This document shows, in pieces, positions 1 to 64,000 of a DNA stretch of 64,000 bases. This stretch comes from Bacillus sp. es.036 (lineage in GTDB: Bacteria; Bacillota; Bacilli; Bacillales; Guptibacillaceae). The position numbers were made by a program, and so were the translations under genes. Under the pieces are notes generated by a model. That model worked only from the letters and a program-made list of their open reading frames with translations, was not told where the DNA came from and did no database searches. The stretch's first letter is position 1, and each line of letters opens with the position of its first letter. Location of the stretch: assembly GCF_002563635.1 (NCBI RefSeq), contig NZ_PDIZ01000001.1:1736001-1800000 (forward strand), in the 5' to 3' direction.

Positions 1-80
1 TTGTCGCAGTAAATGATGTTCATGATGTGCTAGGTGAAGGGTTTACGCTTGATGAAAATAAAAATCCAATTGAACAGTAA
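1..80 (+). CDS. C-terminal end of a YitT/DUF2179-like membrane protein (YpjC-like), cut by the window edge
   Basis: Only the last 25 codons are present, in the frame starting at base 3 and ending at TAA 78-80. The tail reads DVHDVLGEGF near its centre, which resembles the end of the C-terminal DUF2179 domain of YitT-family proteins such as YpjC; in B. subtilis ypjC lies beside ypjB, which fits this position. It runs convergently toward the metallopeptidase gene and shares a bidirectional terminator with it. The assignment rests on a short motif plus synteny, so it is tentative. Confidence 0.45.
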   Translation, partial: VAVNDVHDVLGEGFTLDENKNPIEQ

Positions 81-112
81 CGTCACTGCCAAACAGAAAA
101 AATAAATGAACT

Positions 113-142
113 AAAAAAATCTCGCCATTAGGCGAGATTTTT
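113..142. terminator. Bidirectional rho-independent terminator
   Basis: The arms CTCGCC and GGCGAG enclose an ATTA loop and are flanked by A and T runs on both sides. It serves the plus-strand gene ending at 80 and the minus-strand metallopeptidase ending at 145. Confidence 0.85.
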
Positions 143-144
143 CA

Positions 145-822
145 TTAATCTTCGTTCATTCCGATAAAGATAAACACAAAGCGTACCAATTCTAATAGCG
201 CAACAACTGCTGCTGCTACATATGTTAACGCGGCTGCATTCAATACTTTCTTTGTTTCTCTTTCTTCGTCATTTCGAATCACACCAGTGGATACAACTTG
301 CTCCATCGCTCTGTTAGATGCATTAAATTCTACCGGGAGCGTTACTAGCTGGAACAAAACAGCTGCACTCATAAAGATAATCCCTAGCAATATAAAGTTT
401 GCAGAAGACATGAGAATACCAGCAAGAATGACAAAATAGCTAAAGTTTGAACCAAGATTCGCTACTGGAACAAGCGTATGACGGAACCGAAGTGGCGCAT
501 AGTCTTGCTCATCTTGAATCGCGTGTCCTACCTCGTGCGCTGCTATAGCTGCACCCGCTACAGAATGCCCATGAAAGTTTCCTGATGAAAGTCTTACCGT
601 TTTGGAACGTGGATCATAATGATCTGAAAGGTGACCTCGTACTTCTTCTACACCTACTGAATACAACCCATTTTCATCAAGAATTTTTCTTGCTACTTGA
701 GCACCAGTCATTCCAGAAGAATTAGGAACTTTGGAATATTTTTTATAGGCGCTCTTCACTCTGCCCTGTGCCCAGAGTGGAATGATTAACAAAAGCGCGA
801 AGTATATTAGAAAACCAGCCAT
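145..822 (-). CDS. Membrane zinc metallopeptidase, YugP-like (Zn_peptidase_2)
   Basis: 225 residues, the same length as B. subtilis YugP. The zinc-binding motif HEVGH lies near residue 95, with N-terminal and C-terminal hydrophobic segments that should anchor it in the membrane. The substrate is unknown. An upstream in-frame ATG at 903 would add 27 residues, but GGAGG sits 7 nt before the ATG at 822, so that start is chosen. It is the last gene of the minus-strand ypjA-ypjB stretch and ends at a strong terminator. B. subtilis carries yugP elsewhere on the chromosome, so its placement beside ypjB is a local difference. Confidence 0.85.
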   Translation of the reverse strand: MAGFLIYFALLLIIPLWAQGRVKSAYKKYSKVPNSSGMTGAQVARKILDENGLYSVGVEEVRGHLSDHYDPRSKTVRLSSGNFHGHSVAGAAIAAHEVGHAIQDEQDYAPLRFRHTLVPVANLGSNFSYFVILAGILMSSANFILLGIIFMSAAVLFQLVTLPVEFNASNRAMEQVVSTGVIRNDEERETKKVLNAAALTYVAAAVVALLELVRFVFIFIGMNED

Positions 823-936
823 TTTCATTCCTCCATCACATGTGTAATTGCTTTTAAAACTCTTATTAACGTCAATTTTAGTCAAATTCACCTTGAAAGT
901 CAATTACACAGTTTCAGGTTCACAAGATCTTCAAAT

Positions 937-1698
937 TTAATCCATCTGTTTCCTTTTTAATGTCTCTTTTTCTCCTTTATACTTTCGATAAATGACATAA
1001 ACCAATGTGAAAATAATTATCCCGCCAATTGAGACGATTAACCACATGAGAGAAGTTTCTTCAGAATAAGATGGATCATAGGCGTTTTTAAAATCATCAT
1101 ACATCGTTTCAAGCTGACCAGATAATTCTGTATTTCGTCCTGACGCGTACTTTTCGATAAAAGCGATATGAGAATCAAGACGCTGCTGAGTTTCAGGAGG
1201 TAGATCAATTGCCATCGCAGGTCGAATAGTGCTATAACTACCTAAAAAACGGTCTTTACTTGCTTTATATACATCTATATCTCCGTGTTCAATAGCAGTG
1301 GACATCTCATGAATTAGTGGCAAAATCTGATCATTCGTTTGATGCCAAATCGGCTGTTCTTCCGTAACTAGAGCATCTACCGCCAATCGAAATTCTGTTA
1401 ATGCCTGAATTCGTTGATCATTTGCTTTATCCATAGATGTTACAGCTTTAAGTGCACGATCATGCGTATTTAGTATCACCCTAAGTTCCGTATTCGAAAG
1501 TTCACTTGACTGTTCACCGGGAAAAACGGTTGAAAATTCCTCTAACATCATTTTTGATCGATCAAACTTCTCTTGCTTTCCAAATTCCAGGACATTTGCG
1601 GCTATGTCATTCCAGACTTGTTTCGAATCGGCCTGTGAAGCGTGTACATTTACCGGGAGCGTGAAAAGCAACACTAATAGGAGCCATCGTCTACCCAT
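937..1698 (-). CDS. ypjB: Sporulation protein YpjB
   Basis: 253 residues with an N-terminal signal-like hydrophobic stretch (residues 4-20, ending near A-S-Q), a long helical middle region and a C-terminal membrane helix around residues 215-237 followed by a basic tail. This is the layout of the SpoYpjB family: a largely extracytoplasmic protein anchored at its C terminus. GGAGG lies 7 nt before the ATG. It follows ypjA on the same strand with a 62-bp gap, and both lie downstream of qcrABC as in B. subtilis. The molecular function is unknown; the link to sporulation comes from family naming. Confidence 0.85.
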   Translation of the reverse strand: MGRRWLLLVLLFTLPVNVHASQADSKQVWNDIAANVLEFGKQEKFDRSKMMLEEFSTVFPGEQSSELSNTELRVILNTHDRALKAVTSMDKANDQRIQALTEFRLAVDALVTEEQPIWHQTNDQILPLIHEMSTAIEHGDIDVYKASKDRFLGSYSTIRPAMAIDLPPETQQRLDSHIAFIEKYASGRNTELSGQLETMYDDFKNAYDPSYSEETSLMWLIVSIGGIIIFTLVYVIYRKYKGEKETLKRKQMD

Positions 1699-1760
1699 TC
1701 CTGTCCCTCCTTCTTCCTACTTCAATGTATGAAGAAATGGACAAGAGTAGACCACCGACC

Positions 1761-2357
1761 TTATTGGATCGAGAGCTTAAACCGTTCTTTTCGAACGGCT
1801 AAGAAATACACAATCGTAAGTGAAACTAACGATAGCCAGAATGTAAAATATCCGATTAGTGATGTGTATTCGCTTAAGATCGAATATCGCGGCATTTGAC
1901 CAAACACATAATCAATCACATCATTATGTAATGTCCAAATAGCTACAGCTACTAAATGCCACCGTTTTATTTTATAAAATGGGGTAAAGAGCAATCCTTC
2001 AATCGCCATCCCTAAATGTGAAAGAATTAGCATGATTGCAATAGGAGATAGTTGATTCGTTTCAATCATCACAAGAGCATTCATAACAACTGCCCAGATT
2101 CCATACTTAAATAACGTAACGGCTGCTAGTCCTTCCATAAGCGGCCAGTTTTTCTTAAAAAGAAATGCTAGTAAAACAAAGCAAAAGAAAAGACTCGCTG
2201 TTGGACTATCCGGCACAAACAATAAAAAAATAGGTTCTGTATCAGCTAATTGCCATCCATACCAATAATAACCGTATATTGTTCCAGGTATATTGATGAG
2301 AAGCAACAATATGAGAAAAGGTTTTGACTTAAGTAAATAAAAAAATTGAGAAACCAT
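1761..2357 (-). CDS. ypjA: DUF1405 membrane protein YpjA
   Basis: 198 residues with about five or six hydrophobic helices and a conserved W-T-L-H-N-D-V-I-D-Y stretch near residue 145, typical of the DUF1405 family. A GTG one codon upstream is open, but GGAG spacing (6 nt) favours the ATG at 2357. It lies after the qcrC terminator and before ypjB. No enzymatic motif is visible, and its role is not established. Confidence 0.85.
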   Translation of the reverse strand: MVSQFFYLLKSKPFLILLLLINIPGTIYGYYWYGWQLADTEPIFLLFVPDSPTASLFFCFVLLAFLFKKNWPLMEGLAAVTLFKYGIWAVVMNALVMIETNQLSPIAIMLILSHLGMAIEGLLFTPFYKIKRWHLVAVAIWTLHNDVIDYVFGQMPRYSILSEYTSLIGYFTFWLSLVSLTIVYFLAVRKERFKLSIQ

Positions 2358-2405
2358 CACGATCTCCTTTAATAGAGGTTTAAGTTGTACTCCAGTCTAA
2401 ATTAG

Positions 2406-2434
2406 AAAAAAGCTGACTGTGCAGTCAGCTTTTT
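2406..2434. terminator. Terminator after qcrC
   Basis: AGCTGACTG and CAGTCAGCT form a 9-bp perfect stem with a TG loop, flanked by A5 and T5 runs. It lies just downstream of the qcrC stop on the minus strand and should end the qcr transcript; it is symmetric and could act both ways. Confidence 0.85.
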
Positions 2435-2438
2435 CATC

Positions 2439-3206
2439 TTATTGATTTGCCTCAGACGTTTCAACAATAAAGTCAGCTAGCTTTTCAAGTTCCTCATCAG
2501 AACCTTTAAAAGCATTTGCTGGCATTCCGCCGATTCCGTTTACAGCAATATCCATAATGGATTCTTTTGTTTGCTTTGTTTCAAGAAGTGATGGACCGGA
2601 TCCACCTTGAAGGCTATCACCGTGACAACCAATACAAGATTGACCTGAATAAATAGCATATCCTTCAGCTTCTTTGTCTACTTCAGCTTCAACAATTTCC
2701 CCTTGCTTAGCTGCTTTCTCCCAGTCATGTGTAACAACTGATTCCCATGTTAGGTAAACCGTTGAAATAAGACCTAGAAGCATTAACGCTGTTGCTACAG
2801 GTCGCTTAGCAGGTCTTCTTTCAGGACCTGGATCAAGCCATGGAGCAAGAAGAAGTGCACCAAATGCAAGACCTGGCATAATTACTGTACCTACAAGTGT
2901 ATAGTCACCAGCCGCAAATTTGTACTTCAAGAGCTGGTATAGAAAGAGAAAGTACCAGTCAGGAAGCGGCGTATACGTGGCGTCAGTAGGGTCCGCTACG
3001 CGCTCAAGCGGAGATGGATGGGCAATTGTAAGAGCAAGATACCCAATTAGGAATACCGCACCTACCATCCACTCTTTTAACAAGAAGTTCGGCCAAAACG
3101 CTTCTGTTTTGCCGGGGTACTCTGAATAATCTTTTGGAATGTTAGGCTTTCTCTGCGCAGGGATACGCGAGTCGCCAACAAACTTCATTCCTTTTCCGCG
3201 ATGCAT
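2439..3206 (-). CDS. qcrC: Menaquinol:cytochrome c reductase, cytochrome b/c subunit QcrC
   Basis: 255 residues, the same length as B. subtilis QcrC. The N-terminal half resembles subunit IV of the b6f complex, with three membrane helices and the PLPDWYFLFLYQLLKY stretch near residue 80. The C-terminal third is a fused cytochrome c domain with one haem motif, C-I-G-C-H, near residue 191, and a methionine-containing GGMPANAF segment that probably supplies the distal ligand. It passes electrons from the b haems and the Rieske centre to cytochrome c at the outer membrane face. The start has GGAGG 7 nt before the ATG. It is third in qcrABC. Haem attachment would depend on ResB/ResC encoded at the other end of the window. 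Confidence 0.97.
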   Translation of the reverse strand: MHRGKGMKFVGDSRIPAQRKPNIPKDYSEYPGKTEAFWPNFLLKEWMVGAVFLIGYLALTIAHPSPLERVADPTDATYTPLPDWYFLFLYQLLKYKFAAGDYTLVGTVIMPGLAFGALLLAPWLDPGPERRPAKRPVATALMLLGLISTVYLTWESVVTHDWEKAAKQGEIVEAEVDKEAEGYAIYSGQSCIGCHGDSLQGGSGPSLLETKQTKESIMDIAVNGIGGMPANAFKGSDEELEKLADFIVETSEANQ

Positions 3207-3270
3207 CTGTCCCCCTCCTTCGTATAAAAAATTGTGTCGTCAATTAAATATAAGTTCTTTAGAATACGTC

Positions 3271-3942
3271 TTATAGAGGGCCAGAAATACCCTGCTTACG
3301 AATCATGATAAAGTGAGCAGCAAGCAATCCTAGGAGTGCAGCTGGTAAGAAGAATACGTGAATCGCAAAGAATCGTGCAAGAGTTTGCGCTCCGATAATT
3401 TCTCCACCTGCTAGAAGGGTCTTTGCCCATTCACCTACAACAGGAATTGTTACCGCAATTTCAAGACCAACTTTTGTGGCAAATAGCGCTTTCATATCCC
3501 ATGGTAAGAGATATCCCGTAAATCCTAAGCCAAGCATAACAAAGAAAATCAATACACCAACTACCCAGTTCAATTCACGGGGTTTTTTGTAAGAGCCGGT
3601 AAAGAATACGCGAAGGGTATGTAGAAACATCATAACGATAACGAGACTGGCTCCCCAATGGTGCATTCCTCTTACAATTTGTCCGAATGCTACTTCATTC
3701 TGAAGATAGTATACAGACTCCCAGGCGTTAACAATGTCTGGTACATAATACATTGTTAAGAACATCCCGGATAAGATTTGGATCACAGTAATAAAAAACG
3801 TTAAACCGCCAAAACAATAAACAAACGCTGAAAAGTGGTGAGCCGGGTTAACGTGCTCAGGCACTTCGTGATCTGCAATATCGCGCCACATCGGCGTAAT
3901 ATCTAAGCGTTCATCTACCCAATCATAGATTTTATTTAACAT
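3271..3942 (-). CDS. qcrB: Menaquinol:cytochrome c reductase cytochrome b subunit QcrB
   Basis: 223 residues with four membrane helices and paired histidines for the two b haems (HHWGAS near residue 94 and HTLR near 108; H-V-F-F and H-F-I-M in the last helix). It is a cytochrome b6-type subunit and forms the quinol oxidation site with QcrC. It lies 12 nt downstream of qcrA and 64 bp upstream of qcrC, with a strong AGGGGG ribosome binding site. Length matches the Bacillus family. Confidence 0.97.
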   Translation of the reverse strand: MLNKIYDWVDERLDITPMWRDIADHEVPEHVNPAHHFSAFVYCFGGLTFFITVIQILSGMFLTMYYVPDIVNAWESVYYLQNEVAFGQIVRGMHHWGASLVIVMMFLHTLRVFFTGSYKKPRELNWVVGVLIFFVMLGLGFTGYLLPWDMKALFATKVGLEIAVTIPVVGEWAKTLLAGGEIIGAQTLARFFAIHVFFLPAALLGLLAAHFIMIRKQGISGPL

Positions 3943-3954
3943 AGATTACGCCCC

Positions 3955-4452
3955 CTAACGTGGTTCAGGTTTTCCGAGGTAAAGTTTTCCATCTTCAACT
4001 TTCTTGTTGTAAACATCAAGCGGCGCAAGTGGTGGTGTACCCGGAACGTTCACACCATCTTTCGTATAACGCCCCGCGTGACATGGGCAGAAAAACTGAT
4101 CAGGATATGCAGGATTTGAAGACCAGTCAACTGTACATCCGAGGTGTTTACAAACAGGTGAAAGTGCGACAATTTCGTCTTTTTCATCTTTGTAAACCCA
4201 GGCGGATTGCGTTACTTCAGATTCATACCAACCATCTACCTGGTCAATTTTGAATTCTTTACGAACTGGTTTGTCCGTAATCTCGCTTGTGTCCATAACA
4301 GGTACAAAATCCTGCTTGGCTCCTTCTTTTAACAATGGATCAATTGCAAAACGAACCATCGGCATTAGCATCCCTGCTGCCATAAAACCGCCGACACCAG
4401 TCAGGCTGTAGTTTAGAAATTGGCGTCTTGTTACTTCCTTCTTCTTCGCCAT
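3955..4452 (-). CDS. qcrA: Menaquinol:cytochrome c reductase Rieske iron-sulfur subunit QcrA
   Basis: 165 residues. The N terminus carries a Tat-like anchor (RRQFLNYSLTGVGGF) followed by a hydrophobic helix. The Rieske 2Fe-2S motifs are complete: C-K-H-L-G-C-T near residue 101 and C-P-C-H-A-G near residue 122. It is the first gene of qcrABC and accepts electrons from menaquinol. A good sigma-A-type promoter lies about 70 bp upstream of the start. Confidence 0.97.
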   Translation of the reverse strand: MAKKKEVTRRQFLNYSLTGVGGFMAAGMLMPMVRFAIDPLLKEGAKQDFVPVMDTSEITDKPVRKEFKIDQVDGWYESEVTQSAWVYKDEKDEIVALSPVCKHLGCTVDWSSNPAYPDQFFCPCHAGRYTKDGVNVPGTPPLAPLDVYNKKVEDGKLYLGKPEPR

Positions 4453-4524
4453 TGGTTTCCCCCCTATCCTATGAAGTCAGTCCAGCCGGACATAATAGTA
4501 CACACATATAACTAGGACATTCCT

Positions 4525-4554
4525 ATGATAGCGTAGTCAGTCTTGCTCTGTCAA
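4525..4554 (-). promoter_or_regulatory. Sigma-A promoter for qcrABC
   Basis: On the minus strand, TTGACA (4549-4554) and TATCAT (4525-4530) are separated by 18 bp. The predicted transcript starts near 4518, about 66 nt before the qcrA ATG. The -35 is a perfect match and the -10 matches five of six. Confidence 0.75.
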
Positions 4555-4584
4555 TATTCGGATTGGTCTTTAGCATGCCACAAA

Positions 4585-5055
4585 TCAACTATTTATATTA
4601 CTTTGCCACGTATTTGTTACAAATTGTAAAACCTGCTTTACCTGAGCTGAGACCGTTTCCATTTTGTATTGTTCATCCATATGTTCAAGTGGAATTGCCG
4701 GCATCCATAATAAAGCACTCGAGATTTGGTCCTCCACCTGTTTCCATTCTACATCGGCAGTTAAGGTGATAATATGTTTAATACCTCCTACATGCAATTC
4801 TTCCTCTATCTTTTTCAAGCGGTCCGTCTTAAAAGCTTGTTCCTCTGAAATTAAATAGGTATAAGCAGGTAGCAAAAGAAGACGACCTTTTAATTGTCTT
4901 TCTAGTTCATTTGATATGATTGAGATATACTCTCCCATTGATACGATCGTTTTCATACTGTTCGTCATTGATATTGGAACGAGTGGAAGAACGACTGTAT
5001 CTACATATTCTTTTTCTTTTTCAAATAACGCAATATCTGCTTCAGTCCATCTCAT
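4585..5055 (-). CDS. ypiF: DUF2487 protein YpiF
   Basis: 156 residues, soluble, with no catalytic motif I recognise. It begins MRWTEADI, typical of the DUF2487/YpiF family, and precedes qcrA as in B. subtilis. A GGAG site 8 nt upstream supports the ATG at 5055; an in-frame ATG 24 nt further upstream lacks a ribosome binding site. It overlaps the end of the preceding acetyltransferase gene by 14 nt, so the two are probably translationally coupled. Function unknown. Confidence 0.8.
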   Translation of the reverse strand: MRWTEADIALFEKEKEYVDTVVLPLVPISMTNSMKTIVSMGEYISIISNELERQLKGRLLLLPAYTYLISEEQAFKTDRLKKIEEELHVGGIKHIITLTADVEWKQVEDQISSALLWMPAIPLEHMDEQYKMETVSAQVKQVLQFVTNTWQSNINS

Positions 5056-5917
5056 TGTATAAACTCCTTTTTTGTCCATATAAACACCAAGTTGTTTGGT
5101 GAGAATAAGGTTCTAGCCACTTAGCCTGCTGTATTGGCAAGTCGATCCATATGGTTCTTGCTTCTTCTATCGCATAAGCGTTAACCATTTTCCACATGTC
5201 TCTGCTATATAGCGTTGTTTCATTTAAGACCTTAACATGCAAATACGAAGCACCTTTCTCTTCTTTCACCAGCATAAACCCACCCGTATCGTTAGCAAAT
5301 AGCTCTACTTGCTCAAGATAAGTGGAAGAAAGAGAAGGTAAGTATGGAAGTGGATAATAGATCAAGTAAGGGAAAAATGATTGACCACTCTCTTTCCAGT
5401 ACTTTTCGATCGTAGCTTTCTTATTCTCTTCTGTCACTCTATTAAACGACCTTGTAACGGTTTGTCCGATGATTGTGTGTGGACTTATACGAGAAGACAC
5501 AATTTGCGATTCAAGCTGCATCAGCAAATGAGGCGCTATACAGTTACCTCCCGTGTTATAGTCTTCTGTTGCATAGCCAACCCAGATAATAGCTGGGTTT
5601 TCAAATGCCTCAATTTGCAATGTATTCATTAATTCTGAAGCGATCCCTTTTTTTCGAAAATCACTATGTGTTCGTAATCGACCTAGGACAGCAGCTTCAC
5701 CTTCAAATATCGTCAGGCCAGCAATACCAACAAGCATTTCTTTCTTGAAATATCCTACTATCTTCTCTTCTTGCATTAGTTTATGTATGATGCGAATAAC
5801 GTAATCATCTTCTATCCCCGTGGGCATCTCTTTAACGAGAGGAATATCCTCGTATTCTAGGGTTCGAATCAACTCTTTCTCTCCTTTCATTAAGCCGATC
5901 TGTTCAATCTCATTCAT
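5042..5917 (-). CDS. GNAT-family N-acetyltransferase
   Basis: 291 residues. The segment around residues 62-100 has the GNAT core: a beta strand (VGIAGLTIF), then LGRLRTHSDFRKKGIASELM, whose R-K-K-G-I-A matches the acetyl-CoA pyrophosphate loop (R/Q-x-x-G-x-G/A). The C-terminal 150 residues are less conserved. The substrate cannot be read from the sequence. It sits between ypiB and ypiF, where B. subtilis has no gene, and overlaps ypiF by 14 nt. The ribosome binding site is weak (AGGGACGG) and two ATGs lie close together, so the start is less certain than the frame. Confidence 0.75.
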   Translation of the reverse strand: MNEIEQIGLMKGEKELIRTLEYEDIPLVKEMPTGIEDDYVIRIIHKLMQEEKIVGYFKKEMLVGIAGLTIFEGEAAVLGRLRTHSDFRKKGIASELMNTLQIEAFENPAIIWVGYATEDYNTGGNCIAPHLLMQLESQIVSSRISPHTIIGQTVTRSFNRVTEENKKATIEKYWKESGQSFFPYLIYYPLPYLPSLSSTYLEQVELFANDTGGFMLVKEEKGASYLHVKVLNETTLYSRDMWKMVNAYAIEEARTIWIDLPIQQAKWLEPYSHQTTWCLYGQKRSLYNEMD

Positions 5918-6017
5918 TCGCCGTCCCTAGTTCTTGCATTTCTTTCTAGTATATCATTTGTTTAGAAAGTGTTGAAGATTTTTCCTAGAACGCACGTTCC
6001 AAAATACTTAAGGCAAA

Positions 6018-6044
6018 CAAAAAACCCCTGATCAATCAGGGGTT
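6018..6044 (-). terminator. Terminator overlapping the ypiB stop
   Basis: CCCCTGAT and ATCAGGGG form an 8-bp stem with a tiny CA loop; on the minus strand it is followed by a T run. It starts inside the ypiB stop codon and separates ypiA-ypiB from the acetyltransferase/ypiF genes. Confidence 0.8.
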
Positions 6045-6579
6045 ATAAATGACTCAATTGCTTACTTAAGTGGAGAAACGCTATTTCATCATTTCGATCC
6101 AGTGCTTCATCAATTTGTTTCAAAATGGATTCTTTTTTGAAACGTGTGAATGACTCGTCGAGAACCATTTCAGCCATAAACGAATATTTTTTATCAGCTG
6201 CCATATTCTCCGGTAAAAATGGATTCTCTTCTAAAACAGCTACGTAGTGAGGAGAAACATTTTTACTTTTGAAGTTTAGCTGAATATAAATAGGCTCGTC
6301 CTGATTCAGGCGAATGTCATGAAAAGACTTTTCAGGGTCTGTCGTAATGATGTTATGTTTGTAAAAACGAAAAGGCGCATTTTCTACACAGTGCGTGGAA
6401 ATCACAAGCGCTTTTGGACAAAATTCAGCGTTTTCAACAAAATGAACATTCCCCATCAACACTTCATCACTTATTAAATAATTCAAAAGCCAGACACATT
6501 CACGTTTCTTCACCTGATACTTCTTTAGAAACCATTTCAGAAAGTCTTTTTTTTCAACGACAGAAACGGAGCTGCTCAT
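6043..6579 (-). CDS. ypiB: UPF0302 protein YpiB
   Basis: 178 residues, soluble and acidic, close to the 179 residues of B. subtilis YpiB. It contains the family's conserved [12 protein letters not shown] region near residue 25 and an IDEALD..D...F..LS tail. GGGAGG precedes the ATG by 7 nt. It follows ypiA on the same strand. The biochemical role is not known from the sequence. Confidence 0.85.
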
Positions 6580-6647
6580 AGCGATTCCTCCCTGAGATTT
6601 TCCTAATTTAACAATTCGTCATTGAAGATACATTTCCTTCTTCACCT

Positions 6648-7922
6648 TTAATCCTCTTTGAAAGTTTCCTCATCAAACCTCAAAATTTCTTCTTCAAGAT
6701 GGACGAGCGATGGGTCTAGCTCTAGAGCAAGCTTGAAGGCTTTCACTGCTTCTTCTCTTCTACCTTCTTCAATTAAGAAGGCGCCATATTCCTCTAGAAA
6801 AATTGGATCCTGTCTGAAATAAGTATATGCATTTTCATAGCGTTTTATGGCATCTTTATACTCTTCCACCTGTGCATATGCTGTTGCCGCTGACCAATCA
6901 AGATATGGATCACTTTGCTCTCCCTCTTCAATGTTTCGCAAGAGATCCAAAATATCTTCATATCGTTCCTCTGTCTTCAAATAAGCAGCTAGCGTTTTCG
7001 CAGCTTCTATATGCGCTGGATTAATGGCTAGTAATTCACGTAAATACTGTTCTCCGCTTGCATTATCGTGTGTTTTAAAGGTTAACCTACTAGCTTGTAT
7101 ATATAGCTCCTCATTAAATTCATCAAATTTAATTCCTTGAGCTAGCACCTCAATTGCTTCAGCTACCGCACCTTCTTCTTCATAAGCTTTGGCAAGATAA
7201 GGATAAAGTGTACTATACTGCGGATCTAGCTCTTTTAGCTCATTAAACGCATTAATGGCTTTTCGGTATTCATTGATTTGAAGCGCCGTAAAACCATAAC
7301 CAAACAGGGCGTTAATTTCACGCGCGTTCTCGAGTCCCTTCTCATAGTAAGTAAGCGCATCTTCAAATTGTCCACTTCCGCTCAATGCTTCAGCCAATCG
7401 AAGTTCAATATTTTCATTGGCAAGCTCTCCTTTGGTACCAAGAACTGCTTCATAGTAAGGAACTGCCTTTAAATGATGACCTTGTGTTAAATAAAATTCA
7501 CCAAGTCCAAAATCGATGATCGGTTCATCAGGAGAAAGTCGCTTTGCCTCCAGCAGTTTTTGCTCTGCAACTTCTTCCAATCCTTCCGTTTGGTAAAGAT
7601 CGGCCAATAAGAGAAGGGCAGGTGGATACGCAGCATCGTTTTCATCAATTTTATTTAAAGCAGCAATGGCATCCTGCTCTTGTTCAAGATCAACATAGCA
7701 TTCCGCTGCCTGTACAAGTAATTCACCTTCATTTGGGTAATGAATAAGTAGCTCTTCTACGACGTCTCTGGAATCTTCAATAAGTCCAAGACTGTAGTAA
7801 ATGTTGGAGAGATCATATAAGCTTTCATGATCAGCTTCTTTTCGTACTTCTTTTAGTTCTGTTAAACCTTTTTCAAAATTTCCCGACTCAATTAATGAGA
7901 CAGCCTGTTTAAGACGATCCAC
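6648..7922 (-). CDS. ypiA: Tetratricopeptide repeat protein YpiA
   Basis: 424 residues made almost entirely of helical TPR units, roughly twelve of them, with recurring A-x-x-x-Y/L...P patterns. It is a cytoplasmic protein-interaction scaffold; no catalytic domain is visible. Length matches B. subtilis YpiA (about 423). The start is GTG with GGAG 9 nt upstream. It is first in the ypiA-ypiB pair, downstream of the aromatic supraoperon terminators. Confidence 0.9.
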   Translation of the reverse strand: MDRLKQAVSLIESGNFEKGLTELKEVRKEADHESLYDLSNIYYSLGLIEDSRDVVEELLIHYPNEGELLVQAAECYVDLEQEQDAIAALNKIDENDAAYPPALLLLADLYQTEGLEEVAEQKLLEAKRLSPDEPIIDFGLGEFYLTQGHHLKAVPYYEAVLGTKGELANENIELRLAEALSGSGQFEDALTYYEKGLENAREINALFGYGFTALQINEYRKAINAFNELKELDPQYSTLYPYLAKAYEEEGAVAEAIEVLAQGIKFDEFNEELYIQASRLTFKTHDNASGEQYLRELLAINPAHIEAAKTLAAYLKTEERYEDILDLLRNIEEGEQSDPYLDWSAATAYAQVEEYKDAIKRYENAYTYFRQDPIFLEEYGAFLIEEGRREEAVKAFKLALELDPSLVHLEEEILRFDEETFKED

Positions 7923-8031
7923 GTTCCAAAACTCCTTCTAACACTACTTATTTTATTTCGATGACTCCAAGCATAAACTCTTTTTATTGCGCCACCCTTC
8001 ATTTTAGCTGTAAAGGATGATTCTCTTTCTG

Positions 8032-8148
8032 TTATTTACGACAAAGCTCTGAAATGAATGGGTCTCCTCCATCATAATCAAGAATTTCGTCATCTTCAAC
8101 TTCATTGCCTAAATTCCTGAAATAAGTAAGTCTAGAAATGAGGAAATT
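8032..8148 (-). pseudogene. Possible gene remnant with coding-like C-terminal tail
   Basis: A minus-strand frame is open for 38 codons and ends at TAA 8032-8034. Its second half (GNEVEDDEILDYDGGDPF, then ISELCRK) has the composition of a real acidic protein tail. It has no ATG, GTG or TTG and is closed upstream by TAA, so it cannot be translated as it stands. It may be a decayed small gene or chance; support is weak. Confidence 0.2.
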
Positions 8149-8163
8149 TATTAATTAAGATCA

Positions 8164-8219
8164 ATGAAAAAAATTCCCTGTGCAGAAAGCGTTTGTTAGC
8201 GCTTTCAAAACACAGGGAC
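8164..8219 (-). terminator. Compound terminator downstream of aroA with an embedded cre-like motif
   Basis: On the minus strand an outer stem TCCCTGTG/CACAGGGA encloses an inner stem GAAAGCG/CGCTTTC and is followed by seven Ts. Bases 8194-8207 (TGTTAGCGCTTTCA) match the CcpA cre consensus at every defined position, but they form part of the inner stem. Confidence 0.75.
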
Positions 8220-8358
8220 AAAATAAATATGGATAGGAGTGGAGAGAAACCATTACTACGTTTAGTATAACAGGAAAAGATATAAAATCAACTGATTTTT
8301 TAGAAAATTTTGCGTATTTTTTAAAAAATTCAGCAGTTCCAGTTACAAAAACCAAATA

Positions 8359-8380
8359 GCAGGTTCCTAGGAACCTGCTT
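8359..8380. terminator. 22-bp perfect palindrome across the aroA stop
   Basis: The arms AGCAGGTTCC and GGAACCTGCT flank a central TA and include the aroA TAG codon. It lacks a strong T run on the minus strand, so it may protect the 3' end or only weakly terminate, with the compound hairpin at 8164-8219 as the main terminator. Confidence 0.55.
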
Positions 8381-9653
8381 TTAGCTTCTTCAAATGGTCA
8401 AAGAAATCAGGATATGACACTTTGATAGCATCAGGTAATGCGAGCTCGACAGCACCTTCAGTTATACATCCAGCGACAGCAAGCATCATACCGATCCGAT
8501 GATCACCTAAACTTGAAACTTCCCCACCATGAAGAGGCGTAGGTCCTTCTATCACCATGCCGTCTGGTGTACCAGTAATTGATGCCCCTAAAGTTTGCAA
8601 AGCTTCCACCACCGCATCTATGCGGTTCGTTTCTTTTACTTTTAATTCTTCAGCATTGCGAATAATTGTCTTTCCATTCGCCTGGGTTGCAAGAAGCGCA
8701 ATAATCGGCAACTCATCAATTAAGCGTGGAATGATATCCCCTTCAATGACTGCTTCACGAAGATCGCTCGTACAAATCGTAAGATCTGCTACTTCTTCTT
8801 GATTGACTACTCGTCTATTTTTAATCGATAATGCTGCACCCATTTGTTCAAGAACATCTAATATACCGGATCTTGTTTCGTTAATGCCAACATTTAATAA
8901 GGTTATTGTGCTGTTTGGAACGATTGCCCCCGCTACGAGGAAAAAGGCAGCTGAAGAAATATCTCCAGGTACTTCAACATTCGTAGCAGTTAGCTGTTGA
9001 CCGCCTTCTACACTAACTGAAAGTCCATCTCTATTAACCTTTACGCCGAAACTCTCCAGCATATTTTCGGTGTGATTTCTGGAGCGGTGTGTTTCAGAAA
9101 CAGTCGTAACCCCTTCAGCTTGTAAACCAGCAAGAAGAATGCCTGATTTAACCTGAGCACTTGCGACAGGCGACTGATATGTAATGCCTTTCAAATTGCC
9201 ACCTCGGATTGAGATTGGTGCAAATGTGCCCTGCTCTCTTCCATCAATGACAGCACCCATCTGTGATAATGGAACCGTTACACGATTCATCGGTCGTTTA
9301 GCAATTGACTCGTCTCCCGCTAAAACCGAGTGAAAAGGGCGACCCGCAAGTAATCCCATCATTAAGCGAAAAGTAGTACCCGAATTTCCTACATCGAGAA
9401 GCTCAGAAGGTTCCTTGAGTCCTTCAATTCCTTGCCCTTCTACAACAACAGATGCGCCATCTTGTTCAATACGAACCCCCATCTGTTTAAAACAGGAAAT
9501 GGTACTTAAACAATCTGCTCCAGGAAGGAAGTTCGTAATCCTCGTTGTGCCATTAGCAATTGAACCAAACATGATCGCACGGTGGGATATTGATTTATCT
9601 CCAGGTATCACGACTGTTCCCTTAAGACTGTGCGCTTTCGTTATTGTTTCCAT
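8367..9653 (-). CDS. aroA: 3-phosphoshikimate 1-carboxyvinyltransferase (EPSP synthase)
   Basis: 428 residues. It converts shikimate-3-phosphate and phosphoenolpyruvate to EPSP, the sixth shikimate-pathway step. Visible motifs are P-G-D-K-S-I-S-H-R near residue 17, G-N-S-G-T-T near 89 and R-P-M-N-R near 120, which bind both substrates; the two-domain repeat is intact. The start at 9653 has GGAG 9 nt upstream; an in-frame ATG at 9677 lies inside tyrA and has no ribosome binding site. It is the last gene of the aromatic supraoperon and overlaps none; tyrA ends 13 nt upstream of the start. Called aroE in B. subtilis nomenclature. Confidence 0.97.
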
Positions 9654-9666
9654 AGTTACGTTCTCC

Positions 9667-10773
9667 TTATTTATCATCTACATATGTTTCAAAATCACGA
9701 TCTAGGATTACTTTCGCATTATCACGGTCCGTTTCTGAGCGAAAGCTCACTCGAAGCACACCCATAATATCTTCTCGGGTTTCAATGATTCGAATGTTTG
9801 TAATTGAAATTTCTTCCTTTGCGAGTTTTTGCGTAACAGCAGCGATTACACCGGGCTGATCCTGTACATCAAGGAACAAATCATAAAAGGCCGGTATCGC
9901 CCCTCTTGAGCGAACAGGTAATCCATCACGAAAGTCTTTCGCGCCCGAAAAATAATTAAAAATACCGTCCTCATTTTCTTCTTTAATATAGCCCTGAATT
10001 CTATCTAATTCTAACTTCATGTCTTCTGTCATCTGAAGTAAAACATCTTTGTTCCGCAACAGAATGTCACGCCACATCACAGGACTAGCTGATGCGATAC
10101 GCGTAATGTCTCGAAACCCTCCAGCTGCAAACCTTGCGACGTTAAAGCGCTGACTATCATTTCGATCACTAACAAAATTCACAAGACTTGCAGCTAAAAT
10201 ATGCGGGAAATGACTAATTAATCCGACTAAATAATCATGTTCCTTAGCTTCAAGCTCAACAAAAGTAGCATTGGTAGAACTTAAAAGGTCCATTAAGTCG
10301 TGTAGTTTCGATCGATCGACAGCATCGTCTGGCGTTAAAATATAAAAAGCATTCTCAAACAGGTGGGATTTTGCTGCTGTCACGCCTGTTTTGTGGGAGC
10401 CAGCCATCGGATGCCCACCAATAAATGTAATAGAAGGATTAAGAATATTCTTCGCATGACTTACGATCGAAAGCTTAGTACTTCCCACATCCGATACGAT
10501 GACGCCAACCTTTAATTTTATTGAGGAAAGTTGTTCTAGGATTTGCTCCGTTTGAACGACAGGAGCTGCAATCATGATATAGTCTGCTTTTTGCACCGCT
10601 TCTTCAAGAGAAGAAGCGGTGTCATCTACAACACGAAGAGCTTTTGCAAGATCAAGCTGGTTTTGATTCACATCGAACCCTGTAATCATGGCATTCTGAT
10701 GCCCTGCTTTAATTGCCAGAGCAATCGATCCTCCGATTAGTCCAAGACCGATGATTGCTACATTTTTACTCAT
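9667..10773 (-). CDS. tyrA: Prephenate dehydrogenase with ACT domain
   Basis: 368 residues. It oxidatively decarboxylates prephenate to 4-hydroxyphenylpyruvate for tyrosine synthesis. The N terminus has the NAD(P) fold G-L-G-L-I-G-G-S near residue 9; G-G-H-P-M-A-G-S near residue 119 is the family's catalytic histidine region. The last 75 residues (from [18 protein letters not shown]) form an ACT domain, likely for tyrosine feedback. The ATG overlaps the hisC TGA (ATGA), pointing to translational coupling. Confidence 0.97.
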
Positions 10774-11873
10774 GACTTTCGCATTCTCTTGTCATTAAGA
10801 AATTGCGATATACAGCCAATGATTTCCTTGTTTTGCTCTTCCGATCCGACGGTTATTCGCGCTGAAGTTGGAAAGCCGAGAGCAGAACCAGAGCGGACAA
10901 TGTACCCATGCTTCATGAGATAGTCAAATACTTCATCTGCTGGAATACCAAAATCGATAAGAACAAAATTCCCTTGAGAAGGATACACAGATAATTCATA
11001 TTGCTCACAAAAAGCATAGTAAAGAGCGCGACCCTTCTCGTTTTCTTCTCGACACATCTCTATAAATTGCTGGTCTCTTAGGGCAGCAATTGCAGCAGCT
11101 TGTGCGACGCGGGAAGTATTAAAAGGTTCTCTGGAAGGTTCAATTGATGCGATCACTTCCGGGTTAGCTACACCATACCCAACGCGCAACGCAGCGATGC
11201 CATAAGCTTTAGAAAACGTTCGTAAAACGACCAGATTTTTATATTTTGAAAGGGTTGCAATCGTGTCAGGAAAATCAGTAGCGGTCACATATTCTTTGTA
11301 TGCTTCATCCATTACCACAAGCACGTGATCTGGCACCTTATTCAAAAACGCAAATAGCTCATCCTCTGGAATGTGTTCTCCAGTCGGATTATTAGGTGAA
11401 CAAACCCAAATGATTCGCGTATTCTCATCAATAGCTTGTAACATCTCATTTAATTGATGCTTTCCATCCATTAACGGAACTTCACGAACCTCAGCATCTT
11501 CGATGACGGCGTTATGACGGTATTGCGGAAAAGTTGGTGTAGCCATCACCGTGTTAGTTCCTTTTTCAAGATACGTTCTGCAAAGAATTTGAACGACTTC
11601 ATCTGAGCCATTACCGAAAACGAGCTGATCTTCATTTACATTAAGATGATTTGCTACCTCAGTCCGGAGAGAAGCTGCATAACCATCTGGATAAATGTGT
11701 AATTGCGACAATTCTTTTTCAATCGCCTCTTTCACACTTTGAGAAGAACCAAATGGATTTTCATTTGAAGCAAGCTTAATGACTTGTTTAAGACCGAGTT
11801 CTTTCTTTACTTCTTCAATTGGTTTACCTGGCTTGTAAGGGGTTAACCCTTTCATTTGTCTTTTTGGAATCAT
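10770..11873 (-). CDS. hisC: Histidinol-phosphate / aromatic aminotransferase
   Basis: 367 residues of fold-type I PLP aminotransferase. Key segments are N-E-N-P-F near residue 38, S-P-N-N-P-T-G near 160, and T-F-S-K-A-Y-G near 218, whose lysine binds PLP. In Bacillus the enzyme serves both histidine synthesis and the last transamination of tyrosine and phenylalanine, which explains its place between trpA and tyrA. The ribosome binding site is GAGGTG, and its stop overlaps the tyrA start. Confidence 0.95.
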
Positions 11874-11882
11874 GCCTGCACC

Positions 11883-12710
11883 TCACGAATGGATTTTCGC
11901 TTTCCCATATGGAGAAATCAAATTTCGAACATATGACCGAATTTGATCAACCCCTTCTTTAAGGGATGCTTCGTTCTTCAACACTTCCACTTGTTCCTCT
12001 ACTTGACGAATAATGGCACTGCCAACAATAACGCCATCGCAGTGATCTTTTAATTTCTCAACTTGTTCAGGAGCAGATACTCCAAAACCAACTGCAACTG
12101 GAATCCTACTATGCTCTTTCACCCGATCGAGAAATGTAAATACAGAAGAATGAAAATCAGTTCTTGTACCCGTTACACCGAGTGATGAGACGCAATAAAG
12201 AAATCCAGTAGCTTCTTTCGATATCGCTTGCAGTCTTTTATCTGAAGTTGTTGGCGCAACAAGAGAAATCAGCGCAGTCTCATTAGCATTGCAGCTTTCC
12301 CTCCACTCTTCACTTTCTTCAAAAGGAAGATCTGGAACCAAAAGTCCGTCAATATCATTTTCTCGCACTAAAGCGAAGAAGCGTTCTTCTCCTAATTGTA
12401 ACAAAAGATTGTAATAAGTAAATATCACAACTGGAATTTCAAGTCCTTTTTTTCGCATTTGCTTCACGAGACCCATCGCCTTTTCAAGGCTCATACCATG
12501 TTCAAGCGCACGTAATGATGCGCGCTGAATGACTGGACCATCTGCTAATGGATCAGAATACGGGATGCCGAGTTCAATAGCGTTTGCTCCTTCTTCCTGC
12601 AACATTAATGCTAAATCGATGGTTGTTTCTTCTGTTGGATCGCCAGCTACAATAAATGGAATAAAAAGATCCGTCCGACCGTTCACGTATTGTTCAAATC
12701 GTTTATTCAT
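11883..12710 (-). CDS. trpA: Tryptophan synthase alpha subunit
   Basis: 275 residues, a TIM barrel that cleaves indole-3-glycerol phosphate to indole. Catalytic Glu is in L-G-I-P-Y-S-D-P (E just before L, near residue 48) with Asp in the same loop; G-F-G-V-S near residue 210 and G-S-A-I-I bind phosphate. GGAGG lies 8 nt before the ATG at 12710, inside the end of trpB (8-nt overlap). An upstream in-frame GTG-like extension has no ribosome binding site. Confidence 0.96.
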
Positions 12711-13890
12711 CTCCGTCACCTCCAAGATGCTCCATTATCGTATGCACATCTTTATCGCCTCTTCCAGAAAGGCATACAAGAATACGTTCTTCTTGATTCA
12801 TATTTTGCGCTTGTTTAATGGCTTCTGAGAGTGCATGAGCACTTTCAATCGCCGGAATGATGCCTTCTTCTTCAGAAAGAACTTTTAAAGCATCAAGCGC
12901 CTCTGCATCCGTGATGCCTACATACGTTACGCGACCCGTCTCATTTAAATAGGCATGCTCCGGTCCAATCCCAGGGTAATCAAGACCAGCAGAAATGGAG
13001 TGAGGCTCCTGAATTTGACCTGTTTCGTTCTGTAAAAGATAAGTGATTGAACCATGAATGACTCCAAGGCGTCCTTCAGACAGCGTTGCAGCGTGTTCCC
13101 CTGTATGAATTCCTTTACCTGCAGCTTCCACACCTATTAAATCAACGTCATCTTTAAGAAATGGGTAGAACATTCCCATTGCATTACTCCCACCACCAAC
13201 ACAAGCAATCACTTTATCAGGTAATCCTTCCATTTGTTCTCGCGATTCGTCACCAATCACGCGTTGGAAGTCTCTTACCATTTTAGGATAAGGATGAGGC
13301 CCTACAACAGAACCAATTAAATAAAACGTATCTTCAACGTTGGCTACCCAGTAACGAATCGCCTCATTTGTAGCATCTTTTAATGTTCGACTGCCTGAAG
13401 ACACTGGTACAACTTCCGCCCCTAGAAGCTTCATTCTAAAAACATTCAATTCCTGCCTTCTAATATCCTCTTCTCCCATAAACACTTTGCACTCTAAACC
13501 GAAACGCGCTGCCACGGTTGCTGCTGCCACACCATGCTGTCCTGCACCAGTCTCGGCTACAATTTTTTCTTTCCCCATTCGAACAGCTAAAAGCGCCTGG
13601 CCGATCGCATTGTTTAATTTATGTGCACCCGTATGATTCAAATCTTCACGCTTCAAGTAAATTTGTGCACCACCAAGTCTTTTGGATAAATTCTCGGCAT
13701 GAGTAATCGGTGTAGGCCGCCCTGAGTACTTCTTTAATTCATCATGGTAGCTTTTCATAAACTCTTGATCTGCCATTGCTTCGTTTAGCGACTGTTCTAA
13801 TTCTTCTAGCGCATACATAGCTGTTTCAGGAACATACTTTCCACCGTATCTACCATATCTTCCGCGTTGATCAGGTACACTTGTTGACAT
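12703..13890 (-). CDS. trpB: Tryptophan synthase beta subunit
   Basis: 395 residues. PLP-dependent condensation of indole and serine. The PLP lysine is in H-T-G-A-H-K-L-N near residue 88, followed by E-T-G-A-G-Q-H-G near residue 110; G-G-G-S-N-A near 233 binds the phosphate. Length is normal. It starts 2 nt after the trpF stop codon and overlaps trpA by 8 nt, consistent with coupled synthesis of the alpha-beta complex. Confidence 0.97.
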
Positions 13891-13892
13891 TG

Positions 13893-14531
13893 TTATCCCA
13901 GCCTTTCGATTAAATCGTTCATTTTCGCCTTATCTTTTCTATCATTCGTTTCAATTCCACTTGATACATCAATACCATCTAGTTGATAGCTTAATAGTTC
14001 TTGCACATTATCTACCTTTACGCCGCCCGCAATAAATAGAGGTACTTTTTGACTTACAGCTTCCGCTTGATAAGATGGAATCGAATCCCAATCAAATCGT
14101 TTGCCTGTCCCACCCCATTGCCCAGGTAATTTCGTGTCTACGACATATCCATCAGCTACACCATCAAACCGCTTCATTTCATCTAGAGCGGATTTACCGT
14201 GATGGATTACTTTCCAAATTGTTTTACCTGTCATTTGTTTTATCTTTGCAACAAATGCCGGCGTTTCACTACCGTGAAGTTGAAGGACATCAAGCGGAAC
14301 TTCACTTACCGTTTGCGCTAACTCTTCTAATTCCGGATTTACAAACACTCCTACAATTTTCGTATCATTTAGCGGTGGATAATCGTTTAACCAGACTTTC
14401 ACTTGTTCATCTGTAACGCGCCGAACGCTATTGGCAAAAATAAACCCTGCATATGGGACACCGCTCACTCTAACGCTCTCCCAATCCTCTAACGAACGAT
14501 TACCGCACAACTTAAGATCAGGCTTCCTCAT
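13893..14531 (-). CDS. trpF: Phosphoribosylanthranilate isomerase
   Basis: 212 residues from the ATG at 14531. It isomerises phosphoribosylanthranilate to CdRP. The first strand L-K-L-C-G has the catalytic cysteine near residue 9; the general-acid aspartate lies in Y-V-V-D-T near residue 130, and G-G-V near residue 175 binds phosphate. A longer open frame reaches 14579, but those codons run through trpC and family proteins start just before the K-x-C-G strand. It overlaps trpC by 14 nt. The ribosome binding site is weak, so expression probably depends on coupling. Confidence 0.9.
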
Positions 14532-15288
14532 GAACTTTTTCACCGAACAAACGCTTAATTCCTTTTTCATAAGTTCCATCTCTCATGAGTGCCTCACCAA
14601 CTAATACGGCTTTCGCACCGGCACTTTTCACATCTTTAATATCCTCATAGGTAGATATTCCACTTTCGCTAATCATCAACGTAGCTGCAGGAATGAACTG
14701 ACTGAGTGAATGTGTTTGTTTAGTCGACGTCTCAAATGTAGCAAGATTTCGATTGTTCACTCCAATAATAGTTGGAGTGAAGTACGACGTAAGCTCTTCA
14801 AGCTCTTCCTTCGAATGTACCTCAACTAGACATTCTAACCCTAAATTTAAAGCATAATCATAAAATTCTTTTGTTTTCTCTGCACCAAGCGCCGTTACAA
14901 TCAATAAAATCGCATCTGCGCCAATTCGTTTACTCTCATCTATTTGCCGTATATCAATGATAAAATCTTTTCGCAAAATTGGTAAGGACACGTGCTTTTT
15001 TACTTCCGTTAGAAATGCGTTCGCCCCCATAAAGAACGACTCGTCAGTTAAAACGGAAATCGCATCTGCACCCGCTTTTTCATAAGCTTTTGCTACTTCT
15101 ACAGGATCAAAGTTCGCATTGATGATCCCTTTAGAAGGTGATGCCTTTTTTACTTCTGCAATTAAGCCTACCTCGTGCGTTGGCTTACGCAGGCTTTCAA
15201 GAAGAGAAACGTTTGCTAATTTTTCATCTTCAGGCATACTAAATCGTTCCATCTCTTCGTGTTTTACTTTAATAATTTGCTCAAGCAT
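14518..15288 (-). CDS. trpC: Indole-3-glycerol phosphate synthase
   Basis: 256 residues of TIM barrel. E-V-K-K-A-S-P-S-K-G near residue 46 and L-R-K-D-F near residue 106 hold the catalytic lysines; V-E-V-H near 158, G-V-N-N-R near 178 and S-E-S-G near 208 complete the active site. Two ATGs are 6 nt apart. The second (15288) is 10 nt from GGAG and is preferred over the first, which is only 4 nt away. It overlaps the trpD stop by 8 nt. Confidence 0.94.
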   Translation of the reverse strand: MLEQIIKVKHEEMERFSMPEDEKLANVSLLESLRKPTHEVGLIAEVKKASPSKGIINANFDPVEVAKAYEKAGADAISVLTDESFFMGANAFLTEVKKHVSLPILRKDFIIDIRQIDESKRIGADAILLIVTALGAEKTKEFYDYALNLGLECLVEVHSKEELEELTSYFTPTIIGVNNRNLATFETSTKQTHSLSQFIPAATLMISESGISTYEDIKDVKSAGAKAVLVGEALMRDGTYEKGIKRLFGEKVHEEA

Positions 15289-16306
15289 GAACATTCAGCT
15301 CCTTGTTTGCGCTTAATGTCTTTAGTTGATCTTGACCTGTCCCATTCAAAATGGCTTCTTTTGCCATTTGAACACCATCCTTAATAGTTTCACAAGCTCC
15401 AGCTAGATAAAGAGCTGCTCCGGCGTTGTAAAGAACAATTCCTGTACTAGCTTCGTTTCCTTGATCGTTAAAAACTTTCTCTATCAAATCTGCACTTTCT
15501 TTTGAATTGTTTACTACCAAATCCTTTGGGTTACCTGTAACAAGTCCAACTTCCTCTGGAGTGCGGCGATACGTACTGATTTCACCATTCCTCAATTCAA
15601 CGAAATCAGTATAAGTGGAAATAGAACACTCATCGATTCCTTCTCCACCAGTGACGAGTAGTGCACGCTCTGTGCCGAGACGCTTCAATGCTTCTGCCAT
15701 TTTCAGTGCCTTTTCATGACTATAAACTCCAATTAACTGAGACTGACTACCAGCCGGGTTTGCTAGAGGACCGAGGCTATTAAAGACCGTTCTAAAACCA
15801 ATCGCCCTCCGCGCATTTACAGCGTGTTTCATTGCGACATGATAGTTTGGTGCAAATAGAAAGCACATGTTTTTTTCTTTAAGGGTTGCAACTGCTTCGT
15901 CCCGGCTTGACTGAGTCGGGATGCCAAGCTGGTCCAAAACATCTGCACTACCACTTTTGGAAGACACTGCTTTGTTACCGTGTTTCGCAACTTTCACCCC
16001 AAGACTCGAAACGAGAATGGCAGAAGCTGTAGATATGTTAAAGGTAGAGTGTCCGTCGCCACCTGTTCCACAAGTATCGATAAGCGGAAGGCCACCATGA
16101 TCTAACTGAACAACATGATTTCGGAGCGAGCGAACAAACCCTGTCAGTTCTTCAATCGATTCACCTCTCATGTGAAGAATCGTTAAAAAGCTCGCAATTT
16201 GTGCATCGTTTGCTCTTCCTTCCATAATGATATCCATCACTTGTTCCGCTTCAGATTCTGTCAGAGTATGACCTTCAATCATCCTACTTAATTGTTCTTT
16301 AAACAT
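15281..16306 (-). CDS. trpD: Anthranilate phosphoribosyltransferase
   Basis: 341 residues. It transfers phosphoribose from PRPP to anthranilate. The PRPP-binding motif D-T-C-G-T-G-G-D-G near residue 77 and K-H-G-N-K-A-V-S-S near residue 103 are intact. GGAGG lies inside trpE, whose last codons overlap the trpD start by 8 nt. No trpG is fused or adjacent; in Bacillus the glutamine amidotransferase is supplied by pabA/trpG in the folate operon. Confidence 0.96.
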   Translation of the reverse strand: MFKEQLSRMIEGHTLTESEAEQVMDIIMEGRANDAQIASFLTILHMRGESIEELTGFVRSLRNHVVQLDHGGLPLIDTCGTGGDGHSTFNISTASAILVSSLGVKVAKHGNKAVSSKSGSADVLDQLGIPTQSSRDEAVATLKEKNMCFLFAPNYHVAMKHAVNARRAIGFRTVFNSLGPLANPAGSQSQLIGVYSHEKALKMAEALKRLGTERALLVTGGEGIDECSISTYTDFVELRNGEISTYRRTPEEVGLVTGNPKDLVVNNSKESADLIEKVFNDQGNEASTGIVLYNAGAALYLAGACETIKDGVQMAKEAILNGTGQDQLKTLSANKELNVHA

Positions 16307-17810
16307 TAAGCTGCTCCTCCTTTTTATCGAAAATCGCTTCAGCCACTTGTATTGCTTTAATCAAAGCGCTCGCTTTATTTCGAGTCTCTTCCCATTCATT
16401 TTCTGGTATTGAATCAGCTACAATGCCTGCTCCAGCCTGTACGTATGCAGTTCCATCCTTAATAACCATTGTTCGAATCGCGATACATGAGTCAATGTTT
16501 CCATCGAAACCGATATAACCGATCGCGCCTGAGTAAATCGATCGTGAAGTTGGTTCCAGCTCATTTAAGATTTGCATCGCCCGTACTTTCGGAGCGCCAG
16601 ACACAGTTCCTGCAGGGAAGGAGGCTACAACAGCATCTAAACTAGTGAATTGAGGTGCTAAAACTCCCGTTACTTTTGATATAATGTGCATCACATGAGA
16701 AAAGCGTCCAATGTCCATCAGCTGCGGTACCGACACACTGCCATATTCCGCTACTCGACCAACATCATTTCTCGCCAGATCAACGAGCATGTAATGTTCC
16801 GCTCGCTCTTTCTCGTCTTGAAGTAATTCTTCTGCAAGTTCATTATCTTCTTGGTCAGTTCTACCGCGCTTTCTCGTACCAGCTATTGGATCGATCTCAA
16901 TTTCACCATCCCGAACCTGAACTAATTTCTCAGGTGAGCTCCCAATAATTTCAAAATCATTCATCTTTAAATAAAACATATAGGGAGATGGATTAATGAC
17001 GCGAAGGACCCGATAAAGATCCAACCCTCCAATCGTGACATCTTTTTCAAATCGCTGAGATAATACAGCTTGAAAGACATCACCCTCCTCAATGTAAGAT
17101 TTTATTTTATTTACATCATTTAAAAATTGTTGCTTTTCATAATTCGATTTTATTTGTGAGAAATCCACTTCGTGAGAAGTATCTTCAGGCAGTACCATCA
17201 CTTCCGATTGGTTTGACTTTGAAGAAAGAGTGACCAGCTCTTCCATCACAGAGAAAGCATTGTTGTATATCTCTTCAACATCCGCTCCTTCCCTTAATCT
17301 TGCATGATGACAAACCGTCAAACGCTTTAAATGATGATCAAAAATTAATAAATTCTCACAAACAATGAAATGAAAAAGCGGCATATCCTCATCCCGATCT
17401 GGATGAAGTGGAACTTTATCAAATTGGCTAACAGCGTCATAACCGATATAGCCAACAGCGCCACCATAAAAAGGAAAATCATGATCTGGAAGCTTCGGGT
17501 TTAAATAATTAAACAAAGCTTTTACACCTGATTGAAAATCATTTCGTTGCAGAATATCTGAACCGTTGGCATCAATAACGGTAAAAGTTCCTTTTTGTTC
17601 AATTAGCGAATAAATTGGATCGACTCCAATAAAGGAGTAGCGTGACCATTTCGACTCCTGATCACTACTCTCTAATAGAAAACTTGCTCGTTTACCAATG
17701 TTTTGAAAAATTTGAATGGGTGTCGCCGTATCAAGAAAATACGACTTCATTATCGGGATCATGCCGAACTGTGTGGCATCCCTTTGAAAAGAAGAATAAT
17801 CTGTAGTCAA
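16299..17810 (-). CDS. trpE: Anthranilate synthase component I
   Basis: 503 residues from a TTG start. It makes anthranilate from chorismate with an amidotransferase partner not encoded here. The chorismate-binding domain shows P-S-P-Y-M-F-Y near residue 290, D-P-I-A-G-T-R-K-R-G near 330 and S-G-A-P-K-V-R-A near 425; the N-terminal L-L-E-S-S segment near 44 is the usual tryptophan feedback site. The TTG at 17810 follows AGGTGAG by a few bases; the frame is open further up to an ATG at 17888, but that would run through the leader. Translation is probably controlled by the hairpin at 17821-17842 and by the TRAP leader upstream. Confidence 0.93.
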   Translation of the reverse strand: MTTDYSSFQRDATQFGMIPIMKSYFLDTATPIQIFQNIGKRASFLLESSDQESKWSRYSFIGVDPIYSLIEQKGTFTVIDANGSDILQRNDFQSGVKALFNYLNPKLPDHDFPFYGGAVGYIGYDAVSQFDKVPLHPDRDEDMPLFHFIVCENLLIFDHHLKRLTVCHHARLREGADVEEIYNNAFSVMEELVTLSSKSNQSEVMVLPEDTSHEVDFSQIKSNYEKQQFLNDVNKIKSYIEEGDVFQAVLSQRFEKDVTIGGLDLYRVLRVINPSPYMFYLKMNDFEIIGSSPEKLVQVRDGEIEIDPIAGTRKRGRTDQEDNELAEELLQDEKERAEHYMLVDLARNDVGRVAEYGSVSVPQLMDIGRFSHVMHIISKVTGVLAPQFTSLDAVVASFPAGTVSGAPKVRAMQILNELEPTSRSIYSGAIGYIGFDGNIDSCIAIRTMVIKDGTAYVQAGAGIVADSIPENEWEETRNKASALIKAIQVAEAIFDKKEEQLNV

Positions 17811-17820
17811 CTTTCTCACC

Positions 17821-17842
17821 TCTCCATGTTTTGTTATGGAGA
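17821..17842 (-). promoter_or_regulatory. Hairpin occluding the trpE ribosome binding site
   Basis: On the minus strand TCTCCAT and ATGGAGA pair perfectly around the loop AACAAAAC. The 3' arm contains the GGAG that belongs to the trpE Shine-Dalgarno region, and the TTG start follows 10 nt later. B. subtilis trpE has a comparable Shine-Dalgarno-blocking structure controlled by TRAP; whether this one depends on TRAP is inference. Confidence 0.55.
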
Positions 17843-17935
17843 ATGGAAACCTGAGTATTCCGAGGATGTTAATATAGTGGTATAACAAATAGCAGACTTA
17901 AATCGTCTGAATGTTAGCAATACCTTAAAAGGGTA

Positions 17936-17965
17936 TATAAAAACCCCCTGAATAACCTCAGGGGG
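17936..17965 (-). terminator. trp attenuator (rho-independent terminator)
   Basis: On the minus strand CCCCCTGA and TCAGGGGG form an 8-bp stem with loop GGTTATTC... shortened to GGTTAT, followed by five Ts. It lies between the TRAP-binding repeats and trpE, exactly where the B. subtilis trp attenuator sits. Confidence 0.9.
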
Positions 17966-17980
17966 TGTATAGACGTATCC

Positions 17981-18056
17981 CTCTAAGCTCTCCTCAACTC
18001 AACTATCCTATTCTCAGCTCTCTCAACTCATAAAACCTACTATTGCCTCTGCTCTA
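17981..18056 (-). promoter_or_regulatory. TRAP-binding site in the trp leader
   Basis: Reading the minus strand, GAG or TAG triplets recur with a 5-nt period: ten between 18029 and 17983, eight of them (18015 to 17983 plus the preceding GAG) separated by exactly 2 nt or nearly so, and further TAG/GAG triplets nearer the 5' end of the leader. This is the RNA target pattern of the 11-subunit TRAP protein, whose gene mtrB is at 25737-25958. With tryptophan, TRAP binding should let the terminator at 17936-17965 form. I could see only a short possible antiterminator (AGGG with CCCT). Confidence 0.88.
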
Positions 18057-18067
18057 AACTTATTTCT

Positions 18068-18096
18068 ATCCTAGTATGATGCTCTCGATTTGTCAA
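18068..18096 (-). promoter_or_regulatory. Internal sigma-A promoter for trpEDCFBA
   Basis: TTGACA (18091-18096) and TAGGAT (18068-18073) are 17 bp apart on the minus strand. The -35 overlaps the aroH stop region. Predicted transcription starts near 18061, just before the TRAP repeats. Confidence 0.8.
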
Positions 18097-18455
18097 CTCG
18101 CAAGGTCGGGACGAAGCGATATAGCTTTCTCCAGGTAAACATGCTTGATTTGTTGCTGATCCATTGATGTATTCACCGTCATTAATACTCGAATGCACAA
18201 AGGTAACGCACCTTGAACTGGGATTTCTGATGAGCATAGCAAAGGAACATTTGACCATCCTTTAAATGCGCGGACTGCTTCAGCTGGAAATACCGCATCT
18301 AAGTCTCTAGTCATCGTAAATTGAATGGATGCTACCCGATTCGGTTCAACGTCATTTTGCTCGATTAATTGTTCAAGTAACGAAGTCGTTGCACGAATAA
18401 TTTCTTCCTTGTCATTAAGACTAACCGTTGTTGCTCCTCGAATCCCTCGAATCAA
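18093..18455 (-). CDS. aroH: Chorismate mutase, AroH type
   Basis: 120 residues of the monofunctional trimeric AroH family. It rearranges chorismate to prephenate. R-G-I-R-G-A-T-T at the N terminus holds the active-site arginine (Arg6-7 region); C-I-R-V-L-M-T and H-V-Y-L-E-K-A near residues 87-110 complete the site. The start is TTG, overlapping the aroB TGA (TTGA), with AGGGAG 9 nt upstream. It is slightly shorter at the C terminus than the 127 residues of B. subtilis AroH. Confidence 0.95.
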   Translation of the reverse strand: MIRGIRGATTVSLNDKEEIIRATTSLLEQLIEQNDVEPNRVASIQFTMTRDLDAVFPAEAVRAFKGWSNVPLLCSSEIPVQGALPLCIRVLMTVNTSMDQQQIKHVYLEKAISLRPDLAS

Positions 18456-19525
18456 TGAGCTCCACTCCCTTCTATACTAGCTCGAAGTAATTTAAGAGCG
18501 ATATCATCGTTTACCTTCACCTTAATTGGTTGACCAATTCTCTTTAATAAAACAAGCTGCAGCGTTTTGTTTTCTGCTTTTTTGTCTTTCTTCATTCTCT
18601 CAATTAATTGATTCGTATTAAGCTCTTTTGGAACTGTTGTAGGGAGGCCAATTTCTTGAAACCATTTCTTTATGTCATCCATACGAAGTGTTGTTTGAAA
18701 ATATTCCTCGCTCAAACGAAGCGCATAAATCATACCAATAGCCACTGCTTCTCCATGAGTCATTTTGCCATATCCTAGCTCTGCTTCAATAGCGTGACCA
18801 AGCGTATGACCAAAGTTTAGGTAAGCACGAATTCCTTTTTCACGCTCATCTTCTTTTACGATAGCACCTTTCACAGCAATACCTTTTTTAATGATAAATT
18901 GAAGCTCTTCATCGCTATAATCCTGCACAGGCTTTCCGCTTTCCATTAACCATTTTAAAAATGCTTCATCATGAATAAGCGCATGCTTAATCACTTCACT
19001 AAATCCTGAGCGCCATTCTCGAGCTGGTAAGGTTTGCAGGCACTCTGTATCATAAATAACGGCTGCTGGTTGATGAAAAGCACCAATTAAGTTTTTCCCA
19101 AGTTCATGATTAATCCCTGTCTTCCCACCAACACTTGAATCATGAGCAAGTAGCGTTGTAGGAATTTGAACAAAATCAATGCCCCGCATATATGTAGCGG
19201 CAGCAAAACCTGCAAGATCTCCTACAACTCCTCCCCCAAGAGCAATGATGCAGGCTTGCCGATCTAAATCAGCTTTAAGCAACGCAGTCATCACTTCATG
19301 ATAACGGGAAAATGATTTGGATTCCTCCCCTGATGGAACGACAAACGTTTGTATTTCTTTATCCTGCTGAATCGATGATAAATATCTTCCTTCCACTTCT
19401 TCGTCAGTAATAATGAAGAAACTTGAGTAGGGGCCTTTGACCAGCTCTTGCCATTTGAAGCGTATCCCAGTTCCGATATAAACGGGATAGCTGCCATCAT
19501 TTGTATCAATCGATAGTGAATCCAT
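18452..19525 (-). CDS. aroB: 3-dehydroquinate synthase
   Basis: 357 residues. It cyclises DAHP to 3-dehydroquinate with NAD and a divalent metal. Visible are the NAD loop P-S-G-E-E-S-K near residue 65, G-G-G-V-V-G-D-L-A-G-F near 98, and metal-ligand segments E-V-I-K-H near 177 and F-G-H-T-L-G-H near 240. Two adjacent ATGs follow the aroC stop; the second has GGGAG at 8 nt and is used here, the first (19528) is possible. It is second in the supraoperon. Confidence 0.95.
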   Translation of the reverse strand: MDSLSIDTNDGSYPVYIGTGIRFKWQELVKGPYSSFFIITDEEVEGRYLSSIQQDKEIQTFVVPSGEESKSFSRYHEVMTALLKADLDRQACIIALGGGVVGDLAGFAAATYMRGIDFVQIPTTLLAHDSSVGGKTGINHELGKNLIGAFHQPAAVIYDTECLQTLPAREWRSGFSEVIKHALIHDEAFLKWLMESGKPVQDYSDEELQFIIKKGIAVKGAIVKEDEREKGIRAYLNFGHTLGHAIEAELGYGKMTHGEAVAIGMIYALRLSEEYFQTTLRMDDIKKWFQEIGLPTTVPKELNTNQLIERMKKDKKAENKTLQLVLLKRIGQPIKVKVNDDIALKLLRASIEGSGAH

Positions 19526-19527
19526 CA

Positions 19528-20700
19528 TTAAAACTCCCGGCTATATGTCCTGTAGCGATCTAGCGCTTCCGCAATTTCTTCCATTCGATCATGACCAAAT
19601 TTATCAAGAATCGAACAAGCGACTTCCCACGCGACAACATTCTCAGCAACAACGCTAGCTGCCGGTACTGCACAGCTGTCCGATCGTTCAATACTTGCCT
19701 GGAAAGGCTCCTTTGAATCGATATCTACACTTTGCAATGGTTTGTATAGTGTTGGGATAGGTTTCATAACCCCTTTTACGACTATAGGCATTCCTGTCGT
19801 CATACCGCCCTCAAAGCCTCCAAGTCGATTAGTTTTTCGCGTGTATCCTTCTGACTCAGACCATTGAATTTCGTCGTGAACTTCACTACCAGGCTTTCTA
19901 GCTGCCTCAAAGCCTATTCCAAACTCAACCCCTTTAAACGCATTGATACTCATGACAGCTCCTGCAATTTTGGCATCAAGCTTACGATCATAGTGAACAT
20001 GACTTCCAAGACCTACAGGTAGACCCTCGACGATTACTTCTACGATGCCTCCAATTGAATCGCCATTCTTTTTAGCATCATCAATTGCTTCCATCATTTT
20101 ATTTCCTGCTTTTTCATCAAGGCTTCGAACAGGCGATTCTTCAGAAACACGTTGAACTTCTTCAAGAGACATACCACCATCGTATTGACTCTCAATCCCT
20201 CCAATCATGCGCACATGCCCAGCTACCTTAATACCAAGTGTATTGAGTAGTTTTTTAGCTACAGCTCCAGCAGCAACTCTTACCGTTGTTTCTCTAGCAG
20301 ATGAACGTTCCAATACGTTTCTCATGTCACGATGGTTATATTTAATAGCGCCATTTAAATCTGCATGCCCAGGACGCGGACGTGAGATTTGACGCTTCAT
20401 GTTTTCTTCTTGTTCTTTCGTTAATGGCTCTGCACCCATATAATTTTTCCAGTGCGTCCAGTCTTTATTTTCTACAACAAGCGCAATGGGAGCACCCGTC
20501 GATTTCGCATGTCGAACTCCGCTTAATATTTGGACTTGATCCTTCTCAATTTGCATACGTCGACCACGCCCATATCCAAGCTGGCGCCTCGCAAGTTCAG
20601 TGTTAATATCTTCTGCCAATAGCTCAAGACCAGAAGGAAGTCCTTCAAGTATTGTTGTTAGCTGCGGTCCGTGTGATTCTCCTGCTGTTAAGTATCTCAT
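19528..20700 (-). CDS. aroC: Chorismate synthase
   Basis: 390 residues, identical in length to the B. subtilis enzyme (named aroF there). It converts EPSP to chorismate using reduced FMN. Signatures are G-E-S-H-G-P near residue 8, G-R-G-R-R-M near 47, and S-S-A-R-E-T near 135; the C-terminal D-S-C-A-V-P-A segment is present. GGAGG lies 8 nt before the ATG at 20700. It is the first gene of the aro-trp supraoperon; the divergent amidase gene lies 221 bp upstream. A weak -10-like TATAGT is visible in the gap, but no clear -35. Confidence 0.96.
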
Positions 20701-20921
20701 CTCAATCTCCTCCATTATGCTTTGGCGCTTTTACGTACTACTATATCACACCATATAAAATTCGTGTAAGTATTTTTAACTTTTTCAATGATGGTTGGGC
20801 ATATCCTAACACAATTTAACTAAAAAAACACAAAATTTTTATTCTTTTCTCTAGCAGAATTGCTTCATCCGTTTTCTTTGGTTAATGTTGAAGATATAAC
20901 CTACAACAAGGAAGTGTCTGG

Positions 20922-22340
20922 ATGGAAATCACAAACCTTACAGCTCAATCCATGGCAAAAAAAATAAAAGCAAAAGAGATTTCGCCTGTGGAAGTTGTGC
21001 AAAGTCATCTTAATCGAATAAAACGTTTGAATCCTAAACTGAATTTATTTATCACTGTATTTGAAGAACAAGCGATAGAAGAAGCAAAAGCAGCTGAAAA
21101 AGAACTGATGAATACAGGTACAAGAGGACCTTTGCACGGTGTACCAATCGCATTAAAAGATCTTACATCAGTAGCCGGCCGGCGTACTACATTTGGTTCT
21201 CCACTTTTTAAGGATCACATTCCACAATCAGAGCCGACAATTGTAAAAAGGATTCGAAACGCAGGTGCTATTATTATCGGAAAAACAAATACACCAGAAT
21301 TCGGGCATAAAGGGACAACAGACAATCTCTTAGTAGGTCCGACAAAGAATCCATGGGACCATTCTAGAACTGCTGGAGGATCAAGTGGTGGATCTGCTGC
21401 TGCAGTAGCAAGCAAGTGCGTGCCACTAGCAGAAGGTAGTGATGGAGGCGGTTCGATTCGTATTCCTTCATGCCTAAATGGCATTATTGGTCACAAACCA
21501 ACGTTTGGTCGCGTACCGTTTGACAGCTCACCTTTCAATCGCTTTGGAACGACTCAGCCTTTTGTTCATTATGGTCCAATGGCAAGATCAACCGGTGACG
21601 CAGCTCTCCTCCTCTCTGTGATGGAAGGCTACCAGCCAACGGATCCGTATTCGGTTCCAGTCCCAGAAGAAAATTTACTTGAGGAAATGAAATTAGGTGT
21701 TAAAGGTAAAAGGTTCGCCTTTACAGAAAACTTTGGATTGTATCCCTTTGAGCAAGAAATTTTAGGTCCGCTAGAAGAAGCGATCAGTCTTTTACGTGAC
21801 CACGGGGCAATCGTAGAAAATATCCCATTTCAATTTGGTATGAAACTTGAAGAATTGATTTCATTCTTCAACAAGATGTGGTATGTGGGTTTGGCAACAG
21901 CTTACGGGTCGCTTTATGATCGCTTCCCTTCACAATTTAGTCTCTCTGTTTCTCGCATGATTGAATCCGGTAGACAGCTTAGCGCAATAGAATTAAGAGA
22001 AACCGAAATGAAGCGTACGATCATTTGGAACACACTTCAACAAGAGTTAGATCGGTATGACGCTATTCTGTCTCCAGTTGTTGGAGTAACTGCTTTTTCA
22101 CATCAAATCGAAGGTCCTGATACGATAAACGGAAAAGCTGCCGCCCCAATCTCTGATTGGATGATGACCCAGTTATATAATTGTACTGGGCATCCAGCGA
22201 TATCGATCCCAGTCGGAAAAGCGCGATCTGGCTTACCCGTAGGTCTACAGGCTGCGACCGGCAAATTCAACGATACTTTATTATTTAGAATTGCCTATAC
22301 ACTTGAACAGGAAAAAGGTTTTGAATTCCCAATGATCTAA
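20922..22340 (+). CDS. Amidase signature family enzyme
   Basis: 472 residues with the Ser-cisSer-Lys triad of the amidase signature family: Lys in A-L-K-D near residue 78, G-G-S-S-G-G-S near 153 and the nucleophile Ser in G-G-G-S-I-R near 178. It hydrolyses an amide whose identity cannot be read from the sequence; no signal peptide is present, so it is cytoplasmic. It is unlikely to be GatA because gatC and gatB are not adjacent. It is oriented opposite to its neighbours and lies between aroC and ndk, where B. subtilis has cheR. Confidence 0.88.
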   Translation: MEITNLTAQSMAKKIKAKEISPVEVVQSHLNRIKRLNPKLNLFITVFEEQAIEEAKAAEKELMNTGTRGPLHGVPIALKDLTSVAGRRTTFGSPLFKDHIPQSEPTIVKRIRNAGAIIIGKTNTPEFGHKGTTDNLLVGPTKNPWDHSRTAGGSSGGSAAAVASKCVPLAEGSDGGGSIRIPSCLNGIIGHKPTFGRVPFDSSPFNRFGTTQPFVHYGPMARSTGDAALLLSVMEGYQPTDPYSVPVPEENLLEEMKLGVKGKRFAFTENFGLYPFEQEILGPLEEAISLLRDHGAIVENIPFQFGMKLEELISFFNKMWYVGLATAYGSLYDRFPSQFSLSVSRMIESGRQLSAIELRETEMKRTIIWNTLQQELDRYDAILSPVVGVTAFSHQIEGPDTINGKAAAPISDWMMTQLYNCTGHPAISIPVGKARSGLPVGLQAATGKFNDTLLFRIAYTLEQEKGFEFPMI

Positions 22341-22362
22341 CCGCCTATTCATCGTTTTGACT

Positions 22363-22402
22363 AAAAAAAGAACCAGACAGAAATCTGTCTGGTTCTTTTT
22401 AT
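22363..22402. terminator. Bidirectional terminator between the amidase and ndk
   Basis: AAGAACCAGACAG and CTGTCTGGTTCTT form a long perfect stem with an AAAT loop, flanked by A and T runs. It separates converging transcripts. Confidence 0.9.
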
Positions 22403-22432
22403 ATAAGCGCTTTCATTTTTCTTTCAAAAAAA

Positions 22433-22876
22433 TTAAACCCACTTCGAAACCGTTTTTGTATATTCATTTAATTCATTCTCATTAAAAAACAATGCAATTT
22501 CACGCTCTGCACTTTCAGGTGAATCTGAGCCGTGGATCACATTCATACTTACTTGAACACCGTAGTCACCGCGAATGGTTCCTGGATTAGCATCTTTTGG
22601 ATTCGTTGCCCCCATCATCGTACGAGCAGTAGAAATAACATTCTCACCTTCCCAAACCATTGCGAAGACAGGACCTGATGTAATAAAGTCAACAAGTTCC
22701 CCGAAGAATGGACGCTCTTTGTGTTCACCATAATGAGTTTCTGCAAGGTCTTTTGAAACCGTCATCAATTTTGCCCCTACTAAATTAAATCCTTTATTCT
22801 CAAAGCGTGATACAATTCCACCAATCAAATTACGTTGAACACCGTCAGGCTTTACCATTAGAAAAGTTTTCTCCAC
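22433..22876 (-). CDS. ndk: Nucleoside diphosphate kinase
   Basis: 147 residues. It transfers phosphate among nucleoside di- and triphosphates through a phosphohistidine in N-V-I-H-G-S-D near residue 115. The start is GTG with GGAG 6 nt upstream. It follows hepT as in B. subtilis. Domain and length are typical. Confidence 0.96.
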
Positions 22877-22977
22877 AAAAATCTCCTCACTTTCAACACT
22901 TTGTATGTATAGGGCAGAACTATTTATCTGCCCTTCAAAATTCTATCAAATATTCGCAAAAATAACAACATTTCCTT

Positions 22978-23949
22978 TTAATGTTTTCTCTTGCCGATAT
23001 ATTCTGCGATTTGTCTAAGTGACGTTCTTGCTGAAGAAGCGGGTAGCTGTTCTAGTTCAAAGAAAGCTTTTTGAAGGTAGCGATCGCTAATCTGTCGAGA
23101 GTGTTCAATACCACCTGACAATTTCACAATGGACAGAACTTGATCCACCTGCTCTTGAGAAGCATGGAGCTCTTCTGAAAAAACATCCATGATTTTCTTC
23201 TTTTCGTTTTTCTGATTCATCGCATAAAGGACAGGTAACGTAATGTTACCCTGTAGTAGGTCTCCACCTGCTGGTTTCCCAAGCTGTTTTACAGTTCCTG
23301 TATAATCTAATATATCATCCGTTATTTGGTAAGACATACCAACGTAATAACCGAATTGCTTTAAGTGAAGCTGCTCTTGTTTAGATGCTCCCGCTGCGAC
23401 TGCCCCTAGCTCACATGAAGTTGAGATTAGAAGGGCTGTTTTACGTTTAATTCTGCGAAAATAATCCCGTACATTTTGATCCCAATTAAATTGATCACGA
23501 ATCTGTTCAATTTCACCAACGCTCATCTCTAAAATGGCATGGGACAAAATTCGATTTGCAGTCGGGTCATTTAATTCGGTCACTAGTTCAATGGCTCGGG
23601 CAAAAATATAATCTCCAGTATACATGGCTACACGGTTATCCCATTTTGCTTTTATTGTTTTAGCGCCCCGTCTCATTTCAGCATCATCAATGACGTCGTC
23701 ATGAACGAGAGAAGCCATGTGAATTAGTTCAAGCGCCACCGCTACGTTTTTCATGAGTGGCAAATTGTAATTCCCGAACTTACCTGAAAGCAGAACGAAA
23801 ACAGGACGGATTCGTTTCCCTCCAGCTTTTAATAGGTGGTTTGATGCATCCCGAAGAACGGGATGATGAGCATCTACCGTTTGCTCCAATTCAGTTTCAA
23901 TAAATGACAAGTCTTTTTTTAAAGAAGCGTATATCGTTTTTAATTTCAT
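22978..23949 (-). CDS. hepT: Heptaprenyl diphosphate synthase component II
   Basis: 323 residues of trans-prenyltransferase. It has both aspartate-rich motifs, D-D-V-I-D-D near residue 84 and D-D-I-L-D-Y near 211, and the G-G-K-R-I-R-P substrate loop near 44. With component I (hepS, 24702-25529) it makes the C35 side chain of menaquinone-7. GGTGG five bases upstream supports the ATG at 23949 over a GTG nine bases earlier. The hepS-menG-hepT order is conserved. Confidence 0.95.
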   Translation of the reverse strand: MKLKTIYASLKKDLSFIETELEQTVDAHHPVLRDASNHLLKAGGKRIRPVFVLLSGKFGNYNLPLMKNVAVALELIHMASLVHDDVIDDAEMRRGAKTIKAKWDNRVAMYTGDYIFARAIELVTELNDPTANRILSHAILEMSVGEIEQIRDQFNWDQNVRDYFRRIKRKTALLISTSCELGAVAAGASKQEQLHLKQFGYYVGMSYQITDDILDYTGTVKQLGKPAGGDLLQGNITLPVLYAMNQKNEKKKIMDVFSEELHASQEQVDQVLSIVKLSGGIEHSRQISDRYLQKAFFELEQLPASSARTSLRQIAEYIGKRKH

Positions 23950-23969
23950 GAGATCCACCTAACTGATTT

Positions 23970-24698
23970 TCACAAAATATCTGTTCTCTTATTCACTGGT
24001 TTAAAACCTCTGTGCATCGCTGCAACACCGCCAGAGTATGGCTTTGTATCAACGCGGCTAAATCCATTTTTAAAGAAAAGTTGTTTTAACTCTTCTCTAC
24101 CTGGAAACGTGCTAGCTGATTCCTGAAGCCAAGAATACTCGTCATAACTTTTTGCGAACACTTTACCAAGAACTGGCATTACGTGCTTAAAATACCCGTA
24201 ATAAACTTGTTTAAAGACAGGGATGGTGGGCTGGCTCGTTTCGAGGCAGACAACTTGTCCACCCGGCTTAACCACGCGATACATTTCTTTAATAACCTGG
24301 TTATAATCGGGGACGTTTCTTAGTCCAAAACCAATCGTAACGTAGTCAAATGAATTGTCTTCAAAAGGTAGATTCATTGCATTTCCATGAATGAGGGTAA
24401 CGTTTTCTTTCCTTTTCTCATTCACTTTGACATGACCGACTTCAAGCATGTTTTCACTAAAATCAAGTCCAATGGCTGATCCACTTTCTCCAACAGCATC
24501 AGCCATTGCAATTGTCCAGTCTGCTGTGCCACAGCAAACATCAAGTGCTGATGATCCTTTTTGAACATCCATTAATCTCATTGTATCTTTTCGCCATGCT
24601 TTGTGACGCTGAAAGCTGATGACTGAATTCATTACATCATAACGTTTTGAAATCGTTTGAAATACATCGTGAACGCGTTCTTCTTTTGATGAAGCCAT
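23970..24698 (-). CDS. menG: Demethylmenaquinone methyltransferase
   Basis: 242 residues, class I SAM-dependent methyltransferase of the UbiE/MenG family. [12 protein letters not shown] near residue 47 is motif I, and [12 protein letters not shown] near 112 is the family signature. It carries out the last step of menaquinone synthesis. It lies between the two heptaprenyl synthase genes (3 nt after hepS), linking side-chain and ring methylation. Confidence 0.96.
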
Positions 24699-24701
24699 GC
24701 T

Positions 24702-25529
24702 TTATCCCTCTTCCGCCATTTTCTTTTCCTGGATCCCCTTCATTCCCCAGTTGTATTCGAAACGCTCCTGAAATAACTGATGGAGTTCTGAATGCTGTTG
24801 GAGAAGTTGGTCCATTTCCTTTTTTGCATAGGCAATATAAGAATCGAGGACGATTTTTGCTTTTGATGCCTGATTTGTTGATAACTTCGCACCTTTTACC
24901 GAGAGGAGCGTAGAAGCAATTTTTTGTAACATAAATGTACCCGATTGAATGATTCCCTGCTTTCTTTCAGTTAAAAGACGATTCATGTAGAAATAGTGTG
25001 AACCGAAGCTTTTCCAATTCGTAAGACCATAGTGTTCAGCAACTTTGCGTACTAAAATGGATTCAATCTCTTTCAAATTGTCAAACACGGGTTCAATCGT
25101 ACTATACTCAGTTTGGTAAAAAGACATCTTTGCTTCATTAATCTCCTGAATGGCTTCAGAAAGAGTCCGAATCAACTCATTATCTTCCCATTTAGAAAGA
25201 AGGTGATAATACATGCTACTAAAATAATCACCTGCAAGTACTGTCAACTGACGATTTTTTCGATCACCTTCGTTATCGATCTCCTCAAGTGAAATAAGAT
25301 CATGCGTATCAAGAGCAATTTGCACAAGCATGATGGAAAGAAGTGTATCCTGTTTCCTTTTATGTTCGAGCTTCGCTTGTTCTAGCATGCCATAAAAAAC
25401 ATATAACTTCTCTTCATCAATCACTGGAAAGTCGATAAATCGAAGTAAATATGAATGGGATAGGCGAGACTGCAGCATGTCCCGAACTCCTGCTATTTTT
25501 TTATGTGTGGTTTCCTTCGGATTTGTCAT
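24702..25529 (-). CDS. hepS: Heptaprenyl diphosphate synthase component I
   Basis: 275 residues from the preferred ATG at 25529. Largely helical, with no aspartate-rich catalytic motif, as expected for the regulatory HepS subunit that sets product length with HepT. Three ATGs compete; the chosen one has an AGGGG site 8 nt upstream, and the others (25556, 25547) have weaker sites. The gene is first in the hepS-menG-hepT-ndk run. Confidence 0.85.
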   Translation of the reverse strand: MTNPKETTHKKIAGVRDMLQSRLSHSYLLRFIDFPVIDEEKLYVFYGMLEQAKLEHKRKQDTLLSIMLVQIALDTHDLISLEEIDNEGDRKNRQLTVLAGDYFSSMYYHLLSKWEDNELIRTLSEAIQEINEAKMSFYQTEYSTIEPVFDNLKEIESILVRKVAEHYGLTNWKSFGSHYFYMNRLLTERKQGIIQSGTFMLQKIASTLLSVKGAKLSTNQASKAKIVLDSYIAYAKKEMDQLLQQHSELHQLFQERFEYNWGMKGIQEKKMAEEG

Positions 25530-25704
25530 ATCCCATACCCCTAACATGTCTTCCATTTAGAAAAGTGGGCTAGCCGCTTTATAGCGGTGAAAGCTTATTT
25601 TTCTTTTCTTCTTCAAATACCCTTATTCGTAATGGTTCAATTATGTATTCAATTCTAGTATAGCACAATAACCTTTGACCTAAAACGAGCGGCTCTTGTT
25701 TTAA

Positions 25705-25738
25705 AATGAAAGAAAAGCAGGTTTCGGTTTCCTGCTTT
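25705..25738 (-). terminator. Terminator of folE-mtrB
   Basis: AAAGCAGG and CCTGCTTT flank a 9-nt loop; on the minus strand TCTTTC follows. It overlaps the last base pairs of the mtrB stop codon. Confidence 0.8.
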
Positions 25739-25958
25739 ACTCTTCTGTACTTATTTCACCGTGTTCTGTTTGAATAACGGCTTTCCCTCTTACCTTAACG
25801 GCAGAAGTATGTTCAGTGAATTGGGCAATCATCACTTCTCCCTTATCAAGTTTCTCTGAATGATGAAATCTTGTATCAGACCCTCGTGTTAACCCAATTA
25901 CGTTCACGCCATTTTCTAAGGCTTTAATAACAAAAAAATCATTGCTATCGCTTTTCAT
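25737..25958 (-). CDS. mtrB: Tryptophan RNA-binding attenuation protein (TRAP)
   Basis: 73 residues. It assembles as an 11-mer ring and, with bound tryptophan, wraps RNA carrying spaced GAG/UAG triplets. The sequence keeps V-N-V-I-G-L-T-R-G for tryptophan binding, [12 protein letters not shown], and the RNA-contacting K-V-R of V-K-V-R-G-K near residue 53. GGAG 8 nt upstream supports the ATG at 25958 over a GTG three codons earlier. It lies 22 nt after folE, the mtrAB arrangement of B. subtilis. Its likely target is at 17981-18056. Confidence 0.97.
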
Positions 25959-25980
25959 ATCAATCACTCCGTTTAAAAGT

Positions 25981-26547
25981 TTAGCCTTTAATCAACCCAA
26001 GCACTTCAGCTCGTGCAGCTGTGTCATTCTCAAACACACCTCTAACTGCTGACGTTACGGTTGATGATCCAGGCTTTTTAACGCCTCTCATCGTCATACA
26101 CATATGCTCAGCTTCTACGACAACCATCACGCCGTGAGGTTCAAGTGTATCCACCATTGAATTCGCTATTGTCGATGTAATTCGCTCTTGAAGTTGAGGG
26201 CGCTTTGTAACAGACTCGACAGCTCTTGCAAGTTTGCTAAGTCCTGTTACTTTACCGCCTTTCGGTATGTATGCCACATGCGCCTTTCCAAAGAAAGGAA
26301 CGAGATGATGCTCACAAGTTGAATAAAACGGGATATCTTTCACTAAGACAAGCTCTTCGTGATCTTCCCCAAAAATGGTTTGAAAATGCTCTTTTGGATC
26401 TTGATGTAGCCCCTGAAAGATTTCTTCGTACATTCTTGCGACACGTTTAGGAGTATCTAACAATCCTTCGCGTTTTGGATCTTCCCCAATTGCTTCAAGG
26501 ATCATTGTCACTGCTTCTTGTATTTTTTCATAATTAACTTCGTACAT
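25981..26547 (-). CDS. folE: GTP cyclohydrolase I
   Basis: 188 residues (mtrA in older Bacillus naming). First step of folate synthesis, GTP to dihydroneopterin triphosphate. Zinc ligands are visible in S-T-C-E-H-H near residue 77 and in C-M-T-M-R-G near 149; the catalytic histidine is in the E-H-H. GGAGG lies ahead of the ATG. It precedes mtrB in an apparent two-gene operon; folate synthesis shares chorismate with the aro genes. Confidence 0.97.
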
Positions 26548-26617
26548 TGTTCTTACTCCTCCATTCAGGGCCTATATTACCTATGAAGATTCTAGCACAT
26601 GGAGAAAAAGTTAGCAA

Positions 26618-26655
26618 AAAAGAAGAGCCGCATAATGTGCGACTCTTCTTTTGCC
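26618..26655 (-). terminator. Terminator of hbs
   Basis: On the minus strand AGAAGAGTCGCA and TGCGGCTCTTCT pair around CATTA with one G-T wobble, followed by six Ts. It is 15-50 nt downstream of the hbs stop. Confidence 0.9.
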
Positions 26656-26666
26656 CTATGTATTTC

Positions 26667-26939
26667 TTACTTAACTGCATCCTTAAGGGCTTTACCAGGT
26701 TTAAATGCAGGAACCTTACTTGCAGCGATTTCGATTTCTTCGCCAGTTTGAGGATTACGCCCTTTACGAGCAGAACGCTCACGGACTTCAAAGTTACCAA
26801 AACCAATTAGTTGAACTTTGTCACCCTCTTGCAAGGATTGCATAATGTTATCAAAAACTGAGTCAACAGCTTTTGTCGCTTCTTTTTTAGAAAGCTCTGC
26901 AGATTCTGCAACAGCATTGATTAGATCTGTCTTGTTCAT
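26667..26939 (-). CDS. hbs: HU-family DNA-binding protein
   Basis: 90 residues, a normal HU length. It has the [10 protein letters not shown] core near residue 46, the [10 protein letters not shown] minor-groove arm and a C-terminal F-K-P-G-K helix. It is an abundant nucleoid protein. AGGAGGTG 8 nt before the ATG is a near-perfect ribosome binding site, fitting high expression; an upstream GTG is ignored. Two candidate sigma-A promoters lie upstream. Confidence 0.97.
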
Positions 26940-27041
26940 TCTGTTCACCTCCTCTCAAGAGAGATGGATAAATACATTCATTCACTTAATGACCAATATT
27001 TATACGTTGCAATGCACGTTTAGTACGTTTGCAAGCCCTAT

Positions 27042-27068
27042 ATTATACGAAGATGCGAAAGAATTCAA
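27042..27068 (-). promoter_or_regulatory. Proximal hbs promoter candidate
   Basis: A perfect TATAAT (27042-27047) with TTGAAT (27063-27068) at 15 bp on the minus strand. The spacing is short, so the -35 assignment is uncertain. Confidence 0.5.
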
Positions 27069-27112
27069 TACGTTTGTGTCGATTTCAACGATTTTTCAGT
27101 GTTTTTTTACCT

Positions 27113-27140
27113 ATTATCTGCGATATTCACTATTTGTAAA
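27113..27140 (-). promoter_or_regulatory. Distal hbs promoter candidate
   Basis: TTTACA (27135-27140) and GATAAT (27113-27118) are 16 bp apart on the minus strand, each matching five of six. Bases 27135-27148 also match the cre consensus in all but one defined position, which may be chance. Confidence 0.5.
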
Positions 27141-27285
27141 CGCTCTAACGATCACTTTCCTCATTGTCGGTTAATTCATTCAATTCCGTTAATGCTTTGT
27201 TAATGCTTTACTGAACTCTGTTCTTATACACCGCTCGTAGAAACTATATTACCCCTTATACAAGTATGGTTAAACCTACAAAGCG

Positions 27286-27317
27286 AAAAATCGACTCCAT
27301 AAATTGGAGTCGATTTT
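27286..27317 (-). terminator. Terminator of spoIVA
   Basis: AAAATCGACTCCA and TGGAGTCGATTTT form a 13-bp stem with a short loop, ending at the spoIVA stop. The T-rich 3' arm follows on the minus strand. Confidence 0.88.
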
Positions 27318-27318
27318 G

Positions 27319-28797
27319 TTATAGTATAATCGCAATTAAACCGCCTGATCCTTCGTTAATAATGCGCTCTAACGTCTCTTTTAATTTATAACGAGCATTC
27401 TCAGGCATTAAACCAAGTTTTGCCTGAATCCCTTCTCTCACGATTGAATTTAGTGAACGACCGAATATATCAGAGTTCCAGATCGAAAGTGGATCTTCTT
27501 CAAAATCTTGCATTAAATAGCGTACAAGCTCTTCGCTTTGCTTTTCTGTTCCGATAATTGGAGCAAATTCGGATTCTACATCTACTTTTATCATATGGAT
27601 CGACGGCGCAACTGCTTTTAACCTTACGCCAAACCTCGACCCCTGGCGAATAATTTCTGGCTCATCAAGACTCATATCTTCAATAGCCGGGGCTGCAATA
27701 CCATATCCCGTCTGTTTTACCATACGAAGAGCGTCAGAGACGTGGTCATACTCTGCTTTAGCAAACGCAAACTCCTGCATAAGTTGAAGAAGGTGATCTT
27801 TGCCTCGAATTTCCACGCCAACCACTTCTTTAAGAATTTGATCATAAAGATCTTCCGGTGCATACAGATCAATTTCTGCTATTCCTTGCCCCATCTCAAT
27901 TCCAGCAAGGCGAGCATCTTGTATAAATTCAAACTCTTCAAATTGCCCAACGACACGATCAACATCGCGAAGTCGCTTAATATCTTTAACTGTTTCTCTT
28001 ACAGATTCTTCATAATTTTGCCTTAACCAGTGATCCTGGTGGAGAACCATTACCCAACTAGGCAAGTTCACATTGACTTCTAATACTGGAAATTCATAAA
28101 GCACTTCTCTCATCACATTGTTAATATCATGCTCTGTCATACTCTCAACACTTAGTGAGATGACTGGTATGTCATACTTATTCGAAAGATCTCCACGTAA
28201 CGCTTCTGTTTGAGGATGGTGAGGATGAGCTGAATTGACAATCATAATAAACGGTTTGCCTACTTCTTTTAATTCTTCAACGACTCTTTCCTCTGATTCG
28301 AGATAATCATGTCTTGGAATCTCTCCAATAGATCCATCTGTTGTAATCACTACTCCAAGAGTGGAATGCTCCTGAATGACTTTTCTTGTACCAATTTCAG
28401 CTGCTTCCTGAAACGGAATAGGCTCCTCATACCAGGGTGTATTGATCATACGAGGTCCATCCTCATCTTCATACCCTTTTGCTCCAGGTACCGCATACCC
28501 AACGCAGTCAACAAGTCTAACATTCACGTCTAAGCCATCTTCTACATGAATTTGAACAGCATGATTCGGGACGAATTTAGGTTCTGTCGTCATGATCGTC
28601 CGGCCTGCAGAACTTTGTGGTAGCTCATCTTGTGCCCTTGCTCGATCTGCATCGCTTTCCATATTGGGCAAGACGATAAGTTCCATGAACTTCTTAATAA
28701 ACGTTGATTTTCCTGTTCGAACAGAACCTACGACTCCAAGGTATATATCTCCCCCTGTACGCTCTGCGATATCTTTGAAGATATCTACTCTCTCCAC
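27319..28797 (-). CDS. spoIVA: Spore coat assembly ATPase SpoIVA
   Basis: 492 residues, exactly the B. subtilis length, from a GTG at 28797 with AGGAGG 7 nt upstream. The mother-cell protein polymerises on the forespore surface as the coat base. The N-terminal TRAFAC-type ATPase shows Walker A G-S-V-R-T-G-K-S-T near residue 24, the D-C-V-G-Y Walker B region near 97 and T-T-D-G-S-I-G. The C-terminal end G-G-L-I-A-I-I-L is the forespore-targeting tail. An upstream ATG at 28857 lacks a ribosome binding site. A sigma-E-like promoter lies upstream. Confidence 0.97.
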   Translation of the reverse strand: MERVDIFKDIAERTGGDIYLGVVGSVRTGKSTFIKKFMELIVLPNMESDADRARAQDELPQSSAGRTIMTTEPKFVPNHAVQIHVEDGLDVNVRLVDCVGYAVPGAKGYEDEDGPRMINTPWYEEPIPFQEAAEIGTRKVIQEHSTLGVVITTDGSIGEIPRHDYLESEERVVEELKEVGKPFIMIVNSAHPHHPQTEALRGDLSNKYDIPVISLSVESMTEHDINNVMREVLYEFPVLEVNVNLPSWVMVLHQDHWLRQNYEESVRETVKDIKRLRDVDRVVGQFEEFEFIQDARLAGIEMGQGIAEIDLYAPEDLYDQILKEVVGVEIRGKDHLLQLMQEFAFAKAEYDHVSDALRMVKQTGYGIAAPAIEDMSLDEPEIIRQGSRFGVRLKAVAPSIHMIKVDVESEFAPIIGTEKQSEELVRYLMQDFEEDPLSIWNSDIFGRSLNSIVREGIQAKLGLMPENARYKLKETLERIINEGSGGLIAIIL

Positions 28798-28871
28798 GTG
28801 ATCGCCTCCTGAATTCCGCCTCATTGGACGAAATGATTCACTCCAGACCGCAGACATTCTTGAACACTACC

Positions 28872-28899
28872 ATTCTATGATGTTGTCCAATAAATATGA
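28872..28899 (-). promoter_or_regulatory. Sigma-E-type promoter for spoIVA
   Basis: On the minus strand GTCATATTT (TCATATT at 28893-28899) precedes CATAGAAT (28872-28879) by 13 bp. Consensus sigma-E is KMATATT, 14-15 bp, CATACAMT, so both boxes fit (the -10 at seven of eight) with slightly short spacing. spoIVA is sigma-E-dependent in B. subtilis. Confidence 0.6.
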
Positions 28900-28963
28900 C
28901 ACCTTAAAGCAAAAGGATTTGATGTAACAAGTAAACTTTGGCTACCTTACCGTTTAAATTCAT

Positions 28964-29010
28964 AAAAAATCCCTCCTCTTTTTAATAGTTGTATTGCTAA
29001 AGAGAAGGGA
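28964..29010 (-). terminator. Terminator of yphE-yphF
   Basis: CCCTTCTCTTT and AAAGAGGAGGG pair (one wobble/mismatch) around a 17-nt loop, followed by ATTTTTT on the minus strand. The 3' arm also looks like a Shine-Dalgarno sequence followed by an ATG (see findings). Confidence 0.7.
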
Positions 29011-29016
29011 AAATAC

Positions 29017-29736
29017 CTATTTCACTAAAAAAACAGCTTTATCATTTTCAACCGTATACGGAACAGATGCAACTGGTACATAGAACGAATTGTTCGCTAA
29101 CAAATCACGGATATCATCACCGTTTTGATAGTTATGGTCGGGATTACTTTCAATCGCTTTTGTAAGGTCGCTTGAGTAGTCAATATGTACATTACCATTC
29201 TGATCAAGGAAAAACGGAAGTTGATCGTTTGTAAACGGGCTCTTTACCGTTATCTCTTCCTCTATACCCATCGCGTCGTAATCGATTGAATAACGATCTT
29301 TCGCAAGTACTTCCTTAAAAGGAGGATAATCTTTTTTTCTTCGATAATCATTTATACGGAGCTGCAGATCTTTTACTTTTTCAATCATTAGTAAATCAAT
29401 TAACCTTACTGTAGGGTTTTCTTCCACGTTGATTAGAACATATTGAAATACCCCTCCATTTTCAAAGGAATTCCCCGGTGCTTGCTGTAAAAAAGCGGGT
29501 ACTAATTTCTTGAAATCAATTGGGTACTTTTGATAGATTGGCGTTTCCTGATCTCTCGTTTTGATTGGAAGAACTGACTTGTTATCCTGATATTGTTCAA
29601 CGGCTGTTTGAACAGATTGTATTTGATCTGTATATGGAATCTGATTCTCGTTCTTCTGGCTTTCCGGATACAAACAACCTGAAAGCATAGTCACAAGACT
29701 CGTCCATAATACAAGCTTTGTAGCTAATCGTTTCAT
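29017..29736 (-). CDS. yphF: Lipoprotein YphF
   Basis: 239 residues. A signal peptide ends in the lipobox L-S-G-C near residue 21, so it is a membrane-anchored lipoprotein facing outward. The rest is soluble and lacks known catalytic motifs. AAGGA is 9 nt before the ATG at 29736; an ATG three codons earlier touches the ribosome binding site. Position between yphE and spoIVA matches B. subtilis yphF. Function unknown. Confidence 0.85.
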   Translation of the reverse strand: MKRLATKLVLWTSLVTMLSGCLYPESQKNENQIPYTDQIQSVQTAVEQYQDNKSVLPIKTRDQETPIYQKYPIDFKKLVPAFLQQAPGNSFENGGVFQYVLINVEENPTVRLIDLLMIEKVKDLQLRINDYRRKKDYPPFKEVLAKDRYSIDYDAMGIEEEITVKSPFTNDQLPFFLDQNGNVHIDYSSDLTKAIESNPDHNYQNGDDIRDLLANNSFYVPVASVPYTVENDKAVFLVK

Positions 29737-29767
29737 TTCACTCATTCCTTAATCAAAGTTTACTTGC

Positions 29768-29965
29768 TTAGTTTGTAGGACCAGTGACCACGACTAGAAG
29801 CATCAGGACACCTGCAACGAACATACACATATAGGCAAAAGTCGATACAAGTATTCGAAAAAAACCTTTCAGCTTCGAGCGGCTTAGCATAATGGCCATA
29901 ACAGCAATAAACATTAAGCCAAGTGCAGAAAGCGCTACCCACATTTTAATTAACGCTGGTGACAT
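29768..29965 (-). CDS. yphE: Small membrane protein YphE (DUF2768)
   Basis: 65 residues with two hydrophobic helices (residues 7-27 and 36-61) and little else. GGGGG lies 7 nt before the ATG. It precedes yphF by 31 nt. Length, topology and synteny match YphE. Another minus-strand frame overlaps it (29760-29942) but lacks a ribosome binding site and is not counted. Confidence 0.82.
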   Translation of the reverse strand: MSPALIKMWVALSALGLMFIAVMAIMLSRSKLKGFFRILVSTFAYMCMFVAGVLMLLVVVTGPTN

Positions 29966-30010
29966 TATTTATCCCCCTAGTATGACAAAATCTAACTTAC
30001 ACTGCCAATC

Positions 30011-30019
30011 ATTATATCA
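30011..30019 (-). promoter_or_regulatory. Extended -10 promoter for yphE-yphF
   Basis: On the minus strand TGATATAAT gives an extended -10 (TG-n-TATAAT). No good -35 is visible. The start would lie about 40 nt upstream of the yphE ATG. Confidence 0.45.
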
Positions 30020-30145
30020 AATCTTATCCCTTTTTACCTATAGTCGTTTTAACATTTTAAAAGTAGCTTTTTTAAATATGTCCGTCAGTTCTTTTTTGAG
30101 AAAGATCACGTTTAATAGTCAACAGATTCGATAACGCTTCCAAAT

Positions 30146-30187
30146 CCACAAATAAAAAGCTGAAGAAAGGGGCTTTTCTTCAGCTTT
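30146..30187 (-). terminator. Terminator downstream of spoVIF
   Basis: AAAGCTGAAGAAA and TTTCTTCAGCTTT form a 13-bp stem followed by Ts on the minus strand, about 115 nt past the spoVIF stop. Confidence 0.85.
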
Positions 30188-30300
30188 GACTATATGGATT
30201 TCTTATAGAAGTATGCTTTTGCACATTGATGGTTCCTTATTAGTATATGGTCTTTCATCGAAGGCGGTATCGTTGATTAGCCTAAGTTTGATCACATTTT

Positions 30301-30552
30301 TTATTTTTGACTAAAAAGTTTGGCAATTGCAGACAAATCGAACGGCATATTCTTGTTGACGATCGCCTTTACGATTCGATCTTCTTTTTCTTTTGAGACA
30401 GGTACATTCGCAACGCGTGCAACATTCGCTATTAATCTACGCACTGTTTTCTCATCAGTAAAATCTGCGCCCTGAACGGAATTTGCTAACTTAAAGATGT
30501 CTTCTTTTTTGACATTCGTTTTCTTTTCTATGTTATCGAACAGATCGCTCAC
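30301..30552 (-). CDS. spoVIF: Stage VI sporulation protein F
   Basis: 83 residues, soluble and charged. It starts S-D-L-F-D-N-I-E-K-K-T-N-V-K-K-E-D and continues with K-L-A-N-S-V-Q, matching the SpoVIF/YjcC family, a mother-cell protein needed for proper spore coat assembly. The start is GTG with GGAGG 7 nt upstream. It follows gpsA, and a sigma-K-type promoter lies in the 69-bp gap, fitting late mother-cell expression. B. subtilis carries its copy elsewhere. Confidence 0.85.
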   Translation of the reverse strand: MSDLFDNIEKKTNVKKEDIFKLANSVQGADFTDEKTVRRLIANVARVANVPVSKEKEDRIVKAIVNKNMPFDLSAIAKLFSQK

Positions 30553-30583
30553 GCTGTTTCCTCCTTACCATTAAGGTTCAACA

Positions 30584-30610
30584 TAGTGTATGCAAGGAGG
30601 AATACTTCGT
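30584..30610 (-). promoter_or_regulatory. Sigma-K-type promoter for spoVIF
   Basis: On the minus strand GCATACACTA fits the sigma-K -10 (CATA-n3-TA), with AC 16 bp upstream as the -35. It lies about 30 bp before the GTG start. Confidence 0.6.
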
Positions 30611-30621
30611 GCTTCGGCTGC

Positions 30622-31677
30622 TTATAGTTCTTTAGGATTTAATTCAAAACGATCAGCAAGTAGTGAAGTAAGATCTTCTGTTTCATGGGTTCGAAGTCGT
30701 CCCATTAATTGATCTACGCCATCTTTGGGATCTTTGTTATTAAATAGCACCTCAAATAACACGGATGTAATTGGCATGTCCACGTTCTGTTTTTGTGCAA
30801 GGTAATATGCCGCTTTCGTCGTCCGGACACCTTCTACGACCATACCCATATTTTCGAGAACTTCATCAAGGTTATTCCCTTTACCTAACAGATTACCAGC
30901 TCGCCAGTTACGGCTATGTACACTTGTACACGTTACGACAAGGTCTCCTATACCTGTTAAACCCATAAAAGTAAGCGGGTTTGCCCCCATCGCCGCCCCA
31001 AGGCGCGCAATTTCAGCTAAGCCTCTTGTAATCAGGGCAGCTTTTGCATTGTCGCCATATCCAAGTCCATCAGACAAACCAGCACCAAGCGCAATGATAT
31101 TTTTTAAAGCTCCTCCAAGTTCAACACCAATTATGTCATGATTCGTATAAACTCGAAAATTCGAATTAATAAAAAGATCCTGGACATATTCAGCTTGAGC
31201 CATGGATTTAGAAGAAGATGTAACAGTTGTTGGGTGACGAAGGCTTACTTCTTCCGCATGACTAGGTCCTGATAAAACAACAACTGATTTTCTTAGGTTT
31301 TCCGGAATCTCCTCTTCAATCACTTCAGAAATTCGCTTGGACGTCTCAGGTTCAATTCCTTTACTTGCGTGAATGAATGTTACGGGTGTTGATAAGTATG
31401 TCTTAATTTCAGGAAGAACTTCTCGAAGCGCTTTCGTTGGTGTAACAAGCAAGATGGCTTCGGCATCTTTTACACTTTCTTCAAGTGAACTAGTCGCTTT
31501 AATCCCTTCAGGTAGACTAATTCCAGGAAGATATTTACTATTTTCCTGCTTCTCATTTACTTCCTCTGCAAGATCTGTTCTCCTTGCCCATAATGATACA
31601 TCATGTTGGTTATCTGCTAGTACAATTGCAAGAGCTGTTCCCCAGCTTCCTGCACCTACCACTGAAATTTTCGCCAT
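30622..31677 (-). CDS. gpsA: NAD(P)-dependent glycerol-3-phosphate dehydrogenase
   Basis: 351 residues. It makes sn-glycerol-3-phosphate for phospholipids. G-A-G-S-W-G-T-A-L near residue 7 binds NAD(P); the catalytic lysine lies in G-G-A-L-K-N-I near residue 192, and G-L-T-G-I-G-D-L near 254 is the family signature. It begins 12 nt after plsY, which consumes its product, so the pair is functionally coupled. Confidence 0.97.
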
Positions 31678-31689
31678 TGTACTTCCTCC

Positions 31690-32289
31690 TTACTGCTCGA
31701 CCTTTTGACCGAGCTTGCTTTCAGTACCAGTGAACAACCGTTTCACATTTGTACGATGTCGCCAAACTGAAAGAATCGCCAGAATCGTCCCTAACAAAAT
31801 ATAAGATGCTGGGTTTCCTCCAAGCAAGAATATAAATGCAGGCGTTAGCACAACAAAGATCAGGGAACCAAGTGAAACAAATCGCGTAATCACAATCGCA
31901 AAGATAGCTATAATCCCAGCATAAAGTGCTGGTAAGAACGCAATTGTAGCAAATACTCCAATCGTTGTTGCCACACCTTTTCCGCCTCGAAACCCAAAAA
32001 ATATCGGCCAGTTATGACCTAAAATCGCACATATTCCTGCAAGGAAAGGAACGATTGGTTCACTAGAGAACCAATACCCTAACCATACAGCAAGTATGCC
32101 TTTAATCACATCAAGAGCCAGGACAGTAATAGCAGGACCTGTCCCGAGTACTCGAAGTGTATTTGTCGCTCCTGCATTGCCGCTCCCGTGATCTCTTATA
32201 TCGATCTTCTTCACGAATTTTGCAATCAAATAACTGAAACTAATTGAACCGAGCAAGTACGCAGCAATGCAAATCAGGATCGCGATCAT
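31690..32289 (-). CDS. plsY: Acyl-phosphate:glycerol-3-phosphate acyltransferase
   Basis: 199 residues, polytopic. It makes lysophosphatidate from acyl-phosphate and glycerol-3-phosphate. Three conserved motifs are visible: G-S-G-N-A-G-A-T-N near residue 36, G-F-R-G-G-K-G-V near 104 and the C-terminal W-R-H-R-T-N. GGGGG lies before the ATG. It is transcribed with gpsA, next to der. Confidence 0.96.
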   Translation of the reverse strand: MIAILICIAAYLLGSISFSYLIAKFVKKIDIRDHGSGNAGATNTLRVLGTGPAITVLALDVIKGILAVWLGYWFSSEPIVPFLAGICAILGHNWPIFFGFRGGKGVATTIGVFATIAFLPALYAGIIAIFAIVITRFVSLGSLIFVVLTPAFIFLLGGNPASYILLGTILAILSVWRHRTNVKRLFTGTESKLGQKVEQ

Positions 32290-32339
32290 CTCATTTCCCC
32301 CTTTTAGTTAGCAAGGTCCCCCGAACGAAACAAGGTTAA

Positions 32340-33653
32340 TTATTCGCTTTTTCTTCGAGCAAGAATACGTAATGGCGTGCCCTTAAAGCCAAACGTCTCA
32401 CGTATACGGTTCTCTAAGAAGCGTTTGTAAGAGAAGTGAAGCAATTCTGGGTCATTAACAAATAAAACGATAGTAGGCGGCTTTACAGCCACTTGCGTCG
32501 CATAGTTAATTTTCAGTCGTTTCCCATTATCTGTCGGTGTTGGGTTCATCGCAACTGAATCCATAATTAATTCATTCAATACATTTGTTTTCACACGTAA
32601 TGCATGGTTCTCGGCTACTGTGTTCACAACAGGTAGTAACGTGTGAAGACGCTGTTTCGTTTTCGCAGATAAGAACACAATCGGTGCATAGCTAAGGAAC
32701 AAGAAATGATCGCGAATTTTTTGTTCGAATTCACGCATTGTCTTATCATCTTTTTCAACAGCATCCCATTTGTTTACAACGATAACTACGGCTTTACCAG
32801 CTTCATGAGCATAACCCGCTACTTTCTTATCCTGCTCGATGATCCCTTCTTCCCCATCAATAACGACTAAAACAACGTCTGAACGTTCAATCCCACGCAT
32901 GGCTCGAAGAACGCTGTACTTCTCAGTCGTCTCATAAATCTTTCCTCGTTTTCTCATTCCTGCCGTATCAATAATGACATAGTCTTGACCATCGCGCGTA
33001 AACATCGAATCAATGGCGTCACGCGTCGTTCCAGCTATATCACTTACTATCACACGTTCTTCCCCAAGAATTGTATTAACAAGTGATGATTTCCCTACGT
33101 TTGGACGGCCGATCAATGAGAACTTAATCGTTCCTTCATCATATTCTTCCTCATGTTCTTCAGGGAAAGACTTAAACACTTCATCTAGAAGATCACCTAA
33201 TCCCAGACCATGAGAACCTGAAATACCGAATGGAGTACCAAATCCTAGAGCATAGAAATCATAAATAAGCGTTTGCTGTTCCGGGTTATCTACTTTATTT
33301 ACAGCTAATACCACTGGTTTATTGGAACGATAAAGAATTTTTGCAACTTCTTCATCGGCATTTGAGATCCCATCTCGTCCATTTACCATAAATATAATAA
33401 CGTCAGCTTCGTCAATGGCTATTTCTGCCTGGTAACGAATTTGCGAAAGAAACGGCTCGTCACCGATCTCAATACCACCTGTATCGATGATATTAAATTC
33501 ACGATTTAACCATTCTCCTGTACTATAAATACGATCTCTTGTTACTCCTGGAGTATCTTCTACAATCGATACTCTTTCTCCTACTATACGATTAAAAATG
33601 GTCGATTTCCCAACATTTGGTCGACCCACTATTGCGACAACTGGTTTTGTCAT
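32340..33653 (-). CDS. der: Ribosome-assembly GTPase Der (EngA)
   Basis: 437 residues with two tandem G domains, each with G-R-P-N-V-G-K-S (near residues 9 and 182) and N-K-x-D (N-K-V-D near 119, N-K-W-D near 295), plus a C-terminal KH-like domain. It acts in 50S subunit assembly. The ATG at 33653 has AAGGG 10 nt upstream; a GTG three codons earlier is discounted. Length matches the 436 residues of the B. subtilis protein. Confidence 0.97.
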
Positions 33654-33730
33654 TTTATGCACGCCCTTTCTAAAAGACTATCTAAGCTTGAAACCAGAAA
33701 GTCGTGGACAAACTTTCCAGGAGTTCATGA

Positions 33731-33757
33731 TAAAAACCCTCCTCTATAAGAAGGGCG
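33731..33757 (-). terminator. Terminator between the capping-subunit gene and der
   Basis: CCCTTCT and AGGAGGG (one wobble) enclose TATAG and are followed by five Ts on the minus strand. The 3' arm resembles a Shine-Dalgarno sequence ahead of a 16-codon ORF (33678-33728). Confidence 0.6.
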
Positions 33758-33849
33758 TAGTCTTCGATAGCTTTTATATCTTATCAAAAAAGCAACCATT
33801 GAACAACAGACGATCAAATGAATCTTCTTTCAATCCCTCCTAAACTTTG

Positions 33850-34035
33850 CTAATGCTTTACAATTATATACACGCCATTACTTAACTTGTGAGCAATCCC
33901 ATCTAGGATGGCTTCAAGATCAGCTGCTACTCCGTCCATTTCTTCTTCAGAGTCACAAACAAAAATATTAGCTCCAACAGGGGCTTTTGCTACTGATCGC
34001 GTAACAGTTGCCAGTATTGCTTTTTCTATTTTCAA
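33850..34035 (-). CDS. Capping complex subunit for YIEGIA
   Basis: 61 residues, alpha-beta, starting K-I-E-K-A-I-L-A-T-V-T-R. This matches the small family named as the capping complex subunit for YIEGIA proteins. The start is TTG with GGGAG 9 nt upstream, overlapping the upstream YIEGIA gene's TGA (TTGA). The overlap implies coupled production of the two partners. The biochemical role is not established. Confidence 0.75.
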   Translation of the reverse strand: MKIEKAILATVTRSVAKAPVGANIFVCDSEEEMDGVAADLEAILDGIAHKLSNGVYIIVKH

Positions 34036-34922
34036 GACTCGTCACTCCCCTTTTCCTTCGTTTCCGTTGGCATACGTATGGCGTTTTCGAGCGTCGGAAC
34101 TTTTGAAATGACTTTCATAGCAAGATCAACATTTTTATTTTGAGGTAAAATAAAAACGCCAATACGTCCATCATCAAGATCGCGTTTAATTAATGGCACA
34201 AGGGCTGGAGTACCAGAATCACGATAGACACCGAGTGAAATGGCAAGGTCATGTAGAATCGCTTGTCTTTGACCAAGATTACCAATTGTCATACGCGCAT
34301 CAAAATTTTTCGGTGAAATTGTAAAACCAAGCCCATGTTGTAAAATCTCTTGCTGTCTTGCTGGAATCCCAATATTCATAATGTAAATGTTATCAACATA
34401 AAGGCCCGCCCCATCAAATGTCACTTCTTTTTGTTCAATGTTCGCAATCTTCCCTAATTTACTTCCAGTCATGTACTTTCTTGCTACTAAAAACGCAAGA
34501 AATGCTGCGACTAATCCTGCCCATAAGTTTATAGCTAAATAGGCAAATGATGTGACAAATGAAATAAAGATAACTAAGTAGTTTCTTCCTTCAAACGTAA
34601 CGGCTATTCCCTCAATGTACGAAGCCCCTCTCGGAACGAGTTCGAGCGAATCCATTTCAGTTAGGGTTTTTCTTTCCATATTGCGCACTTCTCTAAATTG
34701 CGAAGCTGCAAGCGTTAAAAAGGTAACGGCTGTAAATTCTTGTTCCATAATGGAAGGAACGACGAGTGAGCCAAGTGATGCGGCAATAAATCCAAGGGCA
34801 AGGTGGATGATCATCCCATGTGGGTATGTAGGGTATTGGCGGTAATCAGTCCTGAACATATAAATTCTCGCAAGTGTACCTGCGATCACCCCAAACAAAA
34901 TTGAAATTGTATACTCATTCAT
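34032..34922 (-). CDS. YIEGIA-domain membrane protein (YphB/SeaA-like)
   Basis: 296 residues. The name-giving Y-I-E-G-I-A motif is at about residue 100 after several hydrophobic helices. The C-terminal half is soluble. B. subtilis YphB (SeaA), in the same position between yphA and der, has been linked to spore envelope assembly. Its ATG overlaps the yphA TGA by 4 nt, and its stop overlaps the capping gene's TTG start: three genes translated as one unit. Confidence 0.8.
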   Translation of the reverse strand: MNEYTISILFGVIAGTLARIYMFRTDYRQYPTYPHGMIIHLALGFIAASLGSLVVPSIMEQEFTAVTFLTLAASQFREVRNMERKTLTEMDSLELVPRGASYIEGIAVTFEGRNYLVIFISFVTSFAYLAINLWAGLVAAFLAFLVARKYMTGSKLGKIANIEQKEVTFDGAGLYVDNIYIMNIGIPARQQEILQHGLGFTISPKNFDARMTIGNLGQRQAILHDLAISLGVYRDSGTPALVPLIKRDLDDGRIGVFILPQNKNVDLAMKVISKVPTLENAIRMPTETKEKGSDES

Positions 34923-35518
34923 GAATATCCCCGTCTTTCTTGATGTTTTTTCAAGAGTTTTTCAAGATGAAGCGTTACTTTTACAAATCCCGACCATGCA
35001 GCTGTGCTCATTACTGAAATAGCCAGTATGTCCAGCGAGGCTAACTCTCCAATAACTCGTTCGAACCCCATCCCATTAAATATCATTCCTAAAATCATTT
35101 CACCGTGGACGATACTGAGAATTAGAAAAGAGCAGCGTTCGAACGTACCGTTAATCGTTAAATGAATGATGACAAGAAGAATTGCTGAGATAGACCACCT
35201 TGTATACAAAAAAGTAAATACCGGATCATAAATTGCAAACAGCTGAATCGATGTAAATGCTGCTGTTAACATGATCAAAATAATCATTGCGTAAACCGTG
35301 TTAACACGATATTTCATTAAAAGGAAATACCCAATCCCCAGTAAAAGCAGCCATAAAGCTGATACCGTAACATTGAAAGTTTCTACCGTTGTATGAATTA
35401 AGCATATCGCCAGCAAAAAAACAAATGCTAACAGCGTTCGATTGAAGGAAGCTTTTTGAAAAAAAACGGCAATAACCAGTCCCATCCACGCGAACCAAAC
35501 GAATATAATCCCATCCAC
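34919..35518 (-). CDS. yphA: YphA-family membrane protein
   Basis: 199 residues with six or so hydrophobic helices and a basic C-terminal tail (H-L-E-K-L-L-K-K-H-Q-E-R-R). No catalytic motif. The start is GTG with GGAGGAG 7 nt upstream. First in the yphA - YIEGIA - capping gene set. Function unknown; the set is probably sporulation-related by analogy with seaA. Confidence 0.75.
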   Translation of the reverse strand: MDGIIFVWFAWMGLVIAVFFQKASFNRTLLAFVFLLAICLIHTTVETFNVTVSALWLLLLGIGYFLLMKYRVNTVYAMIILIMLTAAFTSIQLFAIYDPVFTFLYTRWSISAILLVIIHLTINGTFERCSFLILSIVHGEMILGMIFNGMGFERVIGELASLDILAISVMSTAAWSGFVKVTLHLEKLLKKHQERRGYS

Positions 35519-35579
35519 TACTTCTCCTCCTCTCAGTATGATCAGTATGGGATGTTTTCATAATAGATAGACTTAAAAA

Positions 35580-35610
35580 TGCATAACTTCTAAACCTTTT
35601 TTTCATTATA
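35580..35610 (+). promoter_or_regulatory. Sigma-G-like promoter for ypzI
   Basis: TGCATA (35580-35585) and CATTATA (35604-35610) are 18 bp apart, against consensus TGAATA, 17-18 bp, CATACTA. It lies 32 bp before the ypzI ATG. Fit is moderate. Confidence 0.4.
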
Positions 35611-35641
35611 AGAAGAGGTTCGTTTGAAAGGAGGGTGAAAA

Positions 35642-35782
35642 ATGGGGAAAGATCGACAGGAAAAAAAGTTGAAAAACTCAAAACGAGTTGAGTCAGACCG
35701 TGATCAATCTCTTGAACATCAAGGAGCAGCCATGTTAGAAGGAGCTTCTGATGCTAGAAAGCGAAATGGTCAGAAGGGATAA
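35642..35782 (+). CDS. ypzI: Small protein YpzI
   Basis: 46 residues, very hydrophilic: M-G-K-D-R-Q-E-K-K-L-K followed by R-V-E-S-D-R-D-Q-S-L and a central A-A-M-L-E-G. This is the YpzI family found in spore formers. GGAGGG lies 7 nt before the ATG and a strong terminator follows, so it is an independent unit, divergent from yphA and convergent with ypfD. Function unknown. Confidence 0.82.
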   Translation: MGKDRQEKKLKNSKRVESDRDQSLEHQGAAMLEGASDARKRNGQKG

Positions 35783-35801
35783 AGATTCACATTTTGCATA
35801 C

Positions 35802-35839
35802 AAAAAAGCTCTCTGCATCATGATGCAGAGAGCTTTTTT
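35802..35839. terminator. Bidirectional terminator between ypzI and ypfD
   Basis: AGCTCTCTGCATCA and its reverse complement form a perfect 14-bp inverted repeat with A6 and T6 flanks. It serves converging ypzI and ypfD. Confidence 0.92.
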
Positions 35840-35846
35840 AATTTGA

Positions 35847-36992
35847 TTATTTGTATTTCTTTAGCTGATCACCGATCATATCTCCAAGAGAAAATGGAGC
35901 GTTTCCATCACTCTCTTTTTGATATTCTTCAACTTCGCTTGATACTTGTTCTGTCTCTAGAACTTTTATACTTAGTGAAATTCGCTTTTCATCGAGATTC
36001 ACATCGAGCACTTTCACTCGTACTGTTTCCCCCTCCGAAAGGACTTCCTGAGGCGTACCAATATGTTTGTTCGAGATTTCTGAAATGTGAACAAGTCCTT
36101 CAACGCCAGGAGCTACTTCAACAAATGCGCCAAAGCTAACTAGACGTTTTACAGTACCTTCAATTTCATCTCCAGTACTAAGCTTGCCCTTCACTTCTTC
36201 CCACGGTCCTGGAAGTGTTTCCTTTATGGATAGTGAAATTCTTTCGTTGTCACGATCAACAGAGAGAATTTTAACATTCACTTGCTGACCTTCTGTTACA
36301 ACTTCAGACGGTGTTTCCACACGATGGTGAGCCATCTGAGAGATGTGAACGAGTCCATCAACTCCACCGATATCGACAAATGCGCCAAAATCAGTTAATC
36401 GTTGAACCGTTCCCTCGACAACTTGTCCTGCTTGAAGAGATGCAAGCGTTTCTTGTTTTTTATGATCCGCTTCTTGTTCAAGAACGGCGCGATGTGATAG
36501 AATCACCTTCGCTTTCTCTGGATCAAACTCAACAATTTTCACACTCAGGCTTTTACCTTTGTAGTCTGAGAAATCTTCAACGTAGTGTCTTTCTACAAGG
36601 GAAGCGGGAATAAATCCGCGAACACCAAGATCAACTACAAGACCACCCTTAACCACGTCCGCAATTTCAACATCGAATGCCACAGAATTTTCATACTTGT
36701 CTTGCAGGGCATCCCATGCTTGATCAGCTTCGACTGCTTTCTTAGAAAGCACTAGTTCATCTTCAGAAACTTTGATTACTTTAACTTCTATTTCATCACC
36801 TTCTGAGAGCACGTCGCTAACCTTTTCGACGTGAAGGCTTGACAGTTCGCTGATTGGCAGCACTCCATCAACTTTAAAACCAACATCAACTGATGCGTGT
36901 TTCTCTTCGACTTTGGAGATTTTCCCAGTCACCACATCTCCAATTTCGAATGATTTGAACTCAGTCATTTCCTGATTCATCTCTTCACCCAT
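35847..36992 (-). CDS. ypfD: S1-domain RNA-binding protein YpfD (RpsA-like)
   Basis: 381 residues with four S1 RNA-binding domains in series; each begins with G-x-x-V-x-G and ends I-S-L-S-I-K-like segments (residues about 15-85, 100-170, 185-255, 270-340). It lacks the first two domains that tether E. coli S1 to the ribosome, as in other Bacillus YpfD. The ATG at 36992 has GGAGG at 9 nt; a TTG two codons earlier is too close. Confidence 0.93.
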   Translation of the reverse strand: MGEEMNQEMTEFKSFEIGDVVTGKISKVEEKHASVDVGFKVDGVLPISELSSLHVEKVSDVLSEGDEIEVKVIKVSEDELVLSKKAVEADQAWDALQDKYENSVAFDVEIADVVKGGLVVDLGVRGFIPASLVERHYVEDFSDYKGKSLSVKIVEFDPEKAKVILSHRAVLEQEADHKKQETLASLQAGQVVEGTVQRLTDFGAFVDIGGVDGLVHISQMAHHRVETPSEVVTEGQQVNVKILSVDRDNERISLSIKETLPGPWEEVKGKLSTGDEIEGTVKRLVSFGAFVEVAPGVEGLVHISEISNKHIGTPQEVLSEGETVRVKVLDVNLDEKRISLSIKVLETEQVSSEVEEYQKESDGNAPFSLGDMIGDQLKKYK

Positions 36993-37174
36993 TGACAAAC
37001 TCCTCCTTCAATCCAAAAGAAATAAAACTTTTCGATATGATTTATAAAAGTCTTCCACTGATAGCGAAAGAAATTTATTGAAAAGTTAAGCACCCTTTCC
37101 TCTAACTTTCACTAAAAATGACGGATTTGTCAAGTATCCTGACACATTTATTTAAATTTTTTAACAATATTGAA

Positions 37175-37759
37175 TTATTTATGATGAATTTCGATCAAAT
37201 CTTGGATTTCTTTCATGATTGCCTGCGTCGCTTTTTTTGCTGCACCCTGTTCTTCACGTAACGAAGAAAGGTCGACAGGTTTTCCATATACGATTTTCAA
37301 GCGACCAAATGGTTTATAAGAGCCCTGAATCGCGCAAGGGACAACTCTTACCTCAGGACGAAGTGCAAAAAAACCTGCTCCAGATAGACCCTCTCCTAGC
37401 TTTCCATCTTTGCTTCTTGTTCCTTCAGGAAATAAACCAACAACGCCGCCATCTTTTAGAAGCTTCATTCCGCTTCTAAGGGCTTGTTTATCACTCATGC
37501 CTCTTTTCACAGGAAAAGCGCCAACCTTATCAATCAACTTCCCAAGAATCGGAATAGAGAACAATTCTGATTTGGCCATGAAATGCACATCTCTCGGGAA
37601 CATCGCACCTACTAATGGTGGATCAAGGTTGTTAATATGATTTGAACAAAGGAGAATTCCCTTATCTTTCGGAACGTTTTCTCTTCCTACAACTGTAACT
37701 CGATTGAATAGCTTAAAATAAACGTGAAATAAGCCCTTCCCGACACCGTATAAACTCAC
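37175..37759 (-). CDS. plsC: 1-acyl-sn-glycerol-3-phosphate acyltransferase
   Basis: 194 residues. It acylates lysophosphatidate to phosphatidate, the step after PlsY. The N-H-I-N-N-L-D box near residue 37 (H-x4-D) and F-P-E-G-T-R-S near 110 are the catalytic and phosphate-binding motifs. The start is GTG with GGG 9 nt upstream, just past the cmk stop (4-nt gap), so it is in operon with cmk. Confidence 0.93.
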   Translation of the reverse strand: MSLYGVGKGLFHVYFKLFNRVTVVGRENVPKDKGILLCSNHINNLDPPLVGAMFPRDVHFMAKSELFSIPILGKLIDKVGAFPVKRGMSDKQALRSGMKLLKDGGVVGLFPEGTRSKDGKLGEGLSGAGFFALRPEVRVVPCAIQGSYKPFGRLKIVYGKPVDLSSLREEQGAAKKATQAIMKEIQDLIEIHHK

Positions 37760-37763
37760 GTCA

Positions 37764-38435
37764 TCATGCCCTTTCTTTCGCTAATTGTAAAATATGATCT
37801 ACAACATTTGAGATCGACATGGTGGTCGTATCAATTTCAATCGCATCGCTTGCTTTAACGAGAGGGGCTACTTCTCGCTCAGTATCACGCTTATCTCTTA
37901 ATGCAATTTCATCTTTTATCTGATCATAATCTGCTTCGATACCATTTTCAATTAGCTCTTTGTAACGTCGTGAAGCTCTTTCTTCTACTGAAGCAATTAA
38001 GAATACTTTAAGTTCAGACTTCGGAAGAACGTGTGTACCGATATCACGACCATCCATCACAACGCCACCTCGGTCTGCGAGTAATTTTTGTCGCTTCACC
38101 ATTTCTTCACGTACTTCACTTTGTCTTGCAACGAATGAAACATTGTTGGTTACGTGTGAAGATCGAATATCCGTTGTAACATCGGTATGGTCAACCAATA
38201 CAAGTTGCTCACTCTCGCCAACTTGAAGATCAATGACGGTAGTATCTAATAAATCTTTAAGCGCAGGGCCGTCTTCTAAATCAACTTTATTTTCAATAGC
38301 TTTAAAGGTTAAAGCACGGTACATTGCACCTGTATCAATGTAAAGAAATGTTAAATGATCGGCTACTTTTCTTGCTACAGTACTTTTACCAGCTCCAGCA
38401 GGTCCATCAATTGCTATATTTATTCGTTTGTTCAT
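37764..38435 (-). CDS. cmk: Cytidylate kinase
   Basis: 223 residues. It phosphorylates CMP and dCMP. P-loop G-P-A-G-A-G-K-S-T near residue 10, the NMP-binding I-D-T-G-A-M-Y-R near 34 and D-G-R-D-I-G-T near 128 are intact. GGAGG lies 10 nt ahead of the ATG. Followed by plsC and ypfD as in B. subtilis. Confidence 0.97.
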   Translation of the reverse strand: MNKRINIAIDGPAGAGKSTVARKVADHLTFLYIDTGAMYRALTFKAIENKVDLEDGPALKDLLDTTVIDLQVGESEQLVLVDHTDVTTDIRSSHVTNNVSFVARQSEVREEMVKRQKLLADRGGVVMDGRDIGTHVLPKSELKVFLIASVEERASRRYKELIENGIEADYDQIKDEIALRDKRDTEREVAPLVKASDAIEIDTTTMSISNVVDHILQLAKERA

Positions 38436-38494
38436 ATTCTTCTTGCCTCCAAATTCCGTTCAATCCTATTAAATCATCTAATCGACAACTTAAC

Positions 38495-38530
38495 GTACAA
38501 AAAAAGCAGGGTATCCTGCTTTCTTTGTAC
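38495..38530 (-). terminator. Terminator downstream of ypfB
   Basis: GTACAAAGAAAGCAGG and CCTGCTTTTTTTGTAC pair almost fully around a short loop, giving a hairpin with a T7 run on the minus strand. It separates ypfB from cmk. Confidence 0.8.
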
Positions 38531-38581
38531 GACCAAAATGTCATATTTATCATAACATAAGACATTTTATCGGTCTATTCA

Positions 38582-38749
38582 CTATTGACGCTTGATCAGA
38601 GGAGGCAAATCCTTCAATACACCTTCATAATAAATGGCTTTGCTAAGATAAATTCGAAAGTCCTCCTGAGTCAGTAACAACTGAGAGGCCATAAGAAAAA
38701 TAAATTGAATGACGATCAGTTTTATTAACATTTGTTCAAGTTTCGCCAT
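38582..38749 (-). CDS. ypfB: Small membrane protein YpfB (DUF5359)
   Basis: 55 residues: a short basic N terminus, one hydrophobic helix (residues about 9-27), then a Y-L-S-K-A-I-Y-Y-E-G-V cytoplasmic or outer tail. The Y-E-G-V element and place between ypeB and cmk match YpfB. The ribosome binding site GGGGTG is about 5 nt before the ATG. It lies 13 nt after the ypeB stop and may be co-transcribed with sleB-ypeB. Function unknown. Confidence 0.75.
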   Translation of the reverse strand: MAKLEQMLIKLIVIQFIFLMASQLLLTQEDFRIYLSKAIYYEGVLKDLPPLIKRQ

Positions 38750-38762
38750 TCTTTCACCCCAT

Positions 38763-40112
38763 TTATGCCGTTTCGTAATTCATCTCAGTACCGTCCATTT
38801 TTTCAACTCTTTCTTCTCGTCCATTTTCAACATTAATAAAAATTCGATACGTTTCATTTTCAATCGTACCCATAAATTCATAACATAATACTTCTTCTCC
38901 AAGGTCATTTTGTATGACGCCCAACCCTTCGTCCATCACTTGGACATTGGGATTCACTTGTTCTAATGCTTCGTTTCTTGATAATGTTGGGGGCTCGAGT
39001 TGTCTTTCATGATGATTCGTTAAATACTCTAGCGACTCGTATCCAGTAATATCACCATTGTCTAACGCCACCTTAATATGAACAGCATCAGGATAGATCG
39101 CAACATCATCTTGTTGGTACACAAATGTAAAGACGCCCATCCGATCATACTGACTACTTTCAGAAATGGTCATATTTGTGATGTCATGTTCTTTTAAGAA
39201 AGCCCTCGCTTGGTCTGCGGCTTCATTCAAGCTAAGCTTTTGTTCCCCGATTTCCCTATCCATTAGGATCCAGATCGGCTTTGCACCCTTTTGAGTAACA
39301 TCAAGATTGGTTGAGGATTTTTTGTCTTTGTTCTCAATTGAAAGACTATAGGCTTGATACTTTGATTCATCCCCCGTTCTGGTTATGTCTATTTTGGCTT
39401 TTGAATCAAGATCTAGAAAATCAATCACTTGTTGTTTGGCTTCTTTTTCACTAAGTTTCTTCCCTTTAATATTTTTATTTAGATTCTCTTTCTTGGTATT
39501 AAGCTGTGTCACTTCAGGTCCCCAGTTCACCTCACTATACCCTTCCACTTGCTTATCCACTGTCTTAAATCCATCTATGATTGTATTGTCTTGAGGCTGG
39601 GATTCGGAAGCTAGAGCAAGCTCTACGTCCATCCAGCGAAGATTATGATCGATTACCATCGCTTGAACTTTTCTTAATTCATTTTTGATATCCGTGGAAT
39701 GGCTGTGCAAATTCTTCAGCGTCTCATATTCTTCATCTGATAAGGGGTTTTCATCGAGATCTCGAACAGCTACTCGGTAACTAAATGAGCCGATATTCGT
39801 TAAAAACTCCTCTGTCTTGTTAAAAGGCATAAGAGTTAAAGGAAGCTGTCCCACGTCATTTTGAGCTTCTGAAGTTAAGCGCCACACTTCAGCTAACGCA
39901 GGCGAAAGACTACCACGAGAGTTCATTGCGAGTGTAGATCCAATCTTCTCTTCTAGTGCATCCATGTGAAAATTCAAATCATGAAATGCTCGTTGGTACG
40001 TATTTTCAGCATTAATAAGTACGGCATTTTTCTCCTGGTGTTCTTTGTATCCCCAATAACTTGTTCCGGCAACACCAACTGCAAGTACACCAATCAATAT
40101 TGAGCGAATCAA
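38763..40112 (-). CDS. ypeB: Germination protein YpeB
   Basis: 449 residues with an N-terminal membrane helix (residues 4-20) followed by a helical region and three PepSY-like repeats toward the C terminus (around 220-290, 300-370 and 375-445). YpeB stabilises and inhibits SleB in the dormant spore. The start is TTG with GGAGG 8 nt upstream. It follows sleB by 14 nt, the standard sleB-ypeB operon. Confidence 0.95.
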   Translation of the reverse strand: MIRSILIGVLAVGVAGTSYWGYKEHQEKNAVLINAENTYQRAFHDLNFHMDALEEKIGSTLAMNSRGSLSPALAEVWRLTSEAQNDVGQLPLTLMPFNKTEEFLTNIGSFSYRVAVRDLDENPLSDEEYETLKNLHSHSTDIKNELRKVQAMVIDHNLRWMDVELALASESQPQDNTIIDGFKTVDKQVEGYSEVNWGPEVTQLNTKKENLNKNIKGKKLSEKEAKQQVIDFLDLDSKAKIDITRTGDESKYQAYSLSIENKDKKSSTNLDVTQKGAKPIWILMDREIGEQKLSLNEAADQARAFLKEHDITNMTISESSQYDRMGVFTFVYQQDDVAIYPDAVHIKVALDNGDITGYESLEYLTNHHERQLEPPTLSRNEALEQVNPNVQVMDEGLGVIQNDLGEEVLCYEFMGTIENETYRIFINVENGREERVEKMDGTEMNYETA

Positions 40113-40126
40113 TTAAACCACCTCCA

Positions 40127-40897
40127 TTATTCACAGAATATATGTTTCCCAATTTGTTTGATTTGCGGTCTTGTCCATATCCATCCAGACGTAGCTGTAT
40201 TCGGATTAAAATAATAAAGCGCTTCTCCCGTTGGATCCCAGCCGTTTATCGCATCGATAACAGCTTCTTTTGCCTTTTCATTCGGCGTTAACCAAATTTG
40301 TCCATCTGAAACTGCTGTAAAAGCACGCGGTTCAAAAATAACGCCCGATACAGTGTTTGGAAATGATGCGCTTTGGACGCGGTTTAAGATGACTGCAGCA
40401 ACCGCAACTTGGCCTTCATATGGTTCTCCGCGCGCTTCTCCATAAACTGCATTTGCAAGAAGCTTAATATCATTCTGGGAATATCCTGAAGGCACATTCT
40501 TCGCCTGTACATTCGAGTCTTTTGGCTTACTTTGGTTCGCTTCTGATGCTTTAGGACTTTTGCCCCCCTGTCCAGGGTCATATTTTGTGGTTTTATTTAA
40601 CTTGGCCTTCATCTCTGGTCCAACAAGCCCATCAACATCCATTCCAAATTCGTATTGATAGTTTCTAACTGCCCAATACGTTCCCCAACCAAAAACCCCA
40701 TCAACTTTACCTGTATAAAAGCCAATATGCTTCAAACGTGCTTGAAGTTCAATAACGTCTGTTCCTGTCGCGCCCTTTTGAATAATTTGGTTTGAAAATG
40801 CACCTGCTTCATTGTCATCATCTAAAACCATGATAAGCGGTGCACAAATTAATCCGATTACCAAAGGGATTTTCAGAAAATTAAATGCCTTTCTCAT
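40127..40897 (-). CDS. sleB: Spore cortex-lytic enzyme SleB
   Basis: 256 residues. A signal peptide (residues about 7-25) is followed by a peptidoglycan-binding domain (G-A-T-G-T-D-V-I-E-L-Q near 42) and, after a linker, the SleB/CwlJ lytic transglycosylase domain with the catalytic Glu in V-Y-G-E-A-R-G-E-P near 150. It cleaves muramic-delta-lactam cortex during germination. GGGAGG 8 nt upstream supports the ATG at 40897; a longer frame to 40918 lacks a site. Confidence 0.96.
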   Translation of the reverse strand: MRKAFNFLKIPLVIGLICAPLIMVLDDDNEAGAFSNQIIQKGATGTDVIELQARLKHIGFYTGKVDGVFGWGTYWAVRNYQYEFGMDVDGLVGPEMKAKLNKTTKYDPGQGGKSPKASEANQSKPKDSNVQAKNVPSGYSQNDIKLLANAVYGEARGEPYEGQVAVAAVILNRVQSASFPNTVSGVIFEPRAFTAVSDGQIWLTPNEKAKEAVIDAINGWDPTGEALYYFNPNTATSGWIWTRPQIKQIGKHIFCE

Positions 40898-40934
40898 GCT
40901 GTGAACCTCCCTGATCATTCTGATTTCACACGTG

Positions 40935-40964
40935 TAGTTTTTGTAACGATAGGTATTTTATACA
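40935..40964 (-). promoter_or_regulatory. Sigma-G-like promoter for sleB-ypeB
   Basis: On the minus strand TGTATA (40959-40964) and AAAACTA (40935-40941) are 17 bp apart, each five of its consensus positions. sleB-ypeB is sigma-G-dependent in B. subtilis; the start would lie about 31 nt before the ATG. Confidence 0.5.
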
Positions 40965-41021
40965 AATGAAACGAATGACTAAGGATTTTTGTTAGTTGCC
41001 TTTCTCGCTTTGGATTTGATA

Positions 41022-41048
41022 CAAAAAAAAGATGCCCAGTGGGCACCT
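41022..41048 (-). terminator. Terminator of prsW
   Basis: GGTGCCCA and TGGGCATC (with a wobble) form a hairpin followed by eight Ts on the minus strand, just after the prsW stop. Confidence 0.85.
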
Positions 41049-41051
41049 TCG

Positions 41052-41738
41052 TTAGATTGGCATATTTTCTTTCGTTTGCATTAATTCTGCCTGATTGAGA
41101 TCTGCGGCTTTTATTTTTCTTAATCCAATAAACCACAGGATCAGCATAAAGGGGATCATTAAATAGATGGTATTACTGTTTACCTGAAGAACCAAAAAAT
41201 TATACGTACCATGAAAGATAAACGGTATGAATAAAGAAAGGGCAATCCATTTTCCAATCTTATTCTGCAACGAAAATTTCCCTCTACCTAAATAAGAACC
41301 CATCATTAAGCCAAATAAGGCGTGACTTGATACTGGCAAAAGAGCCCTCCACCATGCTTCCTGAATGCCATAGGCAAAAAGGTAAAATACATTCTCAACG
41401 GAGGCAAACCCTAGTGAAATTGCAACGCCATAGACAATCCCATCATAAAAATCACTAAATTCTATATGGATATAAACGGTAAAATAAAATATAAACCACT
41501 TTAAAAATTCTTCCAACAACCCCGACATTAAAAATGACTGACTGAATGGTGACTGTAAAAAATTCTCCACTTCAAATCCGTGCTGGATCACCATAACTGG
41601 AAACACAAGCATGGCCCCAAATACAAAACTTCTAACAACTGGGCCAATTGGCTCAGATTCATACTGATGCTGTTTAAGATAAAAAAAACAAAGAAGCGCA
41701 ATGCCTGGTGCTATTCCAGCAGTTATGGCTGCTAACAT
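41052..41738 (-). CDS. prsW: Intramembrane protease PrsW
   Basis: 228 residues with about seven or eight membrane helices. The glutamic-type PrsW motif E-E-F-L-K-W is near residue 76, and further conserved residues lie in F-A-S-V-E-N near 115 and H-A-L-F-G near 145. PrsW starts site-1 cleavage of anti-sigma factor RsiW in B. subtilis; no rsiW is present here. Position next to sleB-ypeB is conserved. Confidence 0.93.
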   Translation of the reverse strand: MLAAITAGIAPGIALLCFFYLKQHQYESEPIGPVVRSFVFGAMLVFPVMVIQHGFEVENFLQSPFSQSFLMSGLLEEFLKWFIFYFTVYIHIEFSDFYDGIVYGVAISLGFASVENVFYLFAYGIQEAWWRALLPVSSHALFGLMMGSYLGRGKFSLQNKIGKWIALSLFIPFIFHGTYNFLVLQVNSNTIYLMIPFMLILWFIGLRKIKAADLNQAELMQTKENMPI

Positions 41739-41863
41739 AGGCTTTCCCCATTTCTATCCCATACCTCTTTTAAAAGAAGATTCACTCTTACCTATACTTT
41801 TATAATCGTATCATGTTACTTTATTTAAGGAAACATTAATTAGGAAAATAATGAGGTGACGCT

Positions 41864-42835
41864 ATGAGTAAATTATTGATTATCCATACCGGAGGTACCA
41901 TTGCAATGGAGGAAAATAAGGATTCTGGTGCTGTTAATCCTGGGAAAGAAAATCCGTTAAACGCAACGCTTAACCAATTGTTAACAGGAGATGATGTTTT
42001 AATTGATGATTATATCAACATCCCCTCACCTCACATGACGCCAGAAACGATGTTTGCTATTGCAGAGAGAATTGAAACAAGAATAAAGGAAGAGCCTATT
42101 CGAGGCGTGGTCATTACCCATGGCACCGATACACTGGAAGAAACAGCTTATCTGTTAGATCTCGTGCTTCAGACAGATCTTCCTGTCGTCGTAACAGGCG
42201 CAATGCGATCAAGTAACGAGCTTGGCTCTGATGGACCTTATAACTTACTTTCTTCAATAAAAGTAGCATCCTGTCACGAAGCGAAGGGGAAAGGCGTTTT
42301 AGTTGTCTTAAACGATGAAATACATACTGCAAAAAACGTAACAAAAACCCACACGAGCAATGTATCTACTTTCCAAAGCCCTCAGTATGGACCAATTGGA
42401 ATCGTAACGAAGCAAAGAGTGTTCTTTCACCACACGTTAACGATGAGGGACCGTTATCACATATCCGGATTAACGAAAAAAGTTATGCTTTTAAAGGCTT
42501 ATGCCGGAATGGATTCGAAATTACTAATTGCTGCTGCTGAACTTGGCATTGACGGTATTGTGATAGAGGCTCTCGGACAGGGCAATTTACCTCCTGAGAT
42601 GATGGATGGGATTAATCATCTAAGAGCAAAAGGAATCGCAATCGTCATGGTTTCTCGCTGTTTTAACGGCATCGTTCAAGATGTATATGGATATACGGGC
42701 GGCGGGAAGCATTTGAAGGAACAAGGCGTCATCTTCTCAAACGGCTTGAATGGACAAAAAGCCCGCTTAAAATTGCTAGTTACACTTGAAGCAACTGGGG
42801 ATCCAAAGGAATTGCATAGCTTCTTCCTAAGATAA
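41864..42835 (+). CDS. Type I L-asparaginase
   Basis: 323 residues. It hydrolyses asparagine to aspartate and ammonia. H-T-G-G-T-I-A near residue 8 holds the nucleophilic Thr; T-H-G-T-D-T-L-E-E-T near 85 holds the second Thr and Asp. The catalytic Lys is not visible in the usual spot but A-M-R-S-S-N-E-L-G-S-D-G matches the family. No signal peptide, so the enzyme is cytoplasmic. GAGGTGA precedes the ATG. It is a single plus-strand gene between prsW and ypdA; ansA in B. subtilis lies elsewhere with ansB and ansR, so the symbol is withheld. Confidence 0.9.
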   Translation: MSKLLIIHTGGTIAMEENKDSGAVNPGKENPLNATLNQLLTGDDVLIDDYINIPSPHMTPETMFAIAERIETRIKEEPIRGVVITHGTDTLEETAYLLDLVLQTDLPVVVTGAMRSSNELGSDGPYNLLSSIKVASCHEAKGKGVLVVLNDEIHTAKNVTKTHTSNVSTFQSPQYGPIGIVTKQRVFFHHTLTMRDRYHISGLTKKVMLLKAYAGMDSKLLIAAAELGIDGIVIEALGQGNLPPEMMDGINHLRAKGIAIVMVSRCFNGIVQDVYGYTGGGKHLKEQGVIFSNGLNGQKARLKLLVTLEATGDPKELHSFFLR

Positions 42836-42857
42836 ACTCGCCCTTACGTTTCATATA

Positions 42858-42889
42858 CAAAAAACCTACCTTAATTGGTAGGTTTTTTT
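42858..42889. terminator. Bidirectional terminator between the asparaginase and ypdA
   Basis: AAACCTACC and GGTAGGTTT form a stem around TTAATT with long A and T runs. It overlaps the last codons of ypdA on the minus strand. Confidence 0.9.
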
Positions 42890-43869
42890 GCTTTCTTAAT
42901 TACTGAATTTGCAATCATCGCACCGTGTAACCTTCCATTTTCAATGAAAATTTCATTTGCATTGTTCCCAGCTGCAATTACACCTGCAATGTAGCAATTT
43001 TCTACATTTGTCTCCATCGTTTCCTTATTAAAGGTAGGACGACCACTTTGTTGATCAATCTGGATCCCGATCTTGGTAAGGAATGAATGATCAGGATGAT
43101 AGCCTGTCATGGCAAACACAAAATCATTTGGTATAGTTTTGTATTCTCCCATCACATCATATACAATTTCTTTTTCTCTTACTTCAACTAAAGAGGCATT
43201 AAACTCCATTGAAACTTTATTGTTTCTAACGAGAGCTTCAAATTCAGGCAAAATCCACGGTTTAACACTTTTAGAGTATTCTGCGCCTCTATAAAGAATC
43301 GTTACTCGCGCTCCCGCTTTTTCAAGTTCTAATGCTGCATCTACTGCAGAGTTTTTCCCACCGATGACCGCAACGTCCTGATCAAAATAGGGGTGTGGCT
43401 CTTTAAAATAATGCAGTACTTTATCAAGATTTTCCCCTTTGATGTCCATATAATTTGGACTATCATAATAACCAGTAGCGATTATTAAATGCTCAGCACG
43501 ATAGGTGATTTTTTTAGATTCATGTACTTTTTCAGTTTCGATGATAAAGGCGTCATCATTTTCCTTTGTAATGACGTTTGCTTTTTCGAAGGAATGAATT
43601 CTTAACTCTTTTCGCTTAGCCACGTCTCGATAATAAGCCAGAGCCTGGTTTCGCTTCGGTTTACGTTCTTCAATAATAAAAGGTACTTCTCCTATTTCAA
43701 GTTTCTCACTTGAACTAAAAAAAGTTTGGTGCGTGGGATAATGATAAATGGCGTTAACGATATTTCCTTTTTCAATAATTAAAGGGTCATATCCTTTATT
43801 CATTAATTCTATAGCTGCAGACATGCCACAAGGTCCTGCACCAATAATGACGATCTGTTCTTCTCTCAT
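42871..43869 (-). CDS. ypdA: YpdA-family bacillithiol disulfide reductase
   Basis: 332 residues, two-dinucleotide-binding flavoprotein. FAD motif G-A-G-P-C-G near residue 10 and NADPH motif G-G-K-N-S-A near 170 are intact; the Cys in P-C-G-M is a YpdA-family residue. YpdA (Bdr) is an NADPH-dependent bacillithiol disulfide reductase in Firmicutes. GGGAG 8 nt upstream supports the ATG at 43869 over a GTG nine bases earlier. Next to gudB as in B. subtilis. Confidence 0.92.
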   Translation of the reverse strand: MREEQIVIIGAGPCGMSAAIELMNKGYDPLIIEKGNIVNAIYHYPTHQTFFSSSEKLEIGEVPFIIEERKPKRNQALAYYRDVAKRKELRIHSFEKANVITKENDDAFIIETEKVHESKKITYRAEHLIIATGYYDSPNYMDIKGENLDKVLHYFKEPHPYFDQDVAVIGGKNSAVDAALELEKAGARVTILYRGAEYSKSVKPWILPEFEALVRNNKVSMEFNASLVEVREKEIVYDVMGEYKTIPNDFVFAMTGYHPDHSFLTKIGIQIDQQSGRPTFNKETMETNVENCYIAGVIAAGNNANEIFIENGRLHGAMIANSVIKKAKKPTN

Positions 43870-43934
43870 TTCTCTCACTCCCGAACCACTCCATAAGAAT
43901 TAGACCATTTCTTTATTATTATTCTACTCAGTAC

Positions 43935-43972
43935 AATAAAAAAATTCCCTACCTGAATGATAGGGAATTTTA
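43935..43972 (-). terminator. Terminator of gudB
   Basis: AAAATTCCCTA and TAGGGAATTTT form an 11-bp stem with a 9-nt loop, followed by Ts on the minus strand. It lies 18-55 nt past the gudB stop. Confidence 0.88.
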
Positions 43973-43989
43973 TTCCGAAAGGCAACTAT

Positions 43990-45270
43990 TTATATCCATC
44001 CTCTAAAACGAGAAGCTTCAGCCATTTTTCGCACGCCAACCATATAAGCGGAAAGCCTCATATCAACTCGGCGCGTTTCTGCCGTTCGATAGATCGAATT
44101 AAATGCGTTAACCATTACCTTTTCAAGCTTTGCTTCCACTTCTTCTTCTGTCCAATAATAACCTTGATTATTTTGAACCCATTCGAAATAAGAAACGGTT
44201 ACGCCGCCAGAACTAGCCAACACGTCTGGAACTAATAGAATGCCTCTATCTGTTAAAATCTTTGTTGCCTCAATTGTAGTTGGTCCATTTGCCGCTTCAA
44301 CAACAATGCTCGCTTTAATTTGGTGAGCGTTGTCTTCAGTAATTTGATTTTCAATTGCTGCCGGAACAAGAATATCACAATCAAGTTCAAGTAGTTCTTG
44401 GTTACTGATTGTCTCTTTAAAAAGCTTCGTTACTGTACCAAAGCTATCACGACGGTCGAGTAAGTAGTCGATATCCAGGCCTTCAGGATCATGTAAGGCG
44501 CCATACGCATCTGATATACCAACAATTTTCGCTCCAGCATCGTGCATAAACTTCGCAAGAAAGCTACCTGCATTTCCAAATCCCTGAATCACTACTCGTG
44601 CACCTTCTATTTTGATATCTTTTTTCTTAGCAGCTTCACGAATACAAATTGTAACACCTTTTGCAGTTGCAGATTCACGACCGTGAGATCCGCCTAGTAC
44701 TAATGGCTTACCAGTAATAAATCCAGGGGAATCAAATTCTCTTATGCGACTATACTCATCCATCATCCATGCCATAATTTGAGAATTTGTAAAAACATCT
44801 GGGGCAGGGATATCTTTTGTTGGTCCAACTATTTGACTAATCGCCCTTACATAACCACGGCTCAAACGCTCTAATTCTCTGAAAGACATTTCTCTCGGAT
44901 CACAGATAATGCCCCCCTTACCGCCACCATATGGAAGATCTACAATTCCTGCTTTTAAACTCATCCAGACTGAAAGTGCCTTTACTTCAGTTTCAGTCAC
45001 ATCTGGATGGAAACGAACGCCACCTTTAGTAGGTCCGACAGAATCATTGTGCTGAGCACGATACCCGGTAAATATTTTAATAGAGCCATCATCCATCCGA
45101 ATTGGAATCCGAACCGTCATTAATCTCATTGGTTCTTTCAATAATTCATACACTTCACTCGGATAGCCTAGTTTGTCCAGCGCTTCGTGAATGACCGATT
45201 GCGTCGACTCTAATACGTTCCGTTTCTTATTGTTTCCTTGTCCGTTGTCTGTTTCGTTTTTGTCGACCAT
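43990..45270 (-). CDS. gudB: NAD-specific glutamate dehydrogenase GudB
   Basis: 426 residues. It deaminates glutamate to 2-oxoglutarate. P-Y-G-G-G-K-G-G near residue 110 carries the substrate-binding lysines; G-F-G-N-A-G near 220 binds NAD. The site shows no 9-bp duplication like the one that inactivates gudB in laboratory B. subtilis, so this copy looks active. GGAGG 7 nt upstream supports the ATG at 45270. A cre-like sequence is about 200 bp upstream. Confidence 0.94.
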   Translation of the reverse strand: MVDKNETDNGQGNNKKRNVLESTQSVIHEALDKLGYPSEVYELLKEPMRLMTVRIPIRMDDGSIKIFTGYRAQHNDSVGPTKGGVRFHPDVTETEVKALSVWMSLKAGIVDLPYGGGKGGIICDPREMSFRELERLSRGYVRAISQIVGPTKDIPAPDVFTNSQIMAWMMDEYSRIREFDSPGFITGKPLVLGGSHGRESATAKGVTICIREAAKKKDIKIEGARVVIQGFGNAGSFLAKFMHDAGAKIVGISDAYGALHDPEGLDIDYLLDRRDSFGTVTKLFKETISNQELLELDCDILVPAAIENQITEDNAHQIKASIVVEAANGPTTIEATKILTDRGILLVPDVLASSGGVTVSYFEWVQNNQGYYWTEEEVEAKLEKVMVNAFNSIYRTAETRRVDMRLSAYMVGVRKMAEASRFRGWI

Positions 45271-45509
45271 TGCTATACCTCCCATTACTGTGCACTTACT
45301 CTGCTGTTTTCATTTAGCTTAGAAATCTAACCTATTCCAATTTAATTTTAAAACGTCTTATGTTGTTTATAGAATGTTCTATTGCTCTGCTTTCAAAACA
45401 TAGTATACACGTTTAAGTAAGCTATGAGAAGGCATTCATGCCACATTTATGCAAATTGTTCCACACTGTTGAAAACGCTTACGATAAAGGTTGGCAGTCT
45501 TTAGCAATT

Positions 45510-45540
45510 AAAAGTAAGACCCCACTTGTGTGAGGTCTCG
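45510..45540 (-). terminator. Terminator of ddl
   Basis: AGACCTCA and TGGGGTCT pair around CACAAG (one wobble), followed by TACTTTTA on the minus strand, immediately after the ddl stop. Confidence 0.75.
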
Positions 45541-45545
45541 CATAG

Positions 45546-46460
45546 CTATTTCTTTAAGCCTAACTGAATTAAGTTCTCAATCATTTGTTCATAAGAGTAA
45601 CCAATTTCTTTCGCTGCATCTGGGAATAAACTAGTTGGAGTCATTCCGGGTAGCGTGTTTACTTCAAGAAATACTGGTTCAGATCCATCTTTAGGTACGA
45701 TATAATCTACACGTGAGTACGTATCGCATCCAAGTAATTCGTGTGCAACAACAGATTGTTTTTGAATTAGTTCTGTATAGGATTCAGAAATACGAGCTGG
45801 AACGATGTGTTCACTTCCACCTTCTGCGTATTTCGATTCATAGTCGTAGTAAGCGTTCTTTGGAACAATTTCCACAACGGGAAGTGGTTTTACTTCTCCC
45901 TTTGATCCCATCACAGCAACTGTTACTTCAGTCCCAGAAATAAACTCTTCTAGAATGACCGTATCATCAAATCGAAACGCTTCTTCAATCCCTTTTTGAA
46001 GCTCCTCTTCCGATTTAGCAATGGTTAATCCAATTGTCGATCCCTCGCTGTTTGGCTTTACCACTACTGGATAACCAAATGGTAAATTGAGTGAATGATG
46101 ATCGTCCAACTTATGGAGAACAAGATCCTGTGCTAAGCGTATCCCAGAATCTTTTAATACTTTTTTGCTTTTAGCCTTATCCATTGCAACTGCTGATCCT
46201 AGAACTCCCGATCCCACATATGGGATTTGCAGCATATCAAGGAGTCCTTGAATCCTTCCATCTTCTCCATACTTACCGTGAAGGCCGATAAAAATAATAT
46301 CAACCTCAAGTTCCATCACTTCTGATAATCGTTCTGGATGAAAGTCTATACCGATTACTTCATGACCGTTTTCTTTTAAAGCTTTCATGATCCCTTTACC
46401 GCTAGATAGCGAAACTTCTCTTTCAGCAGAAGTTCCTCCATAAAGTACTCCAACTTTCAT
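45546..46460 (-). CDS. ddl: D-alanine--D-alanine ligase
   Basis: 304 residues of the ATP-grasp fold. It makes the D-Ala-D-Ala end of peptidoglycan precursors. G-G-T-S-A-E-R-E-V-S near residue 8, G-L-H-G-K-Y-G-E-D near 58 and E-V-N-T-L-P-G-M-T near 265 (metal and ATP binding) are intact. The H-G-K-Y-G context includes a Tyr at the position that predicts D-Ala rather than D-lactate product. GGAGG precedes the ATG. Here it stands alone between gudB and the PIG-L gene, not with murF. Confidence 0.95.
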   Translation of the reverse strand: MKVGVLYGGTSAEREVSLSSGKGIMKALKENGHEVIGIDFHPERLSEVMELEVDIIFIGLHGKYGEDGRIQGLLDMLQIPYVGSGVLGSAVAMDKAKSKKVLKDSGIRLAQDLVLHKLDDHHSLNLPFGYPVVVKPNSEGSTIGLTIAKSEEELQKGIEEAFRFDDTVILEEFISGTEVTVAVMGSKGEVKPLPVVEIVPKNAYYDYESKYAEGGSEHIVPARISESYTELIQKQSVVAHELLGCDTYSRVDYIVPKDGSEPVFLEVNTLPGMTPTSLFPDAAKEIGYSYEQMIENLIQLGLKK

Positions 46461-46666
46461 AAGCTATACCTCCTGGGCTACATTTATGTATGTCATTATA
46501 TTCGATTGTTAATCGAGTGGAACTTAACAAAACTTCTCTCATCATACCATGTTTTTCGACAGCTATGTTATCCTGAGTGACCATCATTAAGTATTATTAT
46601 TGGAAAAAGGATGATGATCTTTTGTATACTTGCCATAATCTTATATATATGAAAGGAAATGTCCTT

Positions 46667-47380
46667 ATGTCTCGTACATTTATGTTTATATTTGCTCACC
46701 CTGACGATGAAAGCTTTACTTGTGGGGGGACGCTAACCGAATTAGCTAAAGCAAAAGATACAAAAACCATTTTATACAGTGCCACACCTGGTGATGCAGG
46801 CAAATGTGGAGAACCACCTCTTTGTCAAGTAGATGAGCTAGCTGAAGTTCGAAAAAAAGAACTAGAAGAAGCTTCTAAGCTACTTGGGATTGATGAACTC
46901 CATATTGGTGATTATCAAGACGGGAAATTAAATAAGCTTCCTGATGATGAGCTGAAGAATGATGTGTTAAAACGAATTGAAGCCGTTCAACCTGATGTCG
47001 TCATTACATTCCCGCCACATGGTTTATCAGGTCACCCAGACCATAAAGCGATTCAGCTCGCAACGCTTCAAGCTGTAAAAGAAACAAACGTCGTAAAAGA
47101 GCTGTATTACGCTACTTTCCCTCAATCATTAGCTGATGAAACAGGAAATCCAGCTTATGCAGATCCAGATGACTCAATCACTTTGATCAAATCCTTTTCA
47201 AACGAGGATTTAGATCCAGTTAGAAAAGCACTATTGGCTCATCGTACACAGCATTTGTCCGTTGAACGAGTTTTTCCGACGATTTATAATGAAAATGGAT
47301 TTATGAAATTTAACAATAAAGAATATTTCATTAAAGCATGGAATAACCCAAGCTATACGTGTGGTTCTATCCTTGCTTAA
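46667..47380 (+). CDS. PIG-L family deacetylase
   Basis: 237 residues from the ATG at 46667, which has AAAGGA 9 nt upstream. A zinc-dependent N-deacetylase fold: A-H-P-D-D-E near residue 11 (His and Asp zinc ligands, catalytic Asp) and G-H-P-D-H near 121 (third His). Bacillithiol deacetylases BshB1 and BshB2 and GlcNAc-related deacetylases belong to this family; the sequence does not decide among them. ypdA nearby gives a loose bacillithiol link. A longer frame starts at 46577 without a ribosome binding site. Confidence 0.85.
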   Translation: MSRTFMFIFAHPDDESFTCGGTLTELAKAKDTKTILYSATPGDAGKCGEPPLCQVDELAEVRKKELEEASKLLGIDELHIGDYQDGKLNKLPDDELKNDVLKRIEAVQPDVVITFPPHGLSGHPDHKAIQLATLQAVKETNVVKELYYATFPQSLADETGNPAYADPDDSITLIKSFSNEDLDPVRKALLAHRTQHLSVERVFPTIYNENGFMKFNNKEYFIKAWNNPSYTCGSILA

Positions 47381-47418
47381 CTAACAAAACCTCCCAAATG
47401 GGAGGTTTTGTTAGTTAA
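47377..47418. terminator. Bidirectional terminator, perfect 20-bp inverted repeat
   Basis: Two perfect 20-nt arms are separated by AA. Both the PIG-L stop (47378-47380) and the ypbH stop (47411-47413) fall inside the arms. The A/T-rich ends give terminators in both directions. Confidence 0.9.
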
Positions 47419-48001
47419 AATAATGATTTAGCTGTTCAATCGCTGTTGATTGCATAATTTGCTTCCCATATTCCATTACCCGATAGCTTGTAATCGTTGA
47501 AGGATTTCCGAATTCAGCAAGTAACGCAACTAAAGAATCTAATTCATACTCAGCAAATTCCTCTTCATCAAATTTAAGATAAAATTGAGACTGGAAGGAA
47601 TAAAGAGTACCACCTAAAATTCCTACGTTGATTAATCTTTTAGAAAGACCAATCACGTCCTCAAAAGATCGAAATTCATAAAATACTTCATCGCTTTCAT
47701 CGAGCGTAACTTGCATTTCAATGTATTCGTCATTATAGTCATCTTCAAAATCACTTTCTGCCGAACCCTTCGTAACAATGACAACCATTCCTTGAGCAGG
47801 AAGTGAGAACACTTCTACAGCAATTGGCCCATCGACTTTAAAGCCAAGTTCATCGTCAGCTTCCATTATCATCTCACGAAATAGCCTGTGAACTTTCGGT
47901 ACGTCCTGCCATAGCTCTTCTTTTGTAATTCCACGTTCATTTAAATCATCATAAGTTAGAAAAATCTTTATTTTATCGTACGCTAAACGTTCAAGACGCA
48001 T
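47411..48001 (-). CDS. ypbH: MecA-like adaptor protein YpbH (MecB)
   Basis: 196 residues. N-terminal M-R-L-E-R-L and a glutamate/aspartate-rich middle (E-S-D-F-E-D-D) with a C-terminal F-D-E-E-E-F-A-E-Y-E domain, as in the MecA/YpbH adaptors that deliver substrates to ClpC. The YpbH paralogue is inferred from its place before ypbG and gudB. GGGGGG lies before the ATG. Confidence 0.9.
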   Translation of the reverse strand: MRLERLAYDKIKIFLTYDDLNERGITKEELWQDVPKVHRLFREMIMEADDELGFKVDGPIAVEVFSLPAQGMVVIVTKGSAESDFEDDYNDEYIEMQVTLDESDEVFYEFRSFEDVIGLSKRLINVGILGGTLYSFQSQFYLKFDEEEFAEYELDSLVALLAEFGNPSTITSYRVMEYGKQIMQSTAIEQLNHYFN

Positions 48002-48141
48002 CTATTTCCCCCCTACCGTCTGTCACCCGCAAATCCTTTATTCATACTATATGTGATAATACAAAGATGGTTCTTGGTTGACGATATTCTTCTAGTTTAC
48101 ACTGTAAAAGGAAGCTTAGACAAGTCATGTCAACTATCCAT

Positions 48142-49059
48142 TTAAGTAGTCAGCTTTTGAATTTTATCTTTGATCCAAACATCCCACTCATCTTTGCTAT
48201 TACCAACGAAAAAGGAGTCATAGGCCTGTCTCTTTTCACCGCGTAAATGCCCTATAGCAGCGCCACCTATACCGATCGTTAAATCATAGAAGCGCTGATC
48301 AAGGCGATCAACGAGGTCAAGGCATCTTGGTAAGTTTGCCATTAACGTACATGATAAAAATAATATTTTCGGATCTGTATCTTCCACAACCGTCTCAATA
48401 TCATCCTCAGGAATGCTTGCTCCTAGATAAATGACTTCAAATCCTTTTCTCCTTAAATAAAGAGTGAAAATCAACAAACCAAGTTCATGGTATTCTCCTG
48501 ACGAGCAAACCGCCATCACTTTCGGAAGATAACCATCAACAGGAAGGGTGTGGAATATCATTCCAATTCTTGATCGTAGAAAAGCACTTGTAAAATGTTC
48601 ATGTGCGATCGTAATTTTTTCATTTTCCCAAAGATCTCCTACCCTAACTAATAGCTGGGCAAGGATGTCATGTACTACCTTATCAATACTAAACACAGAA
48701 AACGCCTGATTCAACAAATCCTGAGCTTTATTCTCGTCGAAAGCAAGTAGCGCTTCTAATATTTCATCAGCAAGTATATGAGCTCGATCTCTTTCCATAT
48801 CAATTCCCATGCTATCTGTATCTGTTGAATCATTTCCATTTTCAAGCAATTCTACAGCTTGACTAATTGTAAAACCTTGTTCTGTTTTTTGGACAAGCCA
48901 TTTTAAGATAGACATATGTTCTTCCGAATAAAGACGATGACCTGCCTCATTTCTTATCGGAGAAATAATATTATAACGCCTTTCCCATGCCCTTAAGGTC
49001 CCGGGTTGTATTCCTAATTTCTTCGAGACCGCTTTTATATTATACTTACCTGCAGACAT
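48142..49059 (-). CDS. MerR-type regulator with cobalamin-binding domain (CarH-like)
   Basis: 305 residues. Residues 6-72 form a MerR helix-turn-helix (Y-N-I-K-A-V-S-K-K-L-G-I then T-L-R-A-W-E-R-R-Y and H-R-L-Y). Residues about 95-175 match the B12-binding helix bundle, with the CarH W-x9-E-H motif at W144, E154, H155. Residues about 178-305 are a Rossmann-type B12 domain with E189-Y-H191-E-L-G, whose His should bind cobalt. The residue after W144 is Glu145, while Thermus CarH has the photo-adduct His there. No enzymatic domain is fused. GGGG 9 nt upstream supports ATG 49059; 11-bp repeats over its promoter suggest autoregulation. Confidence 0.88.
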   Translation of the reverse strand: MSAGKYNIKAVSKKLGIQPGTLRAWERRYNIISPIRNEAGHRLYSEEHMSILKWLVQKTEQGFTISQAVELLENGNDSTDTDSMGIDMERDRAHILADEILEALLAFDENKAQDLLNQAFSVFSIDKVVHDILAQLLVRVGDLWENEKITIAHEHFTSAFLRSRIGMIFHTLPVDGYLPKVMAVCSSGEYHELGLLIFTLYLRRKGFEVIYLGASIPEDDIETVVEDTDPKILFLSCTLMANLPRCLDLVDRLDQRFYDLTIGIGGAAIGHLRGEKRQAYDSFFVGNSKDEWDVWIKDKIQKLTT

Positions 49060-49093
49060 CGTCATCTTCCCCTCTAGTACAGCCCTTATCACA

Positions 49094-49137
49094 CCTAGTA
49101 TAAGGGGTGAATGATGTTTGTGTAAACTTTGTATAAG
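49094..49137 (-). promoter_or_regulatory. Promoter and four tandem 11-bp repeats upstream of the CarH-like gene
   Basis: On the minus strand four consecutive 11-mers occupy 49137-49127, 49126-49116, 49115-49105 and 49104-49094: CTTATACAAAG, TTTACACAAAC, ATCATTCACCC and CTTATACTAGG. The first, second and fourth share a T-T-A-x-A-C core. They overlap TTTACA (49121-49126) and TATACT (49097-49102), an 18-bp-spaced promoter. CarH proteins bind tandem 11-bp repeats overlapping promoters, so this is probably the operator. Confidence 0.65.
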
Positions 49138-49159
49138 CAAATCGCTGCTTTTTTTGTAT

Positions 49160-49918
49160 TTATTTCCTTTTTAATATAAAAACATGTGATTCTGCAGGAG
49201 CCATCAGTCTTAAAGGTAGCGTTGTCGTACCATACCCATTACTAATGACGACCGTCGTTCCTTTAACTTTTTTAATGCCCCCTTTTTCTCGAATTCCCCA
49301 CCCAAATAAACGTATTTGTCCTCCATGAGTGTGACCAGAAAGAATAAGTTGTATTCCACTATTGTCAGGCCAGTTCCGCTTAATATCAGGGTTATGGCTG
49401 ATCAGTATTTTTGTTTTTTCGGTGGCTTCTTTAACTGCATCCTCTAGTGAGTCATTTTCTGTTGAAAGATCGTCAATACCCATTAAACTTATTCCCTCGC
49501 CACTATTTTTAAGGTTTATTGCTCGATTTTTAAGAATGATAATATCTTCATCCATTAACAGTTTTTCAAGTTTGACGGGGTCTTCTTCGTAATCATTATT
49601 CCCCCATACAAAGTAACAAGGTGCTATAGCCCGTAGAGATTTTAAATTATGGCGAACTTTCTCAAAAGAGACCCCTTTTTCCATAACATCTCCACCAATA
49701 ACGATAATGTCAACTTGATTTCTTACTTTTTCTAATACTTTGTTTGATATATATCGATTATGAGTATCCGAAATAAAAAAGATTCGATATGAATCGAAAC
49801 TTTCTGGTAGATTTTCGACATCAATCTCTTTCCTAATGACTCTGTTAAGATGTGCTTCAATCCACATGTAGATTAGTAGCACTATTCCAATTAAAACAAG
49901 GCCAACAAAATAAATCAT
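49160..49918 (-). CDS. ypbG: Metallophosphoesterase YpbG
   Basis: 252 residues. An N-terminal membrane helix (residues 2-20) is followed by a calcineurin-like phosphoesterase domain with all metal motifs: S-D-T-H near residue 52, G-G-D near 75, G-N-N-D near 107, H-N-P-D near 165 and G-H-T-H-G-G near 195. The substrate is unknown. Its start overlaps the upstream gene's stop by 4 nt. Confidence 0.9.
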   Translation of the reverse strand: MIYFVGLVLIGIVLLIYMWIEAHLNRVIRKEIDVENLPESFDSYRIFFISDTHNRYISNKVLEKVRNQVDIIVIGGDVMEKGVSFEKVRHNLKSLRAIAPCYFVWGNNDYEEDPVKLEKLLMDEDIIILKNRAINLKNSGEGISLMGIDDLSTENDSLEDAVKEATEKTKILISHNPDIKRNWPDNSGIQLILSGHTHGGQIRLFGWGIREKGGIKKVKGTTVVISNGYGTTTLPLRLMAPAESHVFILKRK

Positions 49919-50313
49919 GCATCATTACTCCTCTGAAAGCGTTTCAATTCTCTTGCCGCTCTTATATTAGCAGTTAAAACACCGTAACTAAATGCCATCA
50001 CAAGTGAAGCAAGTGACAACCATTTATTCGTTTCAAATAATACCCAATATACAACAACTAATAAACTTCCTTCTATCAACAATGTAATGAGGTGAGCTTT
50101 ATTATTGATCCCTAATGCAAGAAACCCCTCCACATGCTCTCTAATAACGCGAGCTACAAAAAGAAAACCAAACAAAAAACAAAGCGCTCCAAACCCATAA
50201 CGCCCGCTGTTTAACATGAGGTCTGTAAATGTCATGCTTTTAAAATTCAAATTACTTTCAGCTATAAACAACAAACCAAAAATCGCTACAATTCTTATCA
50301 ATAGAAGCGGCAT
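49915..50313 (-). CDS. Uncharacterised four-helix membrane protein
   Basis: 132 residues with about four hydrophobic helices (roughly 3-20, 36-58, 72-92, 96-115) and a basic C terminus. I do not recognise the family. The start at 50313 has a GGGGGG site that is also the 3' side of a terminator-like hairpin. It is translationally coupled to ypbG through a 4-nt overlap, so the two may work together at the membrane. Confidence 0.7.
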   Translation of the reverse strand: MPLLLIRIVAIFGLLFIAESNLNFKSMTFTDLMLNSGRYGFGALCFLFGFLFVARVIREHVEGFLALGINNKAHLITLLIEGSLLVVVYWVLFETNKWLSLASLVMAFSYGVLTANIRAARELKRFQRSNDA

Positions 50314-50316
50314 AGT

Positions 50317-50351
50317 AAAACCCCCCACTCTAACGTATGTAAGAGTAGGAG
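50317..50351 (-). terminator. Terminator of the CBS-domain gene, overlapping the next ribosome binding site
   Basis: On the minus strand CTCCTACTCT pairs with AGAGTGGGGG (three G-T wobbles) around a 10-nt loop and is followed by GTTTT. It starts 20 nt after the CBS gene's stop. Its 3' arm is the ribosome binding site of the gene at 49915-50313. Confidence 0.6.
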
Positions 50352-50371
50352 GCTTTATGGGTACTATTCAC

Positions 50372-51007
50372 TCATACTTCTTTTATATCAAGAACTTTAA
50401 ATCCATTCTGTTCAAGTTTTGCAATGAATTGATCAATATTTTCCTTTTTTTCAATCTTCATTACAATTCTCCTGACATTCTGGTTAGACTCATCGAATGT
50501 GGACAACGAGATAATATTTTCATGAAAACTTTTTGCGATTTTAGCAAGCCTTGCAATTCTTCCTTCTGTCTCTGAAGAAGCAAATGCGATTCTTATGCCC
50601 GGCTTGCGCATGCCAAATGCACTCTGAAATTGATCAAGTATATCAGATCGCGTAATGATGCCAATAAAATGCTCATTTTGATCGACGACTGCTACGAGAG
50701 GAGCATTCTTTGCTAAAAGAAGGGTATTCTCAAACACTTCTTCTTGATCAACAGTTACATCTTTTTGGTAGGCAATTTCACCTGCAGTAGTTTCCGACAA
50801 GAATCTTTCTTTATCTGTCATATCACTTTTGAAAAATGCTTTATAAATACGATTAAACGTTACAATTCCAGCGTATTTTGTTCCATTAATAACCGGTACA
50901 CCATCGATTTCTCGTTCCTTTAATAATCTGAGTGTTTCATCCAACTTTGTGTCATCATTCACATAAACAGTTTCTCGAATTGGTTTCATTGCGCTTCGTA
51001 CGTACAT
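50372..51007 (-). CDS. CBS-CBS-ACT domain protein (AcuB-like)
   Basis: 211 residues. Two CBS domains (about residues 5-55 and 75-130) with the usual V-P-V-I and G-I-I-T-R-S-D-I elements, then an ACT-like domain from residue 137 (P-G-I-R-I-A-F-A) to the end. The architecture is that of AcuB-like proteins, which bind nucleotides; no ligand can be named. GAGGTG supports the ATG at 51007 over a GTG nine bases earlier. It has no counterpart at this place in B. subtilis. Confidence 0.82.
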   Translation of the reverse strand: MYVRSAMKPIRETVYVNDDTKLDETLRLLKEREIDGVPVINGTKYAGIVTFNRIYKAFFKSDMTDKERFLSETTAGEIAYQKDVTVDQEEVFENTLLLAKNAPLVAVVDQNEHFIGIITRSDILDQFQSAFGMRKPGIRIAFASSETEGRIARLAKIAKSFHENIISLSTFDESNQNVRRIVMKIEKKENIDQFIAKLEQNGFKVLDIKEV

Positions 51008-51133
51008 GGCTATCACCTCTTTGTAAGATCACTACTCTTAATTAATACCACATTTCTGAGATAATATCCTTCTAAAATAAAAATTAATGGTGAATTGAAT
51101 CGTTTTCTTCCGTAAATTGGGCTTTTTAATTTC

Positions 51134-51162
51134 TTGAAGATTCAGTCTTTTTGAGGTAAGAT
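51134..51162 (+). promoter_or_regulatory. Promoter candidate for the small orphan gene
   Basis: TTGAAG (51134-51139) and TAAGAT (51157-51162) are 17 bp apart on the plus strand. Both boxes match four of six, so support is modest. Confidence 0.4.
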
Positions 51163-51217
51163 TATATCATAACAAGTTCACTTGGAACGTACACAACAAA
51201 ACGGAGATGATGGCTCA

Positions 51218-51433
51218 ATGATTAATAAACTTAAAACCAAATCACTGTTAGGGAATGAAGACTTGGATTTCAACCGTCGATTGGGTATGCCCGTCGAAGT
51301 TTTCTGCCCAAAATTAAAAGATACTGTCGCCTTCGGAAAGATTGAGATGTTCGATGAAGATGAACTTTCCATAAACGGAAACAACTTCCAAATTGAACAG
51401 TACCTATTCTTTGGTTGTCCTGAGCAAAGGTAA
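51218..51433 (+). CDS. Small orphan protein of unknown function
   Basis: 71 residues, soluble, with no family I recognise. It has a beta-rich middle (V-E-V-F-C-P, V-A-F-G-K-I-E-M-F, L-S-I-N-G) and two cysteines. A GGAG lies 11 nt before the ATG at 51218; a TTG 36 nt upstream is an alternative. It is plus-strand between the divergent CBS gene and convergent ypbF, ending 4 nt from the ypbF stop. Confidence 0.55.
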   Translation: MINKLKTKSLLGNEDLDFNRRLGMPVEVFCPKLKDTVAFGKIEMFDEDELSINGNNFQIEQYLFFGCPEQR

Positions 51434-51437
51434 CAGT

Positions 51438-51887
51438 TTATTTATAATAAAGATTAATGTCGTATTGATTTTTTAAATATTTAAAAACAACATGACGACT
51501 TTCCCATTGTTTTTGACCTTCAAATAGTTCATCACTTCGATCTAATATCTCCAGTCTTAAGGACTCATATTCATCCTCAGCTTTCTTGTTTTTTTTTGAA
51601 AACTTCCTTAATTGAAAGTAAGTAACAATACTACTAATAACCAATATTAGCAGCATAGGAATCGAATTAAAAGTAAGGTCATTCACAAAAAAAGATGTGC
51701 TGTTTTCTAGCTCATACCAAAAAAAACACCCCATGCTAACTAATAAAAACGCAAGGATATATCCGTAAGACTGTGATTTTGCTTTATACTGCTTTTCAAC
51801 ATTCTTTCGTTCCACTAATTCTTGCAACAGAACGATGGTAACATTCGACTGTGGTTGTGGAAGGTTCCACTCCTTTAATGCGTCCAC
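51438..51887 (-). CDS. ypbF: DUF2663 membrane protein YpbF
   Basis: 149 residues with two membrane helices (about residues 42-58 and 73-92) and a charged coiled-coil-like C-terminal half ending Y-D-I-N-L-Y, typical of DUF2663/YpbF. The start is GTG with GGGGGG upstream. It follows ypbE and ypbD as in B. subtilis. No function can be read. Confidence 0.75.
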   Translation of the reverse strand: MDALKEWNLPQPQSNVTIVLLQELVERKNVEKQYKAKSQSYGYILAFLLVSMGCFFWYELENSTSFFVNDLTFNSIPMLLILVISSIVTYFQLRKFSKKNKKAEDEYESLRLEILDRSDELFEGQKQWESRHVVFKYLKNQYDINLYYK

Positions 51888-51974
51888 TTTATCCCCCCTT
51901 TTGTTGAATCTAGTTTATGCAGGAGCTTGGTTTGTTACGACAGGGGGAATAAATCAATTTAAACTATAGCGATT

Positions 51975-52160
51975 TTACAGAAAATATGAATACAACAGGA
52001 ATAGAGAAACCATCCCAATAAACAGTAGTGCGAGTACTCGAATTAATGTGAAAGAAGGCATTTCTTTTTCTTCATTTCTCTTTCGACTCGACTGCTTTTT
52101 TTTTGTACTTTTATTTCGATGGTATTCCTTCCTAGAAGGCAGTGGACTTTCGCTTTTCAT
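51975..52160 (-). CDS. Short YpbE-like membrane protein without a LysM domain
   Basis: 61 residues: a basic region with L-P-S-R-K-E-Y then K-K-K-Q-S-S-R-K-R and one membrane helix (about 39-59) at the very C terminus. B. subtilis YpbE, in the same slot between ypbF and ypbD, has a similar basic stretch and helix but continues to a LysM domain of about 150 further residues. Here nothing after the helix remains. The ATG at 52160 has AAAGG at 8 nt. It may be a truncated YpbE or an unrelated small protein. Confidence 0.5.
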   Translation of the reverse strand: MKSESPLPSRKEYHRNKSTKKKQSSRKRNEEKEMPSFTLIRVLALLFIGMVSLFLLYSYFL

Positions 52161-52183
52161 TAAACTCACCTTTCATGATGTGA

Positions 52184-52762
52184 TCACATTCGTGCTTTCT
52201 GCTTTATGAGACAAGCCATAACAAAATCGATTAAAAAATGAGCTGTGATTGTTGTCATTAAGTTATCAGTCACTTCATACAAAACACCGATTAAGAAACT
52301 AATCACAACGACGGAACTAAATAAGACAGGTTTAGAAAGATACCGAACATGTATGATCGCAAATAACAAACTTGAAAGGACTAATCCGAAACTTGTTTGG
52401 ATAACACCTCTAAACAACAGCTCTTCACTAAATGAAATGATAGCACACAAAAAGAAAATATGAGAAATTGAAAGACGGGAAAAAATCCGCTCATTAATTC
52501 CTCCATCATCCAACATCTCTTCAGGTAGTGTCTTCATGAGAATGAGATCAATACCAATCACAAGGAATGCTGTACCCCCACCTATAACGGTTATCTGTGT
52601 CCAAGTAAAATGGATTAGATCTGCGAAAAACCACAAATCTTGAAACAAAAATAAACTCATTATACTTGCTAGAAGAACCAATATAATCTGAGTTAAATAA
52701 ACATTCAATAACAGTTCTCGATCTGTTAACTGTTTTACTGCTTCAGCCTGTCGATTTCTCAC
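52184..52762 (-). CDS. ypbD: CPBP-family intramembrane protease YpbD
   Basis: 192 residues with about six membrane helices. The CPBP (CAAX protease and bacteriocin-processing) motifs are E-E-L-L-F-R-G near residue 119, H-V-R near 143 and H-F-L-I-D-F near 176. The substrate is unknown. The start is GTG with GGAGG 6 nt upstream, inside the end of recQ (20-nt overlap). Confidence 0.88.
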   Translation of the reverse strand: MRNRQAEAVKQLTDRELLLNVYLTQIILVLLASIMSLFLFQDLWFFADLIHFTWTQITVIGGGTAFLVIGIDLILMKTLPEEMLDDGGINERIFSRLSISHIFFLCAIISFSEELLFRGVIQTSFGLVLSSLLFAIIHVRYLSKPVLFSSVVVISFLIGVLYEVTDNLMTTITAHFLIDFVMACLIKQKARM

Positions 52763-54281
52763 CGTGGTCCTCCTTGCTTACGGTAAGCATCCGCTTCAAT
52801 TCAGCTTCCCAATCAAATGCATGTTGGTTGGAAACGTTGATTTGATCTCTACTACCTTTATATTCTTGAAGGTTTAGCCCACAATAATCACAGCAAGGTT
52901 CAATGATATGATTAGGTTCTCCAAACCTTTCTAATAAACCTTTTCTTCTACACTGTTTTTCTTCTAGCCAGCTTTTAAATCGAAACCATTTTATAAGCTT
53001 TGCTTTTCTGTGTCGTTCTATTGCTGTAAGAATTCTTGCTAAATTAATATCGAAATCAAAAGATTGGATCACTCTTTCTTTGATTACTCCTAATCCTTCT
53101 AACTGATGAAGCAAATAGCGCCATGCTGTCTCAGTGTAGCCAAATCGATCTCCTTCACGTTCGAGCTGGTAACTAGAGTAGGCTGTTCCTTCTCTCCCAA
53201 AAAAGTCGAGTAAGACTTCTTTCACTTCATGTTCTTTTGGAAGCTCCGAATCAATAAAGGAAAGTGGTAAGAACTCATCTTCTTCTGTGTGTAAGTGAAT
53301 CGCGATGGATGGTAATTGATCCCTTCCTGCTCTCCCTATTTCTTGCAAATAGCTTTCAATTGTCGATGGTGGGTGAAAATGAATCACAAATCGAATATTA
53401 CTTTTGTTAATCCCCATCCCAAAAGCATTCGTTGAACATATAATCGATAGCTCATCATTTAGAAACTGTTGTTGAATTAAGAGACGGTCCTCCTGTTCCA
53501 TTCCCGCATGATACGATGCACAATCTCTACCTTCACGACTCAATGCTTTCGCTAGTTTATCCGCCCAACTTCGACTTGAGAAATAAATTATACCTGGACC
53601 TTTCAGTTCAAGTGCGTATTCCTTAACCGCCTCGATCTTGGTTTCAAGAGAGGGAAATTTATCTAGTTTAATCGCTATATTAGGTCGATCCACGCTATGT
53701 ACATGGATGGCGGGGTCGCTCATATTTAATTGGCGTAGAATATCAAGACGAACATCTTCCGTAGCTGTTGCGGTAAGAGCAAGGAGTGGTGGACGACCAA
53801 ACGCTTCACGAATAGCTCCGAGCTTCAGATAGTCGGTTCTAAAATCATGGCCCCATTGAGAAATGCAGTGAGCTTCATCTATAACCATTAATCCAATATC
53901 TAATTTTTTTAAGGCTTGATATACATATTTATTTTGTAGAATTTCTGGGGAGACATAGATAAAGGAAAAAGTTGATAAATCCTTTAAAATACCTTTTCGC
54001 TTTTCAAAATCCAGAAATCCGTTTAACGCAATGACTCTTTTTTCACCTTGTGCTTTTAATTGCTGAACTTGATCCTCCATTAACGAAACTAGTGGCGATA
54101 CGATAAGAATTGGAGAAATCCCCGCATATAATGGAAGTTGATAGCATAGGGATTTCCCAGCTCCAGTAGGGAGCATGGCGAAAACGTCTCTATTATTGAG
54201 TACATCCTTAATAATTTCTTCCTGACCATAGCGAAATTCGCGGTAGCCAAAGTGCTGATATAATAAGTCTGATAACGACAT
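52743..54281 (-). CDS. recQ: ATP-dependent DNA helicase RecQ
   Basis: 512 residues. Superfamily 2 3'-5' helicase. T-G-A-G-K-S near residue 43 (motif I), D-E-A-H-C-I-S-Q-W-G near 135 (motif II and RecQ aromatic loop) and Q-E-I-G-R-A-G-R-D near 317 (motif VI) are intact, followed by a zinc-binding region (C..C-C-D-Y-C near 468). No HRDC domain follows, so this is the short YpbC-type RecQ. The ATG overlaps the ypbB TAA (TAATG). Confidence 0.94.
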   Translation of the reverse strand: MSLSDLLYQHFGYREFRYGQEEIIKDVLNNRDVFAMLPTGAGKSLCYQLPLYAGISPILIVSPLVSLMEDQVQQLKAQGEKRVIALNGFLDFEKRKGILKDLSTFSFIYVSPEILQNKYVYQALKKLDIGLMVIDEAHCISQWGHDFRTDYLKLGAIREAFGRPPLLALTATATEDVRLDILRQLNMSDPAIHVHSVDRPNIAIKLDKFPSLETKIEAVKEYALELKGPGIIYFSSRSWADKLAKALSREGRDCASYHAGMEQEDRLLIQQQFLNDELSIICSTNAFGMGINKSNIRFVIHFHPPSTIESYLQEIGRAGRDQLPSIAIHLHTEEDEFLPLSFIDSELPKEHEVKEVLLDFFGREGTAYSSYQLEREGDRFGYTETAWRYLLHQLEGLGVIKERVIQSFDFDINLARILTAIERHRKAKLIKWFRFKSWLEEKQCRRKGLLERFGEPNHIIEPCCDYCGLNLQEYKGSRDQINVSNQHAFDWEAELKRMLTVSKEDHGEKSTG

Positions 54282-55330
54282 TAAATCCCTTCTTTGCAAA
54301 GAGTTAATCGAATTTCAAAATAGGAATATTGATCGTTCATATAGTCCTTAATTAATTTTAATCGCTGACTGTCAATTTCCTTACTAGCTAACCTGATTTC
54401 TAATTGTGCCTTTGGATCTACAAATGGACTTATTGAGAATTCCGGAATATTTATCGCAATCTCGACTAAATGATCCTCAATTGTACTTCGCTTGAGCCTT
54501 CGAGTATGGGCAATTTCTTCAATCGTCATTCCGTCTTCAAGAAGTTTATAAGTTTGCTTTGTTGATAAAGTTAATGGCAACTGCCCGCTTGTTCCCTCTA
54601 TCATTGAAGCAAGAATCGGGTATTGCGCTGAATTATGCTGAACCTGGAAGAGTAAACCATGAATGACACCTTGAAAACGGAACATTGCTTCTTCATAACT
54701 TATCTTATGCACATCCGCTAGTTGATGAACGGTCAATCCTGTTCTCCCTTCACCGCTTAGCCTCATAATAAAAAAAGAAGCATGTGGATCTGGTAGTTTT
54801 TGAAGATGCGATCGAATTTCCTGAAATAGTTCTTTTGCGAGAAGTACTCTCTTTTCTTTCTTGACTGGAAAATGCTTTTTCACCCAATTTTGTATTGCTT
54901 CATCTTTACTAATTGGGTAAAAATTCATGTTGCCATGGATTGAATAAGAAAGGCTTTGCATGAATAAACTAAGCCGCTGCCAAAATAATTCACTTACTTG
55001 ATGATACTGCCAACCTGCTAAATAATCCGGTATCGGTTTCGTGACTAAAAAGGCACTTAAAGCCTCTTTTCCGCCTGAAGTGATTTGATATCCTTCGTGT
55101 TGATTCGGTTGAATCAACTGCGTTTCAAGTAATGCGAAAACGTGCTGTTCAAGTTTTGACCGTTTTAACTTCTTTAAAATCCCAAAGAAACTCCCTACTT
55201 TAAAAAGCTTCCCATCTTGTATCGTTTGAGAAGATTTCTTTCCAGTTAGAAGATGGTATACGGCAGATAGTGAACGTTCTCCCTTAAACCGGTCAAAAAT
55301 ATATAATAGCACACCATCGAAATATTCCAT
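54281..55330 (-). CDS. ypbB: Helix-turn-helix protein YpbB
   Basis: 349 residues, close to the 352 of B. subtilis YpbB. A helix-turn-helix near residue 270-310 (L-L-E-D-G-M-T-I-E-E-I-A then R-S-T-I-E-D-H) suggests DNA binding; the N-terminal two thirds are unassigned. It is coupled to recQ by a TAATG overlap, so it may act with the helicase. GGTGG lies 4-7 nt before the ATG at 55330; a longer frame lacks a site. Confidence 0.85.
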   Translation of the reverse strand: MEYFDGVLLYIFDRFKGERSLSAVYHLLTGKKSSQTIQDGKLFKVGSFFGILKKLKRSKLEQHVFALLETQLIQPNQHEGYQITSGGKEALSAFLVTKPIPDYLAGWQYHQVSELFWQRLSLFMQSLSYSIHGNMNFYPISKDEAIQNWVKKHFPVKKEKRVLLAKELFQEIRSHLQKLPDPHASFFIMRLSGEGRTGLTVHQLADVHKISYEEAMFRFQGVIHGLLFQVQHNSAQYPILASMIEGTSGQLPLTLSTKQTYKLLEDGMTIEEIAHTRRLKRSTIEDHLVEIAINIPEFSISPFVDPKAQLEIRLASKEIDSQRLKLIKDYMNDQYSYFEIRLTLCKEGI

Positions 55331-55542
55331 GAATCCACCACCTATTTCATTCTCCATTATTGTATCAAATTTTTTCATCTGTTTACTTATTTTAAAACCG
55401 GGTAACATTCATTTAGATGCTAATAAAAGGATTAAACTATTGAAAAGTCAAGGCATCACCTTTACAATAAGATTATTAAAAACTTTCATTTACGAATAAA
55501 AGGACGATGAAAGGCATATAGAAGTATTGAATAGGAGGTTAA

Positions 55543-55794
<252 letters not shown>

Positions 55795-55802
55795 TTCCCA
55801 TT

Positions 55803-55842
55803 AGAAATCCCTGGTTTTTTAAATCAGGGATTTTTTTATTAT
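55803..55842 (+). terminator. Terminator of fer
   Basis: AAATCCCTG and CAGGGATTT form a 9-bp stem with an 11-nt loop, followed by seven Ts. Confidence 0.88.
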
Positions 55843-55870
55843 TTTTTTAAAAGAAATATTATTGTTGAAA

Positions 55871-55899
55871 TTGACACTTTAGTGCTTTCATGGTAAAAA
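55871..55899 (+). promoter_or_regulatory. Promoter for serA
   Basis: TTGACA (55871-55876) and TAAAAA (55894-55899) are 17 bp apart, giving a start near 55907 and a leader of about 50 nt. The -10 is weak (four of six). Confidence 0.6.
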
Positions 55900-55955
55900 G
55901 TAAGGTATTGAGTTTTCTAAAAAATGAGAAGAGATAGACAAAGGGAGTGGAGAAG

Positions 55956-57536
55956 TTGGCTTACGTTCTAGTAACTGATGGTATTAAGGAAGATGGTTTA
56001 CAGCCACTGTTAAATGAAAGCACGCTCACATGTGACATTGGATCTTTGAATGATTTCAGTGATCGTCTCGATCAGTATGAAGCTTTGCTTGTAAGAAGCG
56101 CTACAAAAGTAACCGCAGAAGTGCTTGATCAAATGCCTGCATTACGTATTGTTGCAAGAGCCGGTGTGGGAGTAGATAACATTGATATTGATGCTGCGAC
56201 AAAGCGAGGCGTTATAGTCGTCAACGCTCCAGATGGCAATACGATTTCCACGACAGAACATACTTTTGCAATGATGGCTTCTCTAGCCCGGAACATTCCT
56301 CAGGGAACATCCTCCTTAAAAAGTGGCAAATGGATGAGAAAACAATATGTCGGAACCGAACTTAATGGAAAAACACTAGGGATTGTTGGTATGGGACGTA
56401 TTGGTACTGAACTTTCCAGAAGAGCTAGAGCCTTTGGGATGGATGTGGTCGTTTACGATCCTTTCTTAACGAACGATCGAGCTGAAAAATTAGATGTTCA
56501 GTCTGTTGAATTTAATCACTTGCTAGCAACTGCAGATATTATTACCGTTCACACACCGCTAACTGAAAAAACACGCGGTCTTTTAAACGAAGAAACGCTC
56601 GCGAAAACAAAAAAAGGCGTTTTCTTAATAAACTGTGCTCGTGGTGGCATTATTGATGAGGACGCACTTATCCCATACCTTGATTCAGGACATATTGGCG
56701 GCGTAGCACTTGACGTTTTTGTAGCAGAGCCTCCAGAGGAGGATCATCCCCTCCTTCGTTATGATCAAGTGATTGCCACTCCACACCTTGGAGCGTCTAC
56801 GAAAGAAGCGCAGCTTAACGTCGCTGCTCAAGTAGCAGAAGAAGTCCTTCATTTTCTAAAAGAAAAACCAATTCGAAACGCAATCAACTTACCTGGTTTT
56901 TCAAAGGAAGAATATGAAAAGATTAAACCTTATTATGAACTTACACGTAAAATGGGTAGCATTCTTTCCCAATGTATGAAATCAGCTGCGAATTTAGTTG
57001 ACGTAACGTATGCAGGTAAGTTGACTGAATTGGACACCGCTATCTTAACAAGAAACTTGATGGCCTCTTTCCTAAAATCAAGACTAGATACCACTGTAAA
57101 TGAAGTAAATGCACCTTCGATTGCGAGAGAAAGAGGCATTACTTATGGGGAAAAGCATAGTTCTGAAACACATGGATACTCCAATCTTATTTCAGTTTCG
57201 GTAAAAGGAGACAAAGAAGCCTTCTCCCTTCAAGGTACTTACATTAAAGAATATGGCGATCGAATTACACAATTAAACGGGTTCGATATCGACTTCCACC
57301 CTCAGGGCCATCTTCTCTATATACAACATAACGATCGTCCAGGCGTTATTGGTAATGTAGGAAAAGTACTTGGTGAACACCGCATTAACATTGCCACCAT
57401 GCAAGTTGGTAGAAAAACGGCTGGGGGCGAAGCGATTATGATGTTATCATTTGATGCGCCATTGCCTAAAAATATAGAAGAAACACTAGAAGATGTTCAG
57501 GATATCGTGAAAGTTGAGCAAATTGGTGGTGTATAA
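55956..57536 (+). CDS. serA: D-3-phosphoglycerate dehydrogenase
   Basis: 526 residues. First step of serine synthesis. The NAD motif G-M-G-R-I-G-T-E near residue 146, the R-G-G-I-I-D substrate loop near 230 and the H of T-P-H-L-G-A near 280 are intact, followed by an intervening domain and a C-terminal ACT domain (from about 453, L-L-Y-I-Q-H-N-D-R-P-G) for serine feedback. The TTG at 55956 has GGGAG 8 nt upstream and gives the B. subtilis length; a GTG three codons earlier overlaps the ribosome binding site. Confidence 0.96.
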   Translation: MAYVLVTDGIKEDGLQPLLNESTLTCDIGSLNDFSDRLDQYEALLVRSATKVTAEVLDQMPALRIVARAGVGVDNIDIDAATKRGVIVVNAPDGNTISTTEHTFAMMASLARNIPQGTSSLKSGKWMRKQYVGTELNGKTLGIVGMGRIGTELSRRARAFGMDVVVYDPFLTNDRAEKLDVQSVEFNHLLATADIITVHTPLTEKTRGLLNEETLAKTKKGVFLINCARGGIIDEDALIPYLDSGHIGGVALDVFVAEPPEEDHPLLRYDQVIATPHLGASTKEAQLNVAAQVAEEVLHFLKEKPIRNAINLPGFSKEEYEKIKPYYELTRKMGSILSQCMKSAANLVDVTYAGKLTELDTAILTRNLMASFLKSRLDTTVNEVNAPSIARERGITYGEKHSSETHGYSNLISVSVKGDKEAFSLQGTYIKEYGDRITQLNGFDIDFHPQGHLLYIQHNDRPGVIGNVGKVLGEHRINIATMQVGRKTAGGEAIMMLSFDAPLPKNIEETLEDVQDIVKVEQIGGV

Positions 57537-57541
57537 ACATC

Positions 57542-57582
57542 AAAAAAAGGAACAAGAGCATTTTGCTCTCGTTCCTTTTTTT
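57542..57582. terminator. Bidirectional terminator after serA
   Basis: AAAAAGGAAC..AGAGCA pairs with TGCTCT..GTTCCTTTTT with one central mismatch, flanked by A and T runs. It serves serA and the convergent histidinol phosphatase gene. Confidence 0.85.
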
Positions 57583-58390
57583 ATAAGTTAATTGGTTTAC
57601 GCTCTCCCTTTTCAAATGTCATCAGTTTTGAATAACCGACGGATTTGGCAAGAGCTACGGCTTGATCATAATCTGCACCTACGTCTGTAGGTACGTGAGC
57701 ATCAGAAGAAAGAACGATAGGGATATCCTTTTCATAGCACATTTTTAGAAGCTCTGGATCAGGATAGAGCTCTCCTACCGGCTTTCTTAAACCTGCTGTA
57801 CTTATTTCAACACATGTTTTTGATTGAGATAAAGCGTTCGTGGCCCGATCATATTGTTCAAGTAGAAAGTCACGACTTTCAGGTTTATATTTAAAGATTT
57901 TTACTAGATCGAGATGGCCGACAATATCAAATAAATTGGATTCTGCTAGCGTAACGACTTGATCAAAGTATTTACGGTAGACGGTGTTAATATCTCTTTC
58001 GTCCCAGAGATGACGATATTCCGCTAAATCAATTCCAAAATCCTCTACCCAATGAATCGATCCGATTACGTAATCAAACTGATAACCAGAAATAAATTCT
58101 TTCATCTCTTGATGTTTTCCAGGGGTGTAGTCCATCTCAATTGACATCTTAACGTCCATCCCCTTCTCTTCTGCTTGTTGGAAGAGATGAACATAGTCCT
58201 CCATGTTATACCACCTGCGTTCATTGACCCATGGATTACTTAATATGTTCTCGGTTTCATAAAAATGATAAGCATGCTCAGAGATACCAAAATGACTCAC
58301 ATTTTTTCGCTTCGCTTCTTCAACGAACTGAGATAAATAATCAAAAGTTAACGTTCCTTTTTCAAGGTGATTGTGATAATCCGTGTACAC
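57581..58390 (-). CDS. PHP-family histidinol-phosphatase (HisJ-like)
   Basis: 269 residues. D-Y-H-N-H near residue 4 (first PHP metal site), E-H near 38, H-W near 115, G-H-L-D near 160 and S-S-D-A-H near 230 are the PHP metal ligands. It is likely histidinol-phosphatase, or a related phosphoesterase. The start is GTG with GGAG 8 nt upstream. Monocistronic, downstream of the res terminator. Confidence 0.82.
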   Translation of the reverse strand: MYTDYHNHLEKGTLTFDYLSQFVEEAKRKNVSHFGISEHAYHFYETENILSNPWVNERRWYNMEDYVHLFQQAEEKGMDVKMSIEMDYTPGKHQEMKEFISGYQFDYVIGSIHWVEDFGIDLAEYRHLWDERDINTVYRKYFDQVVTLAESNLFDIVGHLDLVKIFKYKPESRDFLLEQYDRATNALSQSKTCVEISTAGLRKPVGELYPDPELLKMCYEKDIPIVLSSDAHVPTDVGADYDQAVALAKSVGYSKLMTFEKGERKPINL

Positions 58391-58504
58391 AGCTACAGCT
58401 CCTTTTATCGAACTAGTTTGACACTTCCCATCATTATTGTAACGTATTAACGGGACGAAAGGATACCTCTATCGCTTTCTTTTCTATCAATCATTCTTTC
58501 CTTC

Positions 58505-58543
58505 ACTGAAAGAAGCCTCCGATAAAAACGGAGGCTTCTTTCA
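58505..58543 (-). terminator. Terminator of resDE
   Basis: GAAAGAAGCCTCCG and CGGAGGCTTCTTTC form a perfect 14-bp stem with a 7-nt loop. It lies 36-74 nt past the resE stop on the minus strand. Confidence 0.82.
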
Positions 58544-58578
58544 TTTACATCAATTCGACAATATGTGAGTGGTGCCTG

Positions 58579-60366
58579 TCACTCAACCTTCTCTGGTATA
58601 AAGAAGGAGAATGTCGTGCCTTCTCCACTTTTGCTATGGACGGAAATGTGGCCTAGGTGCGATTCTACAATGTTGCGAGCAATCGCAAGACCAAGACCTG
58701 TACCTGATCTTCCTCTTGTACGGGCTTTATCTGCTTTATAGAAGCGTTCAAATACAAACGGAAGATCATCCTCTGGAATCCCTGATCCTGTGTCTGTCAC
58801 ATCAAATTGCACACCTTTTTCAAGTGAGGTGATCAGTAAGCTCACTTCACCTCCACCTGGGGTATGTCTAACTGCATTATCCAATAAATTGGTTAATACT
58901 TGTTCGATTCTATCCGGGTCAATCATCAACATTCGATCTTGATTTGATACATGGAATTTTAAGTTCACTTCTCGATCTCGGGCAAGACCAGAAAACTTCC
59001 TTAAAATCCTCTGACCAAAGTCTTGCAGATGAATACTGCTGTAGTGTAATTCATTGTGACCAGCTTCCATTCTTGCAAGATCAAGCAGTTCGTTCACGAG
59101 CCTGCCCATTCTTAGAGACTCGTCATAAATAATTTGAGCTACTTCCTTCTTTTCTTCATCACTGCTCGCAATGTCATCCACAATCGCCTCACTATACCCT
59201 TGCAACATTGCAATTGGTGTTCGTAGCTCATGTGACACATTCGCAATAAAATCTTTTCTTAATTTATCAAGCCGACGTTCTTCTGTCATATCTCGGAATA
59301 CTGCAACTGCACCACGAATAGTAGACTGATTATATAGTGGAGTCATGACAACGACCCAACTTCTTCCTTGCAACTCCACTTCAGTTAGCTGTTCCCTTTC
59401 AAGCATAACAACCAAACTGAACAATTCGTTAATATCTTCTGGCACTTCTTTTTCGGGATCTTCTTCCATCCCCTGTTCGTAGTACCACGCTTTTAGAAAT
59501 CGCTCAGCAGGGGGGTTCGTACTTAATATCGCCCCAGTTTTATCAAACGTTATGACGCCATCAGCCATGCTGCTCAAAATACTGGAAAGCTGTTCCTTTT
59601 CCTGATTTAAAGCGGTAACATAGTTATTTAATTGTCGGCCCATCCGATTAAAAGCGACAGAGAGTTCTCCGATTTCATCATGAGTAACCATTGGTACTTT
59701 TGTATCAAATTTTCCTTTCGCTACCTGGGTAGCAGCTTCTCTCATCTTCAATAAAGGGGCAGTGATGCGAGTTGATAAGAAAAATGCAAAAATGGTTGTT
59801 AAAACAATGGCAATTCCAGCAGCTATGTAGATTAAATTACGGGCTTGACTGGTTGTCTTCGCAATAACATCAAGCGATTGATATAGAAATACCGCGCTAT
59901 CATTTTCGCCATCAACTTCCATAGGTACTCCCACGATTAGTAGCTCATTATGTGACTCTGGATTAAGATTTGTTTCAAAATCACCTTGTTTTACAACCGT
60001 CTCTCTCTCAGTAAAAACGCCATTAAGAATTGGATCATCTTTAAAAACTTCCAATGGTAATTGCGGTAAACCGTGTGAATTTGGTGAATACCATAATTCT
60101 CCGCTTTCTTCTTTATCAATGATCATCACCCCTGTCGGGTAAAAGTCTGTGATTTCCCAGGCAGTTTCAAGCGCTTGATCTCGATCATCATATCGCTCGA
60201 TAACAGAAGCCACTTTATTTGCTAGTCGCTCCATCTGTTCGGCTTCTTTTTCCACATGAAAATCCTCAAAAAATTGAAGTAATAAAATGGTTAAGATCGA
60301 TAGTACAAATGCAACTAACAGGATAATAGTAAGCCAAAGCTTACCTACAACACTTCTCCAAATCAT
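58579..60366 (-). CDS. resE: Sensor histidine kinase ResE
   Basis: 595 residues. N-terminal helix (about 10-28), an extracytoplasmic sensor region, a second helix (about 175-195), HAMP (about 196-248), PAS (about 260-365), the H-box H-E-L-R-T-P near 380 and ATPase boxes N (L-L-D-N-A-V-R-H), G1 (D-T-G-S-G-I) and G2 (G-T-G-L-G-L). With ResD it activates respiratory and anaerobic genes under low oxygen or nitric oxide. Its start overlaps the resD stop (TAATG). Confidence 0.94.
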
Positions 60367-61082
60367 TACTCTTTAACAGCCTCAAACTTATACCCTACAC
60401 CCCAAACTGTTGAAATCATTGCAGCAGCTTTTGGAGAAACTTTATTCAACTTTTCTCTAAGTCGTTTCACATGAGTATCAACAGTACGAAGATCACCAAA
60501 AAATTCGTAATTCCATACATCTTTCAACAGTTCTTCACGAGAGAATACTTTGTCAGGCGCTTTTGCAAGATAATACAAAAGCTCATACTCTTTAGGTGTT
60601 AAATTAATAATTTGTTCCTCTGCTAGGACACGATGTGCATCATGATCAATGGTTAAGTGCGGAAACACGATTACATTTTTTGTGGTTGTTTCTGTTTGTA
60701 GAAATTTTGTCGTTGACGACCTTCTAAGCAATGCCTTCACGCGGAGAACGACTTCCCTCGGACTAAATGGCTTAGTAATATAGTCATCTGCTCCAACTTC
60801 AAATCCTTGAACGCGATTGGCTTCTTCGCCTTTTGCCGTCAACATAATAACAGGCGTCGCTTTTTGCTCACGCATTTGCTGACAAACTTCTATTCCATCC
60901 ATTCCCGGAAGCATCAGATCAAGCAAAATGAGATCAAAATCATCTTCGATGGCCATTTCAAGTGCTTGTTCTCCATTTTCCGCTTCTTCAATATCATAGT
61001 TTTCTCTCTCTAGATACATACGTAGCAACTTTCGAATACGCTCTTCATCATCTACAACTAAAATTCGTGCGTCTTTTTCCAA
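60366..61082 (-). CDS. resD: Response regulator ResD
   Basis: 238 residues. Receiver domain with phosphoacceptor Asp in D-L-I-L-L-D-L-M near residue 55 and Lys in I-T-K-P-F near 107; winged-helix OmpR-type domain with [15 protein letters not shown] near 200. The TTG at 61082 has GGGAGG 8 nt upstream and gives the B. subtilis-like N terminus. A 16-bp palindrome sits directly before the ribosome binding site. Confidence 0.95.
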
Positions 61083-61095
61083 GAAGATTACCTCC

Positions 61096-61111
61096 CACAT
61101 GAGCTCATGTG
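61096..61111. promoter_or_regulatory. 16-bp perfect palindrome in the resD leader
   Basis: CACATGAGCTCATGTG is self-complementary and abuts the GGGAGG ribosome binding site of resD. It could be an operator or an RNA hairpin; no known family is recognised. Confidence 0.4.
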
Positions 61112-61255
61112 TTCTATTCTATCATGTATTTAGCTTTACCGACCAGTAACGGGAAGTCCATTTTCGATATATCATAAAAACTATGTATTCGTAATAAGTC
61201 TTCCTTTTAGCATGTTCTACCTTTTGAACAAATAAACAAACTGCCCCACCTTATA

Positions 61256-61287
61256 AGAAAACCTTCACTATTCGTGAAGGTTTTCTT
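61256..61287 (-). terminator. Terminator between resC and resD
   Basis: GAAAACCTTCAC and GTGAAGGTTTTC form a perfect 12-bp stem around TATTC just after the resC stop. Its T run is short on the minus strand. It suggests that resDE has its own promoter besides read-through from resABC. Confidence 0.75.
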
Positions 61288-61289
61288 TG

Positions 61290-62489
61290 CTATGCATAAG
61301 AATGAAGCCCAGAAATAACAAGGTTTACAACAACGAGGTTTAGCATGATGATGACAAAACCTACTACAGCTAACCATGCTGATTTCTCACCTTGCCAACC
61401 TCTTGAGAGACGTAGATGGAGATACGCCGCATAAAAGAGGAATGTCACAAGCGCCCACACCTCTTTAGGGTCCCATCCCCAGAACCTCGTCCAGGCAGCC
61501 TGTGCCCAGATCATCGCGAAGATTAGAGCTCCAAGTGTGAAAACCGGAAATCCAATCGCAACTGCTCGATATTGAATTTCATCTACTAGTTCTTCATTAA
61601 CATTTTTGAGGGCAGGTTGAATTGCAGCACCAATTCGCTTACGTAAAATCAACCTGATTAGACCATATAGGACCAGGCCTCCTACAATTGACCAGATGAG
61701 CGTATTTAGCTTATGAGCAGCTTTCTCTCCCTTCATCCAGCTAGGAGCTTCAAAAAGAGGGCCAAATTCATTCCCACTTACATATTGCCCATCAGTTGGA
61801 CCAGCTAGTGCTGGTAACGTATAGTCTACTGTAACCTGTTGTTCATTCTGATCAACAAATTGATAAGTAGATGAATAGCCTGCAGCTTCGAATCCAAGGG
61901 AAAGGATAACAAAGGCAATGGTACTTATTAAAGAATACATCACAAATTCAAGCCAAAAAGTAGACTTGCTTGCTTTCTTCTGATTTACCGTTTTAACAAG
62001 ATAAACAAGACCAGCAGCAAAACTAATGGCTAATATCCCTTCGCCGAGTGCAGCCGTCGTTACATGAATTTTAAGCCAGTTACTTTGTAGAGCTGGAATA
62101 AGCGGCTGAATGTCGGATGGAAACACACTTGCATAAGCGATAACAATAATGGCTACCGGCATTGCAAAAACCCCGATAACATTACTTCGATAGATCAGAT
62201 ATATAATCAAGAAAGCGAAGACCATCGCCATCCCGAAGAACGTTGTAAATTCAAATAAGTTACTAACAGGCGCATGCCCTGCTGCAATCCATCTTGTAAT
62301 AAAATAGCTCAGTTGAAAAAGAAAACCAACCGTTGAAAGAATAAATCCCCACATTCCCCATTTTTTCGCATGAGATTCCTCATCTGACTTTCGCCATTTC
62401 CTCCCGAATAGAGAAATAGCAAAAACGATACTCGCTGCAAAGTAGATAAAGAAAGCGACATAAAGCAAGTTACTGCTTAATTGAGCCAT
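61290..62489 (-). CDS. resC: Cytochrome c biogenesis protein ResC (CcsA/CcsB family)
   Basis: 399 residues, polytopic. [11 protein letters not shown] near residue 345 is the haem-handling tryptophan-rich motif, with flanking conserved histidines. With ResB it delivers haem to apocytochromes outside the membrane, including the QcrC cytochrome domain. GGGAGG lies 9 nt before the ATG. It follows resB. Confidence 0.95.
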
Positions 62490-62521
62490 CTTATCTTGCC
62501 TCCCTTCGTGGTGCTAACAAT

Positions 62522-64000
62522 CTATTTCTTTTGTTCTGCCTGGTCTATCGGCATTTGAAGTCCAGTTTGAGTCGAGATACTTTCGAGTTCACGCTTTAAA
62601 CCATACCAGTTTTTATTTGTATGAGAAGATAACCAGATGTCTTTATCTGTTCTTCGTACCCAAATTCGACGATGATTCCAGTACATTCCTTGAATGACAC
62701 CAATCATAAAGATTGCACCACCGATAGCAAGAATCCATAAAGTGTTATCTTTTCTTACAACAAGGCCGGACACATTTTTTGTATCTACGTTTTGAAATGA
62801 CATTTTGTAGTCATTTTCCCCAAGCGGTTCTAAGTTCTGCTTAATCGCAACAAAAGCAACTTCCCCATCTGGATGCTCAGGAGAAACCATATTCAAGATA
62901 AACGCAGGATTATTTGGAACTTTCGATTTAGTCGTTGGTTCCCCTTTATCATTAAACTCGAAATCCGGAAAATAATCCATCACTTCAACGCGATACCCAT
63001 TATCAAGATCATATGATTTATCAGGATTATATAAATTAATTGTAAGATCTCCAACAGATTCATCAGTGTCTTTATTATCCATTGTAAATGACATCGTTTG
63101 TAGTTCATTCAACTTATAATCTACTTGATAAATCGCATAACCATCAAACTTAAGCGGTTTATTTACTTGAATAGGATGCTCCTTCACTTTCTCGAGTTCA
63201 GGATCAGTTCCCGCGACTCTTTCACCAACTTGCTTATATAAAACAGCGTCAGTTTGATAGTTTTTCGCAACCGCTGCTTGTCCCGATTCTTCAATCGCAT
63301 TTTTGAATTTTTCATCGTTATTGTCATACGTTTCTAATATAAATCCGTCGCTTTGTAAATAATAAGCTTCTTCGGTACCTTTTATTTTTTCTGTTTCACC
63401 TTCTCTTAACCAGAGAACTTCATCAACATACATTCCTGGAAAAAAGCGAAGCATGCCACCGATCAGAAATAGTATAAGTCCAATATGATTCACATATGGT
63501 CCCCATCTTGAAAAACGATTTTTCTCGGCGAATAGGTGACCTTCTTCTTCTTTTACTTTATACCTCTTCTTTTCTAAAGCTTCTTTAATGCCCTGCAAGT
63601 CTGGCGTATTTTCATTGACTTCTGTTACACCAAAGTATTTCTGACGTTTCATAAAGCTCTCATGGCGAATAACACGCTGTTTTTTTAGGGAGCGATATAA
63701 CGGAACAAAGCGATCAAGACTGGCAACGATTAAAGATAGTCCAAGTGCTGCAATTAAGAGCATGTACCACCAGGAACCGTATAAATTATGAAAACCTAGG
63801 TCATAATAGAGTTGACCAAGTACGCCATATTGTTCTTTGTAGTAAACTGTCGGATCTGACAGCGGCGGTATGTACATTTCTTGAGGGAAAATTGTGCCTA
63901 TTGCGGAAGCGACAAGTAGTAAAATAATGATCCAAATTCCTACCTTAACGGATGAAAAGAAATTCCAGATCTTATCAATAATCGTTGTTTTATACGTTTG
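62522..64000 (-). CDS. resB: Cytochrome c biogenesis protein ResB, N terminus cut by window edge
   Basis: 492 residues are present; the frame stays open to the right edge, and ResB proteins are about 540 residues, so perhaps 50 N-terminal residues are missing. A hydrophobic helix lies at the start of the visible part, followed by D-P-x-Y and L-G-F-H-N-L-Y-G-S-W-W-Y-M motifs and a large extracytoplasmic region, then a last helix near residue 440. It forms the haem-ligation machinery with ResC, 32 bp downstream. Confidence 0.93.
   Translation of the reverse strand, partial: QTYKTTIIDKIWNFFSSVKVGIWIIILLLVASAIGTIFPQEMYIPPLSDPTVYYKEQYGVLGQLYYDLGFHNLYGSWWYMLLIAALGLSLIVASLDRFVPLYRSLKKQRVIRHESFMKRQKYFGVTEVNENTPDLQGIKEALEKKRYKVKEEEGHLFAEKNRFSRWGPYVNHIGLILFLIGGMLRFFPGMYVDEVLWLREGETEKIKGTEEAYYLQSDGFILETYDNNDEKFKNAIEESGQAAVAKNYQTDAVLYKQVGERVAGTDPELEKVKEHPIQVNKPLKFDGYAIYQVDYKLNELQTMSFTMDNKDTDESVGDLTINLYNPDKSYDLDNGYRVEVMDYFPDFEFNDKGEPTTKSKVPNNPAFILNMVSPEHPDGEVAFVAIKQNLEPLGENDYKMSFQNVDTKNVSGLVVRKDNTLWILAIGGAIFMIGVIQGMYWNHRRIWVRRTDKDIWLSSHTNKNWYGLKRELESISTQTGLQMPIDQAEQKK

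Follow-up and report, generated by a model that had tools for sequence, protein, structure and literature searches.

A protein of 305 amino acids, encoded on the minus strand of the 64-kb window (the whole stretch of DNA analysed here, G000:C1:1736001-1800000, part of a 4.34-Mb genome), is most likely a relative of the class I CarH/LitR proteins, a known kind of light sensor. Its expected role, which we regard as very probable, is that of a dark repressor using adenosylcobalamin (AdoCbl), controlling its own gene, both carotenoid (crt) operons and probably an spx-like gene, and released by light without formation of the bis-His adduct. The protein and its motifs, the promoters, the repeats and their conservation, the co-occurrence with crt genes and the presence of adenosyltransferase genes are seen directly; cobalamin binding, the change of oligomeric state, repression and the response to light are predicted from family members. 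The gene and its product have the following features:

48142–49059, minus strand: carH/litR-like gene, 305 amino acids (Pfam domains, alignments, fold)
protein residues 6–73: MerR DNA-binding domain
protein residues 97–167: four-helix B12-binding_2 domain
protein residues 180–268: Rossmann B12-binding domain
49069–49075, minus strand: ribosome-binding site AGAGGGG, 9 nt from the ATG at 49059, conserved with slight changes in the genus alignment

In a Pfam search with the encoded protein, MerR_1, B12-binding_2 and B12-binding each exceeded the cut-off. An N-terminal MerR helix-turn-helix with C-terminal B12-binding_2 and B12-binding domains is the layout of class I CarH/LitR, and that of the cobalamin part is also backed by the fold of residues 90–305 in a structural alignment. 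The CarH-like MerR-cobalamin protein recognized in the initial annotation was thus borne out by Pfam and by alignment to Thermus CarH (TtCarH, L235), in which W131, H132, E141, H142 and H177 correspond to W144, E145, E154, H155 and H191 here. The same alignment confirmed, with no misassignment, the earlier placement of Trp144, Glu145, E154-H155, E189 and H191; P217 is a further residue of note in the regulator. The published light signature, W-x9-EH with the lower axial His (GxxH) and GxxxP (PMC11796333), is present as GDLW, EH, GEYH and GASIP. All 13 sequences of alignment A1, one of which is TtCarH, have W144, E154, H155 and H191 unchanged, which argues against a repressor of the CarA type that works without B12 and uses its cobalamin domain only for protein interaction; even though CarA of M. 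xanthus can bind its operator whether B12 is present or not (PMC9304148), such a mode of action is very improbable here. The top family match in NCBIfam was the CarH equivalog NF052513, at 138.3 bits against a curated cut-off of 400, and the protein is not assignable to this equivalog. The reading frame is open upstream as far as a TTG at 49140, which was rejected as the start since it lies 5′ of a promoter-like −35/−10 pair; the ATG at 49059 is conserved across the genus, and the one at 49065 is gone in, for example, loci L015 and L038 of the genus alignment.

For all genus-level counts the genus was taken as Pseudalkalibacillus, and the order as Bacillales in the wide sense. The nearest named loci are those of Pseudalkalibacillus hwajinpoensis and P. 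spartinae, with 96.7–98.7% identity to the protein. The neighbouring genes are presumably gudB, ddl, a PIG-L family gene and mecB (MecA family) and, after the regulator gene, ypbG (calcineurin-like phosphoesterase). This location is not peculiar to the present genome: each of 66 loci outside the genus has a mecA-family gene, a ypbG homologue or both in its flanks. These 66 loci come from genomes with a relative of the regulator at E ≤ 1e-25 (254 of the 397) and consist of 16 delivered by the relative search, 40 picked to span many families, and 10 of 12 later loci, the divergent L212 and L213 being excluded.

The region upstream of the gene contains the following elements:

49096–49139, minus strand: putative operator of four tandem 11-bp nnnnTnnACAn repeats, two full and two imperfect (sequence, genus conservation)
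49121–49126, minus strand: −35-like hexamer TTTACA, overlapping repeat 2
49097–49102, minus strand: −10-like hexamer TATACT, identical with repeat 4

The TnnACA units (consensus from PMC9304148) start at 49135 (TATACA, full), 49124 (TACACA, full), 49113 (CATTCA, imperfect) and 49102 (TATACT, imperfect), in steps of 11 bp, so that the four repeats described earlier over the −35/−10 pair are indeed present. The first two, TTATACAAAGTTTACACAAAC, are unchanged in 13/13 carriers of the genus, with flanks that diverge, for example in L012; this 21-mer occurs only once within the window when up to three mismatches are allowed. The top three-repeat score in the 150 bp upstream was 10/12, equalled by none of 100 base shuffles, and at the other 12 genus loci the best score was reached by 0–5 of 100 shuffles. 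Conservation of TTATACAAAGTTTACACAAAC in the genus is, in our judgement, stronger evidence for the repeats than these shuffle scores, and the conserved promoter array supports the probable self-regulation through the 11-bp repeats that had been proposed from the window. Outside the genus, a three-repeat score of at least 10/12 at 11-bp spacing was found in 40 of the 66 loci (33 of the 45 with crtI-family genes in the genome, 7 of the 21 without). The spacing control on these loci is imperfect, as triples scoring at least 10 were nearly as frequent at 9 bp (36 loci) as at 11 bp (40 loci), with 1, 2, 1, 5, 1, 1 and 1 at 7, 8, 10, 12, 13, 14 and 15 bp; triples scoring at least 11 numbered 27 at 11 bp, 14 at 9 bp and 0 or 1 at the other spacings. 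We think that the 9-bp signal may stem from the overlapping TTTACA and TACACA contained in TTTACACA.

Four crtI-family genes are present in the genome, in two clusters (C1:1314378-1333368) about 450–470 kb from the regulator. The first consists of two crtI-family desaturases and a phytoene/squalene synthase-like gene, the second of a desaturase, a CruF-like protein, a glycosyltransferase and a further desaturase; both are called operons because of their gene order. The initial annotation had stated that the window holds no carotenoid gene, and none was found in its annotated part, but crt operons with matching repeats do lie at the distance given. A ‘carotenoid-free CarH’ was rejected on the same ground. 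Both crt promoters carry three TnnACA units in 11-bp steps matching at 11/12 positions (versus 10/12 for the regulator's own array), the sole such matches in crt stretches of 13 kb and 20 kb; the 64-kb window has two. These repeats are kept in 13/13 genus genomes with those genes, G011 among them. A site between an Spx/MgsR-family gene (family confirmed in L193) and a divergent 81-aa ORF matches at all 12/12 positions in 14/14 genomes; the three-unit pattern scan that found it gave 37 matches in the 14 genomes against 7 for the reversed control, 14 of the 37 being this spx-like site. A genus-wide scan with a 19-bp pattern, allowing up to three mismatches, gave matches no more numerous than those of its reversed control, together with one recurrent intergenic site directly 5′ of a crtI-family gene. 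The proposed search of the genome for more copies of the 11-bp pattern thus located them at the two crt operons and the spx-like locus, and tandem nnnnTnnACAn operators of the CarH/LitR class I type are present, as sequence, at the regulator's own promoter and at the crt and spx-like promoters. From these sites the regulator most likely controls its own gene and both crt operons, presumably by repression as in family members, and the Spx/MgsR-family gene is probably also a target. One genome, G006, has kept the regulator, its own array and the spx-like site and has no crtI-family match.

The −10/−35-like boxes that the repeats overlap in the crt and spx-like promoters are conserved anyway, and G011 retains the sites though no carH was found there. 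Both points would suit the action of another regulator, or mere constrained promoter boxes, with the protein controlling only its own gene. This is unlikely, however, since the units at all four promoters follow the published TnnACA consensus and succeed one another in 11-bp steps. Furthermore, in G011, a genome with a completeness rating of 100%, carH, mecB and ypbG all failed to give an orthologue-level match; their absence is therefore likely an assembly gap, or otherwise a recent loss of the block, and says nothing on function. G011 was rejected as a natural carH knock-out because mecB and ypbG are also missing.

A relative of the regulator (E ≤ 1e-25) was found in 254 of 397 genomes, and crtI-family genes (E ≤ 1e-80) in 162/254 genomes with the relative versus 20/143 without it, counts that are uncorrected for relatedness; both were present in 162 genomes, the regulator only in 92, crt only in 20 and neither in 123. 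Across the order, a crtI-family match is thus lacking in 92 of the 254 genomes carrying a relative, and a relative in 20 of the 182 with crt. A supply of AdoCbl in the host is plausible, since the genome has two adenosyltransferase genes and a match in a 1164-aa frame of MetH length.

As recognized earlier, Glu replaces the adduct-forming histidine: residue 145 aligns with His132 of TtCarH. The His directly after Trp that underlies the bis-His light state of TtCarH is consequently absent, and the Arg176-Asp201 head-to-tail dimer contact of that protein (PMC10442372) is replaced by Tyr190 and Ser215 (alignment A1). The substitution had been regarded as unusual, an oddity of this gene, which was rejected because the sampled relatives as a rule have Glu: it occupies the position in 13/13 genus carriers and in 63 of the 66 loci of other genera (Met in 2, Arg in 1; Trp is absent in 2). 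Of the 80 rows in a tree (two being the same sequence), 75 form a clade with support 99/95, and the three non-Glu rows of this clade all fall in one subclade, f22. Outside this clade are TtCarH, a copy from a Bdellovibrionales MAG and three divergent copies; the Bdellovibrionales copy, L075 and L212 have Glu, and L213 has Ala. By alignment, the conserved Glu145 stands at the ligand-switch position of a protein whose kind, CarH/LitR class I, is already known.

With Glu at 145, the light state cannot be of the His177-Co-His132 type. The H132A variant of TtCarH stays largely tetrameric after illumination, although an earlier study saw disassembly, as the same paper notes (PMC10442372), and light-responsive proteins carry Arg, Gln or Tyr at the His132 position (PMC11796333); since the position varies among light-responders, His was taken to be specific to the Thermus mechanism, not a family trait. 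The behaviour of H132A would fit a light-insensitive sensor of cellular AdoCbl, which represses at high AdoCbl levels and stays assembled in light because the adduct His is missing. We consider this improbable, as repeats at carotenoid and Spx-family loci fit light stress better than B12 status, no cobalamin riboswitch was found in the window at the Rfam threshold (Rfam gave no match there), and CtMerR of Chloracidobacterium thermophilum (PDB 8JBS/8JBT), a CarH-type regulator without the His, changes from a dark tetramer to a light monomer (PMC11796333). CtMerR has Arg, not Glu, at the position and 20–21% identity in structural alignment; in its anaerobic light structure Glu166 is reoriented and contacts cobalt through a water (PMC11796333). 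For the present protein a water- or carboxylate-ligated light state, as reported for CtMerR, appears the more likely.

According to the light-released repressor model favoured here, AdoCbl would be bound in the dark with His191 below the cobalt and Trp144 and Glu154 against the adenosyl group. The AdoCbl-bound protein would oligomerise and place its MerR domains on the tandem TnnACA repeats from −35 to −10, blocking RNA polymerase and keeping its own gene, the two crt operons and probably the Spx/MgsR-family gene repressed. Light would cleave the Co-C bond, the oligomer would dissociate or loosen, and the freed promoters would allow pigment and a redox-stress regulator to be made when light is harmful. 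As a tentative extension, Glu145, or a water held by it, might be a conserved functional replacement of His132 that becomes the upper Co(III) ligand after photolysis, giving a His-Co-carboxylate light state and, with it, a second class of CarH photochemistry that has become fixed in most of the order; in the 92/254 genomes with a relative but without a crtI-family match, the switch might then serve redox-stress regulation instead of pigment.

One of the closest known systems, compared by its description, is CarHBm (CarH/LitR of Bacillus megaterium), which also joins MerR and cobalamin domains; a 2018 JBC abstract reportedly gives self-repression, an spx-family target and crt, the same three kinds of target as here. 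In common with the present system, CarHBm has light-controlled crt genes (PMC6739363) and an operator overlapping −35 or −10; that operator comprises four tandem 11-bp repeats, or three and an imperfect one (PMC9304148), unlike the two full and two imperfect repeats found here. Light-exposed CarHBm is a dimer (PMC9304148). TtCarH is identical to the present protein at 75/244 aligned positions (31%) and shares its domains and the W, EH, GxxH and GxxxP motifs; in contrast, it has His132 for Glu145 and Arg176/Asp201 for Tyr190/Ser215, its operator has three repeats and not four, and its gene adjoins phytoene/squalene synthase, whereas the regulator gene here is not beside crt genes. The photocobilins SasPcob and AbDPcob have other output domains, bind biliverdin and are not MerR-type repressors. 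In a literature search that covered mostly papers outside subscription, no paper naming the genus or species with CarH was among the matches listed, and none combining CarH with Spx was found.

Most relatives sampled across the order have a conserved Glu in place of the Thermus His; if these proteins are light-responsive, the Thermus mechanism cannot be a general one. The candidate sites provide a testable promoter set in a marine Bacillus-like genus, joining B12 photoreception, carotenoids and an Spx-family stress regulator, and the proteins offer non-His parts for green-light optogenetics.

Several minor observations concern individual loci. Family f22 (L139, L152, L210) has Met or Arg at the Glu145 position and, in one member, Tyr for Trp, and L139 and L152 have no clear repeat array upstream; these features possibly reflect decay of the switch. 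A sister genus has a second copy, the divergent L075 (G014:C29:19546-20226), whose match covers residues 49–267 and contains an internal TGA. At 5947–5975 of the window, minus strand, three TnnACA-like units in 11-bp steps (11/12) lie about 30 bp 5′ of a GNAT-family ORF (5042–5917, minus strand). Finally, three full TnnACA units at G000:C3:560182-560209 lie at or just before the start of an 80-aa ORF in five genus genomes, with a similar arrangement in a sixth; in L180, L190 and L192 the neighbours of this site resemble, by eye, argS and a spore-germination gene.
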